A stretch of DNA of 64,000 nucleotides from Dielma fastidiosa. Lineage in GTDB: Bacteria > Bacillota_I > Bacilli_A > Erysipelotrichales > Erysipelotrichaceae. This document shows, one piece after another, positions 1-64,000 of this stretch. Under the pieces are notes generated by a model. That model saw only the letters and a program-made list of their open reading frames with translations. It searched no databases and was not told where the DNA came from. Where the stretch lies: NCBI RefSeq assembly GCF_000313565.1, contig NZ_HE578924.1, positions 170,572 through 234,571 on the forward strand. The letters run 5' to 3'. A program made the translations under genes and the position numbers. Within the stretch, counting starts at the first letter, position 1; each line of letters opens with the position of its first letter.

Positions 1-60
1 GCCTAAAATGCCAACAGAAATACCACGGCAGACTTGATATAGAAGCTCATTCTTGTTCAT
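1..60 (-). CDS. 5' end of an unidentified gene, cut by the window edge
   Basis: An open frame starts with ATG at 60 and runs off the left edge, giving a peptide that begins MNKNELLYQVCRGISVGILG. It overlaps the end of the upstream DUF4177 gene by 14 bp, which suggests translational coupling. The AAGG before the ATG is too close to be a normal ribosome-binding site, so the start is uncertain. Only 20 codons are visible and the product cannot be assigned. Confidence 0.35.
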   Translation of the reverse strand, partial: MNKNELLYQVCRGISVGILG

Positions 61-244
61 CCTTTTCAAAAATCAAATCCAGCTTTCTAATGTGTGTAGG
101 ATTTCCTAGCTCAATAGGTATCATACCTGCATAACGGTAGCCTTTTGACGCATACAAATCGATAATTTCACGATGTTTAACGGTGAGTGATTCACGCAGC
201 TCCTTCACATTATACTCAACAGTAACATATTCATATTTTTTCAT
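47..244 (-). CDS. DUF4177-family small protein
   Basis: A 65-residue protein beginning MKKYEYVTVEY, the pattern of DUF4177 proteins, which are small basic/acidic proteins of unknown function. The ATG at 244 is chosen over an in-frame ATG at 325 because AGGAG lies about 8 nt upstream of it. A second gene starts inside its last codons. Family assignment rests on the N-terminal motif and length. Confidence 0.65.
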   Translation of the reverse strand: MKKYEYVTVEYNVKELRESLTVKHREIIDLYASKGYRYAGMIPIELGNPTHIRKLDLIFEKDEQE

Positions 245-331
245 GATAAGCTCCTTTCGCCATCTATTCAGGCCGCCATGCATCCTTCTTTGATACCATT
301 TGTTATATTTCGGATAGGCAGGCAATCAATA

Positions 332-1141
332 TTAAAGTTTATATACGGTTATATCTACATTTTCCTGAGCCATTCCTTGTACAACATTTATAAAGATATG
401 AACCTCTTTATCTTTGATATAAATCAATGATGTGTCGCCGTATTTACTACCCAAGCCGCCAACATACTCACCATAACACGGCTTTGCTCTGACACCATCT
501 TCATTAACAGGTGAGGAACATGGTAAGTAATCTTTTTCAAGTTGTCGATCCAGTGCTTCTTGAAAATCATCAGCAGAAACATGAACCAGGTTTAATACCT
601 CTGCATTAGAAAGTAATTCATGTGATGTCAAAGAAAAGTTATAGGTTCTATAGACACTTGGACCAACTCCAGCATTAGCCAATAAACGATCCAGTTTCAC
701 AACGATGGAAAGTATATCATCATTGACATAGTATTGGGTGTTTAAAAGACTAGCCGTATGCCAATCACCATTTTCATGATAGGTTAATTCTTCTCTGCAT
801 GTTTGTGCCAGCAAATTCATTTCCTCATTGAACCGTTGGGCATCATTGCTATCCCATAACAATGTCGGCTCTTGAATGAACAATTGGGCTTTATTTTCAC
901 CATCTAATTGAATCGCGATAGGCTCATTAGTAATACTGAGTATCGTACCCATGTCGATTGGTTCAAATGGTTCCGGTTCTGCTGGCTTTTCAGGCTGATT
1001 AATAACCGGTAAATTTTCTGGTTTCACTGTTTCACTCGGCGTTTGAGCACACCCTGTTATCAGTGCCGGTAACAAGCAGCTAATTAGTAACTGTCTCAGT
1101 TTATCACTAGCCTTAGTACGATGAGTATGTTTTACTATCAT
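332..1141 (-). CDS. putative exported lipoprotein of unknown function
   Basis: A 269-residue protein with a basic N-terminus, a hydrophobic stretch and the lipobox LITGC, so it should be lipidated and held on the outer face of the membrane. A Pro/Glu-rich linker follows, then a globular domain with paired cysteines (CSSP...KPCYGEY). The two-lobed pattern weakly recalls DUF3298/RsiV-type extracellular domains, but I do not claim this. ATG 1141 has GGAGG 7 nt upstream; an in-frame ATG at 1204 lies within a short direct repeat and lacks a ribosome-binding site. Confidence 0.6.
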   Translation of the reverse strand: MIVKHTHRTKASDKLRQLLISCLLPALITGCAQTPSETVKPENLPVINQPEKPAEPEPFEPIDMGTILSITNEPIAIQLDGENKAQLFIQEPTLLWDSNDAQRFNEEMNLLAQTCREELTYHENGDWHTASLLNTQYYVNDDILSIVVKLDRLLANAGVGPSVYRTYNFSLTSHELLSNAEVLNLVHVSADDFQEALDRQLEKDYLPCSSPVNEDGVRAKPCYGEYVGGLGSKYGDTSLIYIKDKEVHIFINVVQGMAQENVDITVYKL

Positions 1142-1155
1142 GTAATCATCCTCCA

Positions 1156-1203
1156 ATGTTATTATGCGCATATTTATATGTGCGAAATATGTTATTATGC
1201 GCA
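1156..1203. repeat. 15-bp direct repeat with 33-bp period
   Basis: The sequence atgttattatgcgca occurs at 1156-1170 and again at 1189-1203, just upstream of the lipoprotein start. It overlaps the likely 5' UTR or promoter and could be a pair of regulator sites. Confidence 0.5.
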
Positions 1204-1533
1204 CATAGAGATAAGTTCGTCTGATATTTTAAAACAATTCTTTTTTATTAATAAAATCAATAATCTTCACATGCCAAATACCATTTCTTTTCTGTATAAG
1301 ATAATCAATTGTCATTACATGCTAAGGATAATTATCCTTATGAATTCCAGAAGTATAGGCTCTCGATCTTCTATTTCTTTACTTAACAATCGTATCGGCA
1401 ACTTGCACATAAGTATAATCCATTGTGCTGCTACGCGAAATAAAATCATCCTCTAATTTTCATATTCTCCTTTAGAATAATAGCTCTTTAATGAAATTTC
1501 AATGGTTAAGTAAAATTCAAAAATGGTTTAATG
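1204..1533. other. AT-rich intergenic region
   Basis: No convincing gene, RNA or terminator is seen between the lipoprotein promoter region and the response-regulator stop. The open frames here lack ribosome-binding sites. Confidence 0.5.
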
Positions 1534-2202
1534 CTATTTTAATTTCTTATACACATAGGAAGGACGGCCGACATTCCCATATTGTGTTTCCTTTTCCAAT
1601 TCATTCTGCGTCACCAAATAATCAAGATAGACTCTTAACGTAACCATGGAAAAAGCAAATTCCTTTACCATTTTATGTGTATCAATCACCTTTTCATCAC
1701 TGTTTGCCAGATATGTCTGAATCCGTTCAAGCGTAATAGGATGAATGCCTTTAGGTAATTGCTGAACGGAAGGTTTTTCAAACAGACGGTCAATTTCACT
1801 TTGATTGACATCGGTTGCCAAGGTAAACAACTCATAGCGGCTCATATACTTTTCCAAAGCGGCGGTAATCCGCTCTGCAGTAAATGGCTTAATTAAATAA
1901 TCAACCGCGCCCAGCTGCAGTCCTCGCTGAATAATTTTCTTCTCCTTGGCGGCAGTGACAAAAATTACATCAACCTCATGATAAGTAAGCCGCAGTTCTT
2001 CAAGCATTTTAATACCATCCATCTTTGGCATATAAACATCAAGGATGATCAAATCAATCTTAGCGCCGCTTTTTAAATAATTTAAAGCTTCCATGCCATT
2101 GCTGACATGCTTAACAACCTGAAAATTCTCAACCCGATTAATATATTCAGTGTTGATATGTGCGACCATTGGATCATCTTCTACAATCATTACCCGAATC
2201 AT
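1534..2202 (-). CDS. dcuR-like: CitB/DcuR-family response regulator
   Basis: A 222-residue protein with an N-terminal receiver domain: acidic pocket D9/D10, phospho-acceptor D55 in LDVYMPKMDG, T83 and K105 (IKPF). The C-terminal part (about 145-222) is the winged-helix-like output domain of the CitB/DcuR/MalR group, ending in the typical NVGRPSYVYK stretch. The start overlaps the stop of the sensor kinase by 4 nt (ATGA), so the two form an operon. The family controls uptake or use of citrate, malate or fumarate. The neighbouring flavin reductase makes a C4-dicarboxylate or another respiratory acceptor the likeliest signal (inference). Confidence 0.85.
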   Translation of the reverse strand: MIRVMIVEDDPMVAHINTEYINRVENFQVVKHVSNGMEALNYLKSGAKIDLIILDVYMPKMDGIKMLEELRLTYHEVDVIFVTAAKEKKIIQRGLQLGAVDYLIKPFTAERITAALEKYMSRYELFTLATDVNQSEIDRLFEKPSVQQLPKGIHPITLERIQTYLANSDEKVIDTHKMVKEFAFSMVTLRVYLDYLVTQNELEKETQYGNVGRPSYVYKKLK

Positions 2203-3782
2203 TTTCTTGCCCCCTCAATCTCTATTCTAAAGCAGCTGCCTTTCCCCGGTGCTGAATCCACCATAAGTTTCCCTTGATACGCGTCTACTTGTTCTTTTAC
2301 CAGATAAAGACCATAACCGCGGCTGCCTTCTTTACTTGTGAAGCCCTTTTCAAAGAGCGGTGAACTATCCTTAATCCCACGGCCATTATCTTTAACTTGC
2401 AGGATCAGCCGATCTGCTTCATCATTAATCAATACCTCAATCAGCTTATTGCTTTGCGAGCATGTATCTAATTCATCCATAGCGTTATCAATAAAATTAC
2501 CAAGCATGATAACCAGTGAATTAACATTAATGTCCAAGCTGTTTGAGAAAAAGCTGTTCTCATCAAGAGTCCATTGAATTTTTAACTCATGGCAGCGCTG
2601 ACTTTTGCCAATCAATAAAGCGGCGATGGTTGGTTCATGAATGTTATTTAAAATTACGCTGATGGTTTCCTGCAGTTCATTGTTGATATTCCCGATGTAT
2701 TCCTTAGCCGCTGCCTTCTGATCCATTTCAATAAAACCCAAAATGACATGCAGCTTATTTTTAAATTCATGGGTTGTAGCACGGAGTGAATCAACAATTT
2801 TCTTTACTCCGGTCATTTCCTCCGCAAGCTTCGTCATTTCCGTCTGGTCACGGAATGAGCTGACGCCCCCCACCTGAATATGCTTATCATTGATAATCGG
2901 AACGTTATTCGATACGACGATGCGCTCATTTAATGCATATTGAACATTTAATGCTGGTTCACCGCTTTCTAATACTTCCGGTAATTTCGATAGCGGAAAT
3001 ACTTCCTGAATCGGCTGGCCGATGCAGTTTTCCTTAAGCATCAAATATTGTCTGGCAGTATCATTAATTAAAGTTATTTTAGCATTTTGATCAATGGCAA
3101 TAACCCCCTCATGAACAGCCGCGAGGATACCTTGATTTTCCAAGTATAAGCGGGCTATGTCTTCCGGTTCATAATTCAGCAGGCTTTTTTTCACAAAATG
3201 AGACAGGAATAAAGCCCCTAAAATGCCAACACCTGAACCCGCCAAGATGAATAACAGCGTCATAAAATAAATCACTTGTTTAGCGACAACAATAGAATCC
3301 AAAAGAGTTCCAGCCATCACAAAGCCTAAAATTGTACCGTCCGCATCAAGAATCGGCGTAAAGGCGCGCATCGAATCACCCAGTGTACCCGGGCCTACTG
3401 ATACATAGGTTTCGCCGTATAATACCGCCCGATCGTTATCTTCAGCCGAAAACATCTCTCCTACCCGATCTGATTTTGTATGACCATAACGTATCCCATT
3501 CTTATCCGCAACAACCATGACATCGATTTGTTCTAATGATTGCTGGGTCTTTTCAATAAAGGTTTGAATGGAGCCGTCATCTTTGCCTGATGCAATGCCT
3601 TCGATGATGATCGGTGAAAGAGCGGTGATTTTTACTACATTTAATGTATTTTGTTCTAAATTATCTTCCATTCTTTGGATATACCATTGTCCTGATATTG
3701 ATACCGAGATTCCAATCGAAAAGATGATCAGCACAATAACTAATAAAGATATTTTTTGTGCCAGTTTTAATTTTAACCGCAT
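2199..3782 (-). CDS. dcuS-like: DcuS/CitA-family sensor histidine kinase
   Basis: A 527-residue membrane kinase. One transmembrane helix (about 10-30) and a second (about 170-195) flank an extracellular Cache-type sensor with the FTPI and GFVMAG motifs. A PAS domain (about 212-310) and a CitA/DcuS-type kinase core follow: H-box THEFKNKLHVILG, N-box GNFIDNAMDEL, G1 VKDNGRGI, G2 RGYGLYLV. The membrane location and periplasmic-type Cache fold mean it senses an external small molecule. It lies just downstream of the reductase gene, suggesting that the pair controls that gene. Confidence 0.85.
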   Translation of the reverse strand: MRLKLKLAQKISLLVIVLIIFSIGISVSISGQWYIQRMEDNLEQNTLNVVKITALSPIIIEGIASGKDDGSIQTFIEKTQQSLEQIDVMVVADKNGIRYGHTKSDRVGEMFSAEDNDRAVLYGETYVSVGPGTLGDSMRAFTPILDADGTILGFVMAGTLLDSIVVAKQVIYFMTLLFILAGSGVGILGALFLSHFVKKSLLNYEPEDIARLYLENQGILAAVHEGVIAIDQNAKITLINDTARQYLMLKENCIGQPIQEVFPLSKLPEVLESGEPALNVQYALNERIVVSNNVPIINDKHIQVGGVSSFRDQTEMTKLAEEMTGVKKIVDSLRATTHEFKNKLHVILGFIEMDQKAAAKEYIGNINNELQETISVILNNIHEPTIAALLIGKSQRCHELKIQWTLDENSFFSNSLDINVNSLVIMLGNFIDNAMDELDTCSQSNKLIEVLINDEADRLILQVKDNGRGIKDSSPLFEKGFTSKEGSRGYGLYLVKEQVDAYQGKLMVDSAPGKGSCFRIEIEGARK

Positions 3783-3903
3783 AGTGCCTCCCCCTGATTA
3801 TCGATTTATAATGATTTGTGAATACTTTAATTATAAGCTGAACTGGCTGTAAAAGATAGAACCAGAATTTGTCTTTTAATCATTTCTTGATTTACAGAAA
3901 CAA

Positions 3904-3931
3904 AAAGAGACAGTTGAACTCCTGCCTCTTT
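3904..3931 (-). terminator. rho-independent terminator of the flavin reductase gene
   Basis: Ten-bp stem (3904-3913 with 3922-3931, one G-U pair), 8-nt loop, followed on the minus strand by TTTTTGTTT. It lies 25 bp after the stop codon. Confidence 0.8.
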
Positions 3932-3955
3932 GCCACAGATTCTTATAAGATAAGC

Positions 3956-5737
3956 TTATTTAGCCTGTGCTAACGCGGCAGCAATAGCTTCCAGTACCGC
4001 ATTGGATGAGATTGTAGCACCGCCGATTGTATCCACTTCAACCGATTGCTTCTGAATTACTTCAGGCAGCATATCCCGAACTACACCGTCAAAGATACCG
4101 GCAGTTTCTGAATGCTGTAAAACATTGATTTCACTGATACTGCCGTCTGTCACGATAACCTGTACGTTCAGCTCACCGTTGCGGCCTTTAGCTGATGCCT
4201 CATAAGTTCCGTCTTTGAAGTCACCTTTAACTGTCGGTTGGGCTGCTTTAGTTTCTGGCAGCACTAAGTCTTTTTTATCCTTAGTTTCAGCATAGGCACT
4301 GGCCTGGATACCTGCCTGACGGCCAAATACCATGATATCCGCAACAGCGTTGCCGCCTAAGCGGTTGCCGCCATGCAGACCACCGGTAACTTCACCAGCG
4401 GCATATAAGCCCTTGATGCTATCGCCGTCAACATTGATTACCTCAGTTAATGTATTGATTTTAATACCGCCCATGGTATAATGCACAGCTGGTGATACTT
4501 TAATGGCATAATAAGGCGCCTGTGATAAATCAACGTCTAAGCCAGTCTCTCTGCCAAACTCTGCATCATTCTTATTGGCTACCGCTTCATTCCATACAGC
4601 AATTGTTGATTCAAGAACATCAGCATCAATTTCAAGTACGCCAGCAAGATCTGCTAAGGTTTCACCCTTAGTAATGATGCCCTTTTCATAATTTTCCTGT
4701 AATGCCTTCATGCTATCCATCGTATTCTGATCCAGAATCATATACGCATATTTGCCAGGCTGTTCCAAAATAGCAGTAGACAGCACATCACGAGTCAGCA
4801 TTTCAGAGATAAAGCGTTTGCCGTCTTGATTAACAAAGATTGCTCCCTTACCGCGAACAGATTCTGAAATAACGGTATTGGTCGTAACTTCAACCGTTGG
4901 ATTTGTCTGAATCTGATCCGTATCTACTGTATCTGCACCAACTGCCTCTGCCATTACAATACCGTCTCCCGTAGCGCCTGGATGATTCGTAGTAGTAAAG
5001 CCTTTTAAATCAGGACGATATTTTACATAAAGGTCTTCATTAGCGCCGAAACCGCCAGTGGCAATAATCACCGCATTGGCATTGAAGACTAATTCCTCGC
5101 CATTCTTATCAACTGCCTTAACACCATTTACTTCACCATTCTCACTCAGTAATTCCGTAGCTGTCGTATTATATAGAATCGTGATTTGACGTTCTTCTAA
5201 ATTTTTCATTAATACTGGTACCAAGACGCCGCCGATTTTTGAACCGTCAGCCGGACGATGCATTCTTGGATAAGTAGCGCCCGCGCCCTGTGCAACATCA
5301 CTGACGTCCATATTAATTGATGTCAGCCAATCGATGGCTGCTGCGCTGTTTTCAGCAAAATAGGTAACCAGCTCCATATTATTGATCTCTTTGCCGCCAA
5401 TATAAGTATCATCGATCATTGACTGTACGCTGTCCTCAATGTTTTTTTCTTTTTGGAATACTGTTTCAGCGGCATTTAATCCACCTTCAGAACGAATCGT
5501 ATTTCCCCCTGCATAACTCATTTTCTCCAGAATTACCACATTTGCGCCGGCATCAGATGCCTCAATGGCTGCCGCCATACCCGCGCCGCCAGCACCAATA
5601 ATCACGATGTCAGCAGAATATACGGTATCTGATGGTTCATTGACTTCTGGCTGTTGTGGATTTTCAGCTGGTTTTGATGTACACCCGCTAACGAGCATTA
5701 AAGCTAAAAAGCCCATAAATAATTTTTTCATAATCAC
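3956..5737 (-). CDS. exported FAD/FMN flavoprotein reductase (fumarate/urocanate reductase type)
   Basis: A 593-residue lipoprotein (signal ending in LVSGC) with an FAD_binding_2 domain: dinucleotide fold GAGGAGMAAAIEA near the N-terminus and the HGGNRLGGNA motif near residue 450. A C-terminal FMN-binding domain (about 510-593) carries GGATISS, the pattern in which ApbE attaches FMN covalently to Thr. The architecture matches extracellular reductases that take electrons from a membrane donor to reduce fumarate, urocanate or similar acceptors. The order differs from Shewanella UrdA, where FMN is N-terminal. The start may be GTG 5737 (5 nt after AGGAGG) or ATG 5731. Substrate unknown. Confidence 0.85.
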   Translation of the reverse strand: MIMKKLFMGFLALMLVSGCTSKPAENPQQPEVNEPSDTVYSADIVIIGAGGAGMAAAIEASDAGANVVILEKMSYAGGNTIRSEGGLNAAETVFQKEKNIEDSVQSMIDDTYIGGKEINNMELVTYFAENSAAAIDWLTSINMDVSDVAQGAGATYPRMHRPADGSKIGGVLVPVLMKNLEERQITILYNTTATELLSENGEVNGVKAVDKNGEELVFNANAVIIATGGFGANEDLYVKYRPDLKGFTTTNHPGATGDGIVMAEAVGADTVDTDQIQTNPTVEVTTNTVISESVRGKGAIFVNQDGKRFISEMLTRDVLSTAILEQPGKYAYMILDQNTMDSMKALQENYEKGIITKGETLADLAGVLEIDADVLESTIAVWNEAVANKNDAEFGRETGLDVDLSQAPYYAIKVSPAVHYTMGGIKINTLTEVINVDGDSIKGLYAAGEVTGGLHGGNRLGGNAVADIMVFGRQAGIQASAYAETKDKKDLVLPETKAAQPTVKGDFKDGTYEASAKGRNGELNVQVIVTDGSISEINVLQHSETAGIFDGVVRDMLPEVIQKQSVEVDTIGGATISSNAVLEAIAAALAQAK

Positions 5738-5844
5738 ATTTCCCTCCTGTTTGTTAACAATATAACATATCCTTTTGTGAAATAAATGTTTTATAAGTTA
5801 ATGAGGAGTTTTTCAAATAAATAAAGTGAAGCTGCCATGCATGA

Positions 5845-5873
5845 TTGACAAGCCAGCCGTTCATGCTTATAAT
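5845..5873 (+). promoter_or_regulatory. sigma-A promoter of the T-box operon
   Basis: Consensus TTGACA (5845-5850), 17-bp spacer, TATAAT (5868-5873). Transcription would start near 5880, giving a leader of about 310 nt. Confidence 0.85.
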
Positions 5874-5880
5874 AAAATTA

Positions 5881-6107
5881 AATACAGAGAGACAAGATTA
5901 AGTGATAATGAAAATGGAAAGCGAACCCATGGCGGTGAAAGTTGGGTACATTGGTTATCATGGATTCCACTTGTTTAGTAGAGTCATTGAAAATAAGTAG
6001 ATGACTTCGCCGGGGCGTTATACCTTAAGTAAGATGCGTACTTTTTATAGTGCGAATCAGGATGGTACCGCGTTTAAACACGTTCCTGTTTGGAATGTGT
6101 TTTTTTT
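5881..6107 (+). promoter_or_regulatory. T-box riboswitch leader with terminator
   Basis: The T-box core gaatcag/gatggtaccgcg lies at 6054-6072 and pairs with the uncharged tRNA acceptor end. A terminator with an 11-bp stem (6076-6086 / 6092-6102) and a T run follows. The upstream arm holds AAAGCGA...GGCGGTGAAAG, matching the distal part of Stem I in glyQS. Stem I pairs GTGATAA with TTATCAT and GACAAG with CTTGTT, leaving a specifier loop GGATTCCA. Aligned with glyQS this reads UCC (Ser), whereas the downstream phosphatase might predict His (CAC, one base later). The amino acid is therefore unresolved. Confidence 0.85.
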
Positions 6108-6192
6108 ATTTGAAAGGCGGGGTGCTGTATGTAGTAATTAATAATTAGCAGTTTATATTGAATTATTGTTAGCTGAAAGCGAGGAGAACAAA

Positions 6193-6984
6193 ATGAAAAA
6201 GCAAAACTTTAATCTGCATACACATACAGCACGATGCGGGCATGCCTGCGGCTTGGATATACAATATATTAGCTGTGCTAAAGAAGCTGGCATTGATTTA
6301 CTGGGATTTAGCGAACATATTCCTTATGTAGAAATGAGACTGCCGGAATGCCGTATGTTTTATGAACAGAAAGAGGAATACATCAGTTCAATCAGAAGAC
6401 TTCAAAATGAATTACATGGCTGGATTGATATTAAAGTTGGCTATGAAATCGAATATCTCGAAAATCATTATGAGTATTTGATGCAAATGAAAAAAGATTG
6501 CGATTACATGATTTTGGGACAGCATTGTAAATATATAGGGTATGAATACGATTGCTGCTGCACTGATGAAGATGTTTTAATTTATGCTATGCAGATTGAA
6601 AAAGCTCTTGCAAAAGGTTTTATTACTTATGTTGCTCATCCAGATTATTATATGCTTGGCAGGCGCAGCTTTAATTTGGTATGTGCTGAAGCGGCACACC
6701 GGATTGCCAAAGCAAGCATTGACTATGATGTGCCTTTAGAAATTAATCTGAATGGCTTTCATTATGGTAAAAAGATCTATCAGATGGGCAGTCAGATTGT
6801 TGAACGTTATCCTTATCCATTTAGAGAATTCTGGGAAATCATCAGTGAATATGGTTGCAAAGTCCTTTATGGTTATGATGCTCATATGCCTATTGCATTC
6901 TTAGAAACAGACAGACTTGATAAAGCAGATGAAATCTTAAAGGGAGTCCCTTTGAATTTTATAGATTCGGTCAGTTTTAGATAG
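6193..6984 (+). CDS. PHP-domain phosphatase, HisK/HisJ-like
   Basis: A 263-residue PHP-superfamily metal-dependent phosphoesterase: HTHTARCGHA metal motif at the N-terminus, FSEHIPY, GYEIEY, GQHC, VAHPDYY and a late GYDAH. This pattern is that of histidinol-phosphate phosphatases of the HisK type, the eighth step of histidine synthesis. No other his genes are in the window, so another phosphate monoester could be the substrate. ATG 6193 follows GAGGAG; an in-frame ATG at 6166 has no such site. Expression depends on the T-box leader upstream. Confidence 0.8.
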   Translation: MKKQNFNLHTHTARCGHACGLDIQYISCAKEAGIDLLGFSEHIPYVEMRLPECRMFYEQKEEYISSIRRLQNELHGWIDIKVGYEIEYLENHYEYLMQMKKDCDYMILGQHCKYIGYEYDCCCTDEDVLIYAMQIEKALAKGFITYVAHPDYYMLGRRSFNLVCAEAAHRIAKASIDYDVPLEINLNGFHYGKKIYQMGSQIVERYPYPFREFWEIISEYGCKVLYGYDAHMPIAFLETDRLDKADEILKGVPLNFIDSVSFR

Positions 6985-6993
6985 GTGAATGTT

Positions 6994-7620
6994 ATGAAAC
7001 GGTTATTAATATGGGGTGCTGGTGATCAAGGTTTGGTGACGCTTGAATGTGCTTTGGCAATGGGGGTTTATAAAGAAATCAACTTTCTTGCTTTTAAAGA
7101 AAAAGAATATCGAAAGATTTCTGGATTTCAGCTTTATAAGGAGCAGGATATTATGCTTAATCAATTTCTTACAGCTTATGATGAAGTTATTGTAGCTACT
7201 GGCGACAATGATTTACGCGAATACAAATTATCAATTTTAACTTTGCTGACGATACCAATAGCAACTATTGTTCATTCGACGGCCGTGATTAGTCCTTTCA
7301 CAGAAGTCGGAACGGGATGTACGATATTAGCTAATGCTGTCATCAATATTAACGCAGCGATTGGACAAGGCTGTATAATTAATAATGGGGCTATAGTTGA
7401 ACATGACTGTATAATAGGTGATTTAGTGAATATTTCACCTCATGCAGCTATTGCAGGCCACACCCGAATCGGCAGAAAGTCATTCATTGGCATAGGAGCG
7501 TCAATTATTGATGGACTTGTGATAGGAAAAGGTGTGATAATAGGAGCCGGTGCTGCAGTGATTCATGATATTCCCTCATACACAGTAGTGGCTGGTGTGC
7601 CAGCACGATCCATTAAGTAA
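6994..7620 (+). CDS. NeuD/PglD-like hexapeptide acyltransferase
   Basis: A 208-residue protein with an N-terminal Rossmann-like segment (LLIWGAGDQG) and a C-terminal left-handed beta-helix of hexapeptide repeats ending ...VVAGVPARSIK. This is the architecture of NeuD/PglD sugar O- or N-acetyltransferases of surface-glycan synthesis. The catalytic His candidate is in VEHDC, and NISPHAAIAG follows. It starts about 10 nt after the phosphatase stop, so both are under T-box control, an unusual pairing. ATG 6994 is preferred to GTG 6985 for AGGTG spacing. Confidence 0.75.
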   Translation: MKRLLIWGAGDQGLVTLECALAMGVYKEINFLAFKEKEYRKISGFQLYKEQDIMLNQFLTAYDEVIVATGDNDLREYKLSILTLLTIPIATIVHSTAVISPFTEVGTGCTILANAVININAAIGQGCIINNGAIVEHDCIIGDLVNISPHAAIAGHTRIGRKSFIGIGASIIDGLVIGKGVIIGAGAAVIHDIPSYTVVAGVPARSIK

Positions 7621-7669
7621 AATAGGTGCCAGCTTTCTGATTAACACAGATAGCATGACTCCTTTTTAA

Positions 7670-8002
7670 TTATGTACGCCGCATGAATTCCACAAAAGCA
7701 AAAATGATAGAAATAACGGTAAGGATGGCGACGATCAATGAAGACATGTTATTCGCATATTCAGCCAATTCTGGATTTGCAATACCAAGAAGCAGGAAGT
7801 AACAGCACCACACCAGACCAATGGCAAGCACCAGAAAAGTGATATATTTAAGTATAACTGACAGTTGATTTATGAATTTGCGGGCAGCCGCGTTGTTTGT
7901 TTCTGAAGGCTTCTTTTTGAAGATTAATTTCAAACCTCCGCAAAAAAAGCCAACGATGATGCCGACGGTGATTGCCCGGCAGATTAGGAAAATGGTATTC
8001 AT
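7670..8002 (-). CDS. small integral membrane protein, unknown
   Basis: About 110 residues with three hydrophobic segments: N-terminal (ICRAITVGIIVGFFCGGL), middle (YITFLVLAIGLVWCCYFLLL) and C-terminal (IVAILTVISIIFAFVEF), separated by a basic KKKPSE loop. No family recognised. ATG 8002 lies 9 nt from GAGAGG; the ATG at 8011 is too close. Convergent with the acyltransferase gene. Confidence 0.6.
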   Translation of the reverse strand: MNTIFLICRAITVGIIVGFFCGGLKLIFKKKPSETNNAAARKFINQLSVILKYITFLVLAIGLVWCCYFLLLGIANPELAEYANNMSSLIVAILTVISIIFAFVEFMRRT

Positions 8003-8504
8003 ATTGCACATCCTCTCTTAATGCGTGTTTTTAAACAGACTGGTTATGTAAATTATACTTAGATATACAAGAATGAGCAATTTATTTCATAAAATCATTT
8101 TTAACTTAAACATTTGAAAATATCAATAGCTTAAACTTTCTACTTTTAACATGCTTTTCTTAATATGTTCATGATTAATCCACTTCCTATTTTAAAAAAA
8201 TATATATTGAGAATATTTCTATTATTTCAACATCATAATTTCATTTTAAAATTACATTTACTATTCACACCTATTAAACTCATATGTACGTTTAGTAAAT
8301 GAACATTTCGTATCACAAGATAACCTCAATATTATCCATTTTTAAAATTCAAATATATATTATATATAAAAAAACCTACAAATAGGTATACGTATAATCA
8401 AATATTGAAGCACTTCGTTGGAACTGATGTCCAGTGATCATAATTTATCTTCTTTAATTTAATTTTTAAATGAACCCATCTTCATACTTATATATAATTA
8501 ATAA
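8003..8504. other. AT-rich non-coding region with weak terminator
   Basis: Composition drops sharply to AT-rich here. The only structure I can point to is ACCTA-loop-TAGGT at 8374-8387, followed on the minus strand by seven Ts. It may end transcription of the ATPase-nuclease gene. No genes seen. Confidence 0.45.
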
Positions 8505-10502
8505 TCATATAGTTTGATTGAATAATTTATCAAAAAGTATTTTATTTCTCAATTTAGAATCTTTGACTATCTTTGTGTATGATATTATTTCCATGTATGC
8601 ATTATAATTATCATTATATTTATAAAAACCTAATCTATCAGGTGTCATTTTAAAATCATTTCTTTTAGCTTGCGCCTTAATTGTTGGATCTAAATCACAT
8701 ATAATGTAGCAATAGAAACGAACATCTTTTGTATCACCCATATATCGACCTTTTCGATCTTTAATCTTTCCTTCTATTATATTATCCATATATGTTATTA
8801 CTTGTTCTATTGGATTATCTTCATTGTCATAATTCGTTCTACCAGGTCTCTTAAATTCAATAATTGTTATATTTCTATAAGGTTCTACTTCTTGATCCGT
8901 AAAGGCAAATGGAGAATCAAATATAATAATGTCCGGTTCTTTTAAACTATCTGTTTGCAACTCTGGTATACTATTTAGCTTTTTATCTGAAGCTAGATAA
9001 TGATGATATGATAACTTTTCATCAATAATCCAAAGATTATGTCTTAAATAATCAATATCGTCAGAAGTTGTTATCATAGGAAATATTAATTCATGTATGT
9101 TTCTCTCGTATGCATATTTCTTATGGTCATCATCAATAGATTCTAAATTCTCATCAAAAACATCTAATATAATTTTTCTATTCATCACATAATCTGCTAA
9201 ATCACTTTTACCTACTTCTGACAACTTTGCGGCATATCGAACTCTTTTATCAGTATATTCTCTATAATTCGTAATCTCTTTTTTCATTTCCTTTTCTAAT
9301 TCTAATCCTTCTTTTTTTAAAGTTAGTCTATATGCCTGCTCTTGTTTAAATAATTCAATATCTAATTTTTCTTTATCTGTTGTCAATGATATGCTATCAA
9401 TTAAATTGGGATTATTTTTCAATAACATTCTATATCTAGGATTCTCCATATTGATATAATTCTTAATGTATTCTTCTTTTTTACCTTTTCCAATCGCAAT
9501 TGACTCTGACAAATATTCTTCTATAATGGGTTTAATATTTTCGTCAATATCCGCTAATCCTATTCCATCAAAAAGATTATTATCTTTATCTAAATCAAAG
9601 TTTGTTCTTTCTCTATTAACATGTTCATTCAGAAAATCTGACAAAATATAAGCATTATAAGAAAACTCACCTTGTGCATCTTCTAATGCATCAGGTATAT
9701 TACTAAACATCTTTGACAACCCTTTACTCAGTACTACTCTATCATTTGCACAAAAATTTATGCTATGTTTTCTTTTATTAATTAAATAATTTTTAGAATG
9801 AATTATGATAAATTTAATATTTTTGATTATTAACTCTTTTGTCACTACATCCTTTTTTATATGTTTATTATATATTTCTGATAAAGAAATTGTTTCTGAC
9901 TCATCGCTTATTATAATTTCAGGAGCTTTATTAAAAACATAATATGCGAAGCAATGGTTTAAGATTTCTCTTGCAATAGTTTCCAACTTTTTGGGACAAT
10001 TATTTTTTTTATACTTGTTACTCATTTTATTCAAACTGATAACAGTTTCAAATGGTGTGTTCATTTCAACTTCTATATTATTTTGATCAAACACTTCTTT
10101 TTCAGAATCAAATTTAAAAGAACGCATATATTTTTTATCATTTTTCTGATAAACACTAGTGATATTTACATTATTAAAAGCTTTTAACCACATAATTCGG
10201 CCAACACCCTTACATCCCTTTTCAATTTTAGATTCGGTGGCATAAGTATTAAAAGATTCAAAATTTTTATCAGTAAACCCTATACCATTATCTTTTATAA
10301 TTATATTTTCTATATCCGATTCCCATTGTTCATCAAAATTCAACATATTTGCTCTTTCTATTATCACATGAATCTTTCCATCTACTTTTTTTGATTCTTC
10401 AATACTTTGAATAGCATTTATTATAGCTTCATACATTGGTAATAATGGTTCTGTAATCGGAAGTACATGTAGTCTAACTAAACCTTTGAAATTTGCTTGC
10501 AT
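8505..10502 (-). CDS. GHKL ATPase fused to a PD-(D/E)XK-type nuclease; candidate defence protein
   Basis: A 665-residue protein. The N-terminal GHKL ATPase shows the N-box (E25...N29, EAIINA), G1 DNGIGF (71-76) and G2 GCKGVGR (96-102). A coiled-coil-rich middle (about 330-450, lysine/glutamate rich) follows. The C-terminal domain has EPDIIIFD (522-529), EFKRP (E549, K551) and Q567 in PIEQVITYMDNI, the D-ExK-Q pattern of Shedu/DUF4263-like restriction folds. MutL-like ATPases fused to such nucleases occur as single-gene units in defence islands (family knowledge). GGAAAGGA precedes ATG. It stands alone in an AT-rich block next to the prophage attachment site. Defence is inferred, not shown. 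Confidence 0.7.
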   Translation of the reverse strand: MQANFKGLVRLHVLPITEPLLPMYEAIINAIQSIEESKKVDGKIHVIIERANMLNFDEQWESDIENIIIKDNGIGFTDKNFESFNTYATESKIEKGCKGVGRIMWLKAFNNVNITSVYQKNDKKYMRSFKFDSEKEVFDQNNIEVEMNTPFETVISLNKMSNKYKKNNCPKKLETIAREILNHCFAYYVFNKAPEIIISDESETISLSEIYNKHIKKDVVTKELIIKNIKFIIIHSKNYLINKRKHSINFCANDRVVLSKGLSKMFSNIPDALEDAQGEFSYNAYILSDFLNEHVNRERTNFDLDKDNNLFDGIGLADIDENIKPIIEEYLSESIAIGKGKKEEYIKNYINMENPRYRMLLKNNPNLIDSISLTTDKEKLDIELFKQEQAYRLTLKKEGLELEKEMKKEITNYREYTDKRVRYAAKLSEVGKSDLADYVMNRKIILDVFDENLESIDDDHKKYAYERNIHELIFPMITTSDDIDYLRHNLWIIDEKLSYHHYLASDKKLNSIPELQTDSLKEPDIIIFDSPFAFTDQEVEPYRNITIIEFKRPGRTNYDNEDNPIEQVITYMDNIIEGKIKDRKGRYMGDTKDVRFYCYIICDLDPTIKAQAKRNDFKMTPDRLGFYKYNDNYNAYMEIISYTKIVKDSKLRNKILFDKLFNQTI

Positions 10503-11163
10503 TTTATTCGTCCTTTCCTAATACTCCTATTAAATGATTATATAACAAAAGCTGTTACAAATATACAATAAAAATATTCATTTTTCTAAAACACCCCTAC
10601 ATTAATCATTTCTTTATTTTATGTAATCCTCACCTCAATTATAGTATACCAGAATATTAATAGACAAAGAAAAATAAAATAATGTTAATAAAAAAAGCTT
10701 TAAATTAAGAAGTCTAAAATGTTCATAATAAGATGAGCCAAGAATATTTAGTAGCAGAAACACATATTTATCAATAGAAAAGTAAAGCAATTACCTCCTA
10801 AACCCAAAAATAATTTCAACATTTCTGCAAAATAATACATATTACTTCAAAAAAATGATTTTGGATGTTAAATGTACTAGAAGCCCAATAGAATTACTAT
10901 TTCACAAATAGACCATGATTCTACTTCTTTGAATTTATTAAAAATAGGTTTTTATCCAAATATCTGAATAAAGTATTGAATAATAATTTAGTAATCATAT
11001 GATGAAGAAATCCATGTCTTTAAAAATTTACTATATCATGTTGGAAACTAATTGCACTCTCATAAAACATGTATCTTAGAACAAATGCACAAGCAGAGTT
11101 AGTTTGTTTATCAAATAAAAAAAGAGAATAATAAAATTTTCATTTAATAACCGACAAATAAAA
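10503..11163. other. AT-rich intergenic region between the ATPase gene and the prophage
   Basis: The region holds a TATAAT-like -10 (10537-10542, minus strand) that could drive the ATPase gene. There is also a short TTG-initiated frame at about 10638-10790, which I do not accept as a gene. Nothing else is recognisable. Confidence 0.45.
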
Positions 11164-11208
11164 AACGACATTTTGAGTTATCCAGTTTTTTAGGATCAAA
11201 ATATCGTT
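11164..11208 (-). terminator. ssrA: probable original ssrA terminator, displaced by the prophage
   Basis: Inverted repeat 11164-11175 / 11197-11208 (11 of 12 pairs) followed on the minus strand by six Ts. It sits immediately beyond the left attachment repeat, exactly where the terminator of ssrA would lie before integration. Confidence 0.6.
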
Positions 11209-11218
11209 GTTTTCTCTA

Positions 11219-11236
11219 TTGGTGGAGCTGGTGGGA
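11219..11236. repeat. attL-type core repeat (left end of prophage)
   Basis: ttggtggagctggtggga; identical to 46712-46729 except t for c at position 14. It is a copy of the 3' end of tmRNA. Confidence 0.88.
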
Positions 11237-11351
11237 AATAAAAAAACCATATATAACCGCATTATAATACATTATTAAGTTTAAAAATATATGGTTAATC
11301 ATATTTGTCTATATATAAATATATTCAAAAATAATAAAAATTATAATTTGC

Positions 11352-11370
11352 AAGACCTAATTAAGACCTA
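11352..11370. promoter_or_regulatory. putative integrase arm-binding site, left
   Basis: The tandem AAGACCTAAtTAAGACCT also occurs at 46643-46661 with one difference. In the excised circle the two copies would flank the core, as arm-type sites do around attP. Confidence 0.55.
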
Positions 11371-11375
11371 AAATA

Positions 11376-11396
11376 AAAGAGGCGGCCAACCTCTTT
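11376..11396. terminator. bidirectional terminator-like hairpin
   Basis: Stem aaagagg/cctcttt with a 7-nt loop and T tracts on both strands. Confidence 0.6.
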
Positions 11397-11733
11397 TTGT
11401 TAATAAATATTAGATGGTCGTTGCCACACATAGATTCCACACCCTTTTTACTCATCTTATATTTATCTTATCAATATTCTACCATATTTAAGCATTTCAG
11501 AATTACCAGAATTTACCAATTTTCATATATTTAAGAAAATATAAAAATATCGTTAATTACTACAATTACCTAAATCATAAGGTTTCATTTACGTTTTATA
11601 TAAATTATCCTAATTTTCAGTATAAGCAATTTCTATAACATTCATGGATATAGTAATAAAATTGGTAATTTATGTAAATTTATTTTTCCTATGAATTTAT
11701 ATTTTAACGATAATTTTACGATTGCAAATAAAA

Positions 11734-11754
11734 AGCCTTAGCAACACTAAGACT
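11734..11754 (-). terminator. terminator of the left-end cargo operon
   Basis: Eight-bp stem (11734-11741 / 11747-11754, one G-U), 5-nt loop and five Ts on the minus strand, directly at the stop codon of the last cargo gene. Confidence 0.75.
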
Positions 11755-12005
11755 TACAAATACTTTTTGATACCAGCTCTTCTCTCGTATTCCCAAATTT
11801 CATCTTCATACCGCTTTAAATCATTTAGTGTATCTGGGTATTTGTTACAATATACCTTAAACTTGCGCAAATACTGATTGATGATTTTAGCTCTGTATAT
11901 ACCATCATTCGATAAAAATGTTGATTTATTGTATCTATACTTTTGCCTATCTAAAAAATCTATGAACTTTATCATTTTAAATGTCAATTTTCCTATCAAA
12001 TTCAT
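11754..12005 (-). CDS. small basic prophage cargo protein, unknown
   Basis: Up to 83 residues, rich in Lys/Arg/Tyr (YLRKFKVYCNKYPDTLNDLKRYEDEIWEYERR), no membrane segment, predicted helical. It overlaps the preceding gene by 29 bp; the start is uncertain (ATG 12005 has only a weak site; ATG 11975 is possible). It lies between the lysis module and the attachment site, the usual place for lysogeny cargo. No family recognised. Confidence 0.5.
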   Translation of the reverse strand: MNLIGKLTFKMIKFIDFLDRQKYRYNKSTFLSNDGIYRAKIINQYLRKFKVYCNKYPDTLNDLKRYEDEIWEYERRAGIKKYL

Positions 12006-12168
12006 TTCCGCATTTTTGTTTATAGTCTGCTACTTTTTCAGCGCCGAACTCTTGTGTTAATCTCTCAAAAACCTTCTTTTGATCATGGCCGTATTCCTTG
12101 CCATAGTATTCATAAAAAAACTGCATACCCCAAAATTCCAGCTCATTTAATCTACTTTTCATAATCAT
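11977..12168 (-). CDS. small prophage cargo protein, unknown
   Basis: 63 residues beginning MIMKSRLNELEFWGMQFFYEYYG, with GGAGG 7 nt upstream of ATG 12168. Charged and likely soluble; contains QKKVFERLTQEFGAEKVADYKQKCG. No recognised domain. Second-last gene of the cargo operon. Confidence 0.55.
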   Translation of the reverse strand: MIMKSRLNELEFWGMQFFYEYYGKEYGHDQKKVFERLTQEFGAEKVADYKQKCGNEFDRKIDI

Positions 12169-12220
12169 GATACCTCCACGTCATAATTATAAACCGTTGA
12201 CGTTGGTTAATGTGCTGGTA

Positions 12221-12379
12221 TTATTTACCAGACTGCAGCTGCTTATCAATCTCAGCCCTGAAAATTTCGAGAATAGTATCAATCTGCACCATTGATAATT
12301 CAGGACACTTAAAGCACAACTGATTTATTAAATCCTTTTCGCAATTTTCCAAAAAATCCACAGTTTTTATTTCATTCAT
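12221..12379 (-). CDS. short prophage protein, unknown
   Basis: 52 residues (MNEIKTVDFLENCEKDLINQ...), acidic and helical with two cysteines in CFKCPELS. AAGGGG lies 8 nt before ATG 12379. It falls between two cargo genes on the same strand. Confidence 0.5.
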   Translation of the reverse strand: MNEIKTVDFLENCEKDLINQLCFKCPELSMVQIDTILEIFRAEIDKQLQSGK

Positions 12380-12448
12380 AATGTTTTCCCCTTTGCTTGT
12401 TCAAGTATAGCATCAAGAGTCATTAAACTTTGTCGAATGACACTAATG

Positions 12449-12664
12449 CTATACAAGCATGTCTTTTAAATTAGCTGGTAATTCAATTGATTTAAGTATA
12501 ATTTCCCGCATTAAATATAATAACTGCTCATCTTTGCTGTTTTTATTGTAATAATTATAAATCATGTTGACCTTATCAGGAACTGTCACTAACCTCATTA
12601 TTTGGTTTAATCTCCTAACTTTCGCCGCCTGATTCACATCGGCGAACCTTTTAATTTTACGCAT
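12449..12664 (-). CDS. small basic prophage protein, unknown
   Basis: 71 residues, basic N-terminus (MRKIKRFADVNQAAKVRRLNQIMRL) then a helical acidic part. Excellent site GGGAGGG before ATG 12664. First gene of the leftward cargo operon, divergent from an HTH regulator across a palindromic operator region, so the regulator probably controls it. Function unknown. Confidence 0.6.
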   Translation of the reverse strand: MRKIKRFADVNQAAKVRRLNQIMRLVTVPDKVNMIYNYYNKNSKDEQLLYLMREIILKSIELPANLKDMLV

Positions 12665-12712
12665 TTCTCACCCTCCCTGGTAAATTATTTATTCAGGACT
12701 ATATCGTAATAC

Positions 12713-12765
12713 CTATATTGCAATATAGCTTATAAAATAACTATATCACGGATACAATTATTGTA
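12713..12765. promoter_or_regulatory. two palindromes between divergent cargo gene and HTH regulator
   Basis: A perfect 16-bp palindrome ctatattgcaatatag (12713-12728) and a 13-bp palindrome tacaattattgta (12753-12765). They are likely operators of the XRE-type regulator that follows on the plus strand. Confidence 0.6.
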
Positions 12766-12784
12766 AATAGTAAAGGTGATAAAC

Positions 12785-13015
12785 ATGATAAATGATTTTG
12801 GAGTAGTTAAAATACATTTGGGCGAATTGCTAGATAAATCAGGCATGAGTAAAAACAAGTTTTGCAATTTAGCGCAGATGCAGCGGTCACAAGTAAAAAA
12901 TTATTGTAATAACACGGTAAGTAGAGTTGATCTGGAAACCGTGGCAAGAATATGCGCAGTATTGGAATGTGATATCACTGATTTATTAGAGTATATACCA
13001 TCTAAAGACAAATAA
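12785..13015 (+). CDS. XRE/Cro-type HTH regulator of the cargo module
   Basis: A 76-residue single-domain helix-turn-helix protein (IHLGELLDKSGMSKNKFCNLAQMQRSQVKNY...) ending with the LLEYIP pattern of small YozG/Cro-like regulators. ATG 12785 follows AAAGGTGAT; GTG 12776 is too close to that site. It is the only plus-strand gene at this end and is separate from the main lysogeny switch, so it probably governs the divergent cargo genes. Confidence 0.75.
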   Translation: MINDFGVVKIHLGELLDKSGMSKNKFCNLAQMQRSQVKNYCNNTVSRVDLETVARICAVLECDITDLLEYIPSKDK

Positions 13016-13020
13016 AAAAT

Positions 13021-13048
13021 GGCTTACCCTCTTAATTGAGAGTAAGCC
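13021..13048. terminator. bidirectional terminator between HTH gene and endolysin gene
   Basis: GGCTTAC...GTAAGCC stem of 11 positions with one mismatch, A tract before and TATTTTT after. Serves both convergent genes. Confidence 0.8.
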
Positions 13049-13053
13049 TATTT

Positions 13054-13821
13054 TTATGCCTTATTTAAATAACCTGAATTATCTGCTTTTAACTTTAGTT
13101 CCCCGTTTTTCAGCATTTTACCCGACTCTTCAAGCCACACGAATTTACCCTGATACTGAAACAAAGCCGATCGGATCATATATCCGTCTTTATCGAACGC
13201 ATACCATGCGCCATACTCGCTATCCCAAATCATGTCATTTTTAATCAGTTTTCCATCTTTGCGGTATTGCCACTTAGCATCACCGCAGCTTATCCAGTTC
13301 GTGATCTTGTCAGTTGTCTTTTTCCATACATATCCATCACCATTTTTAACTGTGCAGCCGTCAATGAAAAAGGCTGAAGCCGGATGAACGCTCTGTGGCA
13401 GCATAAACCGCCCTTGTGCGTTCTTTATATATAGCTTGGTATATTGTCCTTTTGCAACCTCGATGTGGCAGTGGTTACCAGTAGCTTGCCCTGCAGTGCC
13501 TTCTCGGTAAAATACCTCGCCTTGTTTGATTATTTGGCCTAAATGAAGATGAGATACATCATTGCAATGTATAAACATCATCGTCGCATAATCAATCGTT
13601 CCGTCTGCAAATTGCACCTTTTCTGTACTTTCAAAGAAGCAAGCGTTACCATTAGCAGGTACGTCTTTATACCTACAAATCATCGTACATGGAGCGTATA
13701 CATCGTCGATTCCTGTATCCTTGCCGGCAATGTCAATAGCGTATGTACCTTGATGGCTGTATTGACCATTCACTCCCTGAGTGATGTTTATCGTTCGCAT
13801 CGGAAACATTAGCTTTTCCAT
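13054..13821 (-). CDS. endolysin: M23-like peptidase with cell-wall-binding repeats
   Basis: 255 residues. The N-terminal half has the LytM/M23 features: HQGTYAIDIAG (metal His/Asp) and GNHCHIEV (HxH). The C-terminal half has aromatic/glycine repeats (WKKTTDKITNWISC, WQYRKDGKL, AWYAFDKDGYM, KFVWLEESGKM) of the choline-binding/CW-binding kind. It should cut peptide bridges of peptidoglycan at host lysis. It lies at the end of the late operon after holin-like genes. No signal peptide, consistent with holin-dependent release. Confidence 0.88.
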   Translation of the reverse strand: MEKLMFPMRTINITQGVNGQYSHQGTYAIDIAGKDTGIDDVYAPCTMICRYKDVPANGNACFFESTEKVQFADGTIDYATMMFIHCNDVSHLHLGQIIKQGEVFYREGTAGQATGNHCHIEVAKGQYTKLYIKNAQGRFMLPQSVHPASAFFIDGCTVKNGDGYVWKKTTDKITNWISCGDAKWQYRKDGKLIKNDMIWDSEYGAWYAFDKDGYMIRSALFQYQGKFVWLEESGKMLKNGELKLKADNSGYLNKA

Positions 13822-13823
13822 AC

Positions 13824-14117
13824 TTAATGCTCCAACGGCAGTCTTCTAACTTCTGAATCCATGCCAACAATCATTCCATTGCCGCCCAAATCGCGATAAG
13901 CCTTATACATCTTTTCCCAATTTTCCAACGCATAAGGTGGTATCATGCCCTTATCCGTATATTTATCATGATAAAACATAAGCTTATCCCTCAAAAGACA
14001 AAGAGTACCAGCGCTATTGGCATCTCGTGTCTTTTTTTGATCCTTTAGTAACCAAACCACATAACCCATCAGGATCGGTAGCACAATCGTGTACGTTGTC
14101 ATTAAAAAGTCTTTCAT
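13824..14117 (-). CDS. small membrane-anchored lysis-module protein
   Basis: 97 residues with one N-terminal transmembrane helix (MTTYTIVLPILMGYVVWLL) and a charged C-terminal domain predicted outside or inside the membrane. Sits 2 bp upstream of the endolysin gene. Could be a holin partner, spanin-like or regulatory protein; family not recognised. Confidence 0.6.
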   Translation of the reverse strand: MKDFLMTTYTIVLPILMGYVVWLLKDQKKTRDANSAGTLCLLRDKLMFYHDKYTDKGMIPPYALENWEKMYKAYRDLGGNGMIVGMDSEVRRLPLEH

Positions 14118-14121
14118 GTAT

Positions 14122-14463
14122 TTATTCCTCGATGTATGCTTTCACTGATGCGTTAATAGCCAGCTGCTTTTTCATTTCTTGCAGTGCTTCATCAACCCAC
14201 TCAGCAAATGTACCAAAAGGAATAACAGCAACCCAAGCAAATCGCTCAACGGCCCAATCATAAACATACCTTAACTTAAGCTGTCCGGTGCCACCTCCTA
14301 GCTGTTTCTCTGCCTCTGTGACTGCCAGCAGTAGCCATTCCTTAATGTTGGCAATTTGTTCAGCCGTTGGCTTGCCTAGCCACTTTTTGGCAGCCATGAA
14401 GCATACTGCCAGTACCGCTACAAGTGCAACTAACATAAACCAATTATTCATTAACCATTCCAT
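14122..14463 (-). CDS. phage holin, LL-H-like
   Basis: 113 residues: an N-terminal hydrophobic helix (NNWFMLVALVAVLAVCFMA) and an amphipathic C-terminal part with FAEWVDEALQEMKKQL, the pattern of LL-H-type phage holins. It would form the lesion that releases the endolysin. ATG 14463 is chosen; an in-frame GTG at 14478 is possible. Confidence 0.65.
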   Translation of the reverse strand: MEWLMNNWFMLVALVAVLAVCFMAAKKWLGKPTAEQIANIKEWLLLAVTEAEKQLGGGTGQLKLRYVYDWAVERFAWVAVIPFGTFAEWVDEALQEMKKQLAINASVKAYIEE

Positions 14464-14716
14464 CTTTCTTTTCCTCACTTTCTTTGTGTTTTAATTCTGT
14501 TACTTTGATCCATGCGTTAGAAAAACACTCGGTACCCCAAAAGGCAAATACACAAATAGTCAGTTGGCTATCCAATGTTGTCATAGATCTGTAAGCCAAT
14601 AAAAAAGACGCTGCGACATACAGCGTCAGAAATGCAAAACTAATATACATGATTTTTTTGCTGAAGCGCAATGGATCGCGCTTTACCTTTTCTTTTACAA
14701 TTTTATATCCAAACAT
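14444..14716 (-). CDS. small membrane protein of the lysis module
   Basis: 90 residues, two hydrophobic segments (IMYISFAFLTLYVAASFLLAY; LTICVFAFWGTECFSNAW) and a highly charged tail (KHKESEEKKDG), the topology of class II holins. AGGAGG precedes ATG 14716. Overlaps the next gene by 20 bp. Confidence 0.6.
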   Translation of the reverse strand: MFGYKIVKEKVKRDPLRFSKKIMYISFAFLTLYVAASFLLAYRSMTTLDSQLTICVFAFWGTECFSNAWIKVTELKHKESEEKKDGMVNE

Positions 14717-15072
14717 CTTACCTCCTTTAATTTTGTCAGATCGTTAAGCATCTCTCTAAGCCAATAATTATTATCATAGAATAACATAAAGTGCATAGCC
14801 ATAATATAGCCTTTAACAAATGCTGCGCTTGATACTTTGTTATCTATGACCATAGCTAAAAATGAAAATAAAGAGATGAACGATAGCATTCCAATACCGA
14901 TTTCAATTGACTTGCTATAATCACTGGAGTAATTTATATTTTTGCTATGCCTCCATTGATTAAAAACTGTTTTCGGCGTAATCGCCTTCAATTGATAAGT
15001 TTCGCTCCTTGCAATTGTCTCAAAAACTCCTATTGCAACAAAGCTTAAATAATTAATATCTAATTGTTTCAT
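14695..15072 (-). CDS. membrane protein, unknown (late operon)
   Basis: 125 residues with hydrophobic stretches in the middle (IEIGIGMLSFISLFSFLAMVI) and near 80-100. It overlaps the following membrane gene by 22 bp, so the two are probably made together. AAGGAG lies 12 nt before ATG. No family recognised. Confidence 0.55.
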   Translation of the reverse strand: MKQLDINYLSFVAIGVFETIARSETYQLKAITPKTVFNQWRHSKNINYSSDYSKSIEIGIGMLSFISLFSFLAMVIDNKVSSAAFVKGYIMAMHFMLFYDNNYWLREMLNDLTKLKEVRCLDIKL

Positions 15073-15159
15073 TTGTTTTTTTCTCCTTTCGAGGAATTTG
15101 TCCTCGATGGAAAAATTATATCATCGCCAGTTGAAAACCGATATCTAGCGCGTTTTTTG

Positions 15160-15324
15160 TTACTCCATCAGTTGCAGCAATGCGTTATATTCGTCTTCAG
15201 ATAAACGGTCTGCTACTAAAAACACATCCATCTTTTTCTTTACACTAGCGATATATGTAGATGTAAGCGTACCAGATGATTTTTTATTGTTAATTGTTCT
15301 TTCTAATAATTCATACGTTGTCAT
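15160..15324 (-). CDS. XkdX-like short tail-region protein
   Basis: 54 residues (MTTYELLERTINN...RLSEDEYNALLQLME). Size, position after the receptor-binding genes, and the SEDEYNALL ending match XkdX-type proteins that follow tail-fibre genes in Firmicute phages. AAGGAAA upstream of ATG 15324. Confidence 0.6.
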   Translation of the reverse strand: MTTYELLERTINNKKSSGTLTSTYIASVKKKMDVFLVADRLSEDEYNALLQLME

Positions 15325-15350
15325 TTTTTCTATTTTCCTTTCTTTATATG

Positions 15351-15725
15351 TTATATGCCTAATTCGATGAGGCTCGCAATATATTCGCTGTTGATATTCG
15401 ATTCTAAAATCAATTCATGAGTTTCGTTTAACAATTCCCTGTCAGTTAATTCCGGTAAAGGCTCAGGTCCGGATGCCGGCACAATCTTTTTATCCGCAAA
15501 ATGGATCTGTGCCTGCTCAATTAGCCAGTTATCCTCAAGCCGTTGCCGCTCTTCATTTACGAAAATTTCTAGTTCCGAAAAATATAAAAGTGTACCATTA
15601 CAGTACACTTCGTATATATTTTCTATTTTTATTACCTCTACATCAAATGCTGGCACCGTCAATCCAGCAATAAATTTATCCAGCTCAGCTGCCGTTACAT
15701 CATAACCATCTAATTTTTCTAACAT
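15351..15725 (-). CDS. tail-tip accessory protein, unknown
   Basis: 124 residues, acidic (MLEKLDGYDVTAAELDKFIAGL...). Its C-terminus, ESNINSEYIASLIELGI, resembles that of the protein at 17323-17595 (ETNIEVQYLSALQELGV), so the two share a tail-end motif. AGGAGG lies 9 nt before ATG 15725, preferred over an upstream in-frame ATG inside the previous gene. Confidence 0.6.
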   Translation of the reverse strand: MLEKLDGYDVTAAELDKFIAGLTVPAFDVEVIKIENIYEVYCNGTLLYFSELEIFVNEERQRLEDNWLIEQAQIHFADKKIVPASGPEPLPELTDRELLNETHELILESNINSEYIASLIELGI

Positions 15726-15738
15726 TTTAAGCACCTCC

Positions 15739-17298
15739 TTATCGTACCAAAATTTTAAATGGCTGCTCACTAGCATACGGATAACCGTCTAGCGGATAAG
15801 TTGAAGGTTTCGGAGGTCTAGTATTTTCGATTGCCATATACATATAACATTCTTCCGGCACTTCATAATAACCTTCACCGTCAGGTTCGATGTCAATGAT
15901 ACTAAGATTTGACGGACGCACGAATCGTACTTGCATTGGTGATGGAAATTCTGAAAAAGGTTTAACTTGAGCACCTTTCTTAACAACTACAACCATATCG
16001 ATCATAAATGCGCCAGCTGCTCTTAGTCGCAGATCCGTTGTATCGAGAGAAAATGCTTTAACCATTTTCCGATTCAAAGAATAGACACAAGCTGCTCGTA
16101 AATCGATGCCATTCGATGACTGACCTTCCGGAAATTGAATTAAGTTGCCGTCAACATTTTTCCATTGATAAGAAAAACCGGTTAGCGTGTTGCTGTATGT
16201 ACCATTAATATAAATAAGCGATGCAGTGATTTCAGGCAGCCACGTACTGTATATCTTTTTCTCATTAGTGTCAACAATGATTTTTTCTTTTAGATAAATA
16301 TAAGCTCCTCGTTTCGTATCGAGATACCATTTAGTATTAGTGCTGCCTTCCGATGATATTGCAATGGAATTACTAGTTTCGTACATAACCAAGCCATCAC
16401 TAGCCACCACTCTATTAGCTGAACGTATAGATGTATTTGAGCTGTTGAATATGGTATTCAGCATGCTTAATTTAGTTAAATATCGATAGTCTTCATCGCT
16501 TGAAACATTTTTATATACTCCCGTTGAAGTATTATATAAAACCATCCGAGTATTCTTTATTCCGGCGTCTGCATTTTTTCCAAATATCATGATTTCGGTT
16601 TCGCTGTATGGAAAGCATCCATATACGCCAGATTCAGTTTGATTATTGCTCGAATTTTGACCGCCTGCATTAAACCCCATATCACCCGTGCTTATGCCTA
16701 ATACAGTCGTTGACTTTGTCGCTGCATCAAATTTCATGATGCTCGTATATGTCGTATTGGCGCTGCTTGATGTTCCGCTATCAGTCCTAGCACCAAACAT
16801 ATATGCAACATTACCAAGCATGCACACAGGCATATACGCCGTGATTTTTCTTGGCATGGCTACCGTCTCTAACGTGTATTTATCGGATTGAGTTAAATCA
16901 ACATATATGTGCAGCAAAGATGTGCTGTCGTTATTTATCATATAAATCTCATCTTTATATGTCATTGCAGCAATAATACTTGATCCTAAATATCCTTTAA
17001 CTGAATAACCTGATAATATCTTTTTAGGTAAAATGTTTTCCCAAGTTTTCAGATCATAAATAGTTATATAAATTGTTGTTGAATCGGAACTTTGACCCAA
17101 GACTATTAAATAATTATCTGTGTAAATATAGTTGCGTAAACTGTCATTGTATGGTTCAACGACTGTTTCATCATTCAAGTTTCTGAATGGACGCAGATTG
17201 CCAGCTTGTGCCAATAGATACCACGGGGATACAAAATCACTAATTAATGATGTACTATTATACCCCCCCCCCGAAATATTTAAACTGTTTTTAATCAT
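15739..17298 (-). CDS. putative receptor-binding/tail-fibre protein with poly-G tract
   Basis: 519 residues, no recognised enzyme domain. Repeated strands with Tyr/Trp and Gly turns (kelch-like spacing: YIYTDNYLIVLGQ, NVAYMFGA, ETEIMIFGK) suggest a beta-propeller-like centre. The C-terminal region (from about 390) is rich in aromatic residues. Codons 9-12 are TCG GGG GGG GGG, a run of ten Gs (17263-17272). Loss of one G brings TAA within ten codons, and gain of one gives an immediate TAA, so tract length switches the protein on or off. Position in the tail-tip cluster supports host recognition (inference). Confidence 0.65.
   Translation of the reverse strand: MIKNSLNISGGGYNSTSLISDFVSPWYLLAQAGNLRPFRNLNDETVVEPYNDSLRNYIYTDNYLIVLGQSSDSTTIYITIYDLKTWENILPKKILSGYSVKGYLGSSIIAAMTYKDEIYMINNDSTSLLHIYVDLTQSDKYTLETVAMPRKITAYMPVCMLGNVAYMFGARTDSGTSSSANTTYTSIMKFDAATKSTTVLGISTGDMGFNAGGQNSSNNQTESGVYGCFPYSETEIMIFGKNADAGIKNTRMVLYNTSTGVYKNVSSDEDYRYLTKLSMLNTIFNSSNTSIRSANRVVASDGLVMYETSNSIAISSEGSTNTKWYLDTKRGAYIYLKEKIIVDTNEKKIYSTWLPEITASLIYINGTYSNTLTGFSYQWKNVDGNLIQFPEGQSSNGIDLRAACVYSLNRKMVKAFSLDTTDLRLRAAGAFMIDMVVVVKKGAQVKPFSEFPSPMQVRFVRPSNLSIIDIEPDGEGYYEVPEECYMYMAIENTRPPKPSTYPLDGYPYASEQPFKILVR
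17263..17272 (-). repeat. G10 homopolymer tract in coding sequence
   Basis: Ten Gs on the coding strand near the start of the putative receptor-binding gene. Tracts of this length mutate by slipped-strand mispairing and act as phase-variation switches in many bacteria. Confidence 0.85.
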
Positions 17299-17322
17299 TC
17301 TGTGATATTTTCTCCTTTCCCA

Positions 17323-17595
17323 TTATACGCCAAGCTCCTGCAAGGCTGACAAATACTGTACTTCGATATTCGTTTCGATCACCATTTCTTCTATTCGGTC
17401 AAGTTGCGTTGGCTGCTGAATAACTTCGACCTCATACCATAATTTTTTATTTTTTATGTCACACTTCCACGTTACAATATGGTTTGAATCATGCTGATAC
17501 GGGCAATCCGGATATCGATCGATCATAAAATAATCACCATTTGGTTGATATGCCGTAAACATTGCAATTCCGTTTACTTCTGATATATAGATCAT
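17323..17595 (-). CDS. tail-tip accessory protein, unknown
   Basis: 90 residues with a beta-rich N-terminal part (MIYISEVNGIAMFTAYQPNGDYFMIDRYPDCPYQHD) and a helical end LDRIEEMVIETNIEVQYLSALQELGV. It follows one receptor-binding candidate and precedes the other. The shared C-terminal motif with 15351-15725 suggests a common docking function. Confidence 0.6.
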   Translation of the reverse strand: MIYISEVNGIAMFTAYQPNGDYFMIDRYPDCPYQHDSNHIVTWKCDIKNKKLWYEVEVIQQPTQLDRIEEMVIETNIEVQYLSALQELGV

Positions 17596-17603
17596 GTTTC
17601 CTC

Positions 17604-18950
17604 CTATTCTGTGCGGATGAATGGATATTGGGCTTCTGTATAACTGCCTCCTCCGATTATAGAATCAATTTTTTTACATGAAGGAAGTGTGAAATACTGT
17701 TCAACATCATAAAGATATATTTTGTTAACTCTGTACTCAATTTTCGTATCATACGACGCAGAATCTAAATAAATAAAATATGGCAGATTTGTTTCTGGCT
17801 CATAATATATGCCAAAATTAAATGAACCACCTGATCCAATCGCTCCTACTTTAGAATAATTATTAAAATCACGACATAGCACATTACCTCCTTGTTTAGT
17901 ATTCTGGAACAAATGTGAACCATGAATTCTATCGAAGTAATACCCATAGTCCGAACTTTCAGTTCCAACTTTTGGTGCTTCCATAATTTCTTCCGTCCAA
18001 TTAAACAAATCTTTACTTTTACTAACATAGCATTCAGTTTGAGTTGCTGAAGTCTTAATACAAACGTATTCCTGCGTATTGTCATTATAAAAAATTTTAT
18101 CTTGACTAAAATGACTGCTAGTTAAACCGATTTCGTTACCATCAACATAGGTATAATCATCATTTAATATTCTATACATTCCATTAAACATGCCGCCAAT
18201 CATAAACTTATTGCCATTCTTAATTTCTGAGATAACTGAAGTGTTAGCTAAGGTGCTTATATCTATTTCATCCCAGTTTCGCATGCTTTGCTCTGTGTTT
18301 GTAGGATCTTTTGTTAATAAAGTAGGTGTTCCACAATTAAAATACAGCATAAATCGACCACCGAATGAAAAAGCCTTCAGTGTCATCTTGCTGTATGAAG
18401 TATTTTTAGGATGATCAATGCTATTGGATGACCAAGTCTTTCCTCCATCAGTAGAACATATGTATCCTACATAACCGCTGCTGTTATAAGTTGTTGTACT
18501 TGTATGGAAAACGATTATGCAATCTCCAATAATAACCGGTGTTTTACCATAATAATCATATTGTGTACTTACCTTTTTACATGTGTTAGTTTCAAAAGTT
18601 AAGCCTCCATCATGCGATATATATGTAGTGATATCAGAATTATAACTAGCATTTCGCTTTATACCTATAATAGCTAAATCGTTTTTATAACTAGCAACTA
18701 CCAACGAACTTTTATAATCTGTACTGTAATGATCGACCGCTAATTCACACAGGCGTATTGCTCCGTATGTTGGTTTTACATACAGACTGGTAAACTTTTT
18801 TTCAATGGATGGATAGTCACTTCTTTTAAGAGTTGCACCATCAATTTTTAAATATTCAGGATGTTCAATCGTTAAGTCTTCGCAGCTCATAACGACATCT
18901 CCAGGATATCCAGCTGATTCAAAATCAAATACATTTTTACCCTGCAACAT
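17604..18950 (-). CDS. receptor-binding protein with sialidase-like Asp-box repeats
   Basis: 448 residues. Asp-box motifs of the BNR/sialidase type appear at YISHDGGLTFE and CSTDGGKTWSS, and further degenerate blades (YVSKSKDLFNWTE) imply a six-bladed propeller. I see no full set of sialidase catalytic arginines, so glycan binding is safer to claim than hydrolysis. The N-terminus (MLQGKNVFDFESAGYPGDVVMSCEDL) is probably the tail attachment part. It overlaps the upstream baseplate gene by 14 bp. Confidence 0.7.
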   Translation of the reverse strand: MLQGKNVFDFESAGYPGDVVMSCEDLTIEHPEYLKIDGATLKRSDYPSIEKKFTSLYVKPTYGAIRLCELAVDHYSTDYKSSLVVASYKNDLAIIGIKRNASYNSDITTYISHDGGLTFETNTCKKVSTQYDYYGKTPVIIGDCIIVFHTSTTTYNSSGYVGYICSTDGGKTWSSNSIDHPKNTSYSKMTLKAFSFGGRFMLYFNCGTPTLLTKDPTNTEQSMRNWDEIDISTLANTSVISEIKNGNKFMIGGMFNGMYRILNDDYTYVDGNEIGLTSSHFSQDKIFYNDNTQEYVCIKTSATQTECYVSKSKDLFNWTEEIMEAPKVGTESSDYGYYFDRIHGSHLFQNTKQGGNVLCRDFNNYSKVGAIGSGGSFNFGIYYEPETNLPYFIYLDSASYDTKIEYRVNKIYLYDVEQYFTLPSCKKIDSIIGGGSYTEAQYPFIRTE

Positions 18951-19902
18951 AATTTAACCTCTCAATCTTTATGCTAATATGAATATCATCTATTGGTTTA
19001 ATACCTGAAGCTTTAATGACTATCTTTCCATCTTGTTTGTCGTCAATGCTTGAAATTCTTGCGTTTGTAAGCAATTTCTGTTCAGCTTTATCCATATCTG
19101 GCTCAGCAATCAGCTCCCAATATGACCCAAGATATGTATAACGGCTATCATAAATCGTATAAGTATATCCGTCTTCTGTTTCGGCCCAATTTTCAGCTTT
19201 CAAAACATATGGTTCAATTTTGGGGTATGTTTTTAATTCATTGATTAATCCCAATAAGTAAGTGGCTTGATCTGTATCCAGTAAATTACGAATATCATTA
19301 AATAGATCCTCAGCGCGAGCATATGTTTGCTGCACAAATGCATCGTAAGCTATTTGATATTGTTTAAAAAATGCCGTTGAATTGATGCTATCAATCAATC
19401 CGGTAACCCATCCACAAGCTTCTTCATCACCTCTAAAATCGGTAATGTCCGCTTGTTGTATCTTATCTACTCCGCTGCGCACATAAACCTCAGCGAGCTT
19501 TAAGTCATAGTAATCATCATTTCTAACGATTTCAGGTGGCACCGGTGCATCTGACAACTCCCCTTTAACGACAATCGTGGTAATCATACGGTCGATTTTA
19601 TTTAAACGATTTACCACTATGTCAATGCGATCCTGCGCTATATCTGAGTTAGCGATGCGCATTTTCTTTACACCATCTTTATTATCGTTCTGGTATCCGT
19701 GTCCCTCAATGATTGAGCGGCCGTCCATTAACGATATAAACATGTTTTCGTCAAGAGATAAAACCATCAAGCCATCACCTTGACTTGCAAAGATTCCATT
19801 TCTAAAAAATGGTTTGAAGTGGTTAGCGAAATCATCCGCATAATAGAGCCGATCGGGTACGCCGTCATTGAGTTGTGCATCAAATGGAAAATATTTTTCC
19901 AT
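18937..19902 (-). CDS. upper baseplate/tail protein, BppU-like
   Basis: 321 residues. The N-terminal part contains the FRNGIFASQGDGLMVLSLDENMFISLMDGRSIIEGHGY segment and a RIDIVVNRLNKIDR stretch, typical of structural proteins that sit between the tail-associated protein and the fibres in siphoviruses. The C-terminal part (about 220-321) is a beta-rich wing. Probably anchors the receptor-binding proteins. Confidence 0.65.
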   Translation of the reverse strand: MEKYFPFDAQLNDGVPDRLYYADDFANHFKPFFRNGIFASQGDGLMVLSLDENMFISLMDGRSIIEGHGYQNDNKDGVKKMRIANSDIAQDRIDIVVNRLNKIDRMITTIVVKGELSDAPVPPEIVRNDDYYDLKLAEVYVRSGVDKIQQADITDFRGDEEACGWVTGLIDSINSTAFFKQYQIAYDAFVQQTYARAEDLFNDIRNLLDTDQATYLLGLINELKTYPKIEPYVLKAENWAETEDGYTYTIYDSRYTYLGSYWELIAEPDMDKAEQKLLTNARISSIDDKQDGKIVIKASGIKPIDDIHISIKIERLNYVAG

Positions 19903-19906
19903 CCCA

Positions 19907-20893
19907 TCACCTTCCTTTCTTTTTTAGCTTGTCAAATATTGTCGGAATACTATCACCGAACGTAGTAGTCCTAGTTATCGTATCAGTACAATAAAAGGAA
20001 ACCTCTAACAAAGGCCTTTGAGCAATCAGATTACTCTCGTAATCTTCAAATGTCACGACATCACCAAGTTTATAATCCCTGCCATACTGATAGAGTTCAT
20101 TATCAATAACCTCAAACTCGGCACTTATCAGCGGCTTGCTGTCTGCAAGCCGCTCATCAATCACTGTTATGTCTGCCCCCTCTACGATAAACTCACGTCG
20201 TTCAATGCCAGCAGCAGCGCCTTTACTTGTTAGCACGCCATCATTGTTAAGGTAGCCAACATTTTTGGTGTCCTGTTGCTGTTGATAAACATCTTTGTTG
20301 GAGATGTTGTTGTTGCGGTCAGAAAAGATTACATCATCAGTCTTATCCTCACCCTGAATAAGTCTAAAGCTGTACAACTCTTCTTCAGGTATATAATCAA
20401 TCGTATAGCCTAATTCTGCCCTTGATAAAGCCGTATTGACCGTCTCAGCTACTTCCATATTCTCCAGTGTATATTCAACTGCTGGGGATGTTTCTATGCC
20501 TTGTGCGTTAAATACAAATCCGTCAACCTTTCTGTCCATGTCTTCCGGATTTATAAAAGTATCATTAAGCAGTGTTTCTACCTGACTTTCATAACTTGCG
20601 TTTGTTTTAAACGTCACCGCCTTAATTACTCTGCGGCTAAGCAGTGAGTTTATATGCAGCCCTGATATCTCATAAGTATTAGCACCATCATCGCTAAATA
20701 CATGAATATTTTCAACAATGAAAGCATCATCACCAATCATTAAAATGTCATTTTGAAAAAAAGACCTTGCCACATCACCATCATTAAGCGTTAACGTGAA
20801 TGTGCCGGCACCGCGATGCTTCAGTACATATTCAAGCGACAAATAAGCCGCAATAATCTCCACAAGCTTAAAATTTCTATATAAGTACATCAT
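19907..20893 (-). CDS. siphovirus Gp37-like tail-associated protein
   Basis: 328 residues, starting with the YRNFKLVEIIAAYLSLEYVLKHRGAGTFTLTL fold of Gp37-like/Tal proteins that close the tail tube and form the tail hub. Its start overlaps the distal-tail-protein stop by 4 bp. No lysin domain is fused at the C-terminus. Confidence 0.75.
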   Translation of the reverse strand: MMYLYRNFKLVEIIAAYLSLEYVLKHRGAGTFTLTLNDGDVARSFFQNDILMIGDDAFIVENIHVFSDDGANTYEISGLHINSLLSRRVIKAVTFKTNASYESQVETLLNDTFINPEDMDRKVDGFVFNAQGIETSPAVEYTLENMEVAETVNTALSRAELGYTIDYIPEEELYSFRLIQGEDKTDDVIFSDRNNNISNKDVYQQQQDTKNVGYLNNDGVLTSKGAAAGIERREFIVEGADITVIDERLADSKPLISAEFEVIDNELYQYGRDYKLGDVVTFEDYESNLIAQRPLLEVSFYCTDTITRTTTFGDSIPTIFDKLKKKGR

Positions 20894-21726
20894 AAGTAAA
20901 GTGGTCTGTACGTTACGATTACATCAAGGTTCGTAACGTTCCTTTCTGCATTGTATTCAACTTCATTTAATCCAACATCAAGGTTATAAAACTCGGTTTC
21001 CTTACGTTTTAATATAGTGCTGTCTTTTTGCTCGTTTAGATAAATAACCGGTGATTGCCCAAGCATGTCAACAGTGATTAAGTCACCTTTTGCCATCTCA
21101 TAGTTAAGGCGGATATACTTATCACCCTTTTTGATATAAGGGTTGCTGACGGTACCGCCAGATGCCTTAAAGGTTACTTTAAATCCACAGTCAACATCGC
21201 CGATGTTGTCAATGTTACTGACCAGTGAGTTACGACGTAACCCAAAACTCATGCCACCAATAAAAGTGATTGGAAAAGATAAAGTTGCCTCAACAAAAGC
21301 CAGATATTCAGTGCGCGGTACATCCTGCCAAAAAGGTGCATGCGCCACAAAATCAAGCATGACCGTGCCATACCCACCGTTGTGTTTTATAACCGGTGTC
21401 GTTTCCAGTTTTACTTTTATCTCTCGTTCGGAATTTTTTGTAATGTGCTTTAAAGTGCCGGTGTAGCGTGGGTTAAATATTCTTTTTAACTCTCGTTCAA
21501 ATTCGATGGTTTTTAAATTGACTTGATAAAAGCAGTCAACACTAATCGGTCTTGTATCAAACGTCTGGGATACAAGTGTTTCACCGTCTTGGTTTGAATT
21601 TTTGACAGTGTTATAAGTCACTGACAATTCATCAGTAAAACTTTTACAAATGAGGTTGGAGAACCAGCTTATCTCGACTGATTCCCCTCTCTCATTGGTG
21701 TAAATTAATTTTTCACTTTTTAACAT
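20890..21726 (-). CDS. distal tail protein (Dit)
   Basis: 278 residues. MLKSEKLIYTNERGESVEISW, the DTRPISVDCFYQV region and YTGTLKHITKNSEREIKVKLE are characteristic of phage Dit/SPP1 gp19.1-like proteins that ring the tail end. ATG 21726 (GGGGG site upstream, 3 bp after the tape-measure stop codon begins) is preferred to an in-frame ATG at 21822 inside the tape-measure gene. Confidence 0.8.
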   Translation of the reverse strand: MLKSEKLIYTNERGESVEISWFSNLICKSFTDELSVTYNTVKNSNQDGETLVSQTFDTRPISVDCFYQVNLKTIEFERELKRIFNPRYTGTLKHITKNSEREIKVKLETTPVIKHNGGYGTVMLDFVAHAPFWQDVPRTEYLAFVEATLSFPITFIGGMSFGLRRNSLVSNIDNIGDVDCGFKVTFKASGGTVSNPYIKKGDKYIRLNYEMAKGDLITVDMLGQSPVIYLNEQKDSTILKRKETEFYNLDVGLNEVEYNAERNVTNLDVIVTYRPLYL

Positions 21727-21727
21727 T

Positions 21728-24121
21728 CTAAACCCCCAACGCAAGTTTCTTAAGTTCCCTTGCCGTCTTTCGAGCCATGCCGGCTTCATCAAGCTTATCG
21801 GTGTAAATGTTTTGAGTAACACTAATGCCGCCCTTTCCAGATCCGTTGCGGATTTCTTCCGCCTGCTTAGCTGGAACGATCATTTCACCCTTATGTACGA
21901 TTGCACGATAGCCATCAAACGGTACATTCCATAGTCCTGCGGCATGGCTACCATCAGCATCTCGACCGTTCTTTGACCCTGAGCCACCGGCCATCTCATC
22001 ATTTGCTGACCGCCAAAACATCAACTTATCTAACAGCCAATTTACTTTTTCAGATACCCAACTGCTTAAATCGTTCCAAATTGACTTCATACCTTCCCAT
22101 ACATTTTGAAAAAGCTTTTTACCGGCATTTAAAAAGTCAGATGCAAATCCAACAATATCATTGAGTATATTTTGAATTTTATTGACGATCCATTCTACAA
22201 TCTTCCCGAATATTTCCATAATGCCGTCGAACATTACAGCAAACAAGTTACAGATACCATTCACTATATCTCCGACGAGCTGCTGCAAGGCAATCCACAA
22301 GCCTTCCCAGTCACCACTGAATAAGGCTATGAACACCTCAACTAAATCCATGATTATTTTTAGAGCGGTATCGATGATTACTTTAATACCATCAAACACA
22401 AAAGAAAAATTCTCCTGAATGAACTGGAGAATTTCGCTGATTCTTTGTTTTATTAATTCCCATAACTGAAGGATATTGTCTCGGAACTCTTCGTTTGTGT
22501 TCCACAAATACAAGAACGCTGCTACAAGCGCGCCGATTGCTGCAATGATAGCAAGTATCGGTGCTGCCGGCAACGAGATAGCACCAGCAAGGCTAGGAAA
22601 AAGCTTGTTAACAAGTGGCGTAATATTCGATATCAGCTTGCCAAACATTCCAGACAACCCCGAAACCGCGATAAATGCGGGGCCGATGGCCGCCACGATA
22701 CCACCAATTAATATAATGATTTTCTGAGCACCTTTCGGCATGCTGTTAAATCTATCCATGAGCAGTTTGAATTTATCTGCTAATGACTTTAAAATCGGTC
22801 CGATTGTTTTAGCGATAATCTCCCCTAAATCGTGCAACGCAAGCTGAAACGTTTGCATTGCAAGCTGCGTATCGTCAACCTCATCAACTATCATGCCATA
22901 AGTTCCCTCTAGTGTGCCTTGAGAGTTAACTAATTCATTAATGAAATCCTGATACTCAAATTTACCTTGAGCGATTGCATCTTTTAATTCCGGGCCAGCC
23001 TTGTTGCCAAATGTTTCCATTGCTAAAGATATGGCATCAACGTCATTGCCGGCATCCGCTAACGATTTGATTTCGTTAACTACATTACCGATTTCTGCCT
23101 TTGCATCTTTACCATCATTTGTAAAGCTTACAACGGCTTTTTTCATGCCGGCAAGAGCTGACTCGACATTGACACCTTCCACTTCCCACTTAGCAAGCAT
23201 TCCGATAGCTTCATCATTTGCAAAGCCTAATTCTTTGAGTGCTGCACCATTTTTTGTATAGCCGTCTGCCAGCGATAAAACATCTTTGCCAGATATCTGC
23301 GCTGCCTTTGATAGCATGTCTAAGGTTTTTCCATAGTCCTCAGTCGGGATATCGGCATTTTTCATCATTCGTGTTACCGACTGAATACCGCTGACTACAT
23401 CGACACCATTGATTTTACTAAATTGTAAGGCCAGTATAGACGCGTTTTCCAGTTCATCACCGTTTAATCCTAATCGCGTGTTTAATTCACCGACCGCACC
23501 GCCGATATTAGCAAAGTCATCGGGTATCTGCTGAGCCACATTCTCATAGACATTTTGTAGCTGTTTTGCTTGTTCGCCAGTTGCACCGGTCGCAGTCATT
23601 ATACGGTCTAAACCTTCATCGACTGCGTTCATGGCTGCGATACTTCCGGCAGCAATGCCGGCCATCGCCGCTGTCACTGGCAACATGGCATTGCCTAGTT
23701 CACCGGTCTTTTTGCTGAATGCTTCAACATGGACTCCCATCTTCTCAAGTGTCACATTACAGTTTTTTAGCTGATTTTCATAGCTTTCAAGTTTGCTTTT
23801 TGTCTTTACGATTTCATCTTGTAGGTCTCTGAATTCCTTACTGTCAACATTGCCCTGTTCGGCTACCATCTTTTTTTGTGCATCTGTCAGTGCATTTAGT
23901 TTAGATTTTGTTGTTTCTACCTGCTCACCTAATAGCTTTTGCTTACGCTCTAAAAGTTCAGTATTTGATGGATCGAGTTTTAATAAGTTTTGGACATTAC
24001 GCAGTTCTCTTTGAGTGTTGGATAAATCCTTGTTAACGTCTTTTAGGCTCTTGGTTATACCGTTGGTATCAGCACCCAATACAACGGTGATACCTTCAAC
24101 CTTACTCGCCAATGCCACCAC
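21728..24121 (-). CDS. tail tape measure protein
   Basis: 797 residues. N-terminal coiled coil (about 25-125, rich in K/L/E), the tape-measure core with AMNAVDEGLDRIMTATGATGEQAKQL, hydrophobic helices around 455-550, amphipathic helical repeats (IWNDLSSWVSEKVNWLLDKLMFW) and a C-terminal RAIVHKGEMIVPA motif typical of the family. Length is compatible with a tail of about 110-120 nm at 1.5 angstrom per residue (inference). Confidence 0.92.
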   Translation of the reverse strand: MVALASKVEGITVVLGADTNGITKSLKDVNKDLSNTQRELRNVQNLLKLDPSNTELLERKQKLLGEQVETTKSKLNALTDAQKKMVAEQGNVDSKEFRDLQDEIVKTKSKLESYENQLKNCNVTLEKMGVHVEAFSKKTGELGNAMLPVTAAMAGIAAGSIAAMNAVDEGLDRIMTATGATGEQAKQLQNVYENVAQQIPDDFANIGGAVGELNTRLGLNGDELENASILALQFSKINGVDVVSGIQSVTRMMKNADIPTEDYGKTLDMLSKAAQISGKDVLSLADGYTKNGAALKELGFANDEAIGMLAKWEVEGVNVESALAGMKKAVVSFTNDGKDAKAEIGNVVNEIKSLADAGNDVDAISLAMETFGNKAGPELKDAIAQGKFEYQDFINELVNSQGTLEGTYGMIVDEVDDTQLAMQTFQLALHDLGEIIAKTIGPILKSLADKFKLLMDRFNSMPKGAQKIIILIGGIVAAIGPAFIAVSGLSGMFGKLISNITPLVNKLFPSLAGAISLPAAPILAIIAAIGALVAAFLYLWNTNEEFRDNILQLWELIKQRISEILQFIQENFSFVFDGIKVIIDTALKIIMDLVEVFIALFSGDWEGLWIALQQLVGDIVNGICNLFAVMFDGIMEIFGKIVEWIVNKIQNILNDIVGFASDFLNAGKKLFQNVWEGMKSIWNDLSSWVSEKVNWLLDKLMFWRSANDEMAGGSGSKNGRDADGSHAAGLWNVPFDGYRAIVHKGEMIVPAKQAEEIRNGSGKGGISVTQNIYTDKLDEAGMARKTARELKKLALGV

Positions 24122-24382
24122 CTCCCTTTATCGCTCTTTCTACTGCTTCATAATCTGTATCAACAATTTCTAACCGTTTGGCATTCTCCAAATATTCTTG
24201 CCCTGCTTCTGTCTTTTCCAGATTATAGATAAAGGCATCACGCTGGTAGAGCAAAAATTCATCAATGCGCAAATCCCATAATTGCAAAAAGTTTAGTCCA
24301 GTATAATCGCTGACAATTTTAAAATTAAGTGTAGAAATATCATATCCCTCACTATCCTTATCGGTAGGATAATAAGGGATTT
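24102..24382 (-). CDS. tail assembly chaperone, -1 frameshift extension (GT)
   Basis: An open frame that continues the upstream chaperone after a -1 shift at CCCAAAC (24386-24392). The added part reads KIPYYPTDKDSEGYD... and ends GGGGIGE, about 95 residues with the LWDLRIDEFLLYQRDAF segment. It has no ribosome-binding site of its own in front of the long frame, as expected for a frameshift product. It overlaps the tape-measure start by 20 bp. In lambda-type tails the G and GT proteins load the tape measure and recruit tail tube protein. Confidence 0.8.
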
Positions 24383-24685
24383 TTAGTTTGGGTCATTGGC
24401 TACCTCACCAACAAATTCTACATACGATTTAATAAATTCAAACAAGTTGTCCATTGAAAAAATCGCAATGTCAGTTTCTTTCACTGTTCGCTTACCCTTG
24501 TTGTTTCTTAGAATTTTCAATACCAGCTGCTTGATGTCACTCATCTTCATTTTTTCTTTATCAAACGATTCTAATTCTTCAAGTAAATTAAGTTGTGGCG
24601 GCAATAACAGCAGCGTATATTTATCACTGATTTTTACTTTAAGTGTCCGCTCGTTGTTATGTGTAAAATCAAAAAATCGATCCAT
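24383..24685 (-). CDS. tail assembly chaperone (G-like)
   Basis: 100 residues (MDRFFDFTHNNERTLKVKISDKYTLLLLPPQ...), the short chaperone made when ribosomes do not shift. Stop codon TAA lies directly after the CCCAAAC slippery site. Position between the major tail protein and the tape measure is diagnostic. The stop of the major tail gene overlaps its start. Confidence 0.85.
   Translation of the reverse strand: MDRFFDFTHNNERTLKVKISDKYTLLLLPPQLNLLEELESFDKEKMKMSDIKQLVLKILRNNKGKRTVKETDIAIFSMDNLFEFIKSYVEFVGEVANDPN
24386..24392 (-). promoter_or_regulatory. -1 ribosomal frameshift site CCCAAAC
   Basis: C CCA AAC in the zero frame of the chaperone gene, followed immediately by TAA. The -1 frame is open for about 95 codons beyond it. 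This is a standard heptamer for tail chaperone frameshifting. Confidence 0.85.
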
Positions 24686-25236
24686 TATGCTGCCACCTCT
24701 ACTTTATTGCCTAATTGCAATTTTATTTTAGTTCCGGCATCATCAAGCGCTTCACCTTTTACCTCTAAATCAACGACTGTCGCGCCATCTTGCTTAAACG
24801 CTAGTTCAAATCCTTTTTGGTTAACACCTACCACAGTTGCCCGCACTGGGCGCAAAGGGTTGCTGTTAACAAAATGAAATAGGTGTGTCTTACCATCGTG
24901 ATTTCCTACGCCGCCGATCAGCACCGTTTCGACACCATCTTTTTCTGAAACTCTTGCGGTCGAAGTTAGCAGTTTGAAGGTATCACCAATTAAAGTCATC
25001 AAGCCACTCTTAAAAATAGCTTCATCAGAGTTGAAGATGACTACCGTTACTTCGTTGAGGTCACTCGTTTCTTCGTTGAGTGTTGGTGTGTATGTTACGG
25101 TGGCACCACCTTTAATTGCACCTACAAGGTTTTCTTCTGTTTCAATTTCTTCATTTTCAGGTATAACGCCTGTAAATTCTTTGTGATACAGCTTTCCACT
25201 GCCAAGTATTACATCCTTTTTCTTAGGTTTGCTCAT
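24685..25236 (-). CDS. major tail (tube) protein
   Basis: 183 residues, beta-rich, starting MSKPKKKDVILGSGKLYHKEF with TYTPTLNEETSDLN and a C-terminal FELAFKQDGATVVDLEVKGEALDD pattern common in TP901-type tube proteins. First gene of the tail operon after the connectors. Confidence 0.8.
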   Translation of the reverse strand: MSKPKKKDVILGSGKLYHKEFTGVIPENEEIETEENLVGAIKGGATVTYTPTLNEETSDLNEVTVVIFNSDEAIFKSGLMTLIGDTFKLLTSTARVSEKDGVETVLIGGVGNHDGKTHLFHFVNSNPLRPVRATVVGVNQKGFELAFKQDGATVVDLEVKGEALDDAGTKIKLQLGNKVEVAA

Positions 25237-25239
25237 GTT

Positions 25240-25563
25240 TTAATCCTCCTTTATGATTAAAAAAGAGAACGTGAAGGATGTCAGGAAACGCTTCTCGCTC
25301 TCTAAATAAATTGTTTCTGATTGTTCGACATCTACACCGGTCAACAAATCAAGTATCTTGTTTTCTACTGATACCTCTTTATTCCTTGTGTAGAGTTCGA
25401 TTGTGTAACTGTATTCAATCAATTCACTACCTTCATCACTTCCGCTGATGGTTGCAGAATAAGTGTAAATTAAATAGTCTTTCGTTTGCTTTTGCTTAAA
25501 TAGGTTATAAGCAACTGGCAATCCGATTGTTTCTAATGCCTTGCTTAGTTCTAATGGGTTCAT
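25240..25563 (-). CDS. tail terminator/completion protein (DUF3168-like)
   Basis: 107 residues beginning MNPLELSKALETIGLPVAYNLF and containing YTIELYTRNKEV and a beta-hairpin end. Size, order and pattern match small proteins that cap the tail tube. Overlaps the upstream gene by 4 bp. Confidence 0.65.
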   Translation of the reverse strand: MNPLELSKALETIGLPVAYNLFKQKQTKDYLIYTYSATISGSDEGSELIEYSYTIELYTRNKEVSVENKILDLLTGVDVEQSETIYLESEKRFLTSFTFSFLIIKED

Positions 25564-25931
25564 TCAAATTCCCCCTTTATGTCCTCTAACAAGAGTTCAT
25601 TGTACTTTTCTTCATTTCTTTTGATGTGCGGGAATTTACGCGTCATCTTAGTACCACCAGCAGTACGGTGCCCGTTCTCCAAAAGGTGTGTAAGTTCTGG
25701 GCGCGTGGTATTTGCACCCTTTATTTTGACGTAGTCTTTGCCAAGCGTAACTTTTGCTTTCCAGCCTTTAGCATATTTACCCGTTTTTTTAGGAGCGTCA
25801 CTTTTTATAGCCTCTACCATTTCTTTTCCACGCTTCTTGACATGCTCATTGATTTTATTACTTTTATCATCGGACCACTTGTTTAATTCGCTCATCACAG
25901 AGCTGCTTAAATCATCAACATCAATTTTCAT
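25560..25931 (-). CDS. HK97 gp10-like head-tail protein
   Basis: 123 residues: IKSDAPKKTGKYAKGWKAKV...HLLENGHRTAGGTKMTRKFPHIKRNEE is the signature of the HK97 gp10 family (DUF646-type neck/tail component). Basic N-terminal half. Confidence 0.8.
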   Translation of the reverse strand: MKIDVDDLSSSVMSELNKWSDDKSNKINEHVKKRGKEMVEAIKSDAPKKTGKYAKGWKAKVTLGKDYVKIKGANTTRPELTHLLENGHRTAGGTKMTRKFPHIKRNEEKYNELLLEDIKGEFE

Positions 25932-25933
25932 GG

Positions 25934-26224
25934 CTAAACCTCATTACAATATAGTTCGTATTTATCTGATTTTTCATCATAATACGTCCTATAAACGGCT
26001 TGTACTTCATGGTTAAATAAAACCATATTTTCGTTGTGATAATCAGCAAAGAAAACCCTGAACATCTTTGATGCCTTTAAGCCGTTGACAGCTGCTTTGT
26101 AAAATTCATTACTACCGATTGAACATACTTCAGCAAAAACAGTTCGGCTATCAGCAATATTGGCATTGCCGTCCGCATCATAGGATAGACTAACTTCGTT
26201 AAATAATTGTATCGTTGTTTCCAT
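25934..26224 (-). CDS. head-tail adaptor/head closure protein
   Basis: 96 residues, beta-rich (METTIQLFNEVSLSYDADGNANIADSRTVFAEVCSIGSNEFYKA...), matching SPP1 gp16-like head-tail joining proteins in size, order and pattern. ATG 26224 follows GAGGAG; GTG 26230 is close to that site. Overlaps the preceding connector gene by 26 bp. Confidence 0.7.
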   Translation of the reverse strand: METTIQLFNEVSLSYDADGNANIADSRTVFAEVCSIGSNEFYKAAVNGLKASKMFRVFFADYHNENMVLFNHEVQAVYRTYYDEKSDKYELYCNEV

Positions 26225-26483
26225 ATTCACTCCTCGATAATGCCAATGACGCTACTTGCGTGTCGTATGATTTTTGTAACTTTTCAGAATTTGGGTTATT
26301 CCCAAAATACGCTTTGCAATACGTCTTGACTGCTTGTTCGATAAGCGGATCAGTATCATCATATTTGATACCATTACGAATTAAATCACGTTTGCACGCC
26401 TCCATCAACGGTTTAATGTCTGGTTCGTCAAAATCATCACAGCTTATCCGCAGAACACACTTTACTTTTTCCAACAGATCCAT
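26199..26483 (-). CDS. head-tail connector protein (gp6-like)
   Basis: 94 residues: MDLLEKVKCVLRISCDDFDEPDIKPLMEACKRDLI... is the helical gp6/DNA-packaging-type connector that sits under the portal. Starts where the Ig-like frame ends. Confidence 0.75.
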   Translation of the reverse strand: MDLLEKVKCVLRISCDDFDEPDIKPLMEACKRDLIRNGIKYDDTDPLIEQAVKTYCKAYFGNNPNSEKLQKSYDTQVASLALSRSEYGNNDTII

Positions 26484-26745
26484 TATTCAGTATCCACCAC
26501 AATAATTTTCAGCGGTACATTACCTTTGTCAGTGATGACAGTTAAATTCTTTTCACCTACTGATAAAGTTTCAAGATATTCAACTGTGAAGCTGATTGTT
26601 CCGTTTTCGATAGTATAGTTTGCTGGATTTACTGTTGCTGTGTGATTTTTAATGGCAGAAACATTGCCTTCAGCAACAACAAAAGTCACCGGGTTATTGC
26701 TTCCTTTAATGTAGGTGACTTCTGCCGTTTCTGTTGTTGCTAAGC
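26483..26745 (-). CDS. Ig-like domain, C-terminal frameshift extension of the capsid protein
   Basis: This frame is in -1 relation to the capsid gene and open from the A7 run (26746-26752) to 26483. After the shift it reads SLATTETAEVTYIKGSNN, then PVTFVVAEGNVSAIKNHTATV...GEKNLTVITDKG, an Ig-like/Big-type beta fold of about 70 residues. A GTG at 26689 could start a shorter separate protein, but it has no good ribosome-binding site (AGGAAG is 11 nt away). Surface Ig-like domains on phage capsids are often added by frameshifting and are thought to bind glycans or mucus. Confidence 0.75.
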
Positions 26746-26752
26746 TTTTTTT
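26672..26752 (-). promoter_or_regulatory. -1 frameshift signal: A7 slippery site plus large hairpin
   Basis: The zero frame TTA AAA AAA G gives A AAA AAA G at 26746-26752. Four nt later begins a stem of 10 perfect pairs (26732-26741 with 26672-26681), extendable to 12 with one G-U. Inside it lies a second stem of 8 perfect pairs (26714-26721 with 26683-26690). A slippery site with a two-part stem at this spacing is a classic -1 stimulator. Confidence 0.8.
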
Positions 26753-27966
26753 AATTCCAAGTAAGCAAATGCTTTTTCTGTGCGAATATCGCCATCCATG
26801 ATTGCATAGGCGATATAGTCCGTGGTGCGTAGTTTTTTATGATCTTCCTGATCCAGCGTCATTTGCTTATTGATATTAAGGTGGTATCCCTTGTTAGCAT
26901 TACCAAACAACAATGTATCCACAGAATCGTCCTCCTCGACTACGAAGCCAAACAAACGACCTACTCCGCCAGCTGTTGTATCTGCTACAAAATAAGGTCT
27001 GCCTGTTGTATCCTTTACATTTGCCAGAGTACCCCAGATAAAGTTACTAGTTGCATAAAATTTTGCTCCTTTTTTATAAATACCTTTAACCTTCGCAATC
27101 ATATTGGTGATATTTTCATAGGTCAGCGTTGCTGTGGACTCAACCTCAACGACCTGTGGTTTATTTGTTTGTGCCAACAGGGCGGTTTTAATACCTCTAG
27201 GTTCGTCTTTGTCGCTTGACTCTGATGCCGCTTTGCCTTTGCCACTAAACACACCATATGCAGCTGCTACGCCCATCTTTTCAGCCAGCATTGACTGAAT
27301 AAATGGAATAAATTCATCAACGGCCATTTCTTTCAATTTCCATGATACGGTAATATCTCTTGCCAGTTCACAGCCATGAAGCGTAGCTTTACCAAATGTT
27401 TCGCTTCCTTCCTCAATCTCTGTATCTTCATCATACCACGCGGCTGAAGAAGATGTTTCTGATTTTAGTACAGTCAGCGCACCCTTAACCGATGTTTTTA
27501 ATACATCAGCGTATAAAGGATAAACTTCGCCTACTTCTTTCCAGATGCCAGCAACAATTGTTTCTGGGATCAGGATTGCATGTGTTCCGGTCGTTAATAC
27601 ATCATTGTTTAGATTTTTATTAACTTCATCCATTCTTGTCTGCTCATCATCAGTCAAGCGTAAATTCATCATGGTTTTAGCCCATGCATTCGTGTAGATG
27701 TCATCTTCTTTCTTATCCTCATGCATCACAGCAAATGGCTTTCCATCAGAAAGGTTTGTCCCTTTGTTATTAATGTTAGTGACAACTTCATTGTCCTTTA
27801 GTGCTTCAATATTGGCCGCCGCTCTGCATGCATTTTCAAACTCTCCGTCCAAGTCTTTTACTTCTTGTACTTTAGCTTCTGCCTCGACTGTTTTTCCGGC
27901 ATCAAGAAGCATGCTTGCTTCATTCATTAATTCCTTGCGTTTGTTTAAATACTGTTCTTTATTCAT
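26740..27966 (-). CDS. major capsid protein, HK97 fold
   Basis: 408 residues. The N-terminal 60-100 residues form a charged coiled coil (scaffold-like delta domain) normally removed by the head protease. The mature part starts near the DVLTTGTHAILIPE segment and shows the HK97 P-domain/A-domain pattern (TTGRPYFVAD, GRLFGFVVEEDD, AIMDGDIRTEKAFAYLELKKA end). A minority of product should be extended with an Ig-like domain by frameshifting. Overlaps the protease gene by 8 bp. Confidence 0.9.
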   Translation of the reverse strand: MNKEQYLNKRKELMNEASMLLDAGKTVEAEAKVQEVKDLDGEFENACRAAANIEALKDNEVVTNINNKGTNLSDGKPFAVMHEDKKEDDIYTNAWAKTMMNLRLTDDEQTRMDEVNKNLNNDVLTTGTHAILIPETIVAGIWKEVGEVYPLYADVLKTSVKGALTVLKSETSSSAAWYDEDTEIEEGSETFGKATLHGCELARDITVSWKLKEMAVDEFIPFIQSMLAEKMGVAAAYGVFSGKGKAASESSDKDEPRGIKTALLAQTNKPQVVEVESTATLTYENITNMIAKVKGIYKKGAKFYATSNFIWGTLANVKDTTGRPYFVADTTAGGVGRLFGFVVEEDDSVDTLLFGNANKGYHLNINKQMTLDQEDHKKLRTTDYIAYAIMDGDIRTEKAFAYLELKKA

Positions 27967-28675
27967 AGATTTTCCCTCCTATTTTTAATAAGTTTAATTT
28001 TGCTTCAATTTCTTTTTTCTTCTGATGCTGCACTAAAAAATCAGCTTCTTCCGGCTGATTGTTTTTAAATATACGATTTAGCACTTCATCAGGTACGCTC
28101 ACTAACGAGTTGCTGTATGCTGGCTTTTTAAAGTTAGTTATACTCCAAGCATGCTTGTCTGTAAACATCACTTCATCGGCCAGTTTAAGCGATACTGCAC
28201 GCTGTGCATCAATCCATGTTTCCTGATCCATCATTTCAAGAGCTTCAGCTTCGCTCATGCCTGTCTTTGCAACATAAGCGGCAGCTATCGTTTTATTTGC
28301 TGTTTTTAGCGCATCTCTTTCATGCTCCATTACCCGATAATCACCCGATGCATATGATGACACATTATGCACCATCATAAGTGCTGTCGGACTGATTTCA
28401 CAATACCCGGCCATAGCTATCACAGATGCTGCTGATGCTGCTAGACCCTGTACCTGGATACGCACTTTACCAGGATAGTTTCGCAATTCGGTATATATCT
28501 CTGATGCAGAAAACACATCACCGCCACCGGAATTGATTTTGACAATCAAATCATCACCAGAAGCCTGTTTAATCAATTTTCTGACAATTGATGGACTGGT
28601 ACACGTTTCACCAAACCATTCATAGTACCATACATCATCATCCGAGCAAATAACACCTTTAATTTCAATATCCAT
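27959..28675 (-). CDS. head maturation protease, ClpP-like (S14)
   Basis: 238 residues. The ClpP fold is visible: INSGGGDVFSASEIY, active Ser in GLAASAASVIAMAG, and His in LMMVHNVSSYASG with a downstream Asp in MMDQETWIDAQRAVSL. It removes the capsid delta domain during assembly. Usual order portal-protease-capsid. Confidence 0.9.
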   Translation of the reverse strand: MDIEIKGVICSDDDVWYYEWFGETCTSPSIVRKLIKQASGDDLIVKINSGGGDVFSASEIYTELRNYPGKVRIQVQGLAASAASVIAMAGYCEISPTALMMVHNVSSYASGDYRVMEHERDALKTANKTIAAAYVAKTGMSEAEALEMMDQETWIDAQRAVSLKLADEVMFTDKHAWSITNFKKPAYSNSLVSVPDEVLNRIFKNNQPEEADFLVQHQKKKEIEAKLNLLKIGGKIYE

Positions 28676-28677
28676 CT

Positions 28678-29844
28678 TTATTCACCTCCTTCCTTAACAA
28701 CTTGCGTGTCAAGTCTTCTGATTGGCTTGTCTCCGCCTTCTGTTGGAGTCATACCTAATACAGCGCGCCATTCGTTTGGTGTCATTGCTCCCCGATCCAC
28801 CATTTGCACCATGTTTAATTTTGTTGACATAGATGCGTATTGTAGGTTAGATGCTTCAAAAACGATTTCATTTCCAGTGCCGATTTCTCTGCGTGTAAAA
28901 AGTCTTCGTGTGAATGTCTGAGACAGCTGTATCAGATCCGCTTCTATACACCCTTCATAGTACGCAGTCCATTCATCTTCTGTAAATTTATTCTGGATAA
29001 TTTTCTCATTGATGTTAAAAAAAGAATACAACCTATTTATCGTGCGATCCATCTGTGCCGCGTTTGGTACATAATCTTTCGGATCAATCTGTATTGCCTC
29101 AACCTTGTTATCGATGCCGGCTGCTCCCATTGCATCTGTTTCAAAGGACAAATAATCGTCAACAAATTGCTTTGTGTTTCTTTTTATATCGTCTGGCCGC
29201 AGCGAGTTATTAAATTTTAGCAACCACTTAATAATGCCACTGTTTTTGATTGCCTTGACAATACCTTGATCAGTTGTAGTAACAATTTCCATCAGCGGTT
29301 TCAATACCTCGATTGGACTGTCACCAAAAATATCATTGTTGTTATAGTCGTTTTTAAGATGAATAATGTCCGTATATGGATAGGTTACTGTTTTCCCGTT
29401 CATCATCATACAACGTAGATATAAATACCCATGACTGTCATATAATGCCTCACAGTTGATGGCTGGTATCGGATAAAGCTCCGTAGGATAATTGTTACTA
29501 TCTCTGTTGATATAAATAAAGGCATTGTTGTTTAATTGATACTGATTCATGACCTTTTCGACCATCTGCTGGAAAGTCATATAAGGATTTGGATACTTTA
29601 GCAGCATCTTGATATATGGCTCTGGATTGACTTTTATATCCCCGTTAGCATCTGTTCGGATATGCTTAGCTAATGCTTTGCCTACTGCTTTTGTCTTTGG
29701 TCTGATGCAGGCACGTATAAGATCAGATTGATACATTTTACCGTTCCATGCATAAAAACCATTTCCGTTTGATGTCACCATTTCGAATCGTGTCACCGTT
29801 TCTGACTTATTAAAAAATTCAGCAATTCTATTAAATAATCCCAT
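28678..29844 (-). CDS. phage portal protein, HK97 family
   Basis: 388 residues with GNGFYAWNGKMYQSDLIRACIRPKTKAVGKALAKH, NNNAFIYINRD, TYPYTDIIHLKNDYN and the FNINEKIIQNKFTEDEWTAYYEGCIEADLIQLSQTFTRRLFT stretch that define HK97-type portals. Forms the dodecameric channel for DNA packaging. Confidence 0.93.
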   Translation of the reverse strand: MGLFNRIAEFFNKSETVTRFEMVTSNGNGFYAWNGKMYQSDLIRACIRPKTKAVGKALAKHIRTDANGDIKVNPEPYIKMLLKYPNPYMTFQQMVEKVMNQYQLNNNAFIYINRDSNNYPTELYPIPAINCEALYDSHGYLYLRCMMMNGKTVTYPYTDIIHLKNDYNNNDIFGDSPIEVLKPLMEIVTTTDQGIVKAIKNSGIIKWLLKFNNSLRPDDIKRNTKQFVDDYLSFETDAMGAAGIDNKVEAIQIDPKDYVPNAAQMDRTINRLYSFFNINEKIIQNKFTEDEWTAYYEGCIEADLIQLSQTFTRRLFTRREIGTGNEIVFEASNLQYASMSTKLNMVQMVDRGAMTPNEWRAVLGMTPTEGGDKPIRRLDTQVVKEGGE

Positions 29845-29858
29845 GCTTCACCTCCTTC

Positions 29859-31529
29859 CTAGATTAATGTCAGATATTCATCGCGCTTGTCGCCATAAAC
29901 GACATAAGCATTTAAAAAACCAATTGTGCCATCTATGCGTTTGCGCACATCAAGTCCTTTAACTGGCTGTATGTTGTTATTGATATCTGTCTTGATTTCT
30001 GTATTCGCAAGGCACATCTTGTCAATTGGGTTGTCATTGTAAACAATGAGTTTTGCATCAAGATCGGCTTTAAAAGATTTCATCGGACTGCTTAATGTCT
30101 TCGCTCCCTGCCGAACCGGTATCATAGCATCTCTACCAAATTCATTTTTAAAGGCCTCCAACACTGATACATCGACATGCCACGGATCGTATCCGATATA
30201 GAGAACGTATATGTCATGTACATCTCGTAACTCTTTATACCATTCAAGCACATCATAAAAACTGATTTTATAACCTTTTGAAACCCTTAAATAGCCTTGA
30301 CGTTCCCACAACTCATACGGGGCGCTATCTTCATTGCTCCGCTGAATCAGTGTTTCTTCAGGCAGCCAATACATTGATACATAATATAAATGATTATCGT
30401 TTGGCCGCATGCATAAGGCCTTAGCGTTAGTTAGATCTGTGGTGTCTGAACCGTCAAAGCCACCGATACAATATCTAAATGCCATCTTGTTAAGGTCAAA
30501 TTTTGTCGTGTTATTTAATGTCTTGTATGTTAACCATGCGCTTGCAGATGTTTCTGTCATGTTGAAATCTTTAACCATCACTGTTGCCTTAAATGCTGGA
30601 TCACTTTTTGCTTTTTCAACATATCCTCTTAATTTATCAATTGACTTGATTGTACCAAGCCCTGGGTTTGCTTTTATCCAGCAGCTTTCCTTATCCCACT
30701 CGTCCCGGTCATCAAGTTCATAAATCAATGGTAGGAAGCGTTCATCTATCACCTTTCCTTGATCGTATGAATCTAGGACTTTGATCGCATACGCATATTG
30801 AGTGTCATAAATGGAATTGCGAACAAATCCATTTGTAGTAATGCAGTTAAGCAACGGCTGAAAACGAGCTGACATTGATTGCTTCATTAAGTCGTAAAGG
30901 TCACGTTTTTGTATAGCGGCCAACTCGTCAATAACTACAAAGTGACCATTTAATCCATCCAATGAATTACTGTTACTAGCAAGTGCTTGCATGGTACCGA
31001 AGTTCATATCGCACCAAATGTCAGATTGACGCTTGCGAAGATATTTCTTTAACATCTCCGACTGCATGATCATTTTATGAGCTTCTGAAAATCCTTTTTT
31101 TGCTTGATCTAACTTTGTAGCGATAAAATAAACTTCTGGTGATCCTTCGCCATCACCAAGTATCATATAATTGGCATCAGCTGCCAACTCAGTAGTTTTA
31201 CCATTCTTACGGCCACGAATATCCAGCACTTCTTGATATTGGCGTTCACCGGTTTCTACATGTATAAAGCCAAAAACAGCTTGATGTTTGGCTTTTTGAA
31301 ATAATTCTAATTTTAACGGTTTCCCTCTGTTTCGACCTTGTGCCTGTTTGCAGAAAGTTTCAATAAACTCAATGGGTTCATTCGCTCTTTCTATGTCAAA
31401 TATCCAGGGCTTGTATTTTTCCGGATGCTGAAGCTTATCTAATAGATGAGCATACACTTGTTTAATTCTATGACATGCGTTTATTTCCCCACTTAGTACA
31501 GCATTTGCATATTCTTCTAAATATGTCAT
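29859..31529 (-). CDS. terL: terminase large subunit
   Basis: 556 residues. ATPase: Walker A-like RGRKNGKTT near residue 106 and Walker B HFVVIDELAAI near 195. Nuclease: GGFDGSDTTDLT (metal Asp) near 353 and later acidic residues in YIGYDPWHVD. Motor that packages DNA into the prohead. Overlaps the small-subunit gene by 4 bp. Confidence 0.95.
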   Translation of the reverse strand: MTYLEEYANAVLSGEINACHRIKQVYAHLLDKLQHPEKYKPWIFDIERANEPIEFIETFCKQAQGRNRGKPLKLELFQKAKHQAVFGFIHVETGERQYQEVLDIRGRKNGKTTELAADANYMILGDGEGSPEVYFIATKLDQAKKGFSEAHKMIMQSEMLKKYLRKRQSDIWCDMNFGTMQALASNSNSLDGLNGHFVVIDELAAIQKRDLYDLMKQSMSARFQPLLNCITTNGFVRNSIYDTQYAYAIKVLDSYDQGKVIDERFLPLIYELDDRDEWDKESCWIKANPGLGTIKSIDKLRGYVEKAKSDPAFKATVMVKDFNMTETSASAWLTYKTLNNTTKFDLNKMAFRYCIGGFDGSDTTDLTNAKALCMRPNDNHLYYVSMYWLPEETLIQRSNEDSAPYELWERQGYLRVSKGYKISFYDVLEWYKELRDVHDIYVLYIGYDPWHVDVSVLEAFKNEFGRDAMIPVRQGAKTLSSPMKSFKADLDAKLIVYNDNPIDKMCLANTEIKTDINNNIQPVKGLDVRKRIDGTIGFLNAYVVYGDKRDEYLTLI

Positions 31530-31900
31530 GATTTCTTTTTCTTTAAAAATTCCTGAAGCTCATCAAGTTGCTTTGCTTCAGGAACAATATCAATTAACGA
31601 TTTCATAATTGCTGTATAACTCTTAACAAAAGAATTATAACTTTTCGCTGCTGGGTGTTCACGCACAAAACTTTGTTTTCCTTGCTCAAACTTTTCTACA
31701 TAACCATTTTCGTTAGTTTCAGCTTGTAGTTCTTCCATCGCTACTTCGATGTATGCAAGCTGTGAAATCATAGATAACACAAATTCTTTTTTGTTTGCTG
31801 CTACATCTTTAAAGAGTTTCGCATATTTCGTTTTCTTCTTCTTAATTCTTGTATCTCTGAGGGTTTTCTCTGTTAACCCCCCCTCCTCTGTTTTTTTCAC
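31526..31900 (-). CDS. terS: terminase small subunit, P27 family
   Basis: 124 residues; helical core FVLSMISQLAYIEVAMEELQAETNENGYVEKFEQGKQSFVREHPAAKSYNSFVKSYTAIMKSLIDIVPE is typical of P27-family TerS (DNA recognition). GTG start, AGGAGG 12 nt upstream. The 5' end has an A7 and a G7 run (31876-31882) that make it sensitive to slippage. Confidence 0.8.
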   Translation of the reverse strand: MKKTEEGGLTEKTLRDTRIKKKKTKYAKLFKDVAANKKEFVLSMISQLAYIEVAMEELQAETNENGYVEKFEQGKQSFVREHPAAKSYNSFVKSYTAIMKSLIDIVPEAKQLDELQEFLKKKKS

Positions 31901-31946
31901 GCGGTTTTTTTGACCTCCTCTCTACGGTCTCCATAAAGTACCCCCA

Positions 31947-32273
31947 CTAGCTGTCAATGGGGGGAGTATCCTCTATAATGTTACCGTCAGCATCGAACTT
32001 GTATCCAGCAGTTAACGCGCTCCTATCATGCCAGTGTCTTTTTTTGTGGCACTCATAGCACAGAGTGACTAGCTTATCCGGATTCAATGCGATGTCCGCA
32101 TCATCAATGTTAGATGCAGTCAATGTAATTAAGTGATGCACCTCTAGTCCCGGCGTTATCCTTCCGGCTTTTAAACAGTCTTGGCATAGTCCGTTATCAC
32201 GGCTATACACATAGTCACGAACACGTTGCCAGCGTTTACTTTTATAAAATCGTTTAGCAAATGGTTGAGCCAT
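31947..32273 (-). CDS. HNH endonuclease of the packaging module
   Basis: 108 residues: RDNGLCQDCLKAGRITPGLEVHHLITLTAS...LNPDKLVTLCYECHKKRHW shows two CxxC zinc pairs and the HH-N-H active site. HNH proteins beside terminase genes take part in cos cleavage or packaging in many HK97-like phages. Confidence 0.9.
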   Translation of the reverse strand: MAQPFAKRFYKSKRWQRVRDYVYSRDNGLCQDCLKAGRITPGLEVHHLITLTASNIDDADIALNPDKLVTLCYECHKKRHWHDRSALTAGYKFDADGNIIEDTPPIDS

Positions 32274-32461
32274 TAAGATATCCTTCTGCTCCTGCTGTCA
32301 TAGCACCAATTGCTCGATACCTCGTGATCCGCTGCTGCCTGATTTTGCTGCTGCTTTAATATCTTCAATCTTTCAGCGTGATACATCTTGTATTGCCGGC
32401 ATTGTCCATGACAGTCAATGTTCCGATTATCGCATTTATAACAAGGCACATCTTTGTTCAT
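32273..32461 (-). CDS. small cysteine-rich phage protein
   Basis: 62 residues, MNKDVPCYKCDNRNIDCHGQCRQYKMYHAERLKILKQQ, with a CxxC...CxxxC zinc-binding look and a basic tail. Starts 4 bp inside the previous stop. Family common in Firmicute phages near HNH/terminase, function unknown. Confidence 0.65.
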   Translation of the reverse strand: MNKDVPCYKCDNRNIDCHGQCRQYKMYHAERLKILKQQQNQAAADHEVSSNWCYDSRSRRIS

Positions 32462-32667
32462 GATTCTGCTAACAATAACTTAGCAGCTTGTCTTGATGTC
32501 CAGCAAACACGATCATCAAGCATGTTGATTATCTCGTTATAAATAAAGTCAATGCCATAGCATGTCTTTGCTGACATGTTATAGATCATACTGACCGTAC
32601 TCCATATCATTGAGACTGGTTCGCCAGTTCTCGCCCTTACTTCTTCGACAAAATTTTTATCTATCAT
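32458..32667 (-). CDS. small phage protein, unknown
   Basis: 69 residues (MIDKNFVEEVRARTGEPVSMIWSTVSMIYNMSAKTCYG...). ATG 32667 with AAAGG upstream is preferred over an in-frame ATG at 32718, which lies inside a terminator stem. Downstream end reads WTSRQAAKLLLAES. First gene after the double terminator, hence near the start of the late operon. Confidence 0.6.
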   Translation of the reverse strand: MIDKNFVEEVRARTGEPVSMIWSTVSMIYNMSAKTCYGIDFIYNEIINMLDDRVCWTSRQAAKLLLAES

Positions 32668-32708
32668 AGTTGTTTTACCTTTCACCGGGGTTGCCGGGTA
32701 ATAAAAAA

Positions 32709-32754
32709 GGTAGCGCATTGGCTACCTAAAAATAAAAGAGCCGTGTTCGGCTCT
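32709..32754 (-). terminator. tandem terminators after the ArpU-like gene
   Basis: Two hairpins in a row on the minus strand: AGAGCCG-CGGCTCT (32737-32743/32748-32754) followed by TTTATTTTT, and GGTAGC-GCTACC (32709-32714/32721-32726) followed by TTTTTTATT. A late antiterminator or a promoter beyond them would control the structural genes. Confidence 0.8.
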
Positions 32755-32814
32755 TATGTGCAAGGATCAAACCTTGTAGGTTTTTCCTTCCTCGATTACG
32801 ATTATACATCAAAA

Positions 32815-33255
32815 TCACTTGTGGTTACCTACAAACTTTAACATTTTTTCTAGAGAACGGTCAATAATATGCTTTATCGTGTTTTCATGGCAAGGTAATA
32901 CACTTGCTATCCACGCATTAGTTGCCTTAACACTTACGATATACTTGTATTTGATTACTTTGTACTCCTTTTCATCAAGTACAGATAACCTTTCCTCGAT
33001 CCACTCTTTTCTCTGCTGCCACGCTTGCAATCTGACTGTATTAAGCTTAATGCTCTCATTCAAAGCATTTATATTAACTTTATATGGATCACCCGCATTT
33101 TCGTAAATCACATCTTTATACGATGCGCTTGATATACCATACTTAGCAATTTGTGCTTCTTCTATTTCCTGCTCGTATCTGTAACACATATCAATGATTT
33201 TTCGATAACTTCTCAGCTCATTTTCAAGATACTCTCTTTCATCTTTATAATTCAT
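32815..33255 (-). CDS. ArpU/RinA-family late transcription regulator
   Basis: 146 residues: long helices with WQQRKEWIEERLSVLDEKEYKVIKYKYI and a terminal HTH (TNAWIASVLPCHENTIKHIIDRSLEKML) resembling sigma region 4. Such proteins switch on late phage genes. It sits directly before the packaging/late operon and the tandem terminators. Confidence 0.75.
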   Translation of the reverse strand: MNYKDEREYLENELRSYRKIIDMCYRYEQEIEEAQIAKYGISSASYKDVIYENAGDPYKVNINALNESIKLNTVRLQAWQQRKEWIEERLSVLDEKEYKVIKYKYIVSVKATNAWIASVLPCHENTIKHIIDRSLEKMLKFVGNHK

Positions 33256-33283
33256 GCTAGCCTCTCACACGCATCATTGTGTA

Positions 33284-33724
33284 TCAATACCATGACCTGT
33301 GTTTCTCGCTAATCCATTCCATGCCGTCGTATTCTTCAATTTCCCATTCAATATCATCAGGTATCTCAACAATTTCTAAACTAGACAGAGGGCTACTTAC
33401 GAATTCACTGCCTTTTTCTACTATTAAATTAATTAAATCGGTATCCGTTCGCCATCTCCAATCGTTACCACGAATTATGTATTTGTAAAATTCGTCCGAT
33501 TGCTCGTCATTTTCTGGAATGAACACATCGCCAAAATCATTGCATATTGCAGCAACAAATAAATTATTGTTACTTGCATCTGTTTTGGTATAAGTATATT
33601 TGTCAGAATCATCGAATGTCATTTCATAGAAACAAATTGTTTCACCTTTTCTCTGCATCAATTCTTCTAATGCAATATTACTGATCCAAAAGCCTCCATA
33701 TTTCCTATTTATGATTATTTTCAT
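33284..33724 (-). CDS. acidic phage protein, unknown
   Basis: 146 residues, mixed alpha/beta, strongly acidic at the end (EIVEIPDDIEWEIEEYDGMEWISEKHRSWY). The start KIIINRKYGGFWISNIALEELMQRKG recalls a family frequent in gut phages without known function. Overlaps the 26-residue frame upstream. Confidence 0.55.
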   Translation of the reverse strand: MKIIINRKYGGFWISNIALEELMQRKGETICFYEMTFDDSDKYTYTKTDASNNNLFVAAICNDFGDVFIPENDEQSDEFYKYIIRGNDWRWRTDTDLINLIVEKGSEFVSSPLSSLEIVEIPDDIEWEIEEYDGMEWISEKHRSWY

Positions 33725-33785
33725 TTGTCAAAACCGCCTTTTGTAACTCACTGTTTACTTGATATTCATATATCAATTCATTCAT
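33705..33785 (-). CDS. 26-residue phage peptide, tentative
   Basis: MNELIYEYQVNSELQKAVLT... starts at ATG 33785, 9 nt after GGAGG, and overlaps the genes on both sides. The good ribosome-binding site is the only support. Confidence 0.4.
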   Translation of the reverse strand: MNELIYEYQVNSELQKAVLTNENNHK

Positions 33786-34449
33786 CACCGAGAACCTCCG
33801 AATACTCTTTTAACACTCGTTCTCGGTTGGCTTCTGCTTCTGCTTTAGTTTTGAAATACCAGCCACATTTGAGCATTGCTAAATCATTTTTATATGTTTC
33901 AAAAAAGTTTGTTGAATAAGTATCTCCATCACAATCAATAGACCAAACCAATTCACGATCTTTAGGTTTCCACGGTGTTTTTTGTACTTTATAAGAACCG
34001 TTTAAAAAACCATAGTAGATTGAACGATGAAGTTTATCTAACTTATCATATAAACAACCATTTTTAAAATAGTAAGGACTATCAGGCAATTTAGAACCTT
34101 CATTAATAATATTAAACTTTTCACCTTCCTCAATACCCCAATACTGCATGAGGTATTCAAGTGGTGTAAGCTTATCTTTCTTTTCTTCTCTATCAAATTT
34201 ATATTCTATGATTTCCTTTTCGCATGCATCAAAATATTCTTTACAATCAACAAATATAGTGCTTTTACCACAATTATTGCAAAGCTTGTAACATGACTCA
34301 TTACCATTTAAATCAAAATTGGTTTCATTATCACAACTTCCTAACCAATGATACCCAAGTTCATGAGCCTTTTTAATAAACTCCATTGCCTTTTCTGGTG
34401 TATCGCAATGGAATACAGTATTGTCTGCTATTAAATGTTCAATTTTCAT
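33778..34449 (-). CDS. phage early protein with zinc-binding look, unknown
   Basis: 223 residues. The N-terminal part has a CYKLCNNC...C pattern (about 53-70) suggestive of a metal site. The C-terminal WKPKDRELVWSIDCDGDTYSTNFFETYKNDLAMLKCGWYFKTKAEAEANRERVLKEY is a module common at the end of phage accessory proteins. Function unknown. Confidence 0.6.
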   Translation of the reverse strand: MKIEHLIADNTVFHCDTPEKAMEFIKKAHELGYHWLGSCDNETNFDLNGNESCYKLCNNCGKSTIFVDCKEYFDACEKEIIEYKFDREEKKDKLTPLEYLMQYWGIEEGEKFNIINEGSKLPDSPYYFKNGCLYDKLDKLHRSIYYGFLNGSYKVQKTPWKPKDRELVWSIDCDGDTYSTNFFETYKNDLAMLKCGWYFKTKAEAEANRERVLKEYSEVLGDE

Positions 34450-34454
34450 GTTTT

Positions 34455-34646
34455 TTACCTCTCTACTTTTGTTAATCCGTCTATTGCATAGCCACCACTA
34501 TAATCTTCAAGCAAAACGCAAATAGTTCCACATATATTAAAGGGTTCGCTTCGCACTGTGAATACAGTGTTTTTATATTTATCTGCTACTCGATACTTTT
34601 CATTCATTATAACTTCGTCACCAATTTTAATTGTTTCCTTTTTCAT
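34455..34646 (-). CDS. small phage protein, KOW/SH3-like beta barrel
   Basis: 63 residues: MKKETIKIGDEVIMNEKYRVADKYKNTVFTVRSEPFNICG...LLEDYSGGYAIDGLTKVER resembles short KOW/SH3-like beta barrels. GGAGG directly before ATG 34646 sets the start. Confidence 0.55.
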   Translation of the reverse strand: MKKETIKIGDEVIMNEKYRVADKYKNTVFTVRSEPFNICGTICVLLEDYSGGYAIDGLTKVER

Positions 34647-34783
34647 ATTTCCTCCGTGTTTTCCCATGCAAAATAACCTCATAATTATCTTGCATGCTTG
34701 ATTGTTAACTTTCAGCCCACGATACAGGGCTTATTTTCACTTTTTCAGCCGTCAATACTTTTTATAAAAACAAGGGTGTTTTT

Positions 34784-35623
34784 TCAGTACTTCAGACCTT
34801 CTAATTTCTTCTTTTTTTCTTCATCCGTCGATACCAAATAGATCCTCGTTGTTTCCAGAGACTCATGCCCCAGCAAATCAGCAAGCTCTGCAAGTCCATT
34901 GCTGTTTTCTTTTAAAAACTGCTTGGCAAACAAATGTCGGAAACTGTGCGGGTGAATCTTGCTTTTTTTTATCTTAAGCTCACTGGCCAGCCTTTGTAGT
35001 CGCCGCCAGATGGTTGATGCCGCCATTTGCTTACCCTTGACTTTGCCGGGGAAGATTGTACCTGTTCTGATGTTGCTGTTCCGGCAGTATTTCCTCAGCT
35101 CACGCGCCAAGTCCTGACGGATGGGCACAGTGCGGATTTTTCCTTTGTTGTCAATCTGGAGATAATTGCTTTTCAAATTTTCAACTGTAAAGTATTTCAA
35201 CTCGCCAACGCGAATGCCGGTGTTTGCCAGCACTTTCATAATGAGATAAGTATCAAATTGATCTCTCGACTTTGCTTTCCTTAACAGGCGGTTGTATTCT
35301 TCCGGCGTAAGCACATCGGACAAGCTGCTCTTGCGCTGCACCTTCAGCTGCTTAACACGCAGCTCCGGCGCACCGATCCACTTTAGATACTTATTCATAA
35401 CAACAATATACAAGCTGATCGTTGCCGGCCTGTATCCACTACCAAGCAGCATTTCCTTATATGCCAATGTGTGTGACTTAGTAATCTCAAAGTCCTCAGG
35501 CAGCATATCAACAAACCGGCGCACACCATGCTCGTATTTCTTAAGCGTGTTTACTGATTTCTCACTGCACTTCTGGTCAAGTAAAAACTCGGCAATGGCA
35601 TTTTCAAAATCTTTCTTTTTCAT
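34784..35623 (-). CDS. second tyrosine recombinase, XerC/D-like
   Basis: 279 residues. SAM-like N-terminal domain (about 1-95), catalytic domain with R in TGIRVGELKY, HPHSFRHLF (HxxR), LLGHESLETTRIY (H and nucleophile Tyr); all key residues present. It lies in the early region far from att and next to a half HsdS gene, so its substrate is probably not the att site. ATG 35623 has AGG-rich sequence upstream. Confidence 0.85.
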   Translation of the reverse strand: MKKKDFENAIAEFLLDQKCSEKSVNTLKKYEHGVRRFVDMLPEDFEITKSHTLAYKEMLLGSGYRPATISLYIVVMNKYLKWIGAPELRVKQLKVQRKSSLSDVLTPEEYNRLLRKAKSRDQFDTYLIMKVLANTGIRVGELKYFTVENLKSNYLQIDNKGKIRTVPIRQDLARELRKYCRNSNIRTGTIFPGKVKGKQMAASTIWRRLQRLASELKIKKSKIHPHSFRHLFAKQFLKENSNGLAELADLLGHESLETTRIYLVSTDEEKKKKLEGLKY

Positions 35624-35652
35624 ATTCACCTACCTTTTGGTCCTCAACTTCT

Positions 35653-36075
35653 TTAAACCACCATATTCTCTAACATGAATCTCTTTAAATTTTTAATTTC
35701 TTCTACTGCACGTTTTTCATTTTCAATAGCAAGTTCATTTTGCTGTAAACATTTGGCTATCTTATATTGATCGTCAATATCATGGATGCTTAGTTTCATG
35801 TGATAAAGTGTGTCAACCTGAATATTTATACCACTCTGATATTTTGCTAAAAATTCAGGTAATTCTTTTTCGATTGAATAATATAGGTATTTGGGAGCAA
35901 ATTCTATTTTCGGTATGATTACAGCATATTTGGTGTCAACATATTCATCTTCGTCCAAATACATTATTTGCCCTTTGGTTGCGCTGAAGCTAAGATAAAA
36001 TTTATCCTCACCGTGCAAATGGATTACATCACGGATGACATTAAGACGATCAAATAGGATTAACTCATTATCCAT
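35653..36075 (-). CDS. half-length HsdS-like protein (type I restriction specificity fragment)
   Basis: 140 residues. The C-terminal half has the HsdS pattern: FAPKYLYYSIEKELPEFLAKYQSGINIQVDTLYHMKLSIHDIDDQYKIAKCLQQNELAIENEKRAVEEIKNLKRFML, that is the end of a target-recognition domain and the coiled-coil spacer. A full HsdS has two such halves (about 400 residues). No hsdM or hsdR is nearby. A half S could dimerise with host HsdM, act as a decoy, or serve as a cassette for recombination by the adjacent recombinase. Confidence 0.6.
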   Translation of the reverse strand: MDNELILFDRLNVIRDVIHLHGEDKFYLSFSATKGQIMYLDEDEYVDTKYAVIIPKIEFAPKYLYYSIEKELPEFLAKYQSGINIQVDTLYHMKLSIHDIDDQYKIAKCLQQNELAIENEKRAVEEIKNLKRFMLENMVV

Positions 36076-36703
36076 TTACGATATCTTTCAGAGTCTTGTT
36101 ATCAGTGATTAATAAGTGATACGGAAATTCGTTTGCTGACAGGTAAGCAAAATAATCAACAGTGTTTTTAAATGACTTTATATCATTGACCGTGTTGTGT
36201 GTATACTGTGTAAAAATTATATTTTCTAAAGCTTTTATATAGTCACAGTCACTGATTTTTCGCGGTGCTGATCCAATGCAAATCATATTGTTTCCAAGCA
36301 TGTTAGGCATTGGGTATCTATACAATTTTGTATTTGTCCCATCAAACTGTTTATAGGCAAATGCTTTGATACTATCAACAGTGCCGGCATTTTGATACAT
36401 GATATATAAAGCGTTGGGAAAATGTATTTTATAAGCTTTATCCTTATATGTTACTATGCGAATATGCTCTGGCTGGTTTATCAGAATACTACCGAAATCG
36501 TCTGATGCGCCAATAATGCTTGAGTGTAGTAAATATGGTTTAGCATGGTTGTTTGCATATGGATTAGTTGTATAATCATTTATCTTTTTTACTATCTCCT
36601 TTAATGGAGCGCTCAAAAAATATTCTTGATTACTTATTTTGTTTACCTCAAGTATTTCCGCTTCCTCGTTAATGTCTGATATTCTAATTATCATCTCTTT
36701 CAA
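36068..36703 (-). CDS. PRTRC protein B-like/prokaryotic E2-like protein
   Basis: 211 residues. KLYRYPMPNMLGNNMICIGSAPR (about 126-148) carries the P-PN...CxG motif of PRTRC-B/Prok-E2 type D proteins; C142 is the candidate catalytic cysteine. Translation probably starts at TTG 36703, 7 nt after GGAGG; the ATG at 36694 is too far. The start overlaps the stop of the helical protein. In related cassettes this protein works with an E1-like ThiF and a ubiquitin-like protein. Confidence 0.7.
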   Translation of the reverse strand: MKEMIIRISDINEEAEILEVNKISNQEYFLSAPLKEIVKKINDYTTNPYANNHAKPYLLHSSIIGASDDFGSILINQPEHIRIVTYKDKAYKIHFPNALYIMYQNAGTVDSIKAFAYKQFDGTNTKLYRYPMPNMLGNNMICIGSAPRKISDCDYIKALENIIFTQYTHNTVNDIKSFKNTVDYFAYLSANEFPYHLLITDNKTLKDIVNG

Positions 36704-37542
36704 AATAGCACCTCCACGTCGCTTTTTTTAATACTCATAATCGTGTCCACTAGGCTATATCTACTTCCTATATCACCAAATGCCGAAAATATAGTGTTGT
36801 ATTCGGAATAGTTGTTTATTGGGTCATTGGTGATGCTCTTAATCAAATCTAGCATTTGTGCCATGTCTTCTTTATCAAGGTCAACGAGTGTGTTTCCTTC
36901 GCCGCTCATGTAGTCCAAGTAGCATACGACAAAGTCATCGTCAGTGACCTGTATAGCCTTAAATAAATCCATTGCCTGCACAAATTCGTTGTAATGCTCA
37001 CCACCATCAGATTCCGGATATTTCATATGCACATAATACAGTTCAGCATCGCTTTGATTATCTGCCAACCTGTCAATTTCTTCTCTTGCTTGCTTTTTGC
37101 TCAATCTGGGGTTGGTGATAATGTCAAGCACCTCTCGATATTCGCCGCCAATCTCGCTTTCAAGCCATTCAGCAGCGTTTAATAGAGATTTATCCTCACT
37201 AAGATTAAAGTAGACATCTGCCAAAAAATAAATTGGATTACAATACTCATTTACAATTCCAGGCTCTTTTACTATGCACTTGAGTATCAGTGCCAGAATC
37301 GGGCACATGTCATAATCGATATCTAAATACTGCTCTAAATGGTACGCAAATGCCAAATCTTCAAAGATATATCCCATATCATCCACATCAAGATCATTAT
37401 CAATTGCCGCTTGCCTTAAATTATCAATTAATGATTTTGCAAACTCTTGATCTAAGCAGCGTTCAAATAAAAATTTTAAGATTTGTCCGCCTTCACCGAG
37501 TTTGATATTTTTAGAAATGTATTTCCTCAAATTGCTTAACAA
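36700..37542 (-). CDS. helical protein of the PRTRC-like cassette, unknown
   Basis: About 280 residues, acidic, mostly helical (YISKNIKLGEGGQILKFLFERCLDQEFAKSLIDNLRQAAID...), no cysteine- or metal-rich motif. Fixed place between E1 and E2-like genes suggests a PRTRC E/F-like partner. Best start is TTG 37542, 8 nt after AAGAAGG; GTG 37551 is too close to that site. It overlaps the E1-like gene. Confidence 0.55.
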   Translation of the reverse strand: MLSNLRKYISKNIKLGEGGQILKFLFERCLDQEFAKSLIDNLRQAAIDNDLDVDDMGYIFEDLAFAYHLEQYLDIDYDMCPILALILKCIVKEPGIVNEYCNPIYFLADVYFNLSEDKSLLNAAEWLESEIGGEYREVLDIITNPRLSKKQAREEIDRLADNQSDAELYYVHMKYPESDGGEHYNEFVQAMDLFKAIQVTDDDFVVCYLDYMSGEGNTLVDLDKEDMAQMLDLIKSITNDPINNYSEYNTIFSAFGDIGSRYSLVDTIMSIKKSDVEVLF

Positions 37543-38189
37543 CAGTGACACCTTCTTTCAGCTCATTCGCCATGATGCAGCTGCAATGTTCTAATAAAGA
37601 AGTGGCCATCTTTAAATTTGTCACTAGATACTGAATATTGCCGGCAGCAAGTTCTTGACAGCTCTTTTCTGCTGGATGATCTTTATTCTCCAGTGTATAG
37701 GTTTCACTTCTTATCGCACCGTAGGTAACTTGATTAACATTCAATGCCGCGTAGACATTGCCGTCATACTCTGAATTAGCACTGTCTATGTAAACTGCAT
37801 TTTTTAAATGCCTGAAGGTTTGCTCTAACAAAATGCGAGTGGCATCATTATCAACGCAGCCTATAAGTATCGGATAAAATTCTTTGCGCTGATCGATAAA
37901 CTCAATCAGTTCATTTCTAGTCACATACTTATCAATCGCCTCGCACAATTCGCCATGAAATGTATTGATTTTCTTAGCAAGAGCTATCGCCTTGTTTTCG
38001 CCAATGTCTTGTGGTTGAAATGCTTGGCGTTTCATATTTTTTTTGCTCAACTTGATCTCCGTCAACGATTACCATTTTACTTGATGTGTTTAAAAGCAAC
38101 TTCGGTAAATCTCTTGCCAGTAAGGAGCCGGTACCGCCGGTTCCTATAATGACAAAGAGTTTTTTATACTTTATGTTTTCTATTTTCAT
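37511..38189 (-). pseudogene. PRTRC ThiF family/E1-like enzyme, frame broken at an A8 run
   Basis: Two frames joined: residues 1-50 (GTGGTGS nucleotide loop at 16-22; IVDGDQVEQ) end in a wrong frame, and the rest (KNMKRQAFQPQDIGENKAIALAKKIN...) continues in another. Both together make one E1/ThiF of 225 residues. The break is at eight As (38037-38044); seven would restore it exactly. C-terminal SCQELAAGNIQYLVTNLKMA holds the candidate catalytic Cys. It may be a real defect, a sequencing error, or be read through by polymerase slippage on the A run. Confidence 0.8.
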
Positions 38190-38192
38190 AGT

Positions 38193-38531
38193 TTAACCTT
38201 TTTTATGCTGCTGAAAGGTTGGAACAAGTACGTTATCAGCTTCGATTAAGTCATAAGACACTTTTCCAGAAAACTCATAAAACTGATGGTTAAGCATAGC
38301 ACTGGTAATCTCATCAGCGGTATATTCCTTGCCCTCCTCAAAGATATGGCTAACGTCAATGTTCTGAGCGGCATAATACAGTGTAAATGGGTATTTATAC
38401 TTTTTCACTTCTACCGGTTGTGGTTCTTTCTTCGCTTCCGGTTTTTTACTTGTTTCTTTCTTTGGTTTTTCTTTCTTTGGTTCTACTACCTCAAATTCTT
38501 CCTCATCTAACATTTCAAATAAATCATCCAT
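38193..38531 (-). CDS. ubiquitin-like protein, PRTRC protein C-like, C-terminal Gly
   Basis: 112 residues. An acidic start and a Lys/Pro/Glu-rich flexible part (to about 45) precede a small domain YKYPFTLYYAAQNIDVSHIF...YTADEITSAMLNHQFYEFSGKVSYDLIEADNVLVPTF, then QQHKKG, ending in Gly. PRTRC-C/Prok_Ub proteins have a beta-grasp fold and end in Gly that E1 adenylates; the exposed Gly needs no protease. It is encoded 3 bp before the E1-like gene. Confidence 0.7.
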   Translation of the reverse strand: MDDLFEMLDEEEFEVVEPKKEKPKKETSKKPEAKKEPQPVEVKKYKYPFTLYYAAQNIDVSHIFEEGKEYTADEITSAMLNHQFYEFSGKVSYDLIEADNVLVPTFQQHKKG

Positions 38532-38532
38532 C

Positions 38533-39531
38533 TTATTTTTCCTCCTTAGTTTCTGATTTTTTTACAGGCATCATATACCTTGCAAGCACATACCGATTAT
38601 TGCGCATACCCTCATCGCAGATTAACATTCGGGCGCCAAAAATCACCGATACATCGTCTTCTTTCATCAATGAAGTAATCTTTATTAATCTAGCAACATC
38701 ATAAGATAGGTCAGCGGCTTCACCCTCTATTTCTGCATTGACCTGTATTGCCAGTTCGTTACTTTGTTCGCCGGCATACAATTTGATACCTTTACTATTA
38801 GTGCTGATGGTTACATATTTTGAATATTCTTTTATCAGTTTCAATGCTTGAATCATCTCATCACGAGGCAACTTAGCTTTTAACAGCGGTTCATCATCCA
38901 TTTTGACGTCTGGCAGCTTTTGTTCTATCAACACTGTATAAAAGCTGCGGCCGGCAGTTTTTGATACAAGCATCTTACCGTTTGTCTGAAGCCTCATCGT
39001 TTCGGTATCAAGTATATGTTTAAATGCTTCTCCTGGCACATTGATTGGATTATCAAGACCGGTATCAGTGGTGTGAGTGTAAAACATAGTCCTATCAGAA
39101 GCTACAATCTTATCAGAGAATATGTTAACCCCTGATAGCTGTGGATACGTTGAGTCACTTCCAATAAATTGAGTACCTGGAAGCAAATCATCTAATTTGA
39201 CTTGAATATCTACCATGTCATTAAGCGTTGGCGTGTAGACAGGATAATCAATCACATTGGCAAATTTTGCCTTGAGTCTAGTATTAGATACCTTGATCAC
39301 GTTGTCCGTGAATTCCAGCGTGAAGTCACTGAGTTTTGATATAAACCCAAAATCTTTTGCGCTTAAAGTAAAAGATGCCGGTTCATCAGCTTCTTTACTC
39401 ATCTTTGCGGCTCGAAGGATGCCCATGCCGGCACCGTCGAATGAGTGAAATTTGATTTTATCCTTATCCACTGTGATGGTGTTATATGGCATCGGATCAT
39501 GAAATACCGATGAGTTCAATTTGATTTTCAT
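38533..39531 (-). CDS. dnaN-like: sliding clamp, DnaN-like
   Basis: 332 residues. Three repeated beta/alpha clamp domains, with HSFDGAGMGILRAAKM, DFTLEFTDNVIKVSNTRLKAKFANVIDYPVYTP, VKLDDLLPGTQFIGSD, SGVNIFSDKIVASDRTMFYTH and the C-terminal YVLARYMMPV matching the clamp end that binds the client pocket. A phage-made clamp adjusts replication to its own polymerase or partners. It is one gene upstream of the ubiquitin-like protein in the same operon. Confidence 0.75.
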   Translation of the reverse strand: MKIKLNSSVFHDPMPYNTITVDKDKIKFHSFDGAGMGILRAAKMSKEADEPASFTLSAKDFGFISKLSDFTLEFTDNVIKVSNTRLKAKFANVIDYPVYTPTLNDMVDIQVKLDDLLPGTQFIGSDSTYPQLSGVNIFSDKIVASDRTMFYTHTTDTGLDNPINVPGEAFKHILDTETMRLQTNGKMLVSKTAGRSFYTVLIEQKLPDVKMDDEPLLKAKLPRDEMIQALKLIKEYSKYVTISTNSKGIKLYAGEQSNELAIQVNAEIEGEAADLSYDVARLIKITSLMKEDDVSVIFGARMLICDEGMRNNRYVLARYMMPVKKSETKEEK

Positions 39532-39532
39532 T

Positions 39533-40486
39533 TTATTTTCCTTTCTTACTTATGTGTTCTTCTTTCCACATTTCGGCTAGCTCAGCTTTTAATTGCTCCA
39601 CTTGTTCAGGAGTCAATTCTTCGTCGTCTGAGCTTTCAATTTCTTGCTGCTGCTCTTTATACCAATCCGGTATAGGTACAGCTGTTTTCTGATATACGGT
39701 TCCTTTCTGTCTCTTTTTCATGTGCTGCTTAGCACTTTCGGCATCCTTAATACCTGCTGCCTGCCAGTCTGCCAATACTTTGTTAATGTATTTAAATGAC
39801 TTTGCTTTTTTGCTGATGGCTGTTTCAAGTGCCAGTAATACAACCTCATCATTAAATGTGTTCAGCCAATCATGTAAAGTTTGTAATTCGAGCTGTGACA
39901 ATGGATTTCCAAATGATATTTCAAATGTCTCAAAAATATTTTTTAATCGCTCATTTGATTTCTTTACTTTACTTTTATTTACTTTACTTTCCTTTAGACT
40001 CTTAACATGATCATTCGCAAGGTCAACATGTTCATTCGCAAGCTCATAATTGTCAAAAAGTGCGACTTTAAAACAACCTTTGCATTCTTCATCTTGCAAA
40101 AGCCAATATTCCATATATACAGTTTTGTCACGACGCTCTGAAGCAACTGCCCAATAGCGCCGTTGGATACCTTTACTGGTTAGCACTCCCCACCTATCAA
40201 ACAGCCCTTTATCAAAAAGACCAATTTGTAAGCAGTAGTCCACAGTCTCTTTGACTGTACCGGAACCAATGCCGCCGCCCATCTTACGTGCCGTAGATGC
40301 ACAATCGTCATAGCCCCATTTATAAAAGTATCCTTCAGACCCATACGCCTTTTGACATAAATAAAAGTAAATTCCGAATCCATTCCAGCCTTGTGCATCA
40401 AGCAGCTTATCCATCTTGGTGTCATTGTCAAACAGATCCACAGACCAGCCAGCGTAATCTAGCTTTTTCTTAGGTTTGCCAGCCAT
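39533..40486 (-). CDS. phage replication initiator, DnaD-like
   Basis: 317 residues. N-terminal winged-helix domain of the Lin1244/DUF4373 type (DYAGWSVDLFDNDTKMDKLLDAQGWNGFGIYFYLCQKAYGSEGYFY). A Lys/Ser linker (VNKSKVKKSN) precedes a DnaD/DnaB_2-type C-terminal domain (about 195-260, FNDEVVLLALETAISKKAKSFKYINKVLADWQAAGI). It should bind the phage origin and recruit helicase. No helicase loader gene is seen near it. Confidence 0.85.
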   Translation of the reverse strand: MAGKPKKKLDYAGWSVDLFDNDTKMDKLLDAQGWNGFGIYFYLCQKAYGSEGYFYKWGYDDCASTARKMGGGIGSGTVKETVDYCLQIGLFDKGLFDRWGVLTSKGIQRRYWAVASERRDKTVYMEYWLLQDEECKGCFKVALFDNYELANEHVDLANDHVKSLKESKVNKSKVKKSNERLKNIFETFEISFGNPLSQLELQTLHDWLNTFNDEVVLLALETAISKKAKSFKYINKVLADWQAAGIKDAESAKQHMKKRQKGTVYQKTAVPIPDWYKEQQQEIESSDDEELTPEQVEQLKAELAEMWKEEHISKKGK

Positions 40487-40494
40487 AAGCTACC

Positions 40495-40836
40495 TCAGAT
40501 ACCACCTTCAGTTTCCTCGATCAGCAACTGTAAATTAATGTTTTCTCCTCTTGCCCTCATCCCTCGGCAATACTTAATCAACTGATTGATACCTCTTTTT
40601 TTGTAATCGTTTAAGGATCGTTCAATTTCTTTCGGATCAGACGTCAATTTATATCCTTTAACATTATCATGAGCGATGAAATCATCATGCAAATGGTTAA
40701 AGTATCCCTCGTTGTATTGCTCAACCAAGAGCCTGAACTCCCTGCCATCTTTGCTGATATGCTTATCGTATCTTTCATAAACTTCTTTAATCTCTTTCAT
40801 CTTTTTCCAATCTGAAAGATTGATAATATCAATCAT
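40495..40836 (-). CDS. phage early protein, unknown
   Basis: 113 residues, helical and charged (WKKMKEIKEVYERYDKHISKDGREFRLLVEQYNEGYFNHLHDD...). Precedes the initiator in the operon. No family recognised. Confidence 0.5.
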   Translation of the reverse strand: MIDIINLSDWKKMKEIKEVYERYDKHISKDGREFRLLVEQYNEGYFNHLHDDFIAHDNVKGYKLTSDPKEIERSLNDYKKRGINQLIKYCRGMRARGENINLQLLIEETEGGI

Positions 40837-40850
40837 GGTAAATCACCACC

Positions 40851-41384
40851 CTACTCATAATTGAATACCTCTAACAACTGTCTACCAAATTGCAACGCTT
40901 CCTCGTGACTGTCCATAAAAATATCAATATGTTTGCCTTGCATCGCACCGCCGGTATCCTCGGCTATGTATGTATGTTCGTTAATAACAACCTCGGTACC
41001 ATAGGGCAATATCTCAGGATCGACTCCGATTGTGCGACCTGCTGTTGGGTAGGTGCCTGAGGCCGTTAATTGCCCCTCTCTGCCACAGCAGATTGAGCAA
41101 TGGCAATAAGCGGTAACATCAAACATGCCGAGCGATACAAGCTGTTTCTGTGGCTCTGCAAATGCAGGCTTATCTACCGGCACGATTATTTCACCGTTAT
41201 GCTTCAGCTGATCGAGCTCCTGCGCCAGCTGCATATTCTGATTATGTAAGTAACTGATTTGTGATGTCTGCGTTTCAATAGTTTGGTTACAAGATGCGAC
41301 CATCACGGTAGTGCCTAATGAATAGATAGTAAGCCCAAAAATGATCCAATTCTTGACGATTGGTTTACGTTTAAACTCAATCAT
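40851..41384 (-). CDS. membrane-anchored 3D-domain cell-wall hydrolase
   Basis: 177 residues. N-terminal transmembrane anchor (WIIFGLTIYSLGTTVMVASC), short coiled coil, then a 3D domain: MFDVTAYCHC...GREGQLTASGTYPTAGRTIGVDPEILPYGTEVVI...AEDTGGAMQGKHIDIFMDSHEEAL with the DxT/D-D pattern of Rpf/MltA-like lytic transglycosylases. Unusual among early genes; may assist DNA entry control or superinfection. Overlaps the upstream gene by 8 bp. Confidence 0.8.
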   Translation of the reverse strand: MIEFKRKPIVKNWIIFGLTIYSLGTTVMVASCNQTIETQTSQISYLHNQNMQLAQELDQLKHNGEIIVPVDKPAFAEPQKQLVSLGMFDVTAYCHCSICCGREGQLTASGTYPTAGRTIGVDPEILPYGTEVVINEHTYIAEDTGGAMQGKHIDIFMDSHEEALQFGRQLLEVFNYE

Positions 41385-41547
41385 TATCCTTATCCTCTGT
41401 GTAGATGCTTACAAGCTCAATCGCATCATTTAGTTTATCAACAGCGCGATCCAGTGTAATCGAATCCACGCATTTAGCCATCAATGATAGTGAGTGTTTG
41501 ATGGCCTCCATGTCTTTTAATATTTTTTCAGTATTTAACTGTTCCAT
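41377..41547 (-). CDS. small helical phage protein
   Basis: 56 residues (MEQLNTEKILKDMEAIKHSLSLMAKCVDSIT...). AAGGAAT precedes ATG 41547. A small hairpin (41566-41576) lies directly upstream of its ribosome-binding site. Confidence 0.5.
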   Translation of the reverse strand: MEQLNTEKILKDMEAIKHSLSLMAKCVDSITLDRAVDKLNDAIELVSIYTEDKDND

Positions 41548-41628
41548 AATATTCCTTCCCTTCATGCCTTAAAGGCTTCATTATTAAAATTTCATAAATT
41601 TTTATGATAATTACTTGACGCAATTCTT

Positions 41629-41738
41629 TTAAAACAGAAAATCTTTAGTCAATACAATCAATAGTGTGATTATCGAAATGATAAGTGCTAACTTAGATTC
41701 TATGTATTTGCCATATGTTTTTTTAATTTATCTCTCAT
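41629..41738 (-). pseudogene. 36-residue membrane peptide frame broken at A7
   Basis: ATG 41738 begins MRDKLKK and stops after 12 codons. With one more A in the seven-A run the frame continues as ...TYGKYIESKLALIISIITLLIVL..., one transmembrane helix. AAGGAAGG upstream is acceptable. Probably a small membrane protein disrupted by a 1-nt change. Confidence 0.4.
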
Positions 41739-41775
41739 TTCATTCCTTCCTTACCTTATAAGGTTAGTTTGTTAG

Positions 41776-41988
41776 TTACTCAATTTCAGCTTCACTCAGA
41801 TGGTCTATATAACTGTTTATAATAGACTTTGCTGTTTCTGCTTTTAATCTAAAGAGTTCCTTTTTATTGGGGTTCTTTATAAGCCTGCCGGCTTGACAAT
41901 CAGCATTCAATACTACAAACGCTTCTGCAATTGACATCAAAGTTTTATTAAGTATGATGTCATTAAAGCGCGCATCAGTTTTGACCAT
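41776..41988 (-). CDS. small phage protein, unknown
   Basis: 70 residues, helical (MVKTDARFNDIILNKTLMSIAEAFVVLNADCQAGRL...). AGGAGG upstream of ATG 41988. Early operon. Confidence 0.6.
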   Translation of the reverse strand: MVKTDARFNDIILNKTLMSIAEAFVVLNADCQAGRLIKNPNKKELFRLKAETAKSIINSYIDHLSEAEIE

Positions 41989-42023
41989 TCTATTCCTCCT
42001 TGCTTTTTATGGCTGTGTTAAAA

Positions 42024-42176
42024 TCATTTTGAGGTGATACTTACAACAATTAGAAAAAGAATACCGATTGTAATTGCATAATATGGATACCAGCTTTTAA
42101 TCTCTGGTGTAAACTTTTTTACAAACCATATGCTTAATCCAACTATTAGGAATGTTATTAATGATACTATGAACAT
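42024..42176 (-). CDS. 50-residue small membrane protein
   Basis: MFIVSLITFLIVGLSIWFVKKF... and IGILFLIVVSITSK: two transmembrane segments. GGGGG upstream of ATG 42176, preceded by one of the mini-hairpins. Unknown function. Confidence 0.55.
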   Translation of the reverse strand: MFIVSLITFLIVGLSIWFVKKFTPEIKSWYPYYAITIGILFLIVVSITSK

Positions 42177-42327
42177 ACTTACCCCCTTGCCTTTTTAGGC
42201 TTAATTGTTGTAATGACCGAATAAATCAATAAAGTCACATAATACGTTGCTAGATTGCTATAATAATTAAATTTGATTGATAATGAATTAGATAAAGAAA
42301 TTCATATTGGTGATATAGCTAGAATTT

Positions 42328-42504
42328 CTAAAGATTCAGACACATACTTACAAGAAACACCCCAAACAGAATAATTCCTGTCACCGCTAACAGAAAACTA
42401 ATTTCAAACTGTTTTCTATTAGATGGAATATCCTTATAATTAGGCATCAAACAATTTGCTAAGCAAATAAATGTTAGAGCAATCAATCCTATGGCGATTT
42501 CCAT
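42328..42504 (-). CDS. 58-residue small membrane protein
   Basis: MEIAIGLIALTFICLANCLM... then FEISFLLAVTGIILFGVFLVSM: two transmembrane helices with a short polar loop. AAGGAG 7 nt before ATG 42504, preceded by a mini-hairpin and the 45-bp repeated leader. Confidence 0.55.
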   Translation of the reverse strand: MEIAIGLIALTFICLANCLMPNYKDIPSNRKQFEISFLLAVTGIILFGVFLVSMCLNL

Positions 42505-42511
42505 TCATACA

Positions 42512-42573
42512 CTCCTTGCCTTTTACGGCTCTAATTGATATACTTTAGTTGATAATTTGTTAGAGTTATCAAC
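42512..42573 (-). repeat. 45-bp repeated leader, copy 1, with inverted repeat
   Basis: Positions 42512-42556 are identical to 43550-43594. Adjacent is gttgataa...ttatcaac (42548-42555/42566-42573), and the same inverted repeat follows copy 2. It forms the 5' leader of the small membrane-protein gene. Confidence 0.8.
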
Positions 42574-42792
42574 CTTGAGACGCTACACTTTTGTCGGTTA
42601 GAGCGTCTCTTTTTTTGCGTACTGCGCTTTTCAAATACTTTTCTAAGTAACTTGACGGGATGCAGTGTCTTCTAGGTAGTCTAGATTCATCAATGTCGTA
42701 TTCTTCTTTAACTGCTATCATGATTTCACTGGCTCTCGCACGCTTAACTCTGCAACGCTCTTGTATATCTTGTTTGTTAAATAAGTGTCCAT
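42569..42792 (-). pseudogene. small early protein gene broken by a 2-nt duplication
   Basis: Good site (AAGGAG) and ATG 42792, but the frame ends after 24 codons. Removing one AC of ATGGACAC gives an open frame of 73 residues: MDLFNKQDIQERCRVKRARASEIM...LPRRHCIPSSYLEKYL..., a sensible helical DNA-binding-like protein. A tandem AC duplication has probably inactivated it, or expression needs slippage. Confidence 0.5.
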
Positions 42793-42843
42793 AGCATCTG
42801 CTCCTTTCTTTGCTATGTTTATCTACCTTTCACCTTTTAATAA

Positions 42844-42852
42844 TGCTATAAT
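42844..42852 (+). promoter_or_regulatory. extended -10 promoter for the plus-strand early gene
   Basis: TGCTATAAT (42844-42852), 25 bp before the ATG of the following gene. No good -35, as is usual for extended -10 promoters. Confidence 0.6.
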
Positions 42853-42876
42853 TTATTTGGGAAAGGGGGTGAAAAT

Positions 42877-43197
42877 ATGAATGATAAAATCATGGACTTG
42901 CATGATGTGTTCATCGAATTATCAGAAGCTAGTAAATGCGCAATAACTGACGAGGATGCTGTGAAATTAATGCATAAATACGATATTATTTTTGCTGGTG
43001 AAAAACATAATGAAATTAATTCGCTTGAACTTGTGCATACATTGAATGATTACTTTCACATCCATATAGACAACGATGAATTAACAGAACTAATTCCATC
43101 TGTCTGTGATGCAATGAAATTGAAATATCAAGGTATGAAAAGATTAGGTGATGAACAATCCAAAGTGCCTTATTGTTACAAAATTACTCTGTTTTAA
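42877..43197 (+). CDS. acidic plus-strand phage protein, unknown
   Basis: 106 residues, helical and acidic (MNDKIMDLHDVFIELSEASKCAITDEDAVKLMHKYD...). Strong site GGGGGTGA 5 nt before ATG. It reads against all surrounding early genes and overlaps the end of the next gene by 14 bp, so it can be made when the lytic operon is off. Lysogenic expression is likely (inference). Confidence 0.65.
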   Translation: MNDKIMDLHDVFIELSEASKCAITDEDAVKLMHKYDIIFAGEKHNEINSLELVHTLNDYFHIHIDNDELTELIPSVCDAMKLKYQGMKRLGDEQSKVPYCYKITLF

Positions 43198-43543
43198 TTA
43201 ATTCGAGTTTTTTGTCACCTTCAGCAATTGGTGATAAACCACACTTCTTTCTATATTCATTTAGAGTGATTTCACCATTTTCAAACTGTTTTTGATTATC
43301 AGAAACAGTTTTTTTCTTTGTTTTCATCTTACAGCCACCTAGAAAGTCAGCTGTATCAATAAGCAACCGCCGCGCTTGATTGAATGATAAATCATATTTA
43401 TCAATCACATCTACTATTTCACGCATTGCAGCATGACCATTTATAATACCTTTGTATGTGTTTGCTTTTATATTCTTAAGTGACTCCTGGATAAACTCTC
43501 TTCCTTCAGCATTTAACTGATCGAGTGTTTTATTTTCTTGCAT
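43184..43543 (-). CDS. phage early protein, unknown
   Basis: 119 residues (MQENKTLDQLNAEGREFIQESLKNIKANTYKGIINGHAAMREIVDVIDKY...), helical, C-terminal GEITLNEYRKKCGLSPI. AAGGAGG precedes ATG; the leader is the second copy of the 45-bp repeat. Confidence 0.6.
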   Translation of the reverse strand: MQENKTLDQLNAEGREFIQESLKNIKANTYKGIINGHAAMREIVDVIDKYDLSFNQARRLLIDTADFLGGCKMKTKKKTVSDNQKQFENGEITLNEYRKKCGLSPIAEGDKKLELIKTE

Positions 43544-43549
43544 GAGATC

Positions 43550-43611
43550 CTCCTTGCCTTTTACGGCTCTAATTGATATACTTTAGTTGATAATAATGAC
43601 ATGTTATCAAC
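43550..43611 (-). repeat. 45-bp repeated leader, copy 2, with inverted repeat
   Basis: 43550-43594 is identical to 42512-42556; inverted repeat 43586-43593/43604-43611. Forms the 5' leader of the 119-residue protein gene. Confidence 0.8.
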
Positions 43612-43620
43612 TTTGAGATA

Positions 43621-43919
43621 CTAGCTTTCCACGGCTGCGGTATCTCTTTTTTGTTGCTCGGCCGCTTCGATAGCTGCCAATTTTCGAATGCGATTTTCAT
43701 CAATCATCAGATATTTTATAGCTGCTGCTGTTGGTACTTTGTCTTCACATGGCAGCAGCTTCCCACTCTCGATGATTTTCTGCTTTACTTTTTTTTAAGT
43801 TCCAACGCTTTACACGGCCCGCAGTCAAAAAGTATTTGGAAAGTAGCCGTTGATTGCTCAAGTAAATTGAGCACTGTCAATTTTTCCGATGCAGTGTGTA
43901 TCCTCGATTTCTGTGGCAT
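43621..43919 (-). pseudogene. phage early protein gene broken at an A8 run
   Basis: AGGAGG and ATG 43919 are followed by MPQKSRIHTASEKLTVLNLLEQSTATFQILFDCG... and a stop after 44 codons at LKKK. One extra A in the eight-A run (43791-43798) opens the frame to the end: ...VKQKIIESGKLLPCEDKVPTAAAIKYLMIDENRIRKLAAIEAAEQQ. The whole would be 99 residues, possibly DNA-binding. Confidence 0.6.
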
Positions 43920-43933
43920 TATTACACCTCCTT

Positions 43934-44191
43934 TCAAACTTGCAAGCTGTGCATATCTAACTCGAAGTGTTTGCTTAAAGCGAACTTATCGCCTAAAAAA
44001 ATAAGATCTTCTTTAATGCCGAATAATTCACTCAGTCTCCGCAACTCGCTGCCATTAGGGATAGTATTGTAATTTTCCCAATTCCAAACTGTTTTCTCAG
44101 AAACTCCCATGAATTTCGATACTTGTGCTATCGTTAAATTCTTATTTACTCGACAAGCTTTCAATGTAAATGTTGGAGCATTTTTTATCAT
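43934..44191 (-). CDS. Cro-like XRE regulator
   Basis: 85 residues; HTH in FTLKACRVNKNLTIAQVSKFMGVSEKTVWNWENYNTIP. First gene of the leftward early operon; AGGAGG precedes ATG 44191. Divergent from the CI-like repressor, with a consensus promoter in between. An extra copy of the operator half-site lies inside the gene near 43977. Confidence 0.85.
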   Translation of the reverse strand: MIKNAPTFTLKACRVNKNLTIAQVSKFMGVSEKTVWNWENYNTIPNGSELRRLSELFGIKEDLIFLGDKFALSKHFELDMHSLQV

Positions 44192-44210
44192 TAACTCACC
44201 TCCTAGCATC

Positions 44211-44290
44211 ATTATAGTTCGCTTAAAGTTTATTGTCAACTTAAAGTTGTAATTTTTTACTAATTACCATTGATTTAATTTGCTTAAAGT
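44211..44290. promoter_or_regulatory. lysogeny switch: divergent promoters and operators
   Basis: Leftward promoter TTGACA (44234-44239), 17-bp spacer, TATAAT (44211-44216) for the Cro-like gene. Rightward promoter TTGATT-N17-TATAAA for the repressor. CTTAAAGT-type operators at 44221-44229, 44237-44249 (palindrome caacttaaagttg) and 44282-44290 overlap both. Confidence 0.8.
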
Positions 44291-44318
44291 GATATAAAAT
44301 ATATAAGCGAGGTGCTAT

Positions 44319-44933
44319 ATGGAAAATTCAAGAGAAGTATTTGCAAAAAATTTAAGATATCAGTTAATGAAAAATAAAAAAAGCCAAAATGACCTTGCTC
44401 ATGCCATTGGAGTCAGCAAGACTACTATATCTGAATGGCTTTCTGGTAAAAAATATCCAAGAGTAGATAAATTACAAACTATCGCAGACTATTTCGATAT
44501 TTATAGATCAGATTTGACAGATGAAAAACAAGATTTATTGGCAACTAAATTACCAGTATATAAAAATATATCGAGTGATTTTCCCATTATGAATGATACG
44601 AATATCATAGGTACAGAGGACTTTCCGTCAGACTTAACAAAACCAACCGATTACTTTGCGTTATTGGATAATAGCAATACGATGATGCCTTTCAAGGGGA
44701 TACAGCACATTGTAATTGCTAGGAAGCAAAATTATGCAAAAGATGGTGATATTGCAGTTGTATTAATAGATAATGATGATGCTATTATCAGACAAGTAAA
44801 AAAAGAAAAAGACCTTCTAATATTAAAAGCTAAAGATCCTGACATTGAAGATTTGTATTTCACTGAGGAGGCAATGAAAGTACATAACATAAGATTTATA
44901 GGCGTTGTAGAAGTTAGCCGAATCCATTGGTAA
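44319..44933 (+). CDS. CI-like repressor with degenerate S24 domain
   Basis: 204 residues: XRE HTH (about 10-62) then a LexA/CI-type S24 fold (about 75-204). The usual GDSM is replaced by SNTM (Ser to Thr121), the catalytic Lys by Arg158 (AIIRQV), and the cleavage site by IG rather than AG. Self-cleavage may be lost, which would make induction independent of RecA. GAGG site before ATG. Confidence 0.85.
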   Translation: MENSREVFAKNLRYQLMKNKKSQNDLAHAIGVSKTTISEWLSGKKYPRVDKLQTIADYFDIYRSDLTDEKQDLLATKLPVYKNISSDFPIMNDTNIIGTEDFPSDLTKPTDYFALLDNSNTMMPFKGIQHIVIARKQNYAKDGDIAVVLIDNDDAIIRQVKKEKDLLILKAKDPDIEDLYFTEEAMKVHNIRFIGVVEVSRIHW

Positions 44934-44951
44934 CATGAAAAGGAGAACTTT

Positions 44952-45116
44952 TCAGTTCTCCAAGAAATATCTCGAGATAGCATTACTTATAAATTCCTTC
45001 TCAGCATCAGAAAGAACCCTATTTGTTATTATTTCAACAGTTAGTTTACTATAATTGACGGTTATCTGATGACAAAATTCGTTAACGATATACTTAATTT
45101 CTACACAGTGATTCAT
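44952..45116 (-). CDS. 54-residue protein between repressor and integrase, unknown
   Basis: MNHCVEIKYIVNEFCHQITVNYSKLTVEIITNRVLSDAEKEF...; GGAG 5 nt before ATG 45116. Convergent with the repressor. The hairpin GGAGAACT/AGTTCTCC at its 3' end may separate the two. Confidence 0.5.
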   Translation of the reverse strand: MNHCVEIKYIVNEFCHQITVNYSKLTVEIITNRVLSDAEKEFISNAISRYFLEN

Positions 45117-45287
45117 AGTTTCTCCATTCTGGGGTTTGTGGCAACTATAAATACTCGTGACGTCACTATTATATTCTATTGCATTAGGTCATTTTATAAA
45201 ATAGGTAATATATGTAAAATTATATTTATAATCATTTATTTTGCAAATTTAAAAATCACTCCATGCTGCTAACAAGGAGTGAATCTG

Positions 45288-45350
45288 CGATACTACTAAT
45301 ATCGCTGGTACAATAAAAATTTGTTTTGCGAACTAGTTTTTTATTGTACC
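45288..45350. promoter_or_regulatory. inverted repeats upstream of the integrase gene
   Basis: A hairpin gcgata...tatcgc (45288-45306) and a perfect 13-bp inverted repeat ggtacaataaaaa/tttttattgtacc (45307-45319/45338-45350), about 45 bp before the integrase start. Likely regulatory. Confidence 0.6.
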
Positions 45351-45394
45351 CAAATTGTATCAAATTTATATGAATTTAACAAGGAGGGTTTCGT

Positions 45395-46609
45395 ATGATC
45401 GAGAAAGTAAAAGTAAAAGTAAAAACCGGTAAACTTGACAAGGAAGGCAAGCCACTTTATAAAGAAGTCGAAAAATACAGATTCAGATACTACTACACAA
45501 CCATCACGGGACAAAGACGGCAAAAGAATAGCAAACGTTATGATACTATCAAATTGGCTAAAAAAGCTGAAGAAGATTTTATTGCCAACCATTTAAACCA
45601 AACAACAGCAAGTGGAGTAAAATTTTCTACTTTATTAACTATGTACAAAAATGATATGATCAATAACAATGAAGAGACAACCTTAGTAACCAAGATGAGT
45701 AAAATAAAGGGACACATAGAACCTTATTTCAAAGATTTAATGATTGAAAATATTACACCGTTAACTATTAGACAATGGCAAGATACGATGTATTCTAAAG
45801 AATATGTTAAAGAAACCATTAAGCAGAAAGGCAAACCAGATATTAAAGTCATGGCAAAATTCAAAAAGAGTTATCTAATGGAATTACACACTTTGTTAAC
45901 TACTATACTTGAATATGGTGTTACTTATTACGGTTTACTGAAAAATCCAGCTAAAGTACAAGGTAATTTCAAGAGAAAAAAAATTGAAGTTTCAGCAGAT
46001 AAAGATGAAGAAAATTATTTCACAATCGAAGAGTTTAATTTATTTATTAAATTTGTACCAGAAGCATATTCTGACTTCTTTAACTTCATGTATTATACAG
46101 GTTGCCGTCCTGGTGAAGTGTTCGCCCTTACATGGGACAAATACAACGGAAAGTCTATAAATATAAATCAATCTCTAAGCCGTAAAGCATTAAAAGGCGG
46201 ATACATACTAAAAAGCCCTAAAAATGAAGCTTCAATCCGAGTAATTGATTTATCTAAAAATATAATAGAAATTCTCAATAAGAGAAAATTGAAAGAAGAG
46301 AAAAAATACGGCTTCAATGACAACTGGTTTATTTTTGGATCATATAAACCTCTCTCAGAAACCACTATACGAAGAGTTGCGGATAAAGCTATGTTAGCAG
46401 CCAACTTAAAACACATAACACTTCATGGCTTTCGACATTCTCACGCATCTTTGCTTATCAATGGAAATATGAATATTAAATTAATCTCATCAAGATTAGG
46501 ACATTCTAGTGTTACTGAAACTCTTGACACTTATACGCATATGTTTCCAGAACAACGTGAAATTTGTGTTAATTACCTTAATGCTATATTTAATAAATTA
46601 GGCCAGTAA
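45395..46609 (+). CDS. int: prophage integrase, tyrosine recombinase
   Basis: 404 residues: N-terminal AP2-like arm-binding domain (about 1-65), SAM-like core-binding domain (about 65-190), catalytic domain with TGCRPGEV (Arg), LHGFRHSHASLL (HxxR), RLGHSSVTETLDTYTHM (H, Tyr). It lies 100 bp from the right att site, as expected. AGGAGG precedes ATG. Confidence 0.95.
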   Translation: MIEKVKVKVKTGKLDKEGKPLYKEVEKYRFRYYYTTITGQRRQKNSKRYDTIKLAKKAEEDFIANHLNQTTASGVKFSTLLTMYKNDMINNNEETTLVTKMSKIKGHIEPYFKDLMIENITPLTIRQWQDTMYSKEYVKETIKQKGKPDIKVMAKFKKSYLMELHTLLTTILEYGVTYYGLLKNPAKVQGNFKRKKIEVSADKDEENYFTIEEFNLFIKFVPEAYSDFFNFMYYTGCRPGEVFALTWDKYNGKSININQSLSRKALKGGYILKSPKNEASIRVIDLSKNIIEILNKRKLKEEKKYGFNDNWFIFGSYKPLSETTIRRVADKAMLAANLKHITLHGFRHSHASLLINGNMNIKLISSRLGHSSVTETLDTYTHMFPEQREICVNYLNAIFNKLGQ

Positions 46610-46642
46610 AATGACCTTTTTTAATATTTTATGTCTTTTTTT

Positions 46643-46661
46643 AAGACCTAAATAAGACCTA
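46643..46661. promoter_or_regulatory. putative integrase arm-binding site, right
   Basis: AAGACCTAAaTAAGACCT, the partner of 11352-11370. It lies 51 bp from the right core repeat. Confidence 0.55.
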
Positions 46662-46680
46662 GACATTATCAGTATAATAA

Positions 46681-46702
46681 AAACGCCCAGTAAAAGGCGT
46701 TT
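46681..46702 (-). terminator. terminator carried by the prophage, replaces that of ssrA
   Basis: Stem aaacgcc/ggcgttt with 8-nt loop; on the minus strand GGCGTTTTTATT follows. It ends 11 bp from the 3' end of tmRNA, inside the prophage, and also terminates integrase transcription from the other side. Confidence 0.75.
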
Positions 46703-46711
46703 ATTTGTAAC

Positions 46712-46729
46712 TTGGTGGAGCTGGCGGGA
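46712..46729. repeat. attR-type core repeat (right end, within ssrA)
   Basis: ttggtggagctggcggga; contains the CCA end of ssrA, so integration leaves the gene intact. Confidence 0.88.
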
Positions 46730-47092
46730 GTCGAACCCGCGTCCAAAAATAGTTCCTCGTACAGACGTCTACAGTTTATTTCATACTAGTTACTCAGCAA
46801 GTAGCGATGAACAAACTCTTCCTGAGGCGTTTGATGGAATTTTCATGATGCACTTCTCAAACAAAGGTACACCCCTATCCTTTATCTCTTACACCCAAAC
46901 CAAGCCTAAAGGCAAAACCTGATTGGACGGCTGCAAACCAGTTGTTAGGTTAATTAAGCAGCAAAAGCAACTTGACGGTTTCCACCGAATAAGTTTGCTA
47001 AGAAATTTTTTCCAGTTATTTTTTAAGCCTTTACGTAGCGACACGACTGCAGTCTGCACCAAACATATCCCTGTCGAAACCATGACAGCCCC
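46713..47092 (-). ncRNA. ssrA: tmRNA (transfer-messenger RNA)
   Basis: 380 nt. 5' end GGGGCTGTCATGGTTTCGACAGGG (tRNA-like half), 3' end with GGTTCGACTCCCGCCAGCTCCACCA. The tag frame starts with GCA at 46998 and ends with TAA at 46954 giving ANLFGGNRQVAFAA. Rescues stalled ribosomes with SmpB, encoded just upstream. The 3' end is the prophage attachment site. Confidence 0.97.
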
Positions 47093-47108
47093 ATGTTGTT
47101 GCCTACAT

Positions 47109-47136
47109 ATTATAACATAGGCAAGGGTATTTTCAA
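47109..47136 (-). promoter_or_regulatory. ssrA promoter
   Basis: TTGAAA (47131-47136), 16-bp spacer, TATAAT (47109-47114). The -35 lies at the end of smpB, so ssrA has its own promoter. Confidence 0.8.
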
Positions 47137-47137
47137 C

Positions 47138-47587
47138 TTAATAATGACTTCTTAATGCTTTCTCAATTTCACGCTTGGCATCTCGTTCTTTCTCACTGTT
47201 GCGCTTATCATGCAGATCCTTACCTTTCGCAAGGGCAATTTCCACTTTCAAGCGCCCTTTACTCAAGTATACGGACAATGGCACGATCGTATACCCCTTC
47301 AGTTTAACCTTATCCTGAAGCTTTCGAATTTCCGTTTTATGAAGCAATAACTTACGCACCCTTGTTTCATCATGATTGAAACGATTGCCATATTCGTAAG
47401 GGGAAATATGCATTTCCTTAACAAATGCTTCATTGCCGGAAAAACTGATATATGAATCCTTCAGCTGGACATGGCCCAGTCTTACCGATTTAATTTCCGT
47501 TCCCTGCAGCACAATGCCGGCCTCATAGCGATCCTCAATGAAATAATCATGACGTGCCTTACGATTCTCTGCAATTAATTTCCCCAT
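47138..47587 (-). CDS. smpB: SsrA-binding protein SmpB
   Basis: 149 residues, complete: RKARHDYFIEDRYEAGIVLQGTEIKSVRLGHVQLKDSYI and GRLKVEIALAKGKDLHDKRNSEKERDAKREIEKAL, the full family pattern and length. Delivers tmRNA to the ribosome A site. Sits next to ssrA. Confidence 0.97.
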   Translation of the reverse strand: MGKLIAENRKARHDYFIEDRYEAGIVLQGTEIKSVRLGHVQLKDSYISFSGNEAFVKEMHISPYEYGNRFNHDETRVRKLLLHKTEIRKLQDKVKLKGYTIVPLSVYLSKGRLKVEIALAKGKDLHDKRNSEKERDAKREIEKALRSHY

Positions 47588-47601
47588 ACTCTCAACTCCT
47601 T

Positions 47602-48765
47602 TTAATAAATAATTTCGAACTGATCATTCATGATCTCATTCACAGCATCTATGAACAGCTGACGGGTTATCGTCTGTCCTGCATAGCCATTTAAACCATG
47701 CTGGGAAGCCAGTTCATCTGTATAATCTTTTAATAAATAAGACTTAAACTTGGTAAAAACCGGTTCAAAATGCGTGACTGTCGGATAGAATTTCACATTT
47801 TCAATGCTGATTGCACCTGTCTCACCATTTTTTCTGATTGACCAGGATGCCATACCGCCCAGCATATTTAAATCACCATCCTGAGCCGACATAAAATTTC
47901 CCAGTGAATAAATCACCAGCGTCTGATTGCCATTCTTACCTTCAACCCACTCCATTGGCTGAATGACATGCGGATGCTCACCAATCACCACAGCAACCCC
48001 TAGATCAGCAAGCAGCTGTGCGAAATATCTTTGCTCCTCACTGGGTATCGTAGAATATTCGATTCCCCAATGCATAGAAACAAGAATCGCGTCACATTTG
48101 CCCTGCAGAGCCTCAACATCCTCACGAAGCCGCTCTTCACTGTAAATATTCACTAAATAATCTTTACCCTCAGGCAAGGGTATGCCATTGGTACCATAAG
48201 TATAACCTAAAACACCAAATTTTACACCATTTCTTTCGATGAATTTATCCTGATAACGCTCCTCTTCAGTCCGATTCAAACCCGTTGTTACAATTTCAGG
48301 ATACTGTTCCCAAAAATTTTCAGAACTGATGATACCTTCCTCGAATTTATCCATTGAATGATTGCTGCTGGAGGCAATCCAGTCAAAGCCGGTATTAACC
48401 AGCGCCGTACCAATCTCCTGCGGTGAGTTAAACATCGGATAATGACTTAATCCCAGCTCAGTGCCGCCCAATATCGTTTCCTGATTGATATAAGCAACAT
48501 CAGCCGCCTGTACATAGGGCTTGATTTCCTCATACAGTTCATCAAATTCATAGCCCTGATGCCGAACCTCAGAATCATAATAAATAGCGCCATGAATCAG
48601 ATTGTCCCCTACCGCTATAAAATCAACAACACGATCAGGCTTTGGTTCTGCTATTGGTGTTTCTGCCTCAGGTTCCTTTATTTCAGGAACATCTATGGGT
48701 TCCTCAGCCTTGCTGCAGCCACTCAGCATCAAGAACGCTGAAAGAATTACAATAAGCTTCTTCAT
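47602..48765 (-). CDS. CapA-family lipoprotein (poly-gamma-glutamate synthesis/metallophosphatase fold)
   Basis: 387 residues. Lipobox LMLSGC, Pro/Glu linker, then CapA fold: FIAVGDNLIHGAIYYD, AYINQETILGG, SSNHSMDKFEEG, SMHWGIEYSTIPSEEQRYFAQLLADLGVAVVIGEHPHVIQP, LGNFMSAQ. Related proteins act in poly-gamma-glutamate capsule or as cell-surface hydrolases. Starts 4 bp inside the rnr stop. Confidence 0.88.
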   Translation of the reverse strand: MKKLIVILSAFLMLSGCSKAEEPIDVPEIKEPEAETPIAEPKPDRVVDFIAVGDNLIHGAIYYDSEVRHQGYEFDELYEEIKPYVQAADVAYINQETILGGTELGLSHYPMFNSPQEIGTALVNTGFDWIASSSNHSMDKFEEGIISSENFWEQYPEIVTTGLNRTEEERYQDKFIERNGVKFGVLGYTYGTNGIPLPEGKDYLVNIYSEERLREDVEALQGKCDAILVSMHWGIEYSTIPSEEQRYFAQLLADLGVAVVIGEHPHVIQPMEWVEGKNGNQTLVIYSLGNFMSAQDGDLNMLGGMASWSIRKNGETGAISIENVKFYPTVTHFEPVFTKFKSYLLKDYTDELASQHGLNGYAGQTITRQLFIDAVNEIMNDQFEIIY

Positions 48766-50984
48766 TTCCGCTTCCTCTTTTCAAATTCCTTCTTACTCTT
48801 CTTAGGCTTATGCTCCGGCTTTTTCAGCTTCTTATCTTTTTTATCCTTGCTCTTTTTATCCTTATCTTTTTTGCTCTTTATACCCTTTTCATTTACCAGC
48901 TGAAAATCAACCTGCTTTTTAAAACGGGAAGCATCAAGAACCTTCACCATGACCGGCATCCCCATTTTCAAAACCGTACCGCTGCCGCGGCCGATCAATG
49001 AACGGCTATCCTCATCATAATCATAATGATCTTCAAGGTTGGAGACATGAACCAAGCCCTCAATCGTATTTGCTAATTCCACAAAGATCCCAAACTTAGT
49101 CACACTGCTGATGATACCTGGATATTCTTCACCGATATGCTTTTCCATGTACTCAGCTTTCTTCATATCATCAACATCACGTTCTGCCATGACCGCATTA
49201 ACTTCCGTGTCACTGCACTGAATCGCCGCTTTTTCCACCCATTTTTCATCCTTCTCCATAATACCGGCATCCGTTAAACCGTTAATGTAATACTTTCTCA
49301 GCATACGATGAACGATCAAATCCGGATAACGGCGGATTGGTGAAGTAAAGTGCGTATAGTCATTCAATGCCAAACCAAAATGTCCGATTGGTTTAGCATC
49401 ATAGCGTGCCTTAGCCATGCAGCGCAAAAGATATACAGACAATACAGGATATTCAGGAGTATTCTTAGCATCCTCCAGCATCTGCTGACACTGCTTAGGC
49501 CGCAAATTCATTACATTGCCTTTAAACTTATAACCCATGATATTAGCAATTTTCACAAAATCACGCATTTTCTTAGGTTCCGGCTGTTCATGAATTCTAT
49601 AAACAGACGGTATTTCCATCCATTTCACATGAGCGGCTACACACTCATTAGCCTGAATCATGAAATCTTCAATAATCCGCTCAGCGATACCCCTCTCACG
49701 CAATACTACGTCAATCGGTTTTCCCTGTTCATCAAGGATCACCTTTCCCTCACGGGTATCAAAATCAATGGCTCCCAGACCTTCACGGCGGGTACGGATA
49801 ATCTGACTTAAAGCCAGCATATCTTTTACCATTTCAAGCAGGTGCGGATATTGAGCGCAAGTTTCTTCATCACCATCGATAATTTTATTGACTGCGGTAT
49901 AAGTCATACGCTCCGTAGTCTTAATAATCGAAGGATAAATTTTATATGAAATTATTGTACCGCTAGTATCAATATTCATATCACATGTCATCGCACAGCG
50001 TTCAACCTTAGGATTTAAGGAACAAATACCATTTGATAAATAATGCGGCAGCATCGGCACTACCCGATCCGCGACATAAACCGAAGTTCCGCGCTGATAG
50101 GCTTCTGCATTGATTTCACTGCCTTCTCTGACATAATAGCTGACATCGGCAATATGCACACTCAAACGATAACCGTTTTCTATTTTACTCACACTTACCG
50201 CATCATCAAGATCCCTAGCATCCTCGCCGTCAATCGTAATAATCAGCTCATCAGTACAATCTACACGGCCAGCCTTATCCTTTTCCTGAACACTTTCCGG
50301 TATATTCTTTAATTCATCCAGCACCGCCTGCGGGAATTCCGGTTCAATGTTATGCTCCAGCAGTACCGACAAGATATCCACGCCTGGATCATACTTGTAG
50401 CCGATGACCCGTTCAATTTTGGCTTTTAAAGTTTTGCCATATTTCGTAATAACAACCAATACCTTGGAATCATTAACAACCTTAAAATCCTCCATATTCG
50501 TAATCGTAAACGTATGATCATTAAAATTACTGTCCGGCAGAAAATACTTTCGGCCATCACGAACTTTAATCGTACCGATGACATTTTTTGTATTCCTTTC
50601 AAGAATACGCACTACCACAGCTTCGCTGCTGCCATCAGGAAAAGATTTTGTCTGAGCAAAAACAACATCATTATTTAAAGCAAGATTCATGCTTTCCCGA
50701 TTAACATACCAGCTTCCCTCATCCGTGTCAATAAAGCCAAACCCTTTTGGATTGACCTTTAATACACCCTTGACATAGCCAAGCTCCTCTGCCAGAAAAT
50801 AACGGTTACGCGCATCCCGGACAAATACGCACTCATCCTCCAATTCATTCAGAGCCTTCATTAATTCTTTAAATTGATTGGCTCCCTGTATATTTAATAA
50901 TTCCTGATACTTGTCAACACTTATCCCTTTATTCCGATACTTACTGCTGGACATCATATCCAGACATAATTGCTTAATATCCAT
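48762..50984 (-). CDS. rnr: ribonuclease R
   Basis: 740 residues: N-terminal winged-helix and cold-shock domains (to about 220), RNB catalytic domain with ITIDGEDARDLDDAV (metal Asp cluster), S1 domain (about 625-705), Lys-rich tail KKDKDKKSKDKKDKKLKK. 3'-5' exonuclease that degrades structured RNA and works with tmRNA. secG-rnr-smpB order is conserved. Confidence 0.96.
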   Translation of the reverse strand: MDIKQLCLDMMSSSKYRNKGISVDKYQELLNIQGANQFKELMKALNELEDECVFVRDARNRYFLAEELGYVKGVLKVNPKGFGFIDTDEGSWYVNRESMNLALNNDVVFAQTKSFPDGSSEAVVVRILERNTKNVIGTIKVRDGRKYFLPDSNFNDHTFTITNMEDFKVVNDSKVLVVITKYGKTLKAKIERVIGYKYDPGVDILSVLLEHNIEPEFPQAVLDELKNIPESVQEKDKAGRVDCTDELIITIDGEDARDLDDAVSVSKIENGYRLSVHIADVSYYVREGSEINAEAYQRGTSVYVADRVVPMLPHYLSNGICSLNPKVERCAMTCDMNIDTSGTIISYKIYPSIIKTTERMTYTAVNKIIDGDEETCAQYPHLLEMVKDMLALSQIIRTRREGLGAIDFDTREGKVILDEQGKPIDVVLRERGIAERIIEDFMIQANECVAAHVKWMEIPSVYRIHEQPEPKKMRDFVKIANIMGYKFKGNVMNLRPKQCQQMLEDAKNTPEYPVLSVYLLRCMAKARYDAKPIGHFGLALNDYTHFTSPIRRYPDLIVHRMLRKYYINGLTDAGIMEKDEKWVEKAAIQCSDTEVNAVMAERDVDDMKKAEYMEKHIGEEYPGIISSVTKFGIFVELANTIEGLVHVSNLEDHYDYDEDSRSLIGRGSGTVLKMGMPVMVKVLDASRFKKQVDFQLVNEKGIKSKKDKDKKSKDKKDKKLKKPEHKPKKSKKEFEKRKRK

Positions 50985-51016
50985 AAGCTCACCTTCTTTC
51001 CTTGATAAAAATAAAA

Positions 51017-51034
51017 AAGACCATGGTCGGTCTT
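51017..51034 (-). terminator. terminator/attenuator between secG and rnr
   Basis: Stem aagacc/ggtctt with T run on the minus strand, overlapping the secG stop. May reduce readthrough into rnr. Confidence 0.6.
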
Positions 51035-51255
51035 TATTTAATACTCATTACTATTACAATAATGAAGAACAGAATTCCAGCAACCATTGTCATGTTGGAA
51101 ATCACTTTTTCCGGTCCTCTTTCTTTTACATTTGAGAAGAGGTTCAACCCCTCAGCGCCTGTAAATGCTCCAGACAAACCATCGTTCTTACCACTTTGCA
51201 TTAAAGAGAGAATTATTAATACGACCGATACAATCATTAATAAAATGTCTAACAT
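51034..51255 (-). CDS. secG: protein translocase subunit SecG
   Basis: 73 residues, two transmembrane helices separated by the SGKNDGLSGAFTGAEGLNLF loop, typical of SecG. Part of the SecYEG export channel. First gene of the secG-rnr-capA-smpB group. Confidence 0.93.
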   Translation of the reverse strand: MLDILLMIVSVVLIILSLMQSGKNDGLSGAFTGAEGLNLFSNVKERGPEKVISNMTMVAGILFFIIVIVMSIK

Positions 51256-51285
51256 AATAAGCCCTCCTTTCCTACGTACTTTTTA

Positions 51286-51314
51286 AGTATACCAATATTA
51301 ATTAAAAATTGCAA
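51286..51314 (-). promoter_or_regulatory. secG promoter
   Basis: TTGCAA (51309-51314), 17-bp spacer, TATACT (51286-51291). Confidence 0.7.
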
Positions 51315-51445
51315 CACATACCGGTAGATTATATCAAAACTTCTCTATATTTACAAGCAATTTTTAACAATCAGGCTGAAACAGCAAGGAAAAGCCTTAT
51401 TATCTACTTATTATATATCCATTAAAACGCATAATACCTAAATTT

Positions 51446-52255
51446 TTATGAACGAAGCTGAAAATAATAAATACGATAAAGTTTATCAGCCCAGCTATTG
51501 GCATAAAATAAGCGAAATGCCCATTTTGTTAAGCCGGATAGTTTATCTGACCATTGCTTTTCTGTAAAGGAGCGGATGGCTGTACAGCCTATACCGTCAG
51601 TCAGGCTCTCAAATACGTTTGGATCATCCATCCCCCAGCGGATCACAGCCCCCATTGCATTCACTGGATTCTTATATTTAGACCACCATACCGCTGACTT
51701 CGAGTAAGCATCAAATACATAGTCAGCTCTCTTAAACTTTTGCTTTAAAGCTAAAATCAGGGCTTTGTTTTCTTCTTCACTCAGATACATCGTTAATCCT
51801 TCAGCCACAATCAGCACAAAGCTTTGATCACTGATTTGAATCTGATTCAGCCACTCGAAAGACAGCACCGATGATGCAATCATATGATAACGCTCATCCT
51901 CCTGATAATAATTCTTACGCACAGCAATCACATCTGTAAGATCCAAATTATACCATTGCTCATAATCACCACTCACACGCAGACAGCGGGCATCTAAGCC
52001 GCAGCCAAGCGTAATGATGATCGCATGCTCATGAGTTTGGATAAAGGTTCTGACATACTCATCTAAAATCGCTGCTCTGATACCCATGTATATTGTAAGA
52101 AATCTGGACTTAAACACATGGTCAAAATCATAGTCAACACTGCTGACAATTTCAGCCGCCTTTTCATCTTCTAAAATATCACCATATTGATGTACTTCCG
52201 CCTTACTATATAATGGAATAAACAACGTTTCACTTTCCTTTGTCAGTTTTTTCAT
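51446..52255 (-). CDS. class I SAM-dependent O-methyltransferase, LCM/TcmP-like
   Basis: 269 residues: HAIIITLGCGLDARCLRV (SAM-binding loop), WYNLDLTDVIAVRKNY, LIVAEGLTMYLSEEENKAL, FEWLNQIQ. This is the leucine carboxyl methyltransferase/TcmP type with an upstream helical cap. Substrate unknown. Start ATG 52255 or GTG 52258; only a weak site is present. Confidence 0.8.
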   Translation of the reverse strand: MKKLTKESETLFIPLYSKAEVHQYGDILEDEKAAEIVSSVDYDFDHVFKSRFLTIYMGIRAAILDEYVRTFIQTHEHAIIITLGCGLDARCLRVSGDYEQWYNLDLTDVIAVRKNYYQEDERYHMIASSVLSFEWLNQIQISDQSFVLIVAEGLTMYLSEEENKALILALKQKFKRADYVFDAYSKSAVWWSKYKNPVNAMGAVIRWGMDDPNVFESLTDGIGCTAIRSFTEKQWSDKLSGLTKWAFRLFYANSWADKLYRIYYFQLRS

Positions 52256-52552
52256 CACTTTTCAATCCCTTCGGCTAACCGCTTATTATTATCTTCAGTA
52301 TAGCATTAAAACAATGCAAACGCACCCATCCATCTCCTTTATGACAATTCTGAAATTAAAAAACATCAGCTTGCGTTAATATATGCAGGCAGAGCATATA
52401 ATCTCATTAAAAAATGGCGGCAATACGCAAAAATTCTACGAGTTCAATTGTATTGACATGCATACAGCAGATTCATTTATCACCATTTTTAGAACTATTT
52501 TTTAAATAAATACTGCTGCTTTATGCCTGAGAATGCAATTTCTTATATAAAA
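52256..52552. other. intergenic region without recognised features
   Basis: No gene or RNA seen between the enolase terminator and the methyltransferase. Confidence 0.5.
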
Positions 52553-52579
52553 AATCCACGTTTTATGAGAACGTGGATT
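52553..52579 (-). terminator. enolase terminator
   Basis: Perfect 10-bp stem aatccacgtt/aacgtggatt, 7-nt loop, T-rich tail on the minus strand. Confidence 0.9.
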
Positions 52580-52597
52580 CATTTATGATTAAATCAA

Positions 52598-54144
<1,547 letters not shown>

Positions 54145-54209
54145 AATTTTCACTCCTTATACATAGTATAGAGGCAATGATTTAAAAATGCTGTCGATAT
54201 AAGGATCGT

Positions 54210-54671
54210 TTACCAATCATCGCTGGTAACTTTTTCACCGATATAAGCTTCTATGGATGAAAACGGAAGATTCAGCAGATAAGCCGCTTCACCGTGAAAA
54301 TAGTTAGCTGCCTGTTTTGCATATGCTTCCTCATAGGGCTGCAGACGCTGATCCTGACCATGCAGATAGGCTGTTTTAATCACTCTGATCCATTCCAGCT
54401 CATCATACTTGTCCATCGCCTGCTGATAAAATTCTTTTCTTACCTTTTCATTCGGTGCCTGAATTACCGTAATAAAACCGACACGGTCAATCATTTCGAT
54501 TATTTTATCCTTTGAGCATATTTTTCTTACGATATCCGAAGCCTTCAGCTCAGCAAGTGTACCATCGCTGACGCATTGAAAACGGCCTTCATTTGTCTTA
54601 AACCAGATACCGCCCTCGCGATGAACGACTGCCTCAGCTGCCAACAGATTCTGGAATTGCTTTTCTGTCAT
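54210..54671 (-). CDS. diverged CarD/CdnL-like paralogue
   Basis: 153 residues. C-terminal half (about 70-150: LEWIRVIKTAYLHGQDQRLQPYEEAYAKQAANYFHGEAAYLLNLPFSSIEAYI) aligns with the helical DNA-binding domain of the next protein (ELISLIKTLYLHQQEQQQKGRKLHNADEQIFAEAEKILYEEFAYVLHIDRDQV). The N-terminal Tudor-like RNA polymerase-interaction part is not recognisable. Starts 5 bp after its neighbour. Possibly an antagonist or partner of CarD. Confidence 0.55.
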   Translation of the reverse strand: MTEKQFQNLLAAEAVVHREGGIWFKTNEGRFQCVSDGTLAELKASDIVRKICSKDKIIEMIDRVGFITVIQAPNEKVRKEFYQQAMDKYDELEWIRVIKTAYLHGQDQRLQPYEEAYAKQAANYFHGEAAYLLNLPFSSIEAYIGEKVTSDDW

Positions 54672-54676
54672 ATCGG

Positions 54677-55180
54677 TTAGGCTGCCTCAATCTGTTTTAA
54701 AATAAACGGCAGTACCTGATCGCGGTCAATGTGCAGAACATAGGCAAATTCTTCATATAGAATTTTCTCCGCTTCCGCAAAGATTTGTTCATCCGCATTA
54801 TGCAGCTTTCTGCCCTTTTGCTGCTGCTCCTGCTGATGCAGATATAAGGTTTTAATCAAGCTGATTAATTCAGTCCGATCACTGCCCTTTAAAATGTTCC
54901 GGTACTTCTCTTTACGCAGATTATCATTATCAATCCAGATCAATGCTTTATCCGGCATTGTACGAATCAATCTGTAAATTTCATCAGATGACAAAGCCTT
55001 ACGCATTTTAGCCATTGCTTTTTCATTATGAACAGGAACTGAAATCACCGCATTTTCATTATAAACCGGTTTCAGAATATAGTATTCATTCACTTCACCA
55101 TTTATTTTTTTGGTTGTAATATCGGTTATTTTACAAACTCCCTGTGCGCTGTATAATACAAGATCATCTACTCTATACAT
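54677..55180 (-). CDS. CarD/CdnL-family RNA polymerase-binding regulator
   Basis: 167 residues: N-terminal CarD/Tudor domain (MYRVDDLVLYSAQGVCKITDITTKKINGEVNEYYILKPVYNENAVISVPV, about 1-60) and helical C-terminal domain. The family stabilises open promoter complexes, especially at rRNA promoters. AGAGG site before ATG. Confidence 0.85.
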   Translation of the reverse strand: MYRVDDLVLYSAQGVCKITDITTKKINGEVNEYYILKPVYNENAVISVPVHNEKAMAKMRKALSSDEIYRLIRTMPDKALIWIDNDNLRKEKYRNILKGSDRTELISLIKTLYLHQQEQQQKGRKLHNADEQIFAEAEKILYEEFAYVLHIDRDQVLPFILKQIEAA

Positions 55181-55333
55181 ACCTTCACCTCTTTCTTTTA
55201 CTGCTGCTCAACCTGCTTTAAATAAAAAGCGTGCAGCATGCTCTAACTGGACTTACGTTCCGCAAAGCAAACTACACGTTGAGTTCTCTATTAGTATACC
55301 ACAAATCAGCGAAAAATGCATGTCCATCAAGCA
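55181..55333 (-). other. CarD leader and promoter region
   Basis: A TATACT -10 near 55295 would give a leader of about 110 nt with a gcgtgcagcatgc-rich segment. No known riboswitch recognised. Confidence 0.45.
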
Positions 55334-55357
55334 AAAAAGCGGATTTAACCGCTTTTT
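55334..55357. terminator. terminator of the liv operon
   Basis: Perfect 9-bp stem aaaaagcgg/ccgcttttt with 6-nt loop; works for the minus-strand operon end. Confidence 0.85.
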
Positions 55358-56012
55358 ACTTATTTCTGATGATGGATTTAACCTTGAAATTATTAGCTTC
55401 AAGATCCTTTGCTAATTCATCCGTTTCCATCAGATTAGTCCGCAGTACAACTTCGCACTTTGGATCATCCGCATGATCACGGTAAACGCCGAGATGGGAG
55501 ATGTTCGCGTTGTTATTGACAAATATTTTGGAGATAGTTCCAATCACACCGATGCCATCTTCCACCTCAACCGCAACACGGCTGCCTTTTTCATTATAAC
55601 CAAGCAGATCCAAAAATGCTTTAAATAAATCATTCTGAGTCAGAATGCCGACAATTTTATCATCATCGCTTACAACCGGCAAACAGCCGATATCATATTT
55701 CAGCATTAATAAAGCCGCTTCTTCAAGCAGATTATCCTCATGAATCGTAATCAAATCCTTTAATTTTATCATTACCGTCTTTACCGGTGTTTTATTCAGC
55801 AGATAATTCAATTCAAAAATACTTAAGCTTGTAGCACCGTTGGCACCCTTGGAAGAGATCAGACTCTTGGTAACCAAACCGGCTAACTTGCCGTTTTCAA
55901 TTACCGGCAGACGATGAAGATTTTTTTCAGTCATTGTATCTGCAGCTTCTGACATAGTGGCATTCACATCAACTACGATTGGATTTCTAGTCATTCTATC
56001 TTTTACTATCAT
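55356..56012 (-). CDS. CBS-pair plus ACT-domain protein (AcuB-like)
   Basis: 218 residues: two CBS motifs (about 1-130; VKDRMTRNPIVVDVNATMSEAADTM and LITIHEDNLLEEAALLMLKYDIGCLPVV) and a C-terminal ACT-like domain (about 142-218; GSRVAVEVEDGIGVIGTISKIFVNNNANISHLGVY). CBS binds adenine nucleotides, ACT often amino acids. As last gene of the liv operon it may sense branched-chain amino acids or energy state (inference). Confidence 0.85.
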   Translation of the reverse strand: MIVKDRMTRNPIVVDVNATMSEAADTMTEKNLHRLPVIENGKLAGLVTKSLISSKGANGATSLSIFELNYLLNKTPVKTVMIKLKDLITIHEDNLLEEAALLMLKYDIGCLPVVSDDDKIVGILTQNDLFKAFLDLLGYNEKGSRVAVEVEDGIGVIGTISKIFVNNNANISHLGVYRDHADDPKCEVVLRTNLMETDELAKDLEANNFKVKSIIRNK

Positions 56013-56014
56013 AA

Positions 56015-56725
56015 TTAACCTCCCAGATAGGCTTTCTGAATTTCTTCACTCTCTGACAGCTCTTTGCCAGTACCGCTCAGCACGATTTTGCCGGTTTCCA
56101 TAACATAAGCCCGATGTGCTACGGATAATGCCATACGCGCGTTTTGTTCGATCAGCAAGACCGTTGTACCTTTTTTATTAATATCCTCAACAATATTGAA
56201 GATTTCCTTAACCAGAATCGGTGCCAGACCCATGCTTGGCTCATCCAGCAGCAAAATCTTCGGCTTAGCCATTAAAGCACGGCCCATTGCCAGCATCTGC
56301 TGTTCACCCCCAGACAAGGTCGAGGCATCTTGATTGCTGCGTTGCTTCAGGATTGGAAAGCGCTCATAGACATCTTCTATATCCGCTTTTATTCCTTCTT
56401 TATCCTTACGCAGATAGGCACCCATGATTAAATTCTCATAGACGCTCATGCCAGGAAAGATGCGGCGTCCCTCAGGAACCTGAGTAATTCCCGCGTTTAC
56501 AATATCCTTAGCATTCATCTTCGTGATGTTCTTGCCGAGGAAAACAACTTCCCCGCTCGTTTTTTTAATCAATCCGCTGATTGCGTGTAAAAGTGTCGTT
56601 TTACCAGCGCCGTTGGCACCAATAAGCGAAACAATCTCACCTTCATTTACTTCAATATCAACATCCTTTAAAGCATGAATAACACCATAATGGACATTTA
56701 AACCCTTTATCTCAAGCATAGCCAT
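56015..56725 (-). CDS. livF: branched-chain amino acid ABC transporter, ATPase LivF
   Basis: 236 residues: Walker A GANGAGKTT, Q-loop, signature LSGGEQQMLAMGRALMAKPKILLLDEPSMGLAP. ATG 56725 with GGAGG upstream. Energises import with LivG. Confidence 0.95.
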   Translation of the reverse strand: MAMLEIKGLNVHYGVIHALKDVDIEVNEGEIVSLIGANGAGKTTLLHAISGLIKKTSGEVVFLGKNITKMNAKDIVNAGITQVPEGRRIFPGMSVYENLIMGAYLRKDKEGIKADIEDVYERFPILKQRSNQDASTLSGGEQQMLAMGRALMAKPKILLLDEPSMGLAPILVKEIFNIVEDINKKGTTVLLIEQNARMALSVAHRAYVMETGKIVLSGTGKELSESEEIQKAYLGG

Positions 56726-56726
56726 A

Positions 56727-57503
56727 TTAAATCTCCTCCCCCAGATAAGCTTCAATTACGCGAGGGTTGTTTTTAATTTCTTCAGGATTGCCATGAGCAA
56801 TCAGCTTGCCATAGTCCAGAACATAGATACGTTCACAGATAGTCATAACCAAGGACATATCATGTTCAATCAGAATAACGGTTAAATTAAAATCCTCTTT
56901 GATTTTATGAATCAATTCTGTCAATTCAGCAGTTTCCTGCGGATTCATACCGGCAGCCGGTTCATCCAGGAATAAGATTTTAGGTGAGGTTGCCAGCGCA
57001 CGGGCAATTTCAAGACGGCGCTGTTCGCCATAAGGCAGATTCTTAGCCAGTTCATCCTTTTTATCATATAGATGAACTACCTTCAGCAATTCCTCAGCCT
57101 CGCGCTGAACACGCTCTTCCTCAGCATAGAATTTAGGCAGACGAAGAATCGCCGCCGCGGTGCCATATTTAATATTTTTATGCATCGCAATCTTTACATT
57201 ATCCAAAACGCTTTGACTTTTAAACAGACGGATATTCTGAAATGTACGGGCTAGGCCCATCGCTGTTACAACATAAGGCTTTAAGCCGCCGATACTTTTC
57301 ATGTTACCATCAACATTCAATTCAATTTTACCGCTGCTTGGTTCATAAACACCTGTTAATAGGTTAAACAATGTCGTTTTACCAGCGCCGTTAGGACCAA
57401 TCAAACCAATTAATTCTCGTTCATTTAGTTCCATGTTAACATTGGATACCGCGCATAGACCACCAAAATTTTTAGTCAGTCCGCTCACTTTTAAAACATT
57501 CAT
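56727..57503 (-). CDS. livG: branched-chain amino acid ABC transporter, ATPase LivG
   Basis: 258 residues: Walker A GPNGAGKTTLFNLLTG, PYGEQRRLEIARALATSPKILFLDEPAAGMNPQE, H-loop IEHD. Starts 4 bp inside the LivM stop. Confidence 0.95.
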   Translation of the reverse strand: MNVLKVSGLTKNFGGLCAVSNVNMELNERELIGLIGPNGAGKTTLFNLLTGVYEPSSGKIELNVDGNMKSIGGLKPYVVTAMGLARTFQNIRLFKSQSVLDNVKIAMHKNIKYGTAAAILRLPKFYAEEERVQREAEELLKVVHLYDKKDELAKNLPYGEQRRLEIARALATSPKILFLDEPAAGMNPQETAELTELIHKIKEDFNLTVILIEHDMSLVMTICERIYVLDYGKLIAHGNPEEIKNNPRVIEAYLGEEI

Positions 57504-58459
57504 TTTTTAACCTCCTTTCTCTTCTTAAAGAAATTGCCAATTCCGGAGAAAGTAAATTCTTTGGTGCCCAGCAAGCCGCTAGGTCTGAAGATCATAATGC
57601 AGACTAAAGCAATGCCATAAACAATCATCCGCACACTTGAGAAGTTCTGCAGGAATGAATTCAGCAGTCCGATGACAATTGCTGCAATCACTGATCCAGT
57701 CATACTGCCCATACCGCCAAATACTACCATTACAAGTATATCAATTGATTTATTAAAGGTAAACATTTCCGGTTTAATTACATAGAAATTACCTGCATAC
57801 ATCGCGCCGGCTATTGAAGCGATCACCGCGCCGATAATAAATGCGTAAACCTTATATTTAGTTGTATTGATACCCATTGCTTCTGATGCGATTTCATCCT
57901 CACGCACCGAAATACAGGCACGCCCCGGCGCACTGCGTACAAAGTTGATAATCACAATCAAGCAAAGCATCAGCACTCCATACATAAACGGAAAGTTCAG
58001 CATCTTAGGTAATACTAAACCCGCCGCGCCATTTGTGATTTTCATATTCAGCACAACGATACGGATGATTTCACCAAAGCCTAAAGTGGCAATGGCTAAA
58101 TAGTCACCCTTTAACCGCAGAGTTGGAATCGCTACAATCATCGCTACAATAGCACTGATAATTACACCAATCAGAATTCCCAGCATAAAACCAGTCATTG
58201 AAGGCATCTGTTTTACCATAACACCGGCACTATATGCACCGATACACATAAAACCAGCATGACCTAATGAGAACTGTCCGGTAATACCAATGATTAAATT
58301 CAATGAGGTGGCCAGAATGATATTAATGATGATCGTTGTGACAACGGTCTGATATACAGAATCAATGATTCCCGCAGACATTAATACACTCAGCAATACA
58401 TAGGAACCAATCATACTCAGAATCCAGCATAAGTTATATTTATTAAACATTTTTTTCAT
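57500..58459 (-). CDS. livM: branched-chain amino acid ABC transporter permease LivM
   Basis: 319 residues, eight to ten transmembrane segments; GQFSLGHAGFMCIGAYSAG and RVLKGDYLAIATLGFGEI-like segment (RLKGDYLAIATLGFGEI) are family hallmarks. Partner of LivH. Confidence 0.95.
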   Translation of the reverse strand: MKKMFNKYNLCWILSMIGSYVLLSVLMSAGIIDSVYQTVVTTIIINIILATSLNLIIGITGQFSLGHAGFMCIGAYSAGVMVKQMPSMTGFMLGILIGVIISAIVAMIVAIPTLRLKGDYLAIATLGFGEIIRIVVLNMKITNGAAGLVLPKMLNFPFMYGVLMLCLIVIINFVRSAPGRACISVREDEIASEAMGINTTKYKVYAFIIGAVIASIAGAMYAGNFYVIKPEMFTFNKSIDILVMVVFGGMGSMTGSVIAAIVIGLLNSFLQNFSSVRMIVYGIALVCIMIFRPSGLLGTKEFTFSGIGNFFKKRKEVKK

Positions 58460-58463
58460 AAGC

Positions 58464-59342
58464 TTATACCTTTTCCTTTACATTCTTACCAAGCAGACCT
58501 GCCGGCTTAATAATCAGGATAACAATTAAAATGATATATACAACGGCGTCTTTATACAGAGAACCGCCGTAACCGCTGACCAACGCTTCCGCGATACCGA
58601 TAAAGAAACCGCCGAACATCGCGCCCGGAACAATGCCGATACCGCCAAATACCGCCGCGATAAAAGCTTTTACACCTGGTACCATACCCATTAATGGATT
58701 GATGGAATTATAATAAATACCAACTAATACACCTGCCGCGCCGGCAAGTGCTGACCCGATTGCAAAAGTGTAGGATATTGTCGCGTCTACATTAATACCC
58801 ATTAAACGAGCTGCATCCGCATCAACCGATACCGCGCGCATCGCACGGCCAACCTTTGTCTTCTTAACAATCGTCTGCAGAATCAGCATCAATACGATCG
58901 TTGTAACAAAAATATAAATCTGTTGATAAGAAATGCGCAGTCCCGCAAACTGAATGACTTCTGTACTCAGCACATTAGGAAAAGCACGTACATTAGTACC
59001 CATAAACCGCTGTGTCATCGCCTCGATGAAATAGGAGACACCAATAGCGGTAATCAGCGCCGCGATTCTAGTCGCATTACGCAGCGGCTTATAAGCGATG
59101 CGTTCAATAACTACACCTAAAATAGCGCAGCCAACCATTGCGATAAGCAGTGCCGGAAAGAAACCTACTCCTAGTACCGTAATGGCCATAAATCCGATGT
59201 AAGCTCCCAGCATATAAATATCGCCATGAGCAAAGTTGATTAATTTAATAATTCCATAAACCATCGTATATCCTAATGCAATCAGCGCATAGATACTTCC
59301 CAGCGACAGTCCGTTGATCAATTGTTGGAAAAATACTGTCAT
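58464..59342 (-). CDS. livH: branched-chain amino acid ABC transporter permease LivH
   Basis: 292 residues: QQLINGLSLGSIYALIALGYTMVYGIIKLINFAHGDIYMLGAY and GINVDATISYTFAIGSALAGAAGVL are typical. Polytopic inner-membrane permease. Confidence 0.95.
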   Translation of the reverse strand: MTVFFQQLINGLSLGSIYALIALGYTMVYGIIKLINFAHGDIYMLGAYIGFMAITVLGVGFFPALLIAMVGCAILGVVIERIAYKPLRNATRIAALITAIGVSYFIEAMTQRFMGTNVRAFPNVLSTEVIQFAGLRISYQQIYIFVTTIVLMLILQTIVKKTKVGRAMRAVSVDADAARLMGINVDATISYTFAIGSALAGAAGVLVGIYYNSINPLMGMVPGVKAFIAAVFGGIGIVPGAMFGGFFIGIAEALVSGYGGSLYKDAVVYIILIVILIIKPAGLLGKNVKEKV

Positions 59343-59370
59343 GATTCTACCTCCCTTTAAAATTGGTAAA

Positions 59371-59396
59371 ATAGGAGAAAGATTTCTTTCTCCTAT
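59371..59396 (-). terminator. intra-operon attenuator between livJ and livH
   Basis: Perfect 11-bp stem ataggagaaag/ctttctcctat, 4-nt loop, then TTTTA on the minus strand. It would leave more transcript for the binding protein. Confidence 0.75.
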
Positions 59397-59423
59397 TCAG
59401 CGAATTTTCACTTTAAGATGATC

Positions 59424-60626
59424 TTATTCAGTAGGACTGACAGATACAGCTGTAGATTGAACGCCGTCAACCAGTTCAACAACTAATACTGATTTAATTG
59501 GAGTATGTGTTTCATCAAATGTAAAGTCACCAGTAACACCTGAGAAATTAACTTCAGTCAATGCTTTTTGAATTGCTGCAGTATCAGTTGAGCCGGCTGT
59601 TTCAATTGCCTGGATCAAAAGATTAGTAGCATCAAAGGCAAGCGCTGCAAACATTGCCGGTTCTTCACCATATTCAGCTTTAAATGCATCGATGAATGCC
59701 TGTAATTTATCAGAAGCGCCAACTGTTGTATAAGCAGTTGTAAAGAAAACATCATTCAGTGCAGATGCACCTGCTAATTCTACTAAAGTCGTTGAGTCAA
59801 AACCATCAGCACCAATAATTGGAACATTAATGCCCATATCTCTTGCTTGTTTGATGATCAGCCCAGCTTCATTATAATAACCCGGGATGTATAATACGTC
59901 AAATTCTTTAGAAGCTAATGTAGTTAAAACAGAAGAGAAATCAGTATCTTTATCCTGATAAGATTCACTGGCTACAATTGTACCGCCAAGTTTTTCAAAT
60001 TGTTCTGTAAAGGCTTCTTTTAAACCTAAAGCGTAATCACTTGAAGATGAACCATAAATTGCTGCTTTCTGAGCTGACAGGTTATCAACAGCATATTGAG
60101 CCATAGCAGCACCCTGATAAGAATCTTCAAAGCAAACACGGAATACATAATCATATACAGCTGATGTAGGATCATCAGGATTAACTAATGTTTGATTATT
60201 AGCGGTAGCGCTTGGTGAAATTACCGGCACTTTCGCATCATTCAAAATCGGATAACTAGCTGCAGATGCACCAGAAGTCGCAGGACCTACCACGCCAGCA
60301 ACGCCGTCTGATACAAGCTTTGTAGACAAGCTGACAGATTCAGTCGGATCTGACTTGTCATCATATTCAACAGCTACATACTTATCACTGCCGGCTGCTT
60401 CATTGGCCAATTTGATTGCAAGATGAGAACCCTTGCTTTCAGCTGTGCCATAATCAGCAACATCGCCAGTCAATTCATAGTGCAGACCAATCTTGACTGC
60501 ATCAGTACCTGCGGTACCGGAATCGTTAGGTGTATCCGGAGTACCGGAACCAGAGTCATTACTGCATGCCGTTAATGTCATTGCGGAAAGGCAGGCAACG
60601 GCAAACACTTTCATTAATTTTTTCAT
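59424..60626 (-). CDS. livJ: branched-chain amino acid-binding lipoprotein LivJ
   Basis: 400 residues: lipobox LTAC, Ser/Gly/Asp linker, then periplasmic-binding fold type I (VKIGLHYELTGDVADYGTAESKGSHLAIKLAN, VAGVVGPATSGASAASYPILNDAKVPVISPSAT). Held outside the membrane. ATG 60626 has AAGGAG upstream. First gene of livJHMGF. Confidence 0.95.
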   Translation of the reverse strand: MKKLMKVFAVACLSAMTLTACSNDSGSGTPDTPNDSGTAGTDAVKIGLHYELTGDVADYGTAESKGSHLAIKLANEAAGSDKYVAVEYDDKSDPTESVSLSTKLVSDGVAGVVGPATSGASAASYPILNDAKVPVISPSATANNQTLVNPDDPTSAVYDYVFRVCFEDSYQGAAMAQYAVDNLSAQKAAIYGSSSSDYALGLKEAFTEQFEKLGGTIVASESYQDKDTDFSSVLTTLASKEFDVLYIPGYYNEAGLIIKQARDMGINVPIIGADGFDSTTLVELAGASALNDVFFTTAYTTVGASDKLQAFIDAFKAEYGEEPAMFAALAFDATNLLIQAIETAGSTDTAAIQKALTEVNFSGVTGDFTFDETHTPIKSVLVVELVDGVQSTAVSVSPTE

Positions 60627-60659
60627 ATGAACTATCTCCTTTGTCATTTGATAGTTATT

Positions 60660-60687
60660 AGTATATTACATTTTCAGTTTTTTTCAA
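60660..60687 (-). promoter_or_regulatory. liv operon promoter
   Basis: TTGAAA (60682-60687), 16-bp spacer, TATACT (60660-60665), 34 bp before the livJ start. Confidence 0.7.
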
Positions 60688-60807
60688 TAGCTTATTACAT
60701 CTTTTTACATATTTTTTTGATAATTTTCATGTTTTCATAGCAAGCAGCGTCATTTTTAGTTCTATTTTCGAACATCCATGCTGAAATAATACTTAAAGCC
60801 AGTAAAA

Positions 60808-60838
60808 AGGAAGGGCATAAGTGCTATGACACCTTCCT
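60808..60838 (-). terminator. terminator of the SLH surface-protein gene
   Basis: Stem aggaagg/ccttcct with inner pairs CATA/TATG and five Ts on the minus strand, 20 bp after the stop. Confidence 0.8.
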
Positions 60839-60858
60839 ATAAAAATCTTTTCTGCTTA

Positions 60859-63800
60859 TTATTGTTGGGGGATAATCAAAATTTCGCCTGGATAAATTAT
60901 GGTTGAAAGTGTTTTTCCATTGCTAACAGCCAATGTATACATATCCACATTATACATTCTTGCGATACTCCAGAAACAATCACCAAATTTAACTGTATAT
61001 GTCTCTTTATTCTTTTCAGGTGTATCTGCCTGTGGTTTTGAAGCTGATATTACTGTTGCTATACCAAAAATATCAAACTTGTAGTCTTTTCCATCGATGT
61101 TCTTAATCTGATTTTTAACAGCAGTCCCGTTTTCAAAGTACATCCACTGACCGGCATCATTTTGAGTCCAGCCCTGATCAAGCGTTCCATTCATTGTCAG
61201 CTTAATAAAACGATGAATTATAGCGGATACTTCTGCTCTAGTCACGATTCCCTGCGGATCAAACCTATTCTCTGATTTACCAGCCAGGATACCGGCCATC
61301 TGCAGCTGCTTTACTGCATCTGCTGCCTCAGCAGAAATTTTTGAAGCATCCGCGAAGATATTTTCAGCATAGATAGCCGGTAAATTCATTTTCATTGCCT
61401 TCGTGTAATTGAATAAGATCAATGCCATTTCTTCACGGGTTATTGCTGAATCAGGAGCAAAGGCAGCTGATGTTTTACCGCTCATTATATCTTTTGTATT
61501 TACCCATTCCACATAACCCATGTAATAGGCATCCTTCTTTACATCGGTAAAACTGCTCTTTGTATAACCGCTGATATCCGCATTAGCCATTCTGCCCAAT
61601 ATAGCAGCAAGTGTTCCCCTGCTTACAGCGGCATCAGGACTATAGCTAACATCATTCGTGCCCGCTAATAAACCACGGTTCACCATAAACTGAATGTCAT
61701 CCTTGGCCCAATGATTTAAGATATCATTAAAGTTAGCCGCTGCATTATAACCCACTCCATATAATGAGAAATGATTGGTAGTGAAACGTAATAGTTTATT
61801 TTCTGCATCATATACAGAATTTGCAATTGCCGCCGCATTCCCCACTTCATCAATATAAACAGCAAATACATCACTCGCTTTTTCGCCAGCTTGTGAAGTA
61901 TACGGTATAGTTACTGAAACCAAGCCAGTACCAAAATCTGACACACGTTTGCTGCCATATGAAGCAGTCAAACTAAATACCGGACGTTCACCAATTAAAT
62001 GCTTAATACTGGCTGTGAGCTTATTATTATCTTGTTTGACAACAGTAATATTCACATCTGCCTTTGCCTGACGATAAATTTCTTTTATTGCCACTAGATT
62101 CATATCTATCTGAATATCCGGATTATCTAATACAAGCACCGTATTCACAATTTTTTTATTAATTATCGTTTCCTGCGTAACCTTAGGTAAATTGACAGTA
62201 ACACCGCTGCCTGTCAAATTATTGGTATCAACATGTATCACAAGCGAGATACCGCTTTTTGGATCGCCGTTTTCCTTTGCTTCTGCTTCAGCTTGTTTTA
62301 CAGCATCTTTAATAATCTGTTCAGGGAGTGTAACAATTGTATTGCCGCTCTCGTCAACATTACCTTCCACCTTAATCTCACCTTCTGTAATGGTGCTTGG
62401 TGTTTCATCCGTGGATGGTTTGCTTGAAGGTCTGCTGCCGCCGCTTGAAGCAGTATAGGTTCCTGTTTTAATTGCCGCCTTAAAAGTATCAACAGCTGTG
62501 TCCAGCGCATCTATTGCATCTTGAACTTCTGATAAAGTTGTCACTGTGTCTATTGCATCCTCAGCTTCACTAATTGCATCAGTGAGTGCCTTCATTTCAG
62601 CTGTTGTGACAAACTTAGTACCACTTGAAACCGACGAAGCAGGCTGATTGCTGACAGTTACGTTATTCTTTGCTTGAATTGCTGCGGTAATTGCCGTATC
62701 AAGTGCAGTAGTATCGGGTGGAACTGTCACTTTTGCGCTGCCAGATTTACTTGAATCGGCATTTGAGGTGGCTTTTACGGTCAGTGTTGATGCAGTCTCA
62801 TCTTCTGCGATGGTTAAAAGGCCAGTATTACTGATTGTTGTACCGGATTTCTCGTTGCCGGAAACAGACCAAGTCACTGATAGATCAGAAATATTTATAC
62901 TACTGACAATAGCATTAAATTGTTGTGTTTTCCCGACATTTACTTTTTTGTCTTTCGGAGAAACAACCACTGAAACAATAGCCGGAGATATTGAATCAGG
63001 TATTATGCCCGATACAATACCACCATTGATTACAATTTGACTAGAGGCTGATGCAGTGATTGCAATACCACTAGAAGTTTCTGCGCAAACTGTACCGCCA
63101 TTGATTGTGATCGTACCACTTCCATTGTTATATATTGCATAACCTGCTCCTGACACTGCGACTTTGCCGGCATTGATTTTGATATCCCCAGTGCCCAAAT
63201 TCATGATGGCTGCAGATGCACCTATCAATACACCTATTTTATCCATAGAGCTGTCAGTCACTGTAAGACTCGCATTATTTTCTAATTGTATCGTACCAAA
63301 GACAGCATTGCTAGAAACGGTTTTTCCGTTTAAATCAATTGTAAGGGTCTTGCCAGAAATCTTTACGCCAGTGCTACCAAGATCAATGTTTGAATTAATC
63401 TTTAACGTATCGCCGGAATTTGCATTTTCTATCGCATCAGCAAGACTAGCGTAAGAATCTTTTATAAGACCTTCACTCGATATAACGTCAACAGCACCAG
63501 CAATTTGTTGAGTTGGGAAAACCTTGCCAACTGTACCACTTGTTTTATTATAATAATTATTTAGATTATCATAGGTTACCCCTGTGCCATTTGTATTGAA
63601 ATATACTGAATAGCCTTGAGGAACTGATGTATTTTCTACTGTACCACCATTTACTTCAAGAATTATTGCCGCTGGTGACGGCACGGCATTAAGATAAATC
63701 GCACTGCTGCCATTAGAAGCATTGGTAACTTTTGCCACATCGCTGATAGTTATTTTACCGGCAGAAACATTATAGATTGTATGTTTTATATTGGCTGATA

Positions 63801-64000
63801 CTGTACCGCCGCTGATATTAACCGTACCAAGAGATCTATTGTAAATTGCATAACCAGCACTCGCTGATACTGTACCACTTGATATTTTAATATTGCCATC
63901 TGTTGAATTAAGAATTACAGTACCCTTCAAAGCCGAAATAATGCCGCCGCTGATTTCTACTGAACCTGAAGAATAATTAGCGATTGTATAACTACTGATT
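60859..64000 (-). CDS. large surface protein with beta-helix, Ig-like, FIVAR, SLH and LysM parts (5' end outside window)
   Basis: At least 1047 residues; no start in the window, as the frame is open to 64000. Order: beta-helix repeats of the kind GTVNISGGTVSA...YAIYN.SAG (first 315), BIG2 Ig-like (about 320-405), FIVAR-like helical (about 405-490), Ser/Pro linker, a beta-rich part, three SLH motifs from about 730 (ILNHWAKDDIQFM; VKKDAYYMGYVEWV; AEAADAVKQLQMAGIL), a cell-wall repeat (WMYFENGTAVKNQI), C-terminal LysM (YTVKFGDCFWSIARMYNV). SLH plus LysM should bind the protein to the wall. Confidence 0.88.
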   Translation of the reverse strand, partial: ISSYTIANYSSGSVEISGGIISALKGTVILNSTDGNIKISSGTVSASAGYAIYNRSLGTVNISGGTVSANIKHTIYNVSAGKITISDVAKVTNASNGSSAIYLNAVPSPAAIILEVNGGTVENTSVPQGYSVYFNTNGTGVTYDNLNNYYNKTSGTVGKVFPTQQIAGAVDVISSEGLIKDSYASLADAIENANSGDTLKINSNIDLGSTGVKISGKTLTIDLNGKTVSSNAVFGTIQLENNASLTVTDSSMDKIGVLIGASAAIMNLGTGDIKINAGKVAVSGAGYAIYNNGSGTITINGGTVCAETSSGIAITASASSQIVINGGIVSGIIPDSISPAIVSVVVSPKDKKVNVGKTQQFNAIVSSINISDLSVTWSVSGNEKSGTTISNTGLLTIAEDETASTLTVKATSNADSSKSGSAKVTVPPDTTALDTAITAAIQAKNNVTVSNQPASSVSSGTKFVTTAEMKALTDAISEAEDAIDTVTTLSEVQDAIDALDTAVDTFKAAIKTGTYTASSGGSRPSSKPSTDETPSTITEGEIKVEGNVDESGNTIVTLPEQIIKDAVKQAEAEAKENGDPKSGISLVIHVDTNNLTGSGVTVNLPKVTQETIINKKIVNTVLVLDNPDIQIDMNLVAIKEIYRQAKADVNITVVKQDNNKLTASIKHLIGERPVFSLTASYGSKRVSDFGTGLVSVTIPYTSQAGEKASDVFAVYIDEVGNAAAIANSVYDAENKLLRFTTNHFSLYGVGYNAAANFNDILNHWAKDDIQFMVNRGLLAGTNDVSYSPDAAVSRGTLAAILGRMANADISGYTKSSFTDVKKDAYYMGYVEWVNTKDIMSGKTSAAFAPDSAITREEMALILFNYTKAMKMNLPAIYAENIFADASKISAEAADAVKQLQMAGILAGKSENRFDPQGIVTRAEVSAIIHRFIKLTMNGTLDQGWTQNDAGQWMYFENGTAVKNQIKNIDGKDYKFDIFGIATVISASKPQADTPEKNKETYTVKFGDCFWSIARMYNVDMYTLAVSNGKTLSTIIYPGEILIIPQQ

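Follow-up and report, generated by a model that had tools for sequence, protein, structure and literature searches.

A prophage of Dielma fastidiosa, a gut-type Firmicute, raises the question of why genes for ubiquitin-like conjugation should lie beside a DNA sliding clamp, and what such a cassette would modify. The window, the whole stretch of 64,000 nucleotides that was analysed, holds this prophage within approximate bounds of 11219-46729, with the repeat TTGGTGGAGCTGG at 11219 and 46712 and a tmRNA at 46713-47092. The 3' end of ssrA, the tmRNA gene, is the integration site of the complete prophage, in which Pfam recognises an integrase (45395-46609), a repressor, terminase, portal, capsid and tape measure. 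Judged from sequence, the locus can be read, with confidence that we place at about even, as a replication-module copy of a phage-borne Prok-E2_D/type 6d ubiquitin-like conjugation cassette that would act on the replisome.

The cassette is situated within the phage replication module rather than at a phage end, and its upstream neighbour is a replisome organiser containing Lin1244_N and DnaD/DnaB_2 domains by Pfam (39533-40486, minus strand). Genes for the clamp, a ubiquitin-like protein (Ubl), an E1, a helical protein and an E2 are tightly packed, all on the minus strand, where the first-pass annotation had placed them. From the five-gene cassette proposed there for 35653-39531, the clamp, Ubl, helical and E2 genes are present as described, the E1 gene is split, and the segment 35653-36075 is not a conserved part. 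The minus-strand gene in that segment, whose start overlaps the E2 stop, encodes an HsdS-like single target-recognition half (Methylase_S, 3.6e-8), and different genes occupy the same place in other cassettes. A second, XerC/D-like tyrosine recombinase, identified by profile matches at 34784-35629 on the minus strand, is a context gene.

The gene order Ubl-E1-helical-E2 is repeated in 26 distinct cassettes from Erysipelotrichales phages and prophages, which excludes chance as an explanation, and E1 dN/dS values of 0.03-0.11 indicate strong purifying selection on the family. Searching 392 genomes of the phylum with Prok-E2_D returned matches only in the host's own order, where the cassette is accessory, being present in 11 of 316 genomes. 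Among GenBank phages, no counterparts of the window clamp and E2 were found.

The Ubl (38193-38531, minus strand; 112 aa) consists of a Lys/Glu-rich tail and a C-terminal domain at about residues 44-107, and ends in QQHKKG. AlphaFold models the domain with a pLDDT of about 90 and a predicted order of beta-beta-alpha-beta-beta; the best Foldseek matches, weak at E 0.07 or worse, are the B1 domains of proteins L and G, which SCOP classes as beta-grasp. Pfam and NCBIfam gave no relevant match, and HHalign connects the protein to the Ubls of Bacillota plasmid cassettes at 90.5%. Residues K111-G112 are invariant at the C-terminus of all 26 aligned members. Since this ending is kept even where E1 begins 158-244 bases away, it does not merely serve as the ribosome site of E1.

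No JAB protease matched among the cassette proteins, the window and the loci of the family gave nothing with the JAB profile, and no Prok-JAB match above the cut-off occurred in the host genomes of the family. The proposal that a missing JAB fits a ready-made C-terminal glycine is strengthened by 19 cassettes outside the family, in which the Ubl is extended, fused or repeated in 8 of the 11 that carry JAB and in none of the 8 that lack it (p=0.003). A simple rule emerges from this comparison: cassettes that lack the protease encode a modifier that already has the reactive glycine as its last residue.

The E1/ThiF-like adenylyltransferase (37511-38189, minus strand) is interrupted by a frameshift and does not form the one intact gene that had been described. 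Its N-terminal ORF (37974-38189, minus strand; 71 aa) contains the GTGGTG loop and leaves the conserved frame after DGDQVEQK, and its C-terminal ORF (37511-38065, minus strand; 184 aa) carries CVDNDATR and the conserved Cys (SCQE, codon 37660-37658), with matches to ThiF (8e-10) and PRTRC_ThiF (4e-14) on this second ORF. The GxGGxG part and the remainder are thrown out of a common frame by an A8 run at 38037-38044 (minus strand), which is one A longer than the conserved frame would need. All motifs of the E1 superfamily (Rossmann loop, D, R, Q/D and Cys) are found in the window across the two frames, and the motifs with the conserved Cys are invariant in six aligned members. The C-terminal Cys noted earlier may simply be the residue at which the 71-aa ORF, once out of frame, happens to end (...GDSSC). 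All 25 other E1s of the family are intact, with homologues of 218-230 aa; Amedibacillus dolichus DSM 3991 carries one of the intact cassettes. The same A8 occurs in IMG 2770939561, which records practically the same prophage a second time; this sequence and the window disagree at two other poly-A runs and are perhaps not independent of each other.

The helical protein (36700-37551, minus strand; 283 aa) evolves rapidly, occupying the same place in all cassettes at 10-23% identity of family copies to the window copy. It matched no fold (AlphaFold mean pLDDT 68) and no known family, and HHalign detected no relation to PRTRC F or to the helical proteins of Bacillota plasmids. Its near-invariant C-terminal EV was considered as a docking motif and rejected, as its codons, GAGGTG, supply the ribosome-binding site for E2. 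The E2-like gene with a CxG motif at 36068-36703 (minus strand) proved as annotated: its 211-aa product belongs to Prok-E2_D (PF14460; 27.5 bits, gathering cut-off 25), a search of the whole genome with this model gave a match at 27.6 bits, and Cys142 (CIG) and the downstream His169 are invariant in a 22-member alignment. By sequence it matched no solved structure, and HHalign relates it to PRTRC B (98.2%) and to the E2s of Bacillota plasmids (98.7%).

The 332-aa protein encoded at 38533-39531 (minus strand) is a DnaN-like sliding clamp; it matches phrog_947, annotated as a DNA polymerase processivity factor (E=2e-18), and its family profile (A5) matches the solved beta clamp 4tr6 (E=3e-8), which places it in the DnaN family. 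A clamp lies immediately upstream of the Ubl in every intact clamp-type cassette, and in half of the related phage cassettes (13) it is replaced by protein X. Protein X was considered as a disguised clamp and rejected, with a profile comparison to the clamp family of only 2.7% and nothing from Pfam or PHROGs. A single change on the E1 tree can account for the division between clamp and X, and the clamp link within the phage family therefore counts as one event. Beyond the family, a dnaN-like clamp lies near the type 6d/PRTRC E1 in 8 of 23 sampled plasmids, a sample that was not random, against a background of comparable DnaN matches in 388 of 72,556 plasmids (0.5%). The clamp-linked plasmids belong to Pseudomonadota, Bacillota and Actinomycetota, ParB, DnaN and SSB occur near related plasmid cassettes, and the fecal phage MT835919, with the order JAB-E1-DnaN, adds a second phage lineage with the link. 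Searches of viral contigs returned none with the E1 of the fecal phage, and with the Alicyclobacillus E1 one contig (L120), which has E2 and JAB without a clamp. With plasmids of three phyla and a second phage lineage, the tie to the sliding clamp is recurrent and firmer than the first-pass annotation could know. Such recurring pairing on unrelated plasmids suggests that mobile elements tag parts of their own replication machinery.

The enzymatic activities, order of transfer, substrate and function that we infer for the cassette would run as follows. The Ubl, made in mature form and so needing no JAB protease, would be adenylated by E1 at its C-terminal Gly. The Ubl would then move to the E1 Cys and from there to Cys142 of E2, assisted by His169, with the helical protein as a putative target-specific partner of E2. 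E2 would attach the Ubl to a phage replication protein; the clamp encoded alongside, or a protein bound to it, is the most plausible candidate. Such attachment would alter the set of polymerase, repair or host factors active at the phage fork.

In the window genome, where one inserted base splits E1, this copy may be inactive and the cascade is probably off, or would proceed only through frame-restoring slippage products. We give slightly less than even weight to the reading that the family is functional and the window cassette is a decaying remnant inactivated by the frameshift, which is compatible with conjugation in the family at large. It accounts for an extra A set against an intact frame in all homologues and for the recurrence of A8 in a record that differs at two other poly-A runs. 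The four remaining genes, for clamp, Ubl, helical protein and E2, are nevertheless intact, and the extra A may be a sequencing error, given that the records also differ in other homopolymers; one of these differences apparently interrupts an ORF of the window whose counterpart in the other record is intact. It is highly improbable that programmed frameshifting or transcriptional slippage on the run yields a regulated amount of E1 in the window phage. Long A runs are known sites of slippage in bacteria, and A8 lies exactly at the E1 frame junction, but no other member has a frameshift at that site, and restoring the frame would take +1 or the removal of one A, whereas -1 is the common type.

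As for the targets, conjugation may be real but directed at proteins of the host or of rival phages, for defence, counter-defence or superinfection exclusion, with the clamp a mere early-operon neighbour; we consider this unlikely, though far from negligible. The bacterial Ubl conjugation whose roles are known and characterised serves defence, as with CBASS Cap2 (PMC10097602, PMC11153139), the 13 X-type cassettes manage without a clamp, and an accessory presence in 11 of 316 genomes is in keeping with such a role. Against it, the known defence Ubl families went unmatched save for a weak match to an E1-E2 model (E 0.01), and the cassette lies in the replication module, with plasmid relatives near ParB, DnaN and SSB. 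Least probable of all is that the Ubl is a thiocarboxylate sulfur carrier like ThiS or MoaD instead of a protein tag: the E1 is ThiF-like and sulfur transfer is common among ThiF homologues, yet the Ubl is always accompanied by a gene for an E2 whose Cys and His are invariant, and no rhodanese, desulfurase or cofactor gene was seen to recur near the cassettes.

The reading of a conjugation cassette acting on the replisome can be set beside several known systems. By its sequence, the window cassette is the core of operon type 6d (PRTRC) of Iyer and colleagues without JAB and ParB. In the available text of Iyer, Burroughs and Aravind 2006 (PMC1779556), type 6d likewise has a standalone Ubl with C-terminal Gly, an E1, an E2 with Cys and downstream His, and a fast-diverging helical protein; a JAB gene is always in or beside the operon, unlike the 26 phage cassettes, none of which has one, and the passages on this type mention neither clamps nor phages. 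The resemblance to PRTRC cassettes suggested by the first-pass annotation stands insofar as this is a related, phage-borne Ubl-E1-E2 cassette, and fails as strict membership. The phage E1 and E2 are distant members of TIGR03736 (ThiF) and TIGR03737 (B), at 52.4 bits for the second ORF of the split E1 against an NCBI cut-off of 144.75 and at 29.0 against 131.45 bits, and PRTRC_B matches 21 of 22 family E2s. In both groups the Ubls end in KG and dnaN is often nearby, and the Ubl reaches PRTRC C by HHalign at only 0.1% directly, but at 90.5% and 59.9% through the Bacillota plasmid Ubls. Unlike PRTRC, the phage cassettes lack ParB (no ParB-family protein was found among the proteins scanned around the window cassette), protein A (JAB) and recognisable E/F, and they are carried by phages. 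A full-text literature search found no functional study of PRTRC.

The plasmid cassettes of Bacillota (Thermoanaerobacterium pMU3262, Bacillus halotolerans and Alicyclobacillus p1) are alike in Ubl and E2, at the HHalign values given above, and in the KKG end, and Alicyclobacillus p1 also has dnaN upstream; their gene orders differ, their helical proteins are not detectably related, and Alicyclobacillus has a Ubl-JAB fusion. CBASS Cap2/Cap3 shares the bacterial E1/E2-type conjugation logic but joins E1 and E2 domains in a fusion and tags the cyclase; such genes are absent from the window cassette, and the E1 similarity is general only. In eukaryotes PCNA is ubiquitinated and SUMOylated, and a Ubl system beside a sliding clamp resembles this by analogy only. 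Tentatively, and with well under even confidence, we propose that in several phyla mobile elements turn a dedicated Ubl system on their own sliding clamp or on clamp-bound proteins, a parallel to PCNA ubiquitination that would have arisen independently and been streamlined in phages by encoding a mature modifier and dropping the protease. PRTRC/type 6d cassettes are standalone Ubl-E1-E2 systems with a layout like that of eukaryotic ubiquitin. In small phages, the present family offers a minimal version with four genes, and dnaN, as the neighbour that recurs, provides a concrete candidate substrate.

The prophage that houses the cassette is complete, measures about 35.5 kb and is inserted at the tmRNA gene (46713-47092), with the repeat TTGGTGGAGCTGG at the 3' end of this gene and a second copy at 11219. 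The prophage genes detected include those for an integrase, an S24 repressor, a terminase, a portal, a capsid and a tape measure protein. Downstream of a DnaD-type replisome organiser, within the replication module, the minus strand encodes a clear beta clamp (by profile match), a ubiquitin-like protein (Ubl), an E1, a helical protein and an E2, in that order, adjacent genes overlapping or lying apart by between a few and a few tens of bases. A single HsdS-like target-recognition half (35653-36075), whose start overlaps the E2 stop, is followed by a XerC/D-like recombinase (34784-35629) distinct from the phage integrase. Elsewhere, the tail-region ORF 15739-17298 has near its start a C10 tract (17263-17272), read as G10 in the coding strand, that is possibly phase-variable.

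The E2 scores over the Prok-E2_D cut-off and matches PRTRC B at 98.2% (HHalign), and 21 of 22 E2 members match PRTRC_B; its Cys142 and His169 are invariant, in line with the description of type 6d by Iyer et al. (2006, PMC1779556). The E1 is a ThiF protein whose best named match is PRTRC_ThiF. The resemblance to PRTRC proposed in the first-pass annotation stands for these two proteins, short of strict PRTRC membership. The Ubl, with no relevant match in Pfam or NCBIfam, aligns with Ubls of Bacillota plasmid cassettes at 90.5% (HHalign), in register through the terminal KKG. Its domain is predicted by AlphaFold to follow the order beta-beta-alpha-beta-beta, and its weak Foldseek matches are topped by small beta-grasp-like domains. 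Family, fold and profile comparison assigned no identity to the helical protein.

A search of viral contigs, species genomes and 316 genomes of the host order, which includes Amedibacillus, Solobacterium and Anaerorhabdus, yielded 26 distinct cassettes including the window copy, all 26 in the order Ubl-E1-helical-E2. E1 is present in 11 of the 316 genomes, and a scan of 392 genomes drawn from the phylum recovered Prok-E2_D (E 1e-6) solely in the host's order. Low dN/dS in all four genes among close pairs (E1, 0.03-0.11; E2, 0.08-0.09; Ubl, 0.09-0.34; helical protein, 0.11-0.34) indicates that selection retains the cassette for a function.

The E1 of the window copy is split between an ORF with the GTGGTG loop (37974-38189) and another with the remainder of the protein (37511-38065). 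The junction run is A8; A7 would give the frame VEQKNMKRQ, and an equivalent motif (such as VEEKNMVRQ or VERKNMKRQ) is carried by all intact homologues, the frameshift being absent from all other E1s found. A sequence error is possible: the practically identical prophage IMG 2770939561 shows 0 substitutions over 14.6 kb, the only differences being one A each in the runs at 41717 and 43789, so that at least one of these records cannot be trusted for homopolymer length. With the shorter run at 43789, an ORF that spans 105 aa uninterrupted in the IMG sequence appears to be broken. Despite these differences, both records agree on A8 in E1, and a real lesion in the window copy is likelier. The cassette as first annotated is real, conserved and right in kind, but the window copy has a broken E1. 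The conserved Cys of E1 is at 37660-37658; the "C-terminal Cys" ascribed to it may stem from the 71-aa ORF, whose last residue is by chance an out-of-frame Cys.

The lack of a JAB protease had been said to fit a Ubl gene already ending at its reactive glycine, and comparison with 19 cassettes outside the phage family with an identifiable Ubl, in which JAB was scored by profile, bears this out. Among the 11 with JAB, the Ubl is extended beyond the glycine in Cupriavidus, Xanthomonas, Chondrocystis and Gloeocapsa, fused to JAB in Alicyclobacillus (AHKKG/A), Rubrobacter (AQKKG/A) and Planococcus, present as three tandem copies in Vibrio phage D69, and mature in Azospira, Rhizorhabdus and Methylomonas koyamae. 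It is mature in all eight without JAB (Thermoanaerobacterium, B. halotolerans, Clostridioides, Paenibacillus, Pseudoalteromonas, P. aeruginosa, Deinococcus and Aeromonas), associating JAB with a non-mature end (Fisher p=0.003), and all 26 phage-family Ubls are likewise mature and without JAB. Because AAAGG can double as the E1 ribosome site, spacing was checked, and the K-G end is retained where the E1 start is 158 or 244 bases distant. In the fusions (L096:5922-6863, Alicyclobacillus; L106:5905-6915, Rubrobacter; L118:7112-7927, Planococcus), the Ubl is joined straight to the JAB N-terminus after KKG/AKG, the C-terminus of standalone Ubls. The D69 gene (L101:3382-4173, OZ195729.1), adjoining E2-like, JAB and E1 genes, encodes 263 aa comprising three Ubl-like repeats that each end in GTKG; the product resembles a phage-encoded precursor in the style of polyubiquitin.

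The E1 tree divides into two groups, with 12 cassettes with an intact clamp and one with an interrupted clamp against 13 with protein X in its place, often near a putative RusA-like gene (by sequence resemblance). This split is a single change on the tree and is by itself weak evidence for a clamp link. In the viral contig L009 (4319-5294) the clamp gene seemingly lies in two overlapping ORFs. Protein X (e.g. L004:4074-4895, L014:8193-8846, L042:5443-6129) ends in DPMA/DPMLA, an ending it shares with RecT-like proteins from the same set of phages (L007, L013, L015). Stronger evidence for the coupling of clamp and Ubl cassette first annotated here comes from outside the family: DnaN lies within 6-8 kb of E1 in 8 of 23 sampled plasmids (Pseudoalteromonas, Azospira, Alicyclobacillus, Rubrobacter, P. 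aeruginosa, Xanthomonas, Aeromonas and Planococcus), was not found in the stretch around E1 in the others, and immediately follows JAB-E1 in a fecal phage. Against a background of 388/72,556 plasmids matching one DnaN query, the chance probability is 3e-13, a value qualified by the non-random plasmid sample, the greater gene content of large plasmids and the non-exhaustive single query.

The most economical reading is that the cassette would be a Ubl conjugation cascade belonging to the phage replication module; gene neighbourhood suggests conjugation as such, and also that the clamp may be its target or platform. The main rival is a role in defence or counter-defence, because characterised bacterial conjugation systems (PMC10097602, PMC11153139) work in defence. 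The proposed link of the phage cassette to the clamp can be tested. A full-text literature search, judged from titles and abstracts and with subscription journals outside its coverage, returned no functional study of PRTRC; the cassette is a new phage variant of a system already known yet functionally unexplained.
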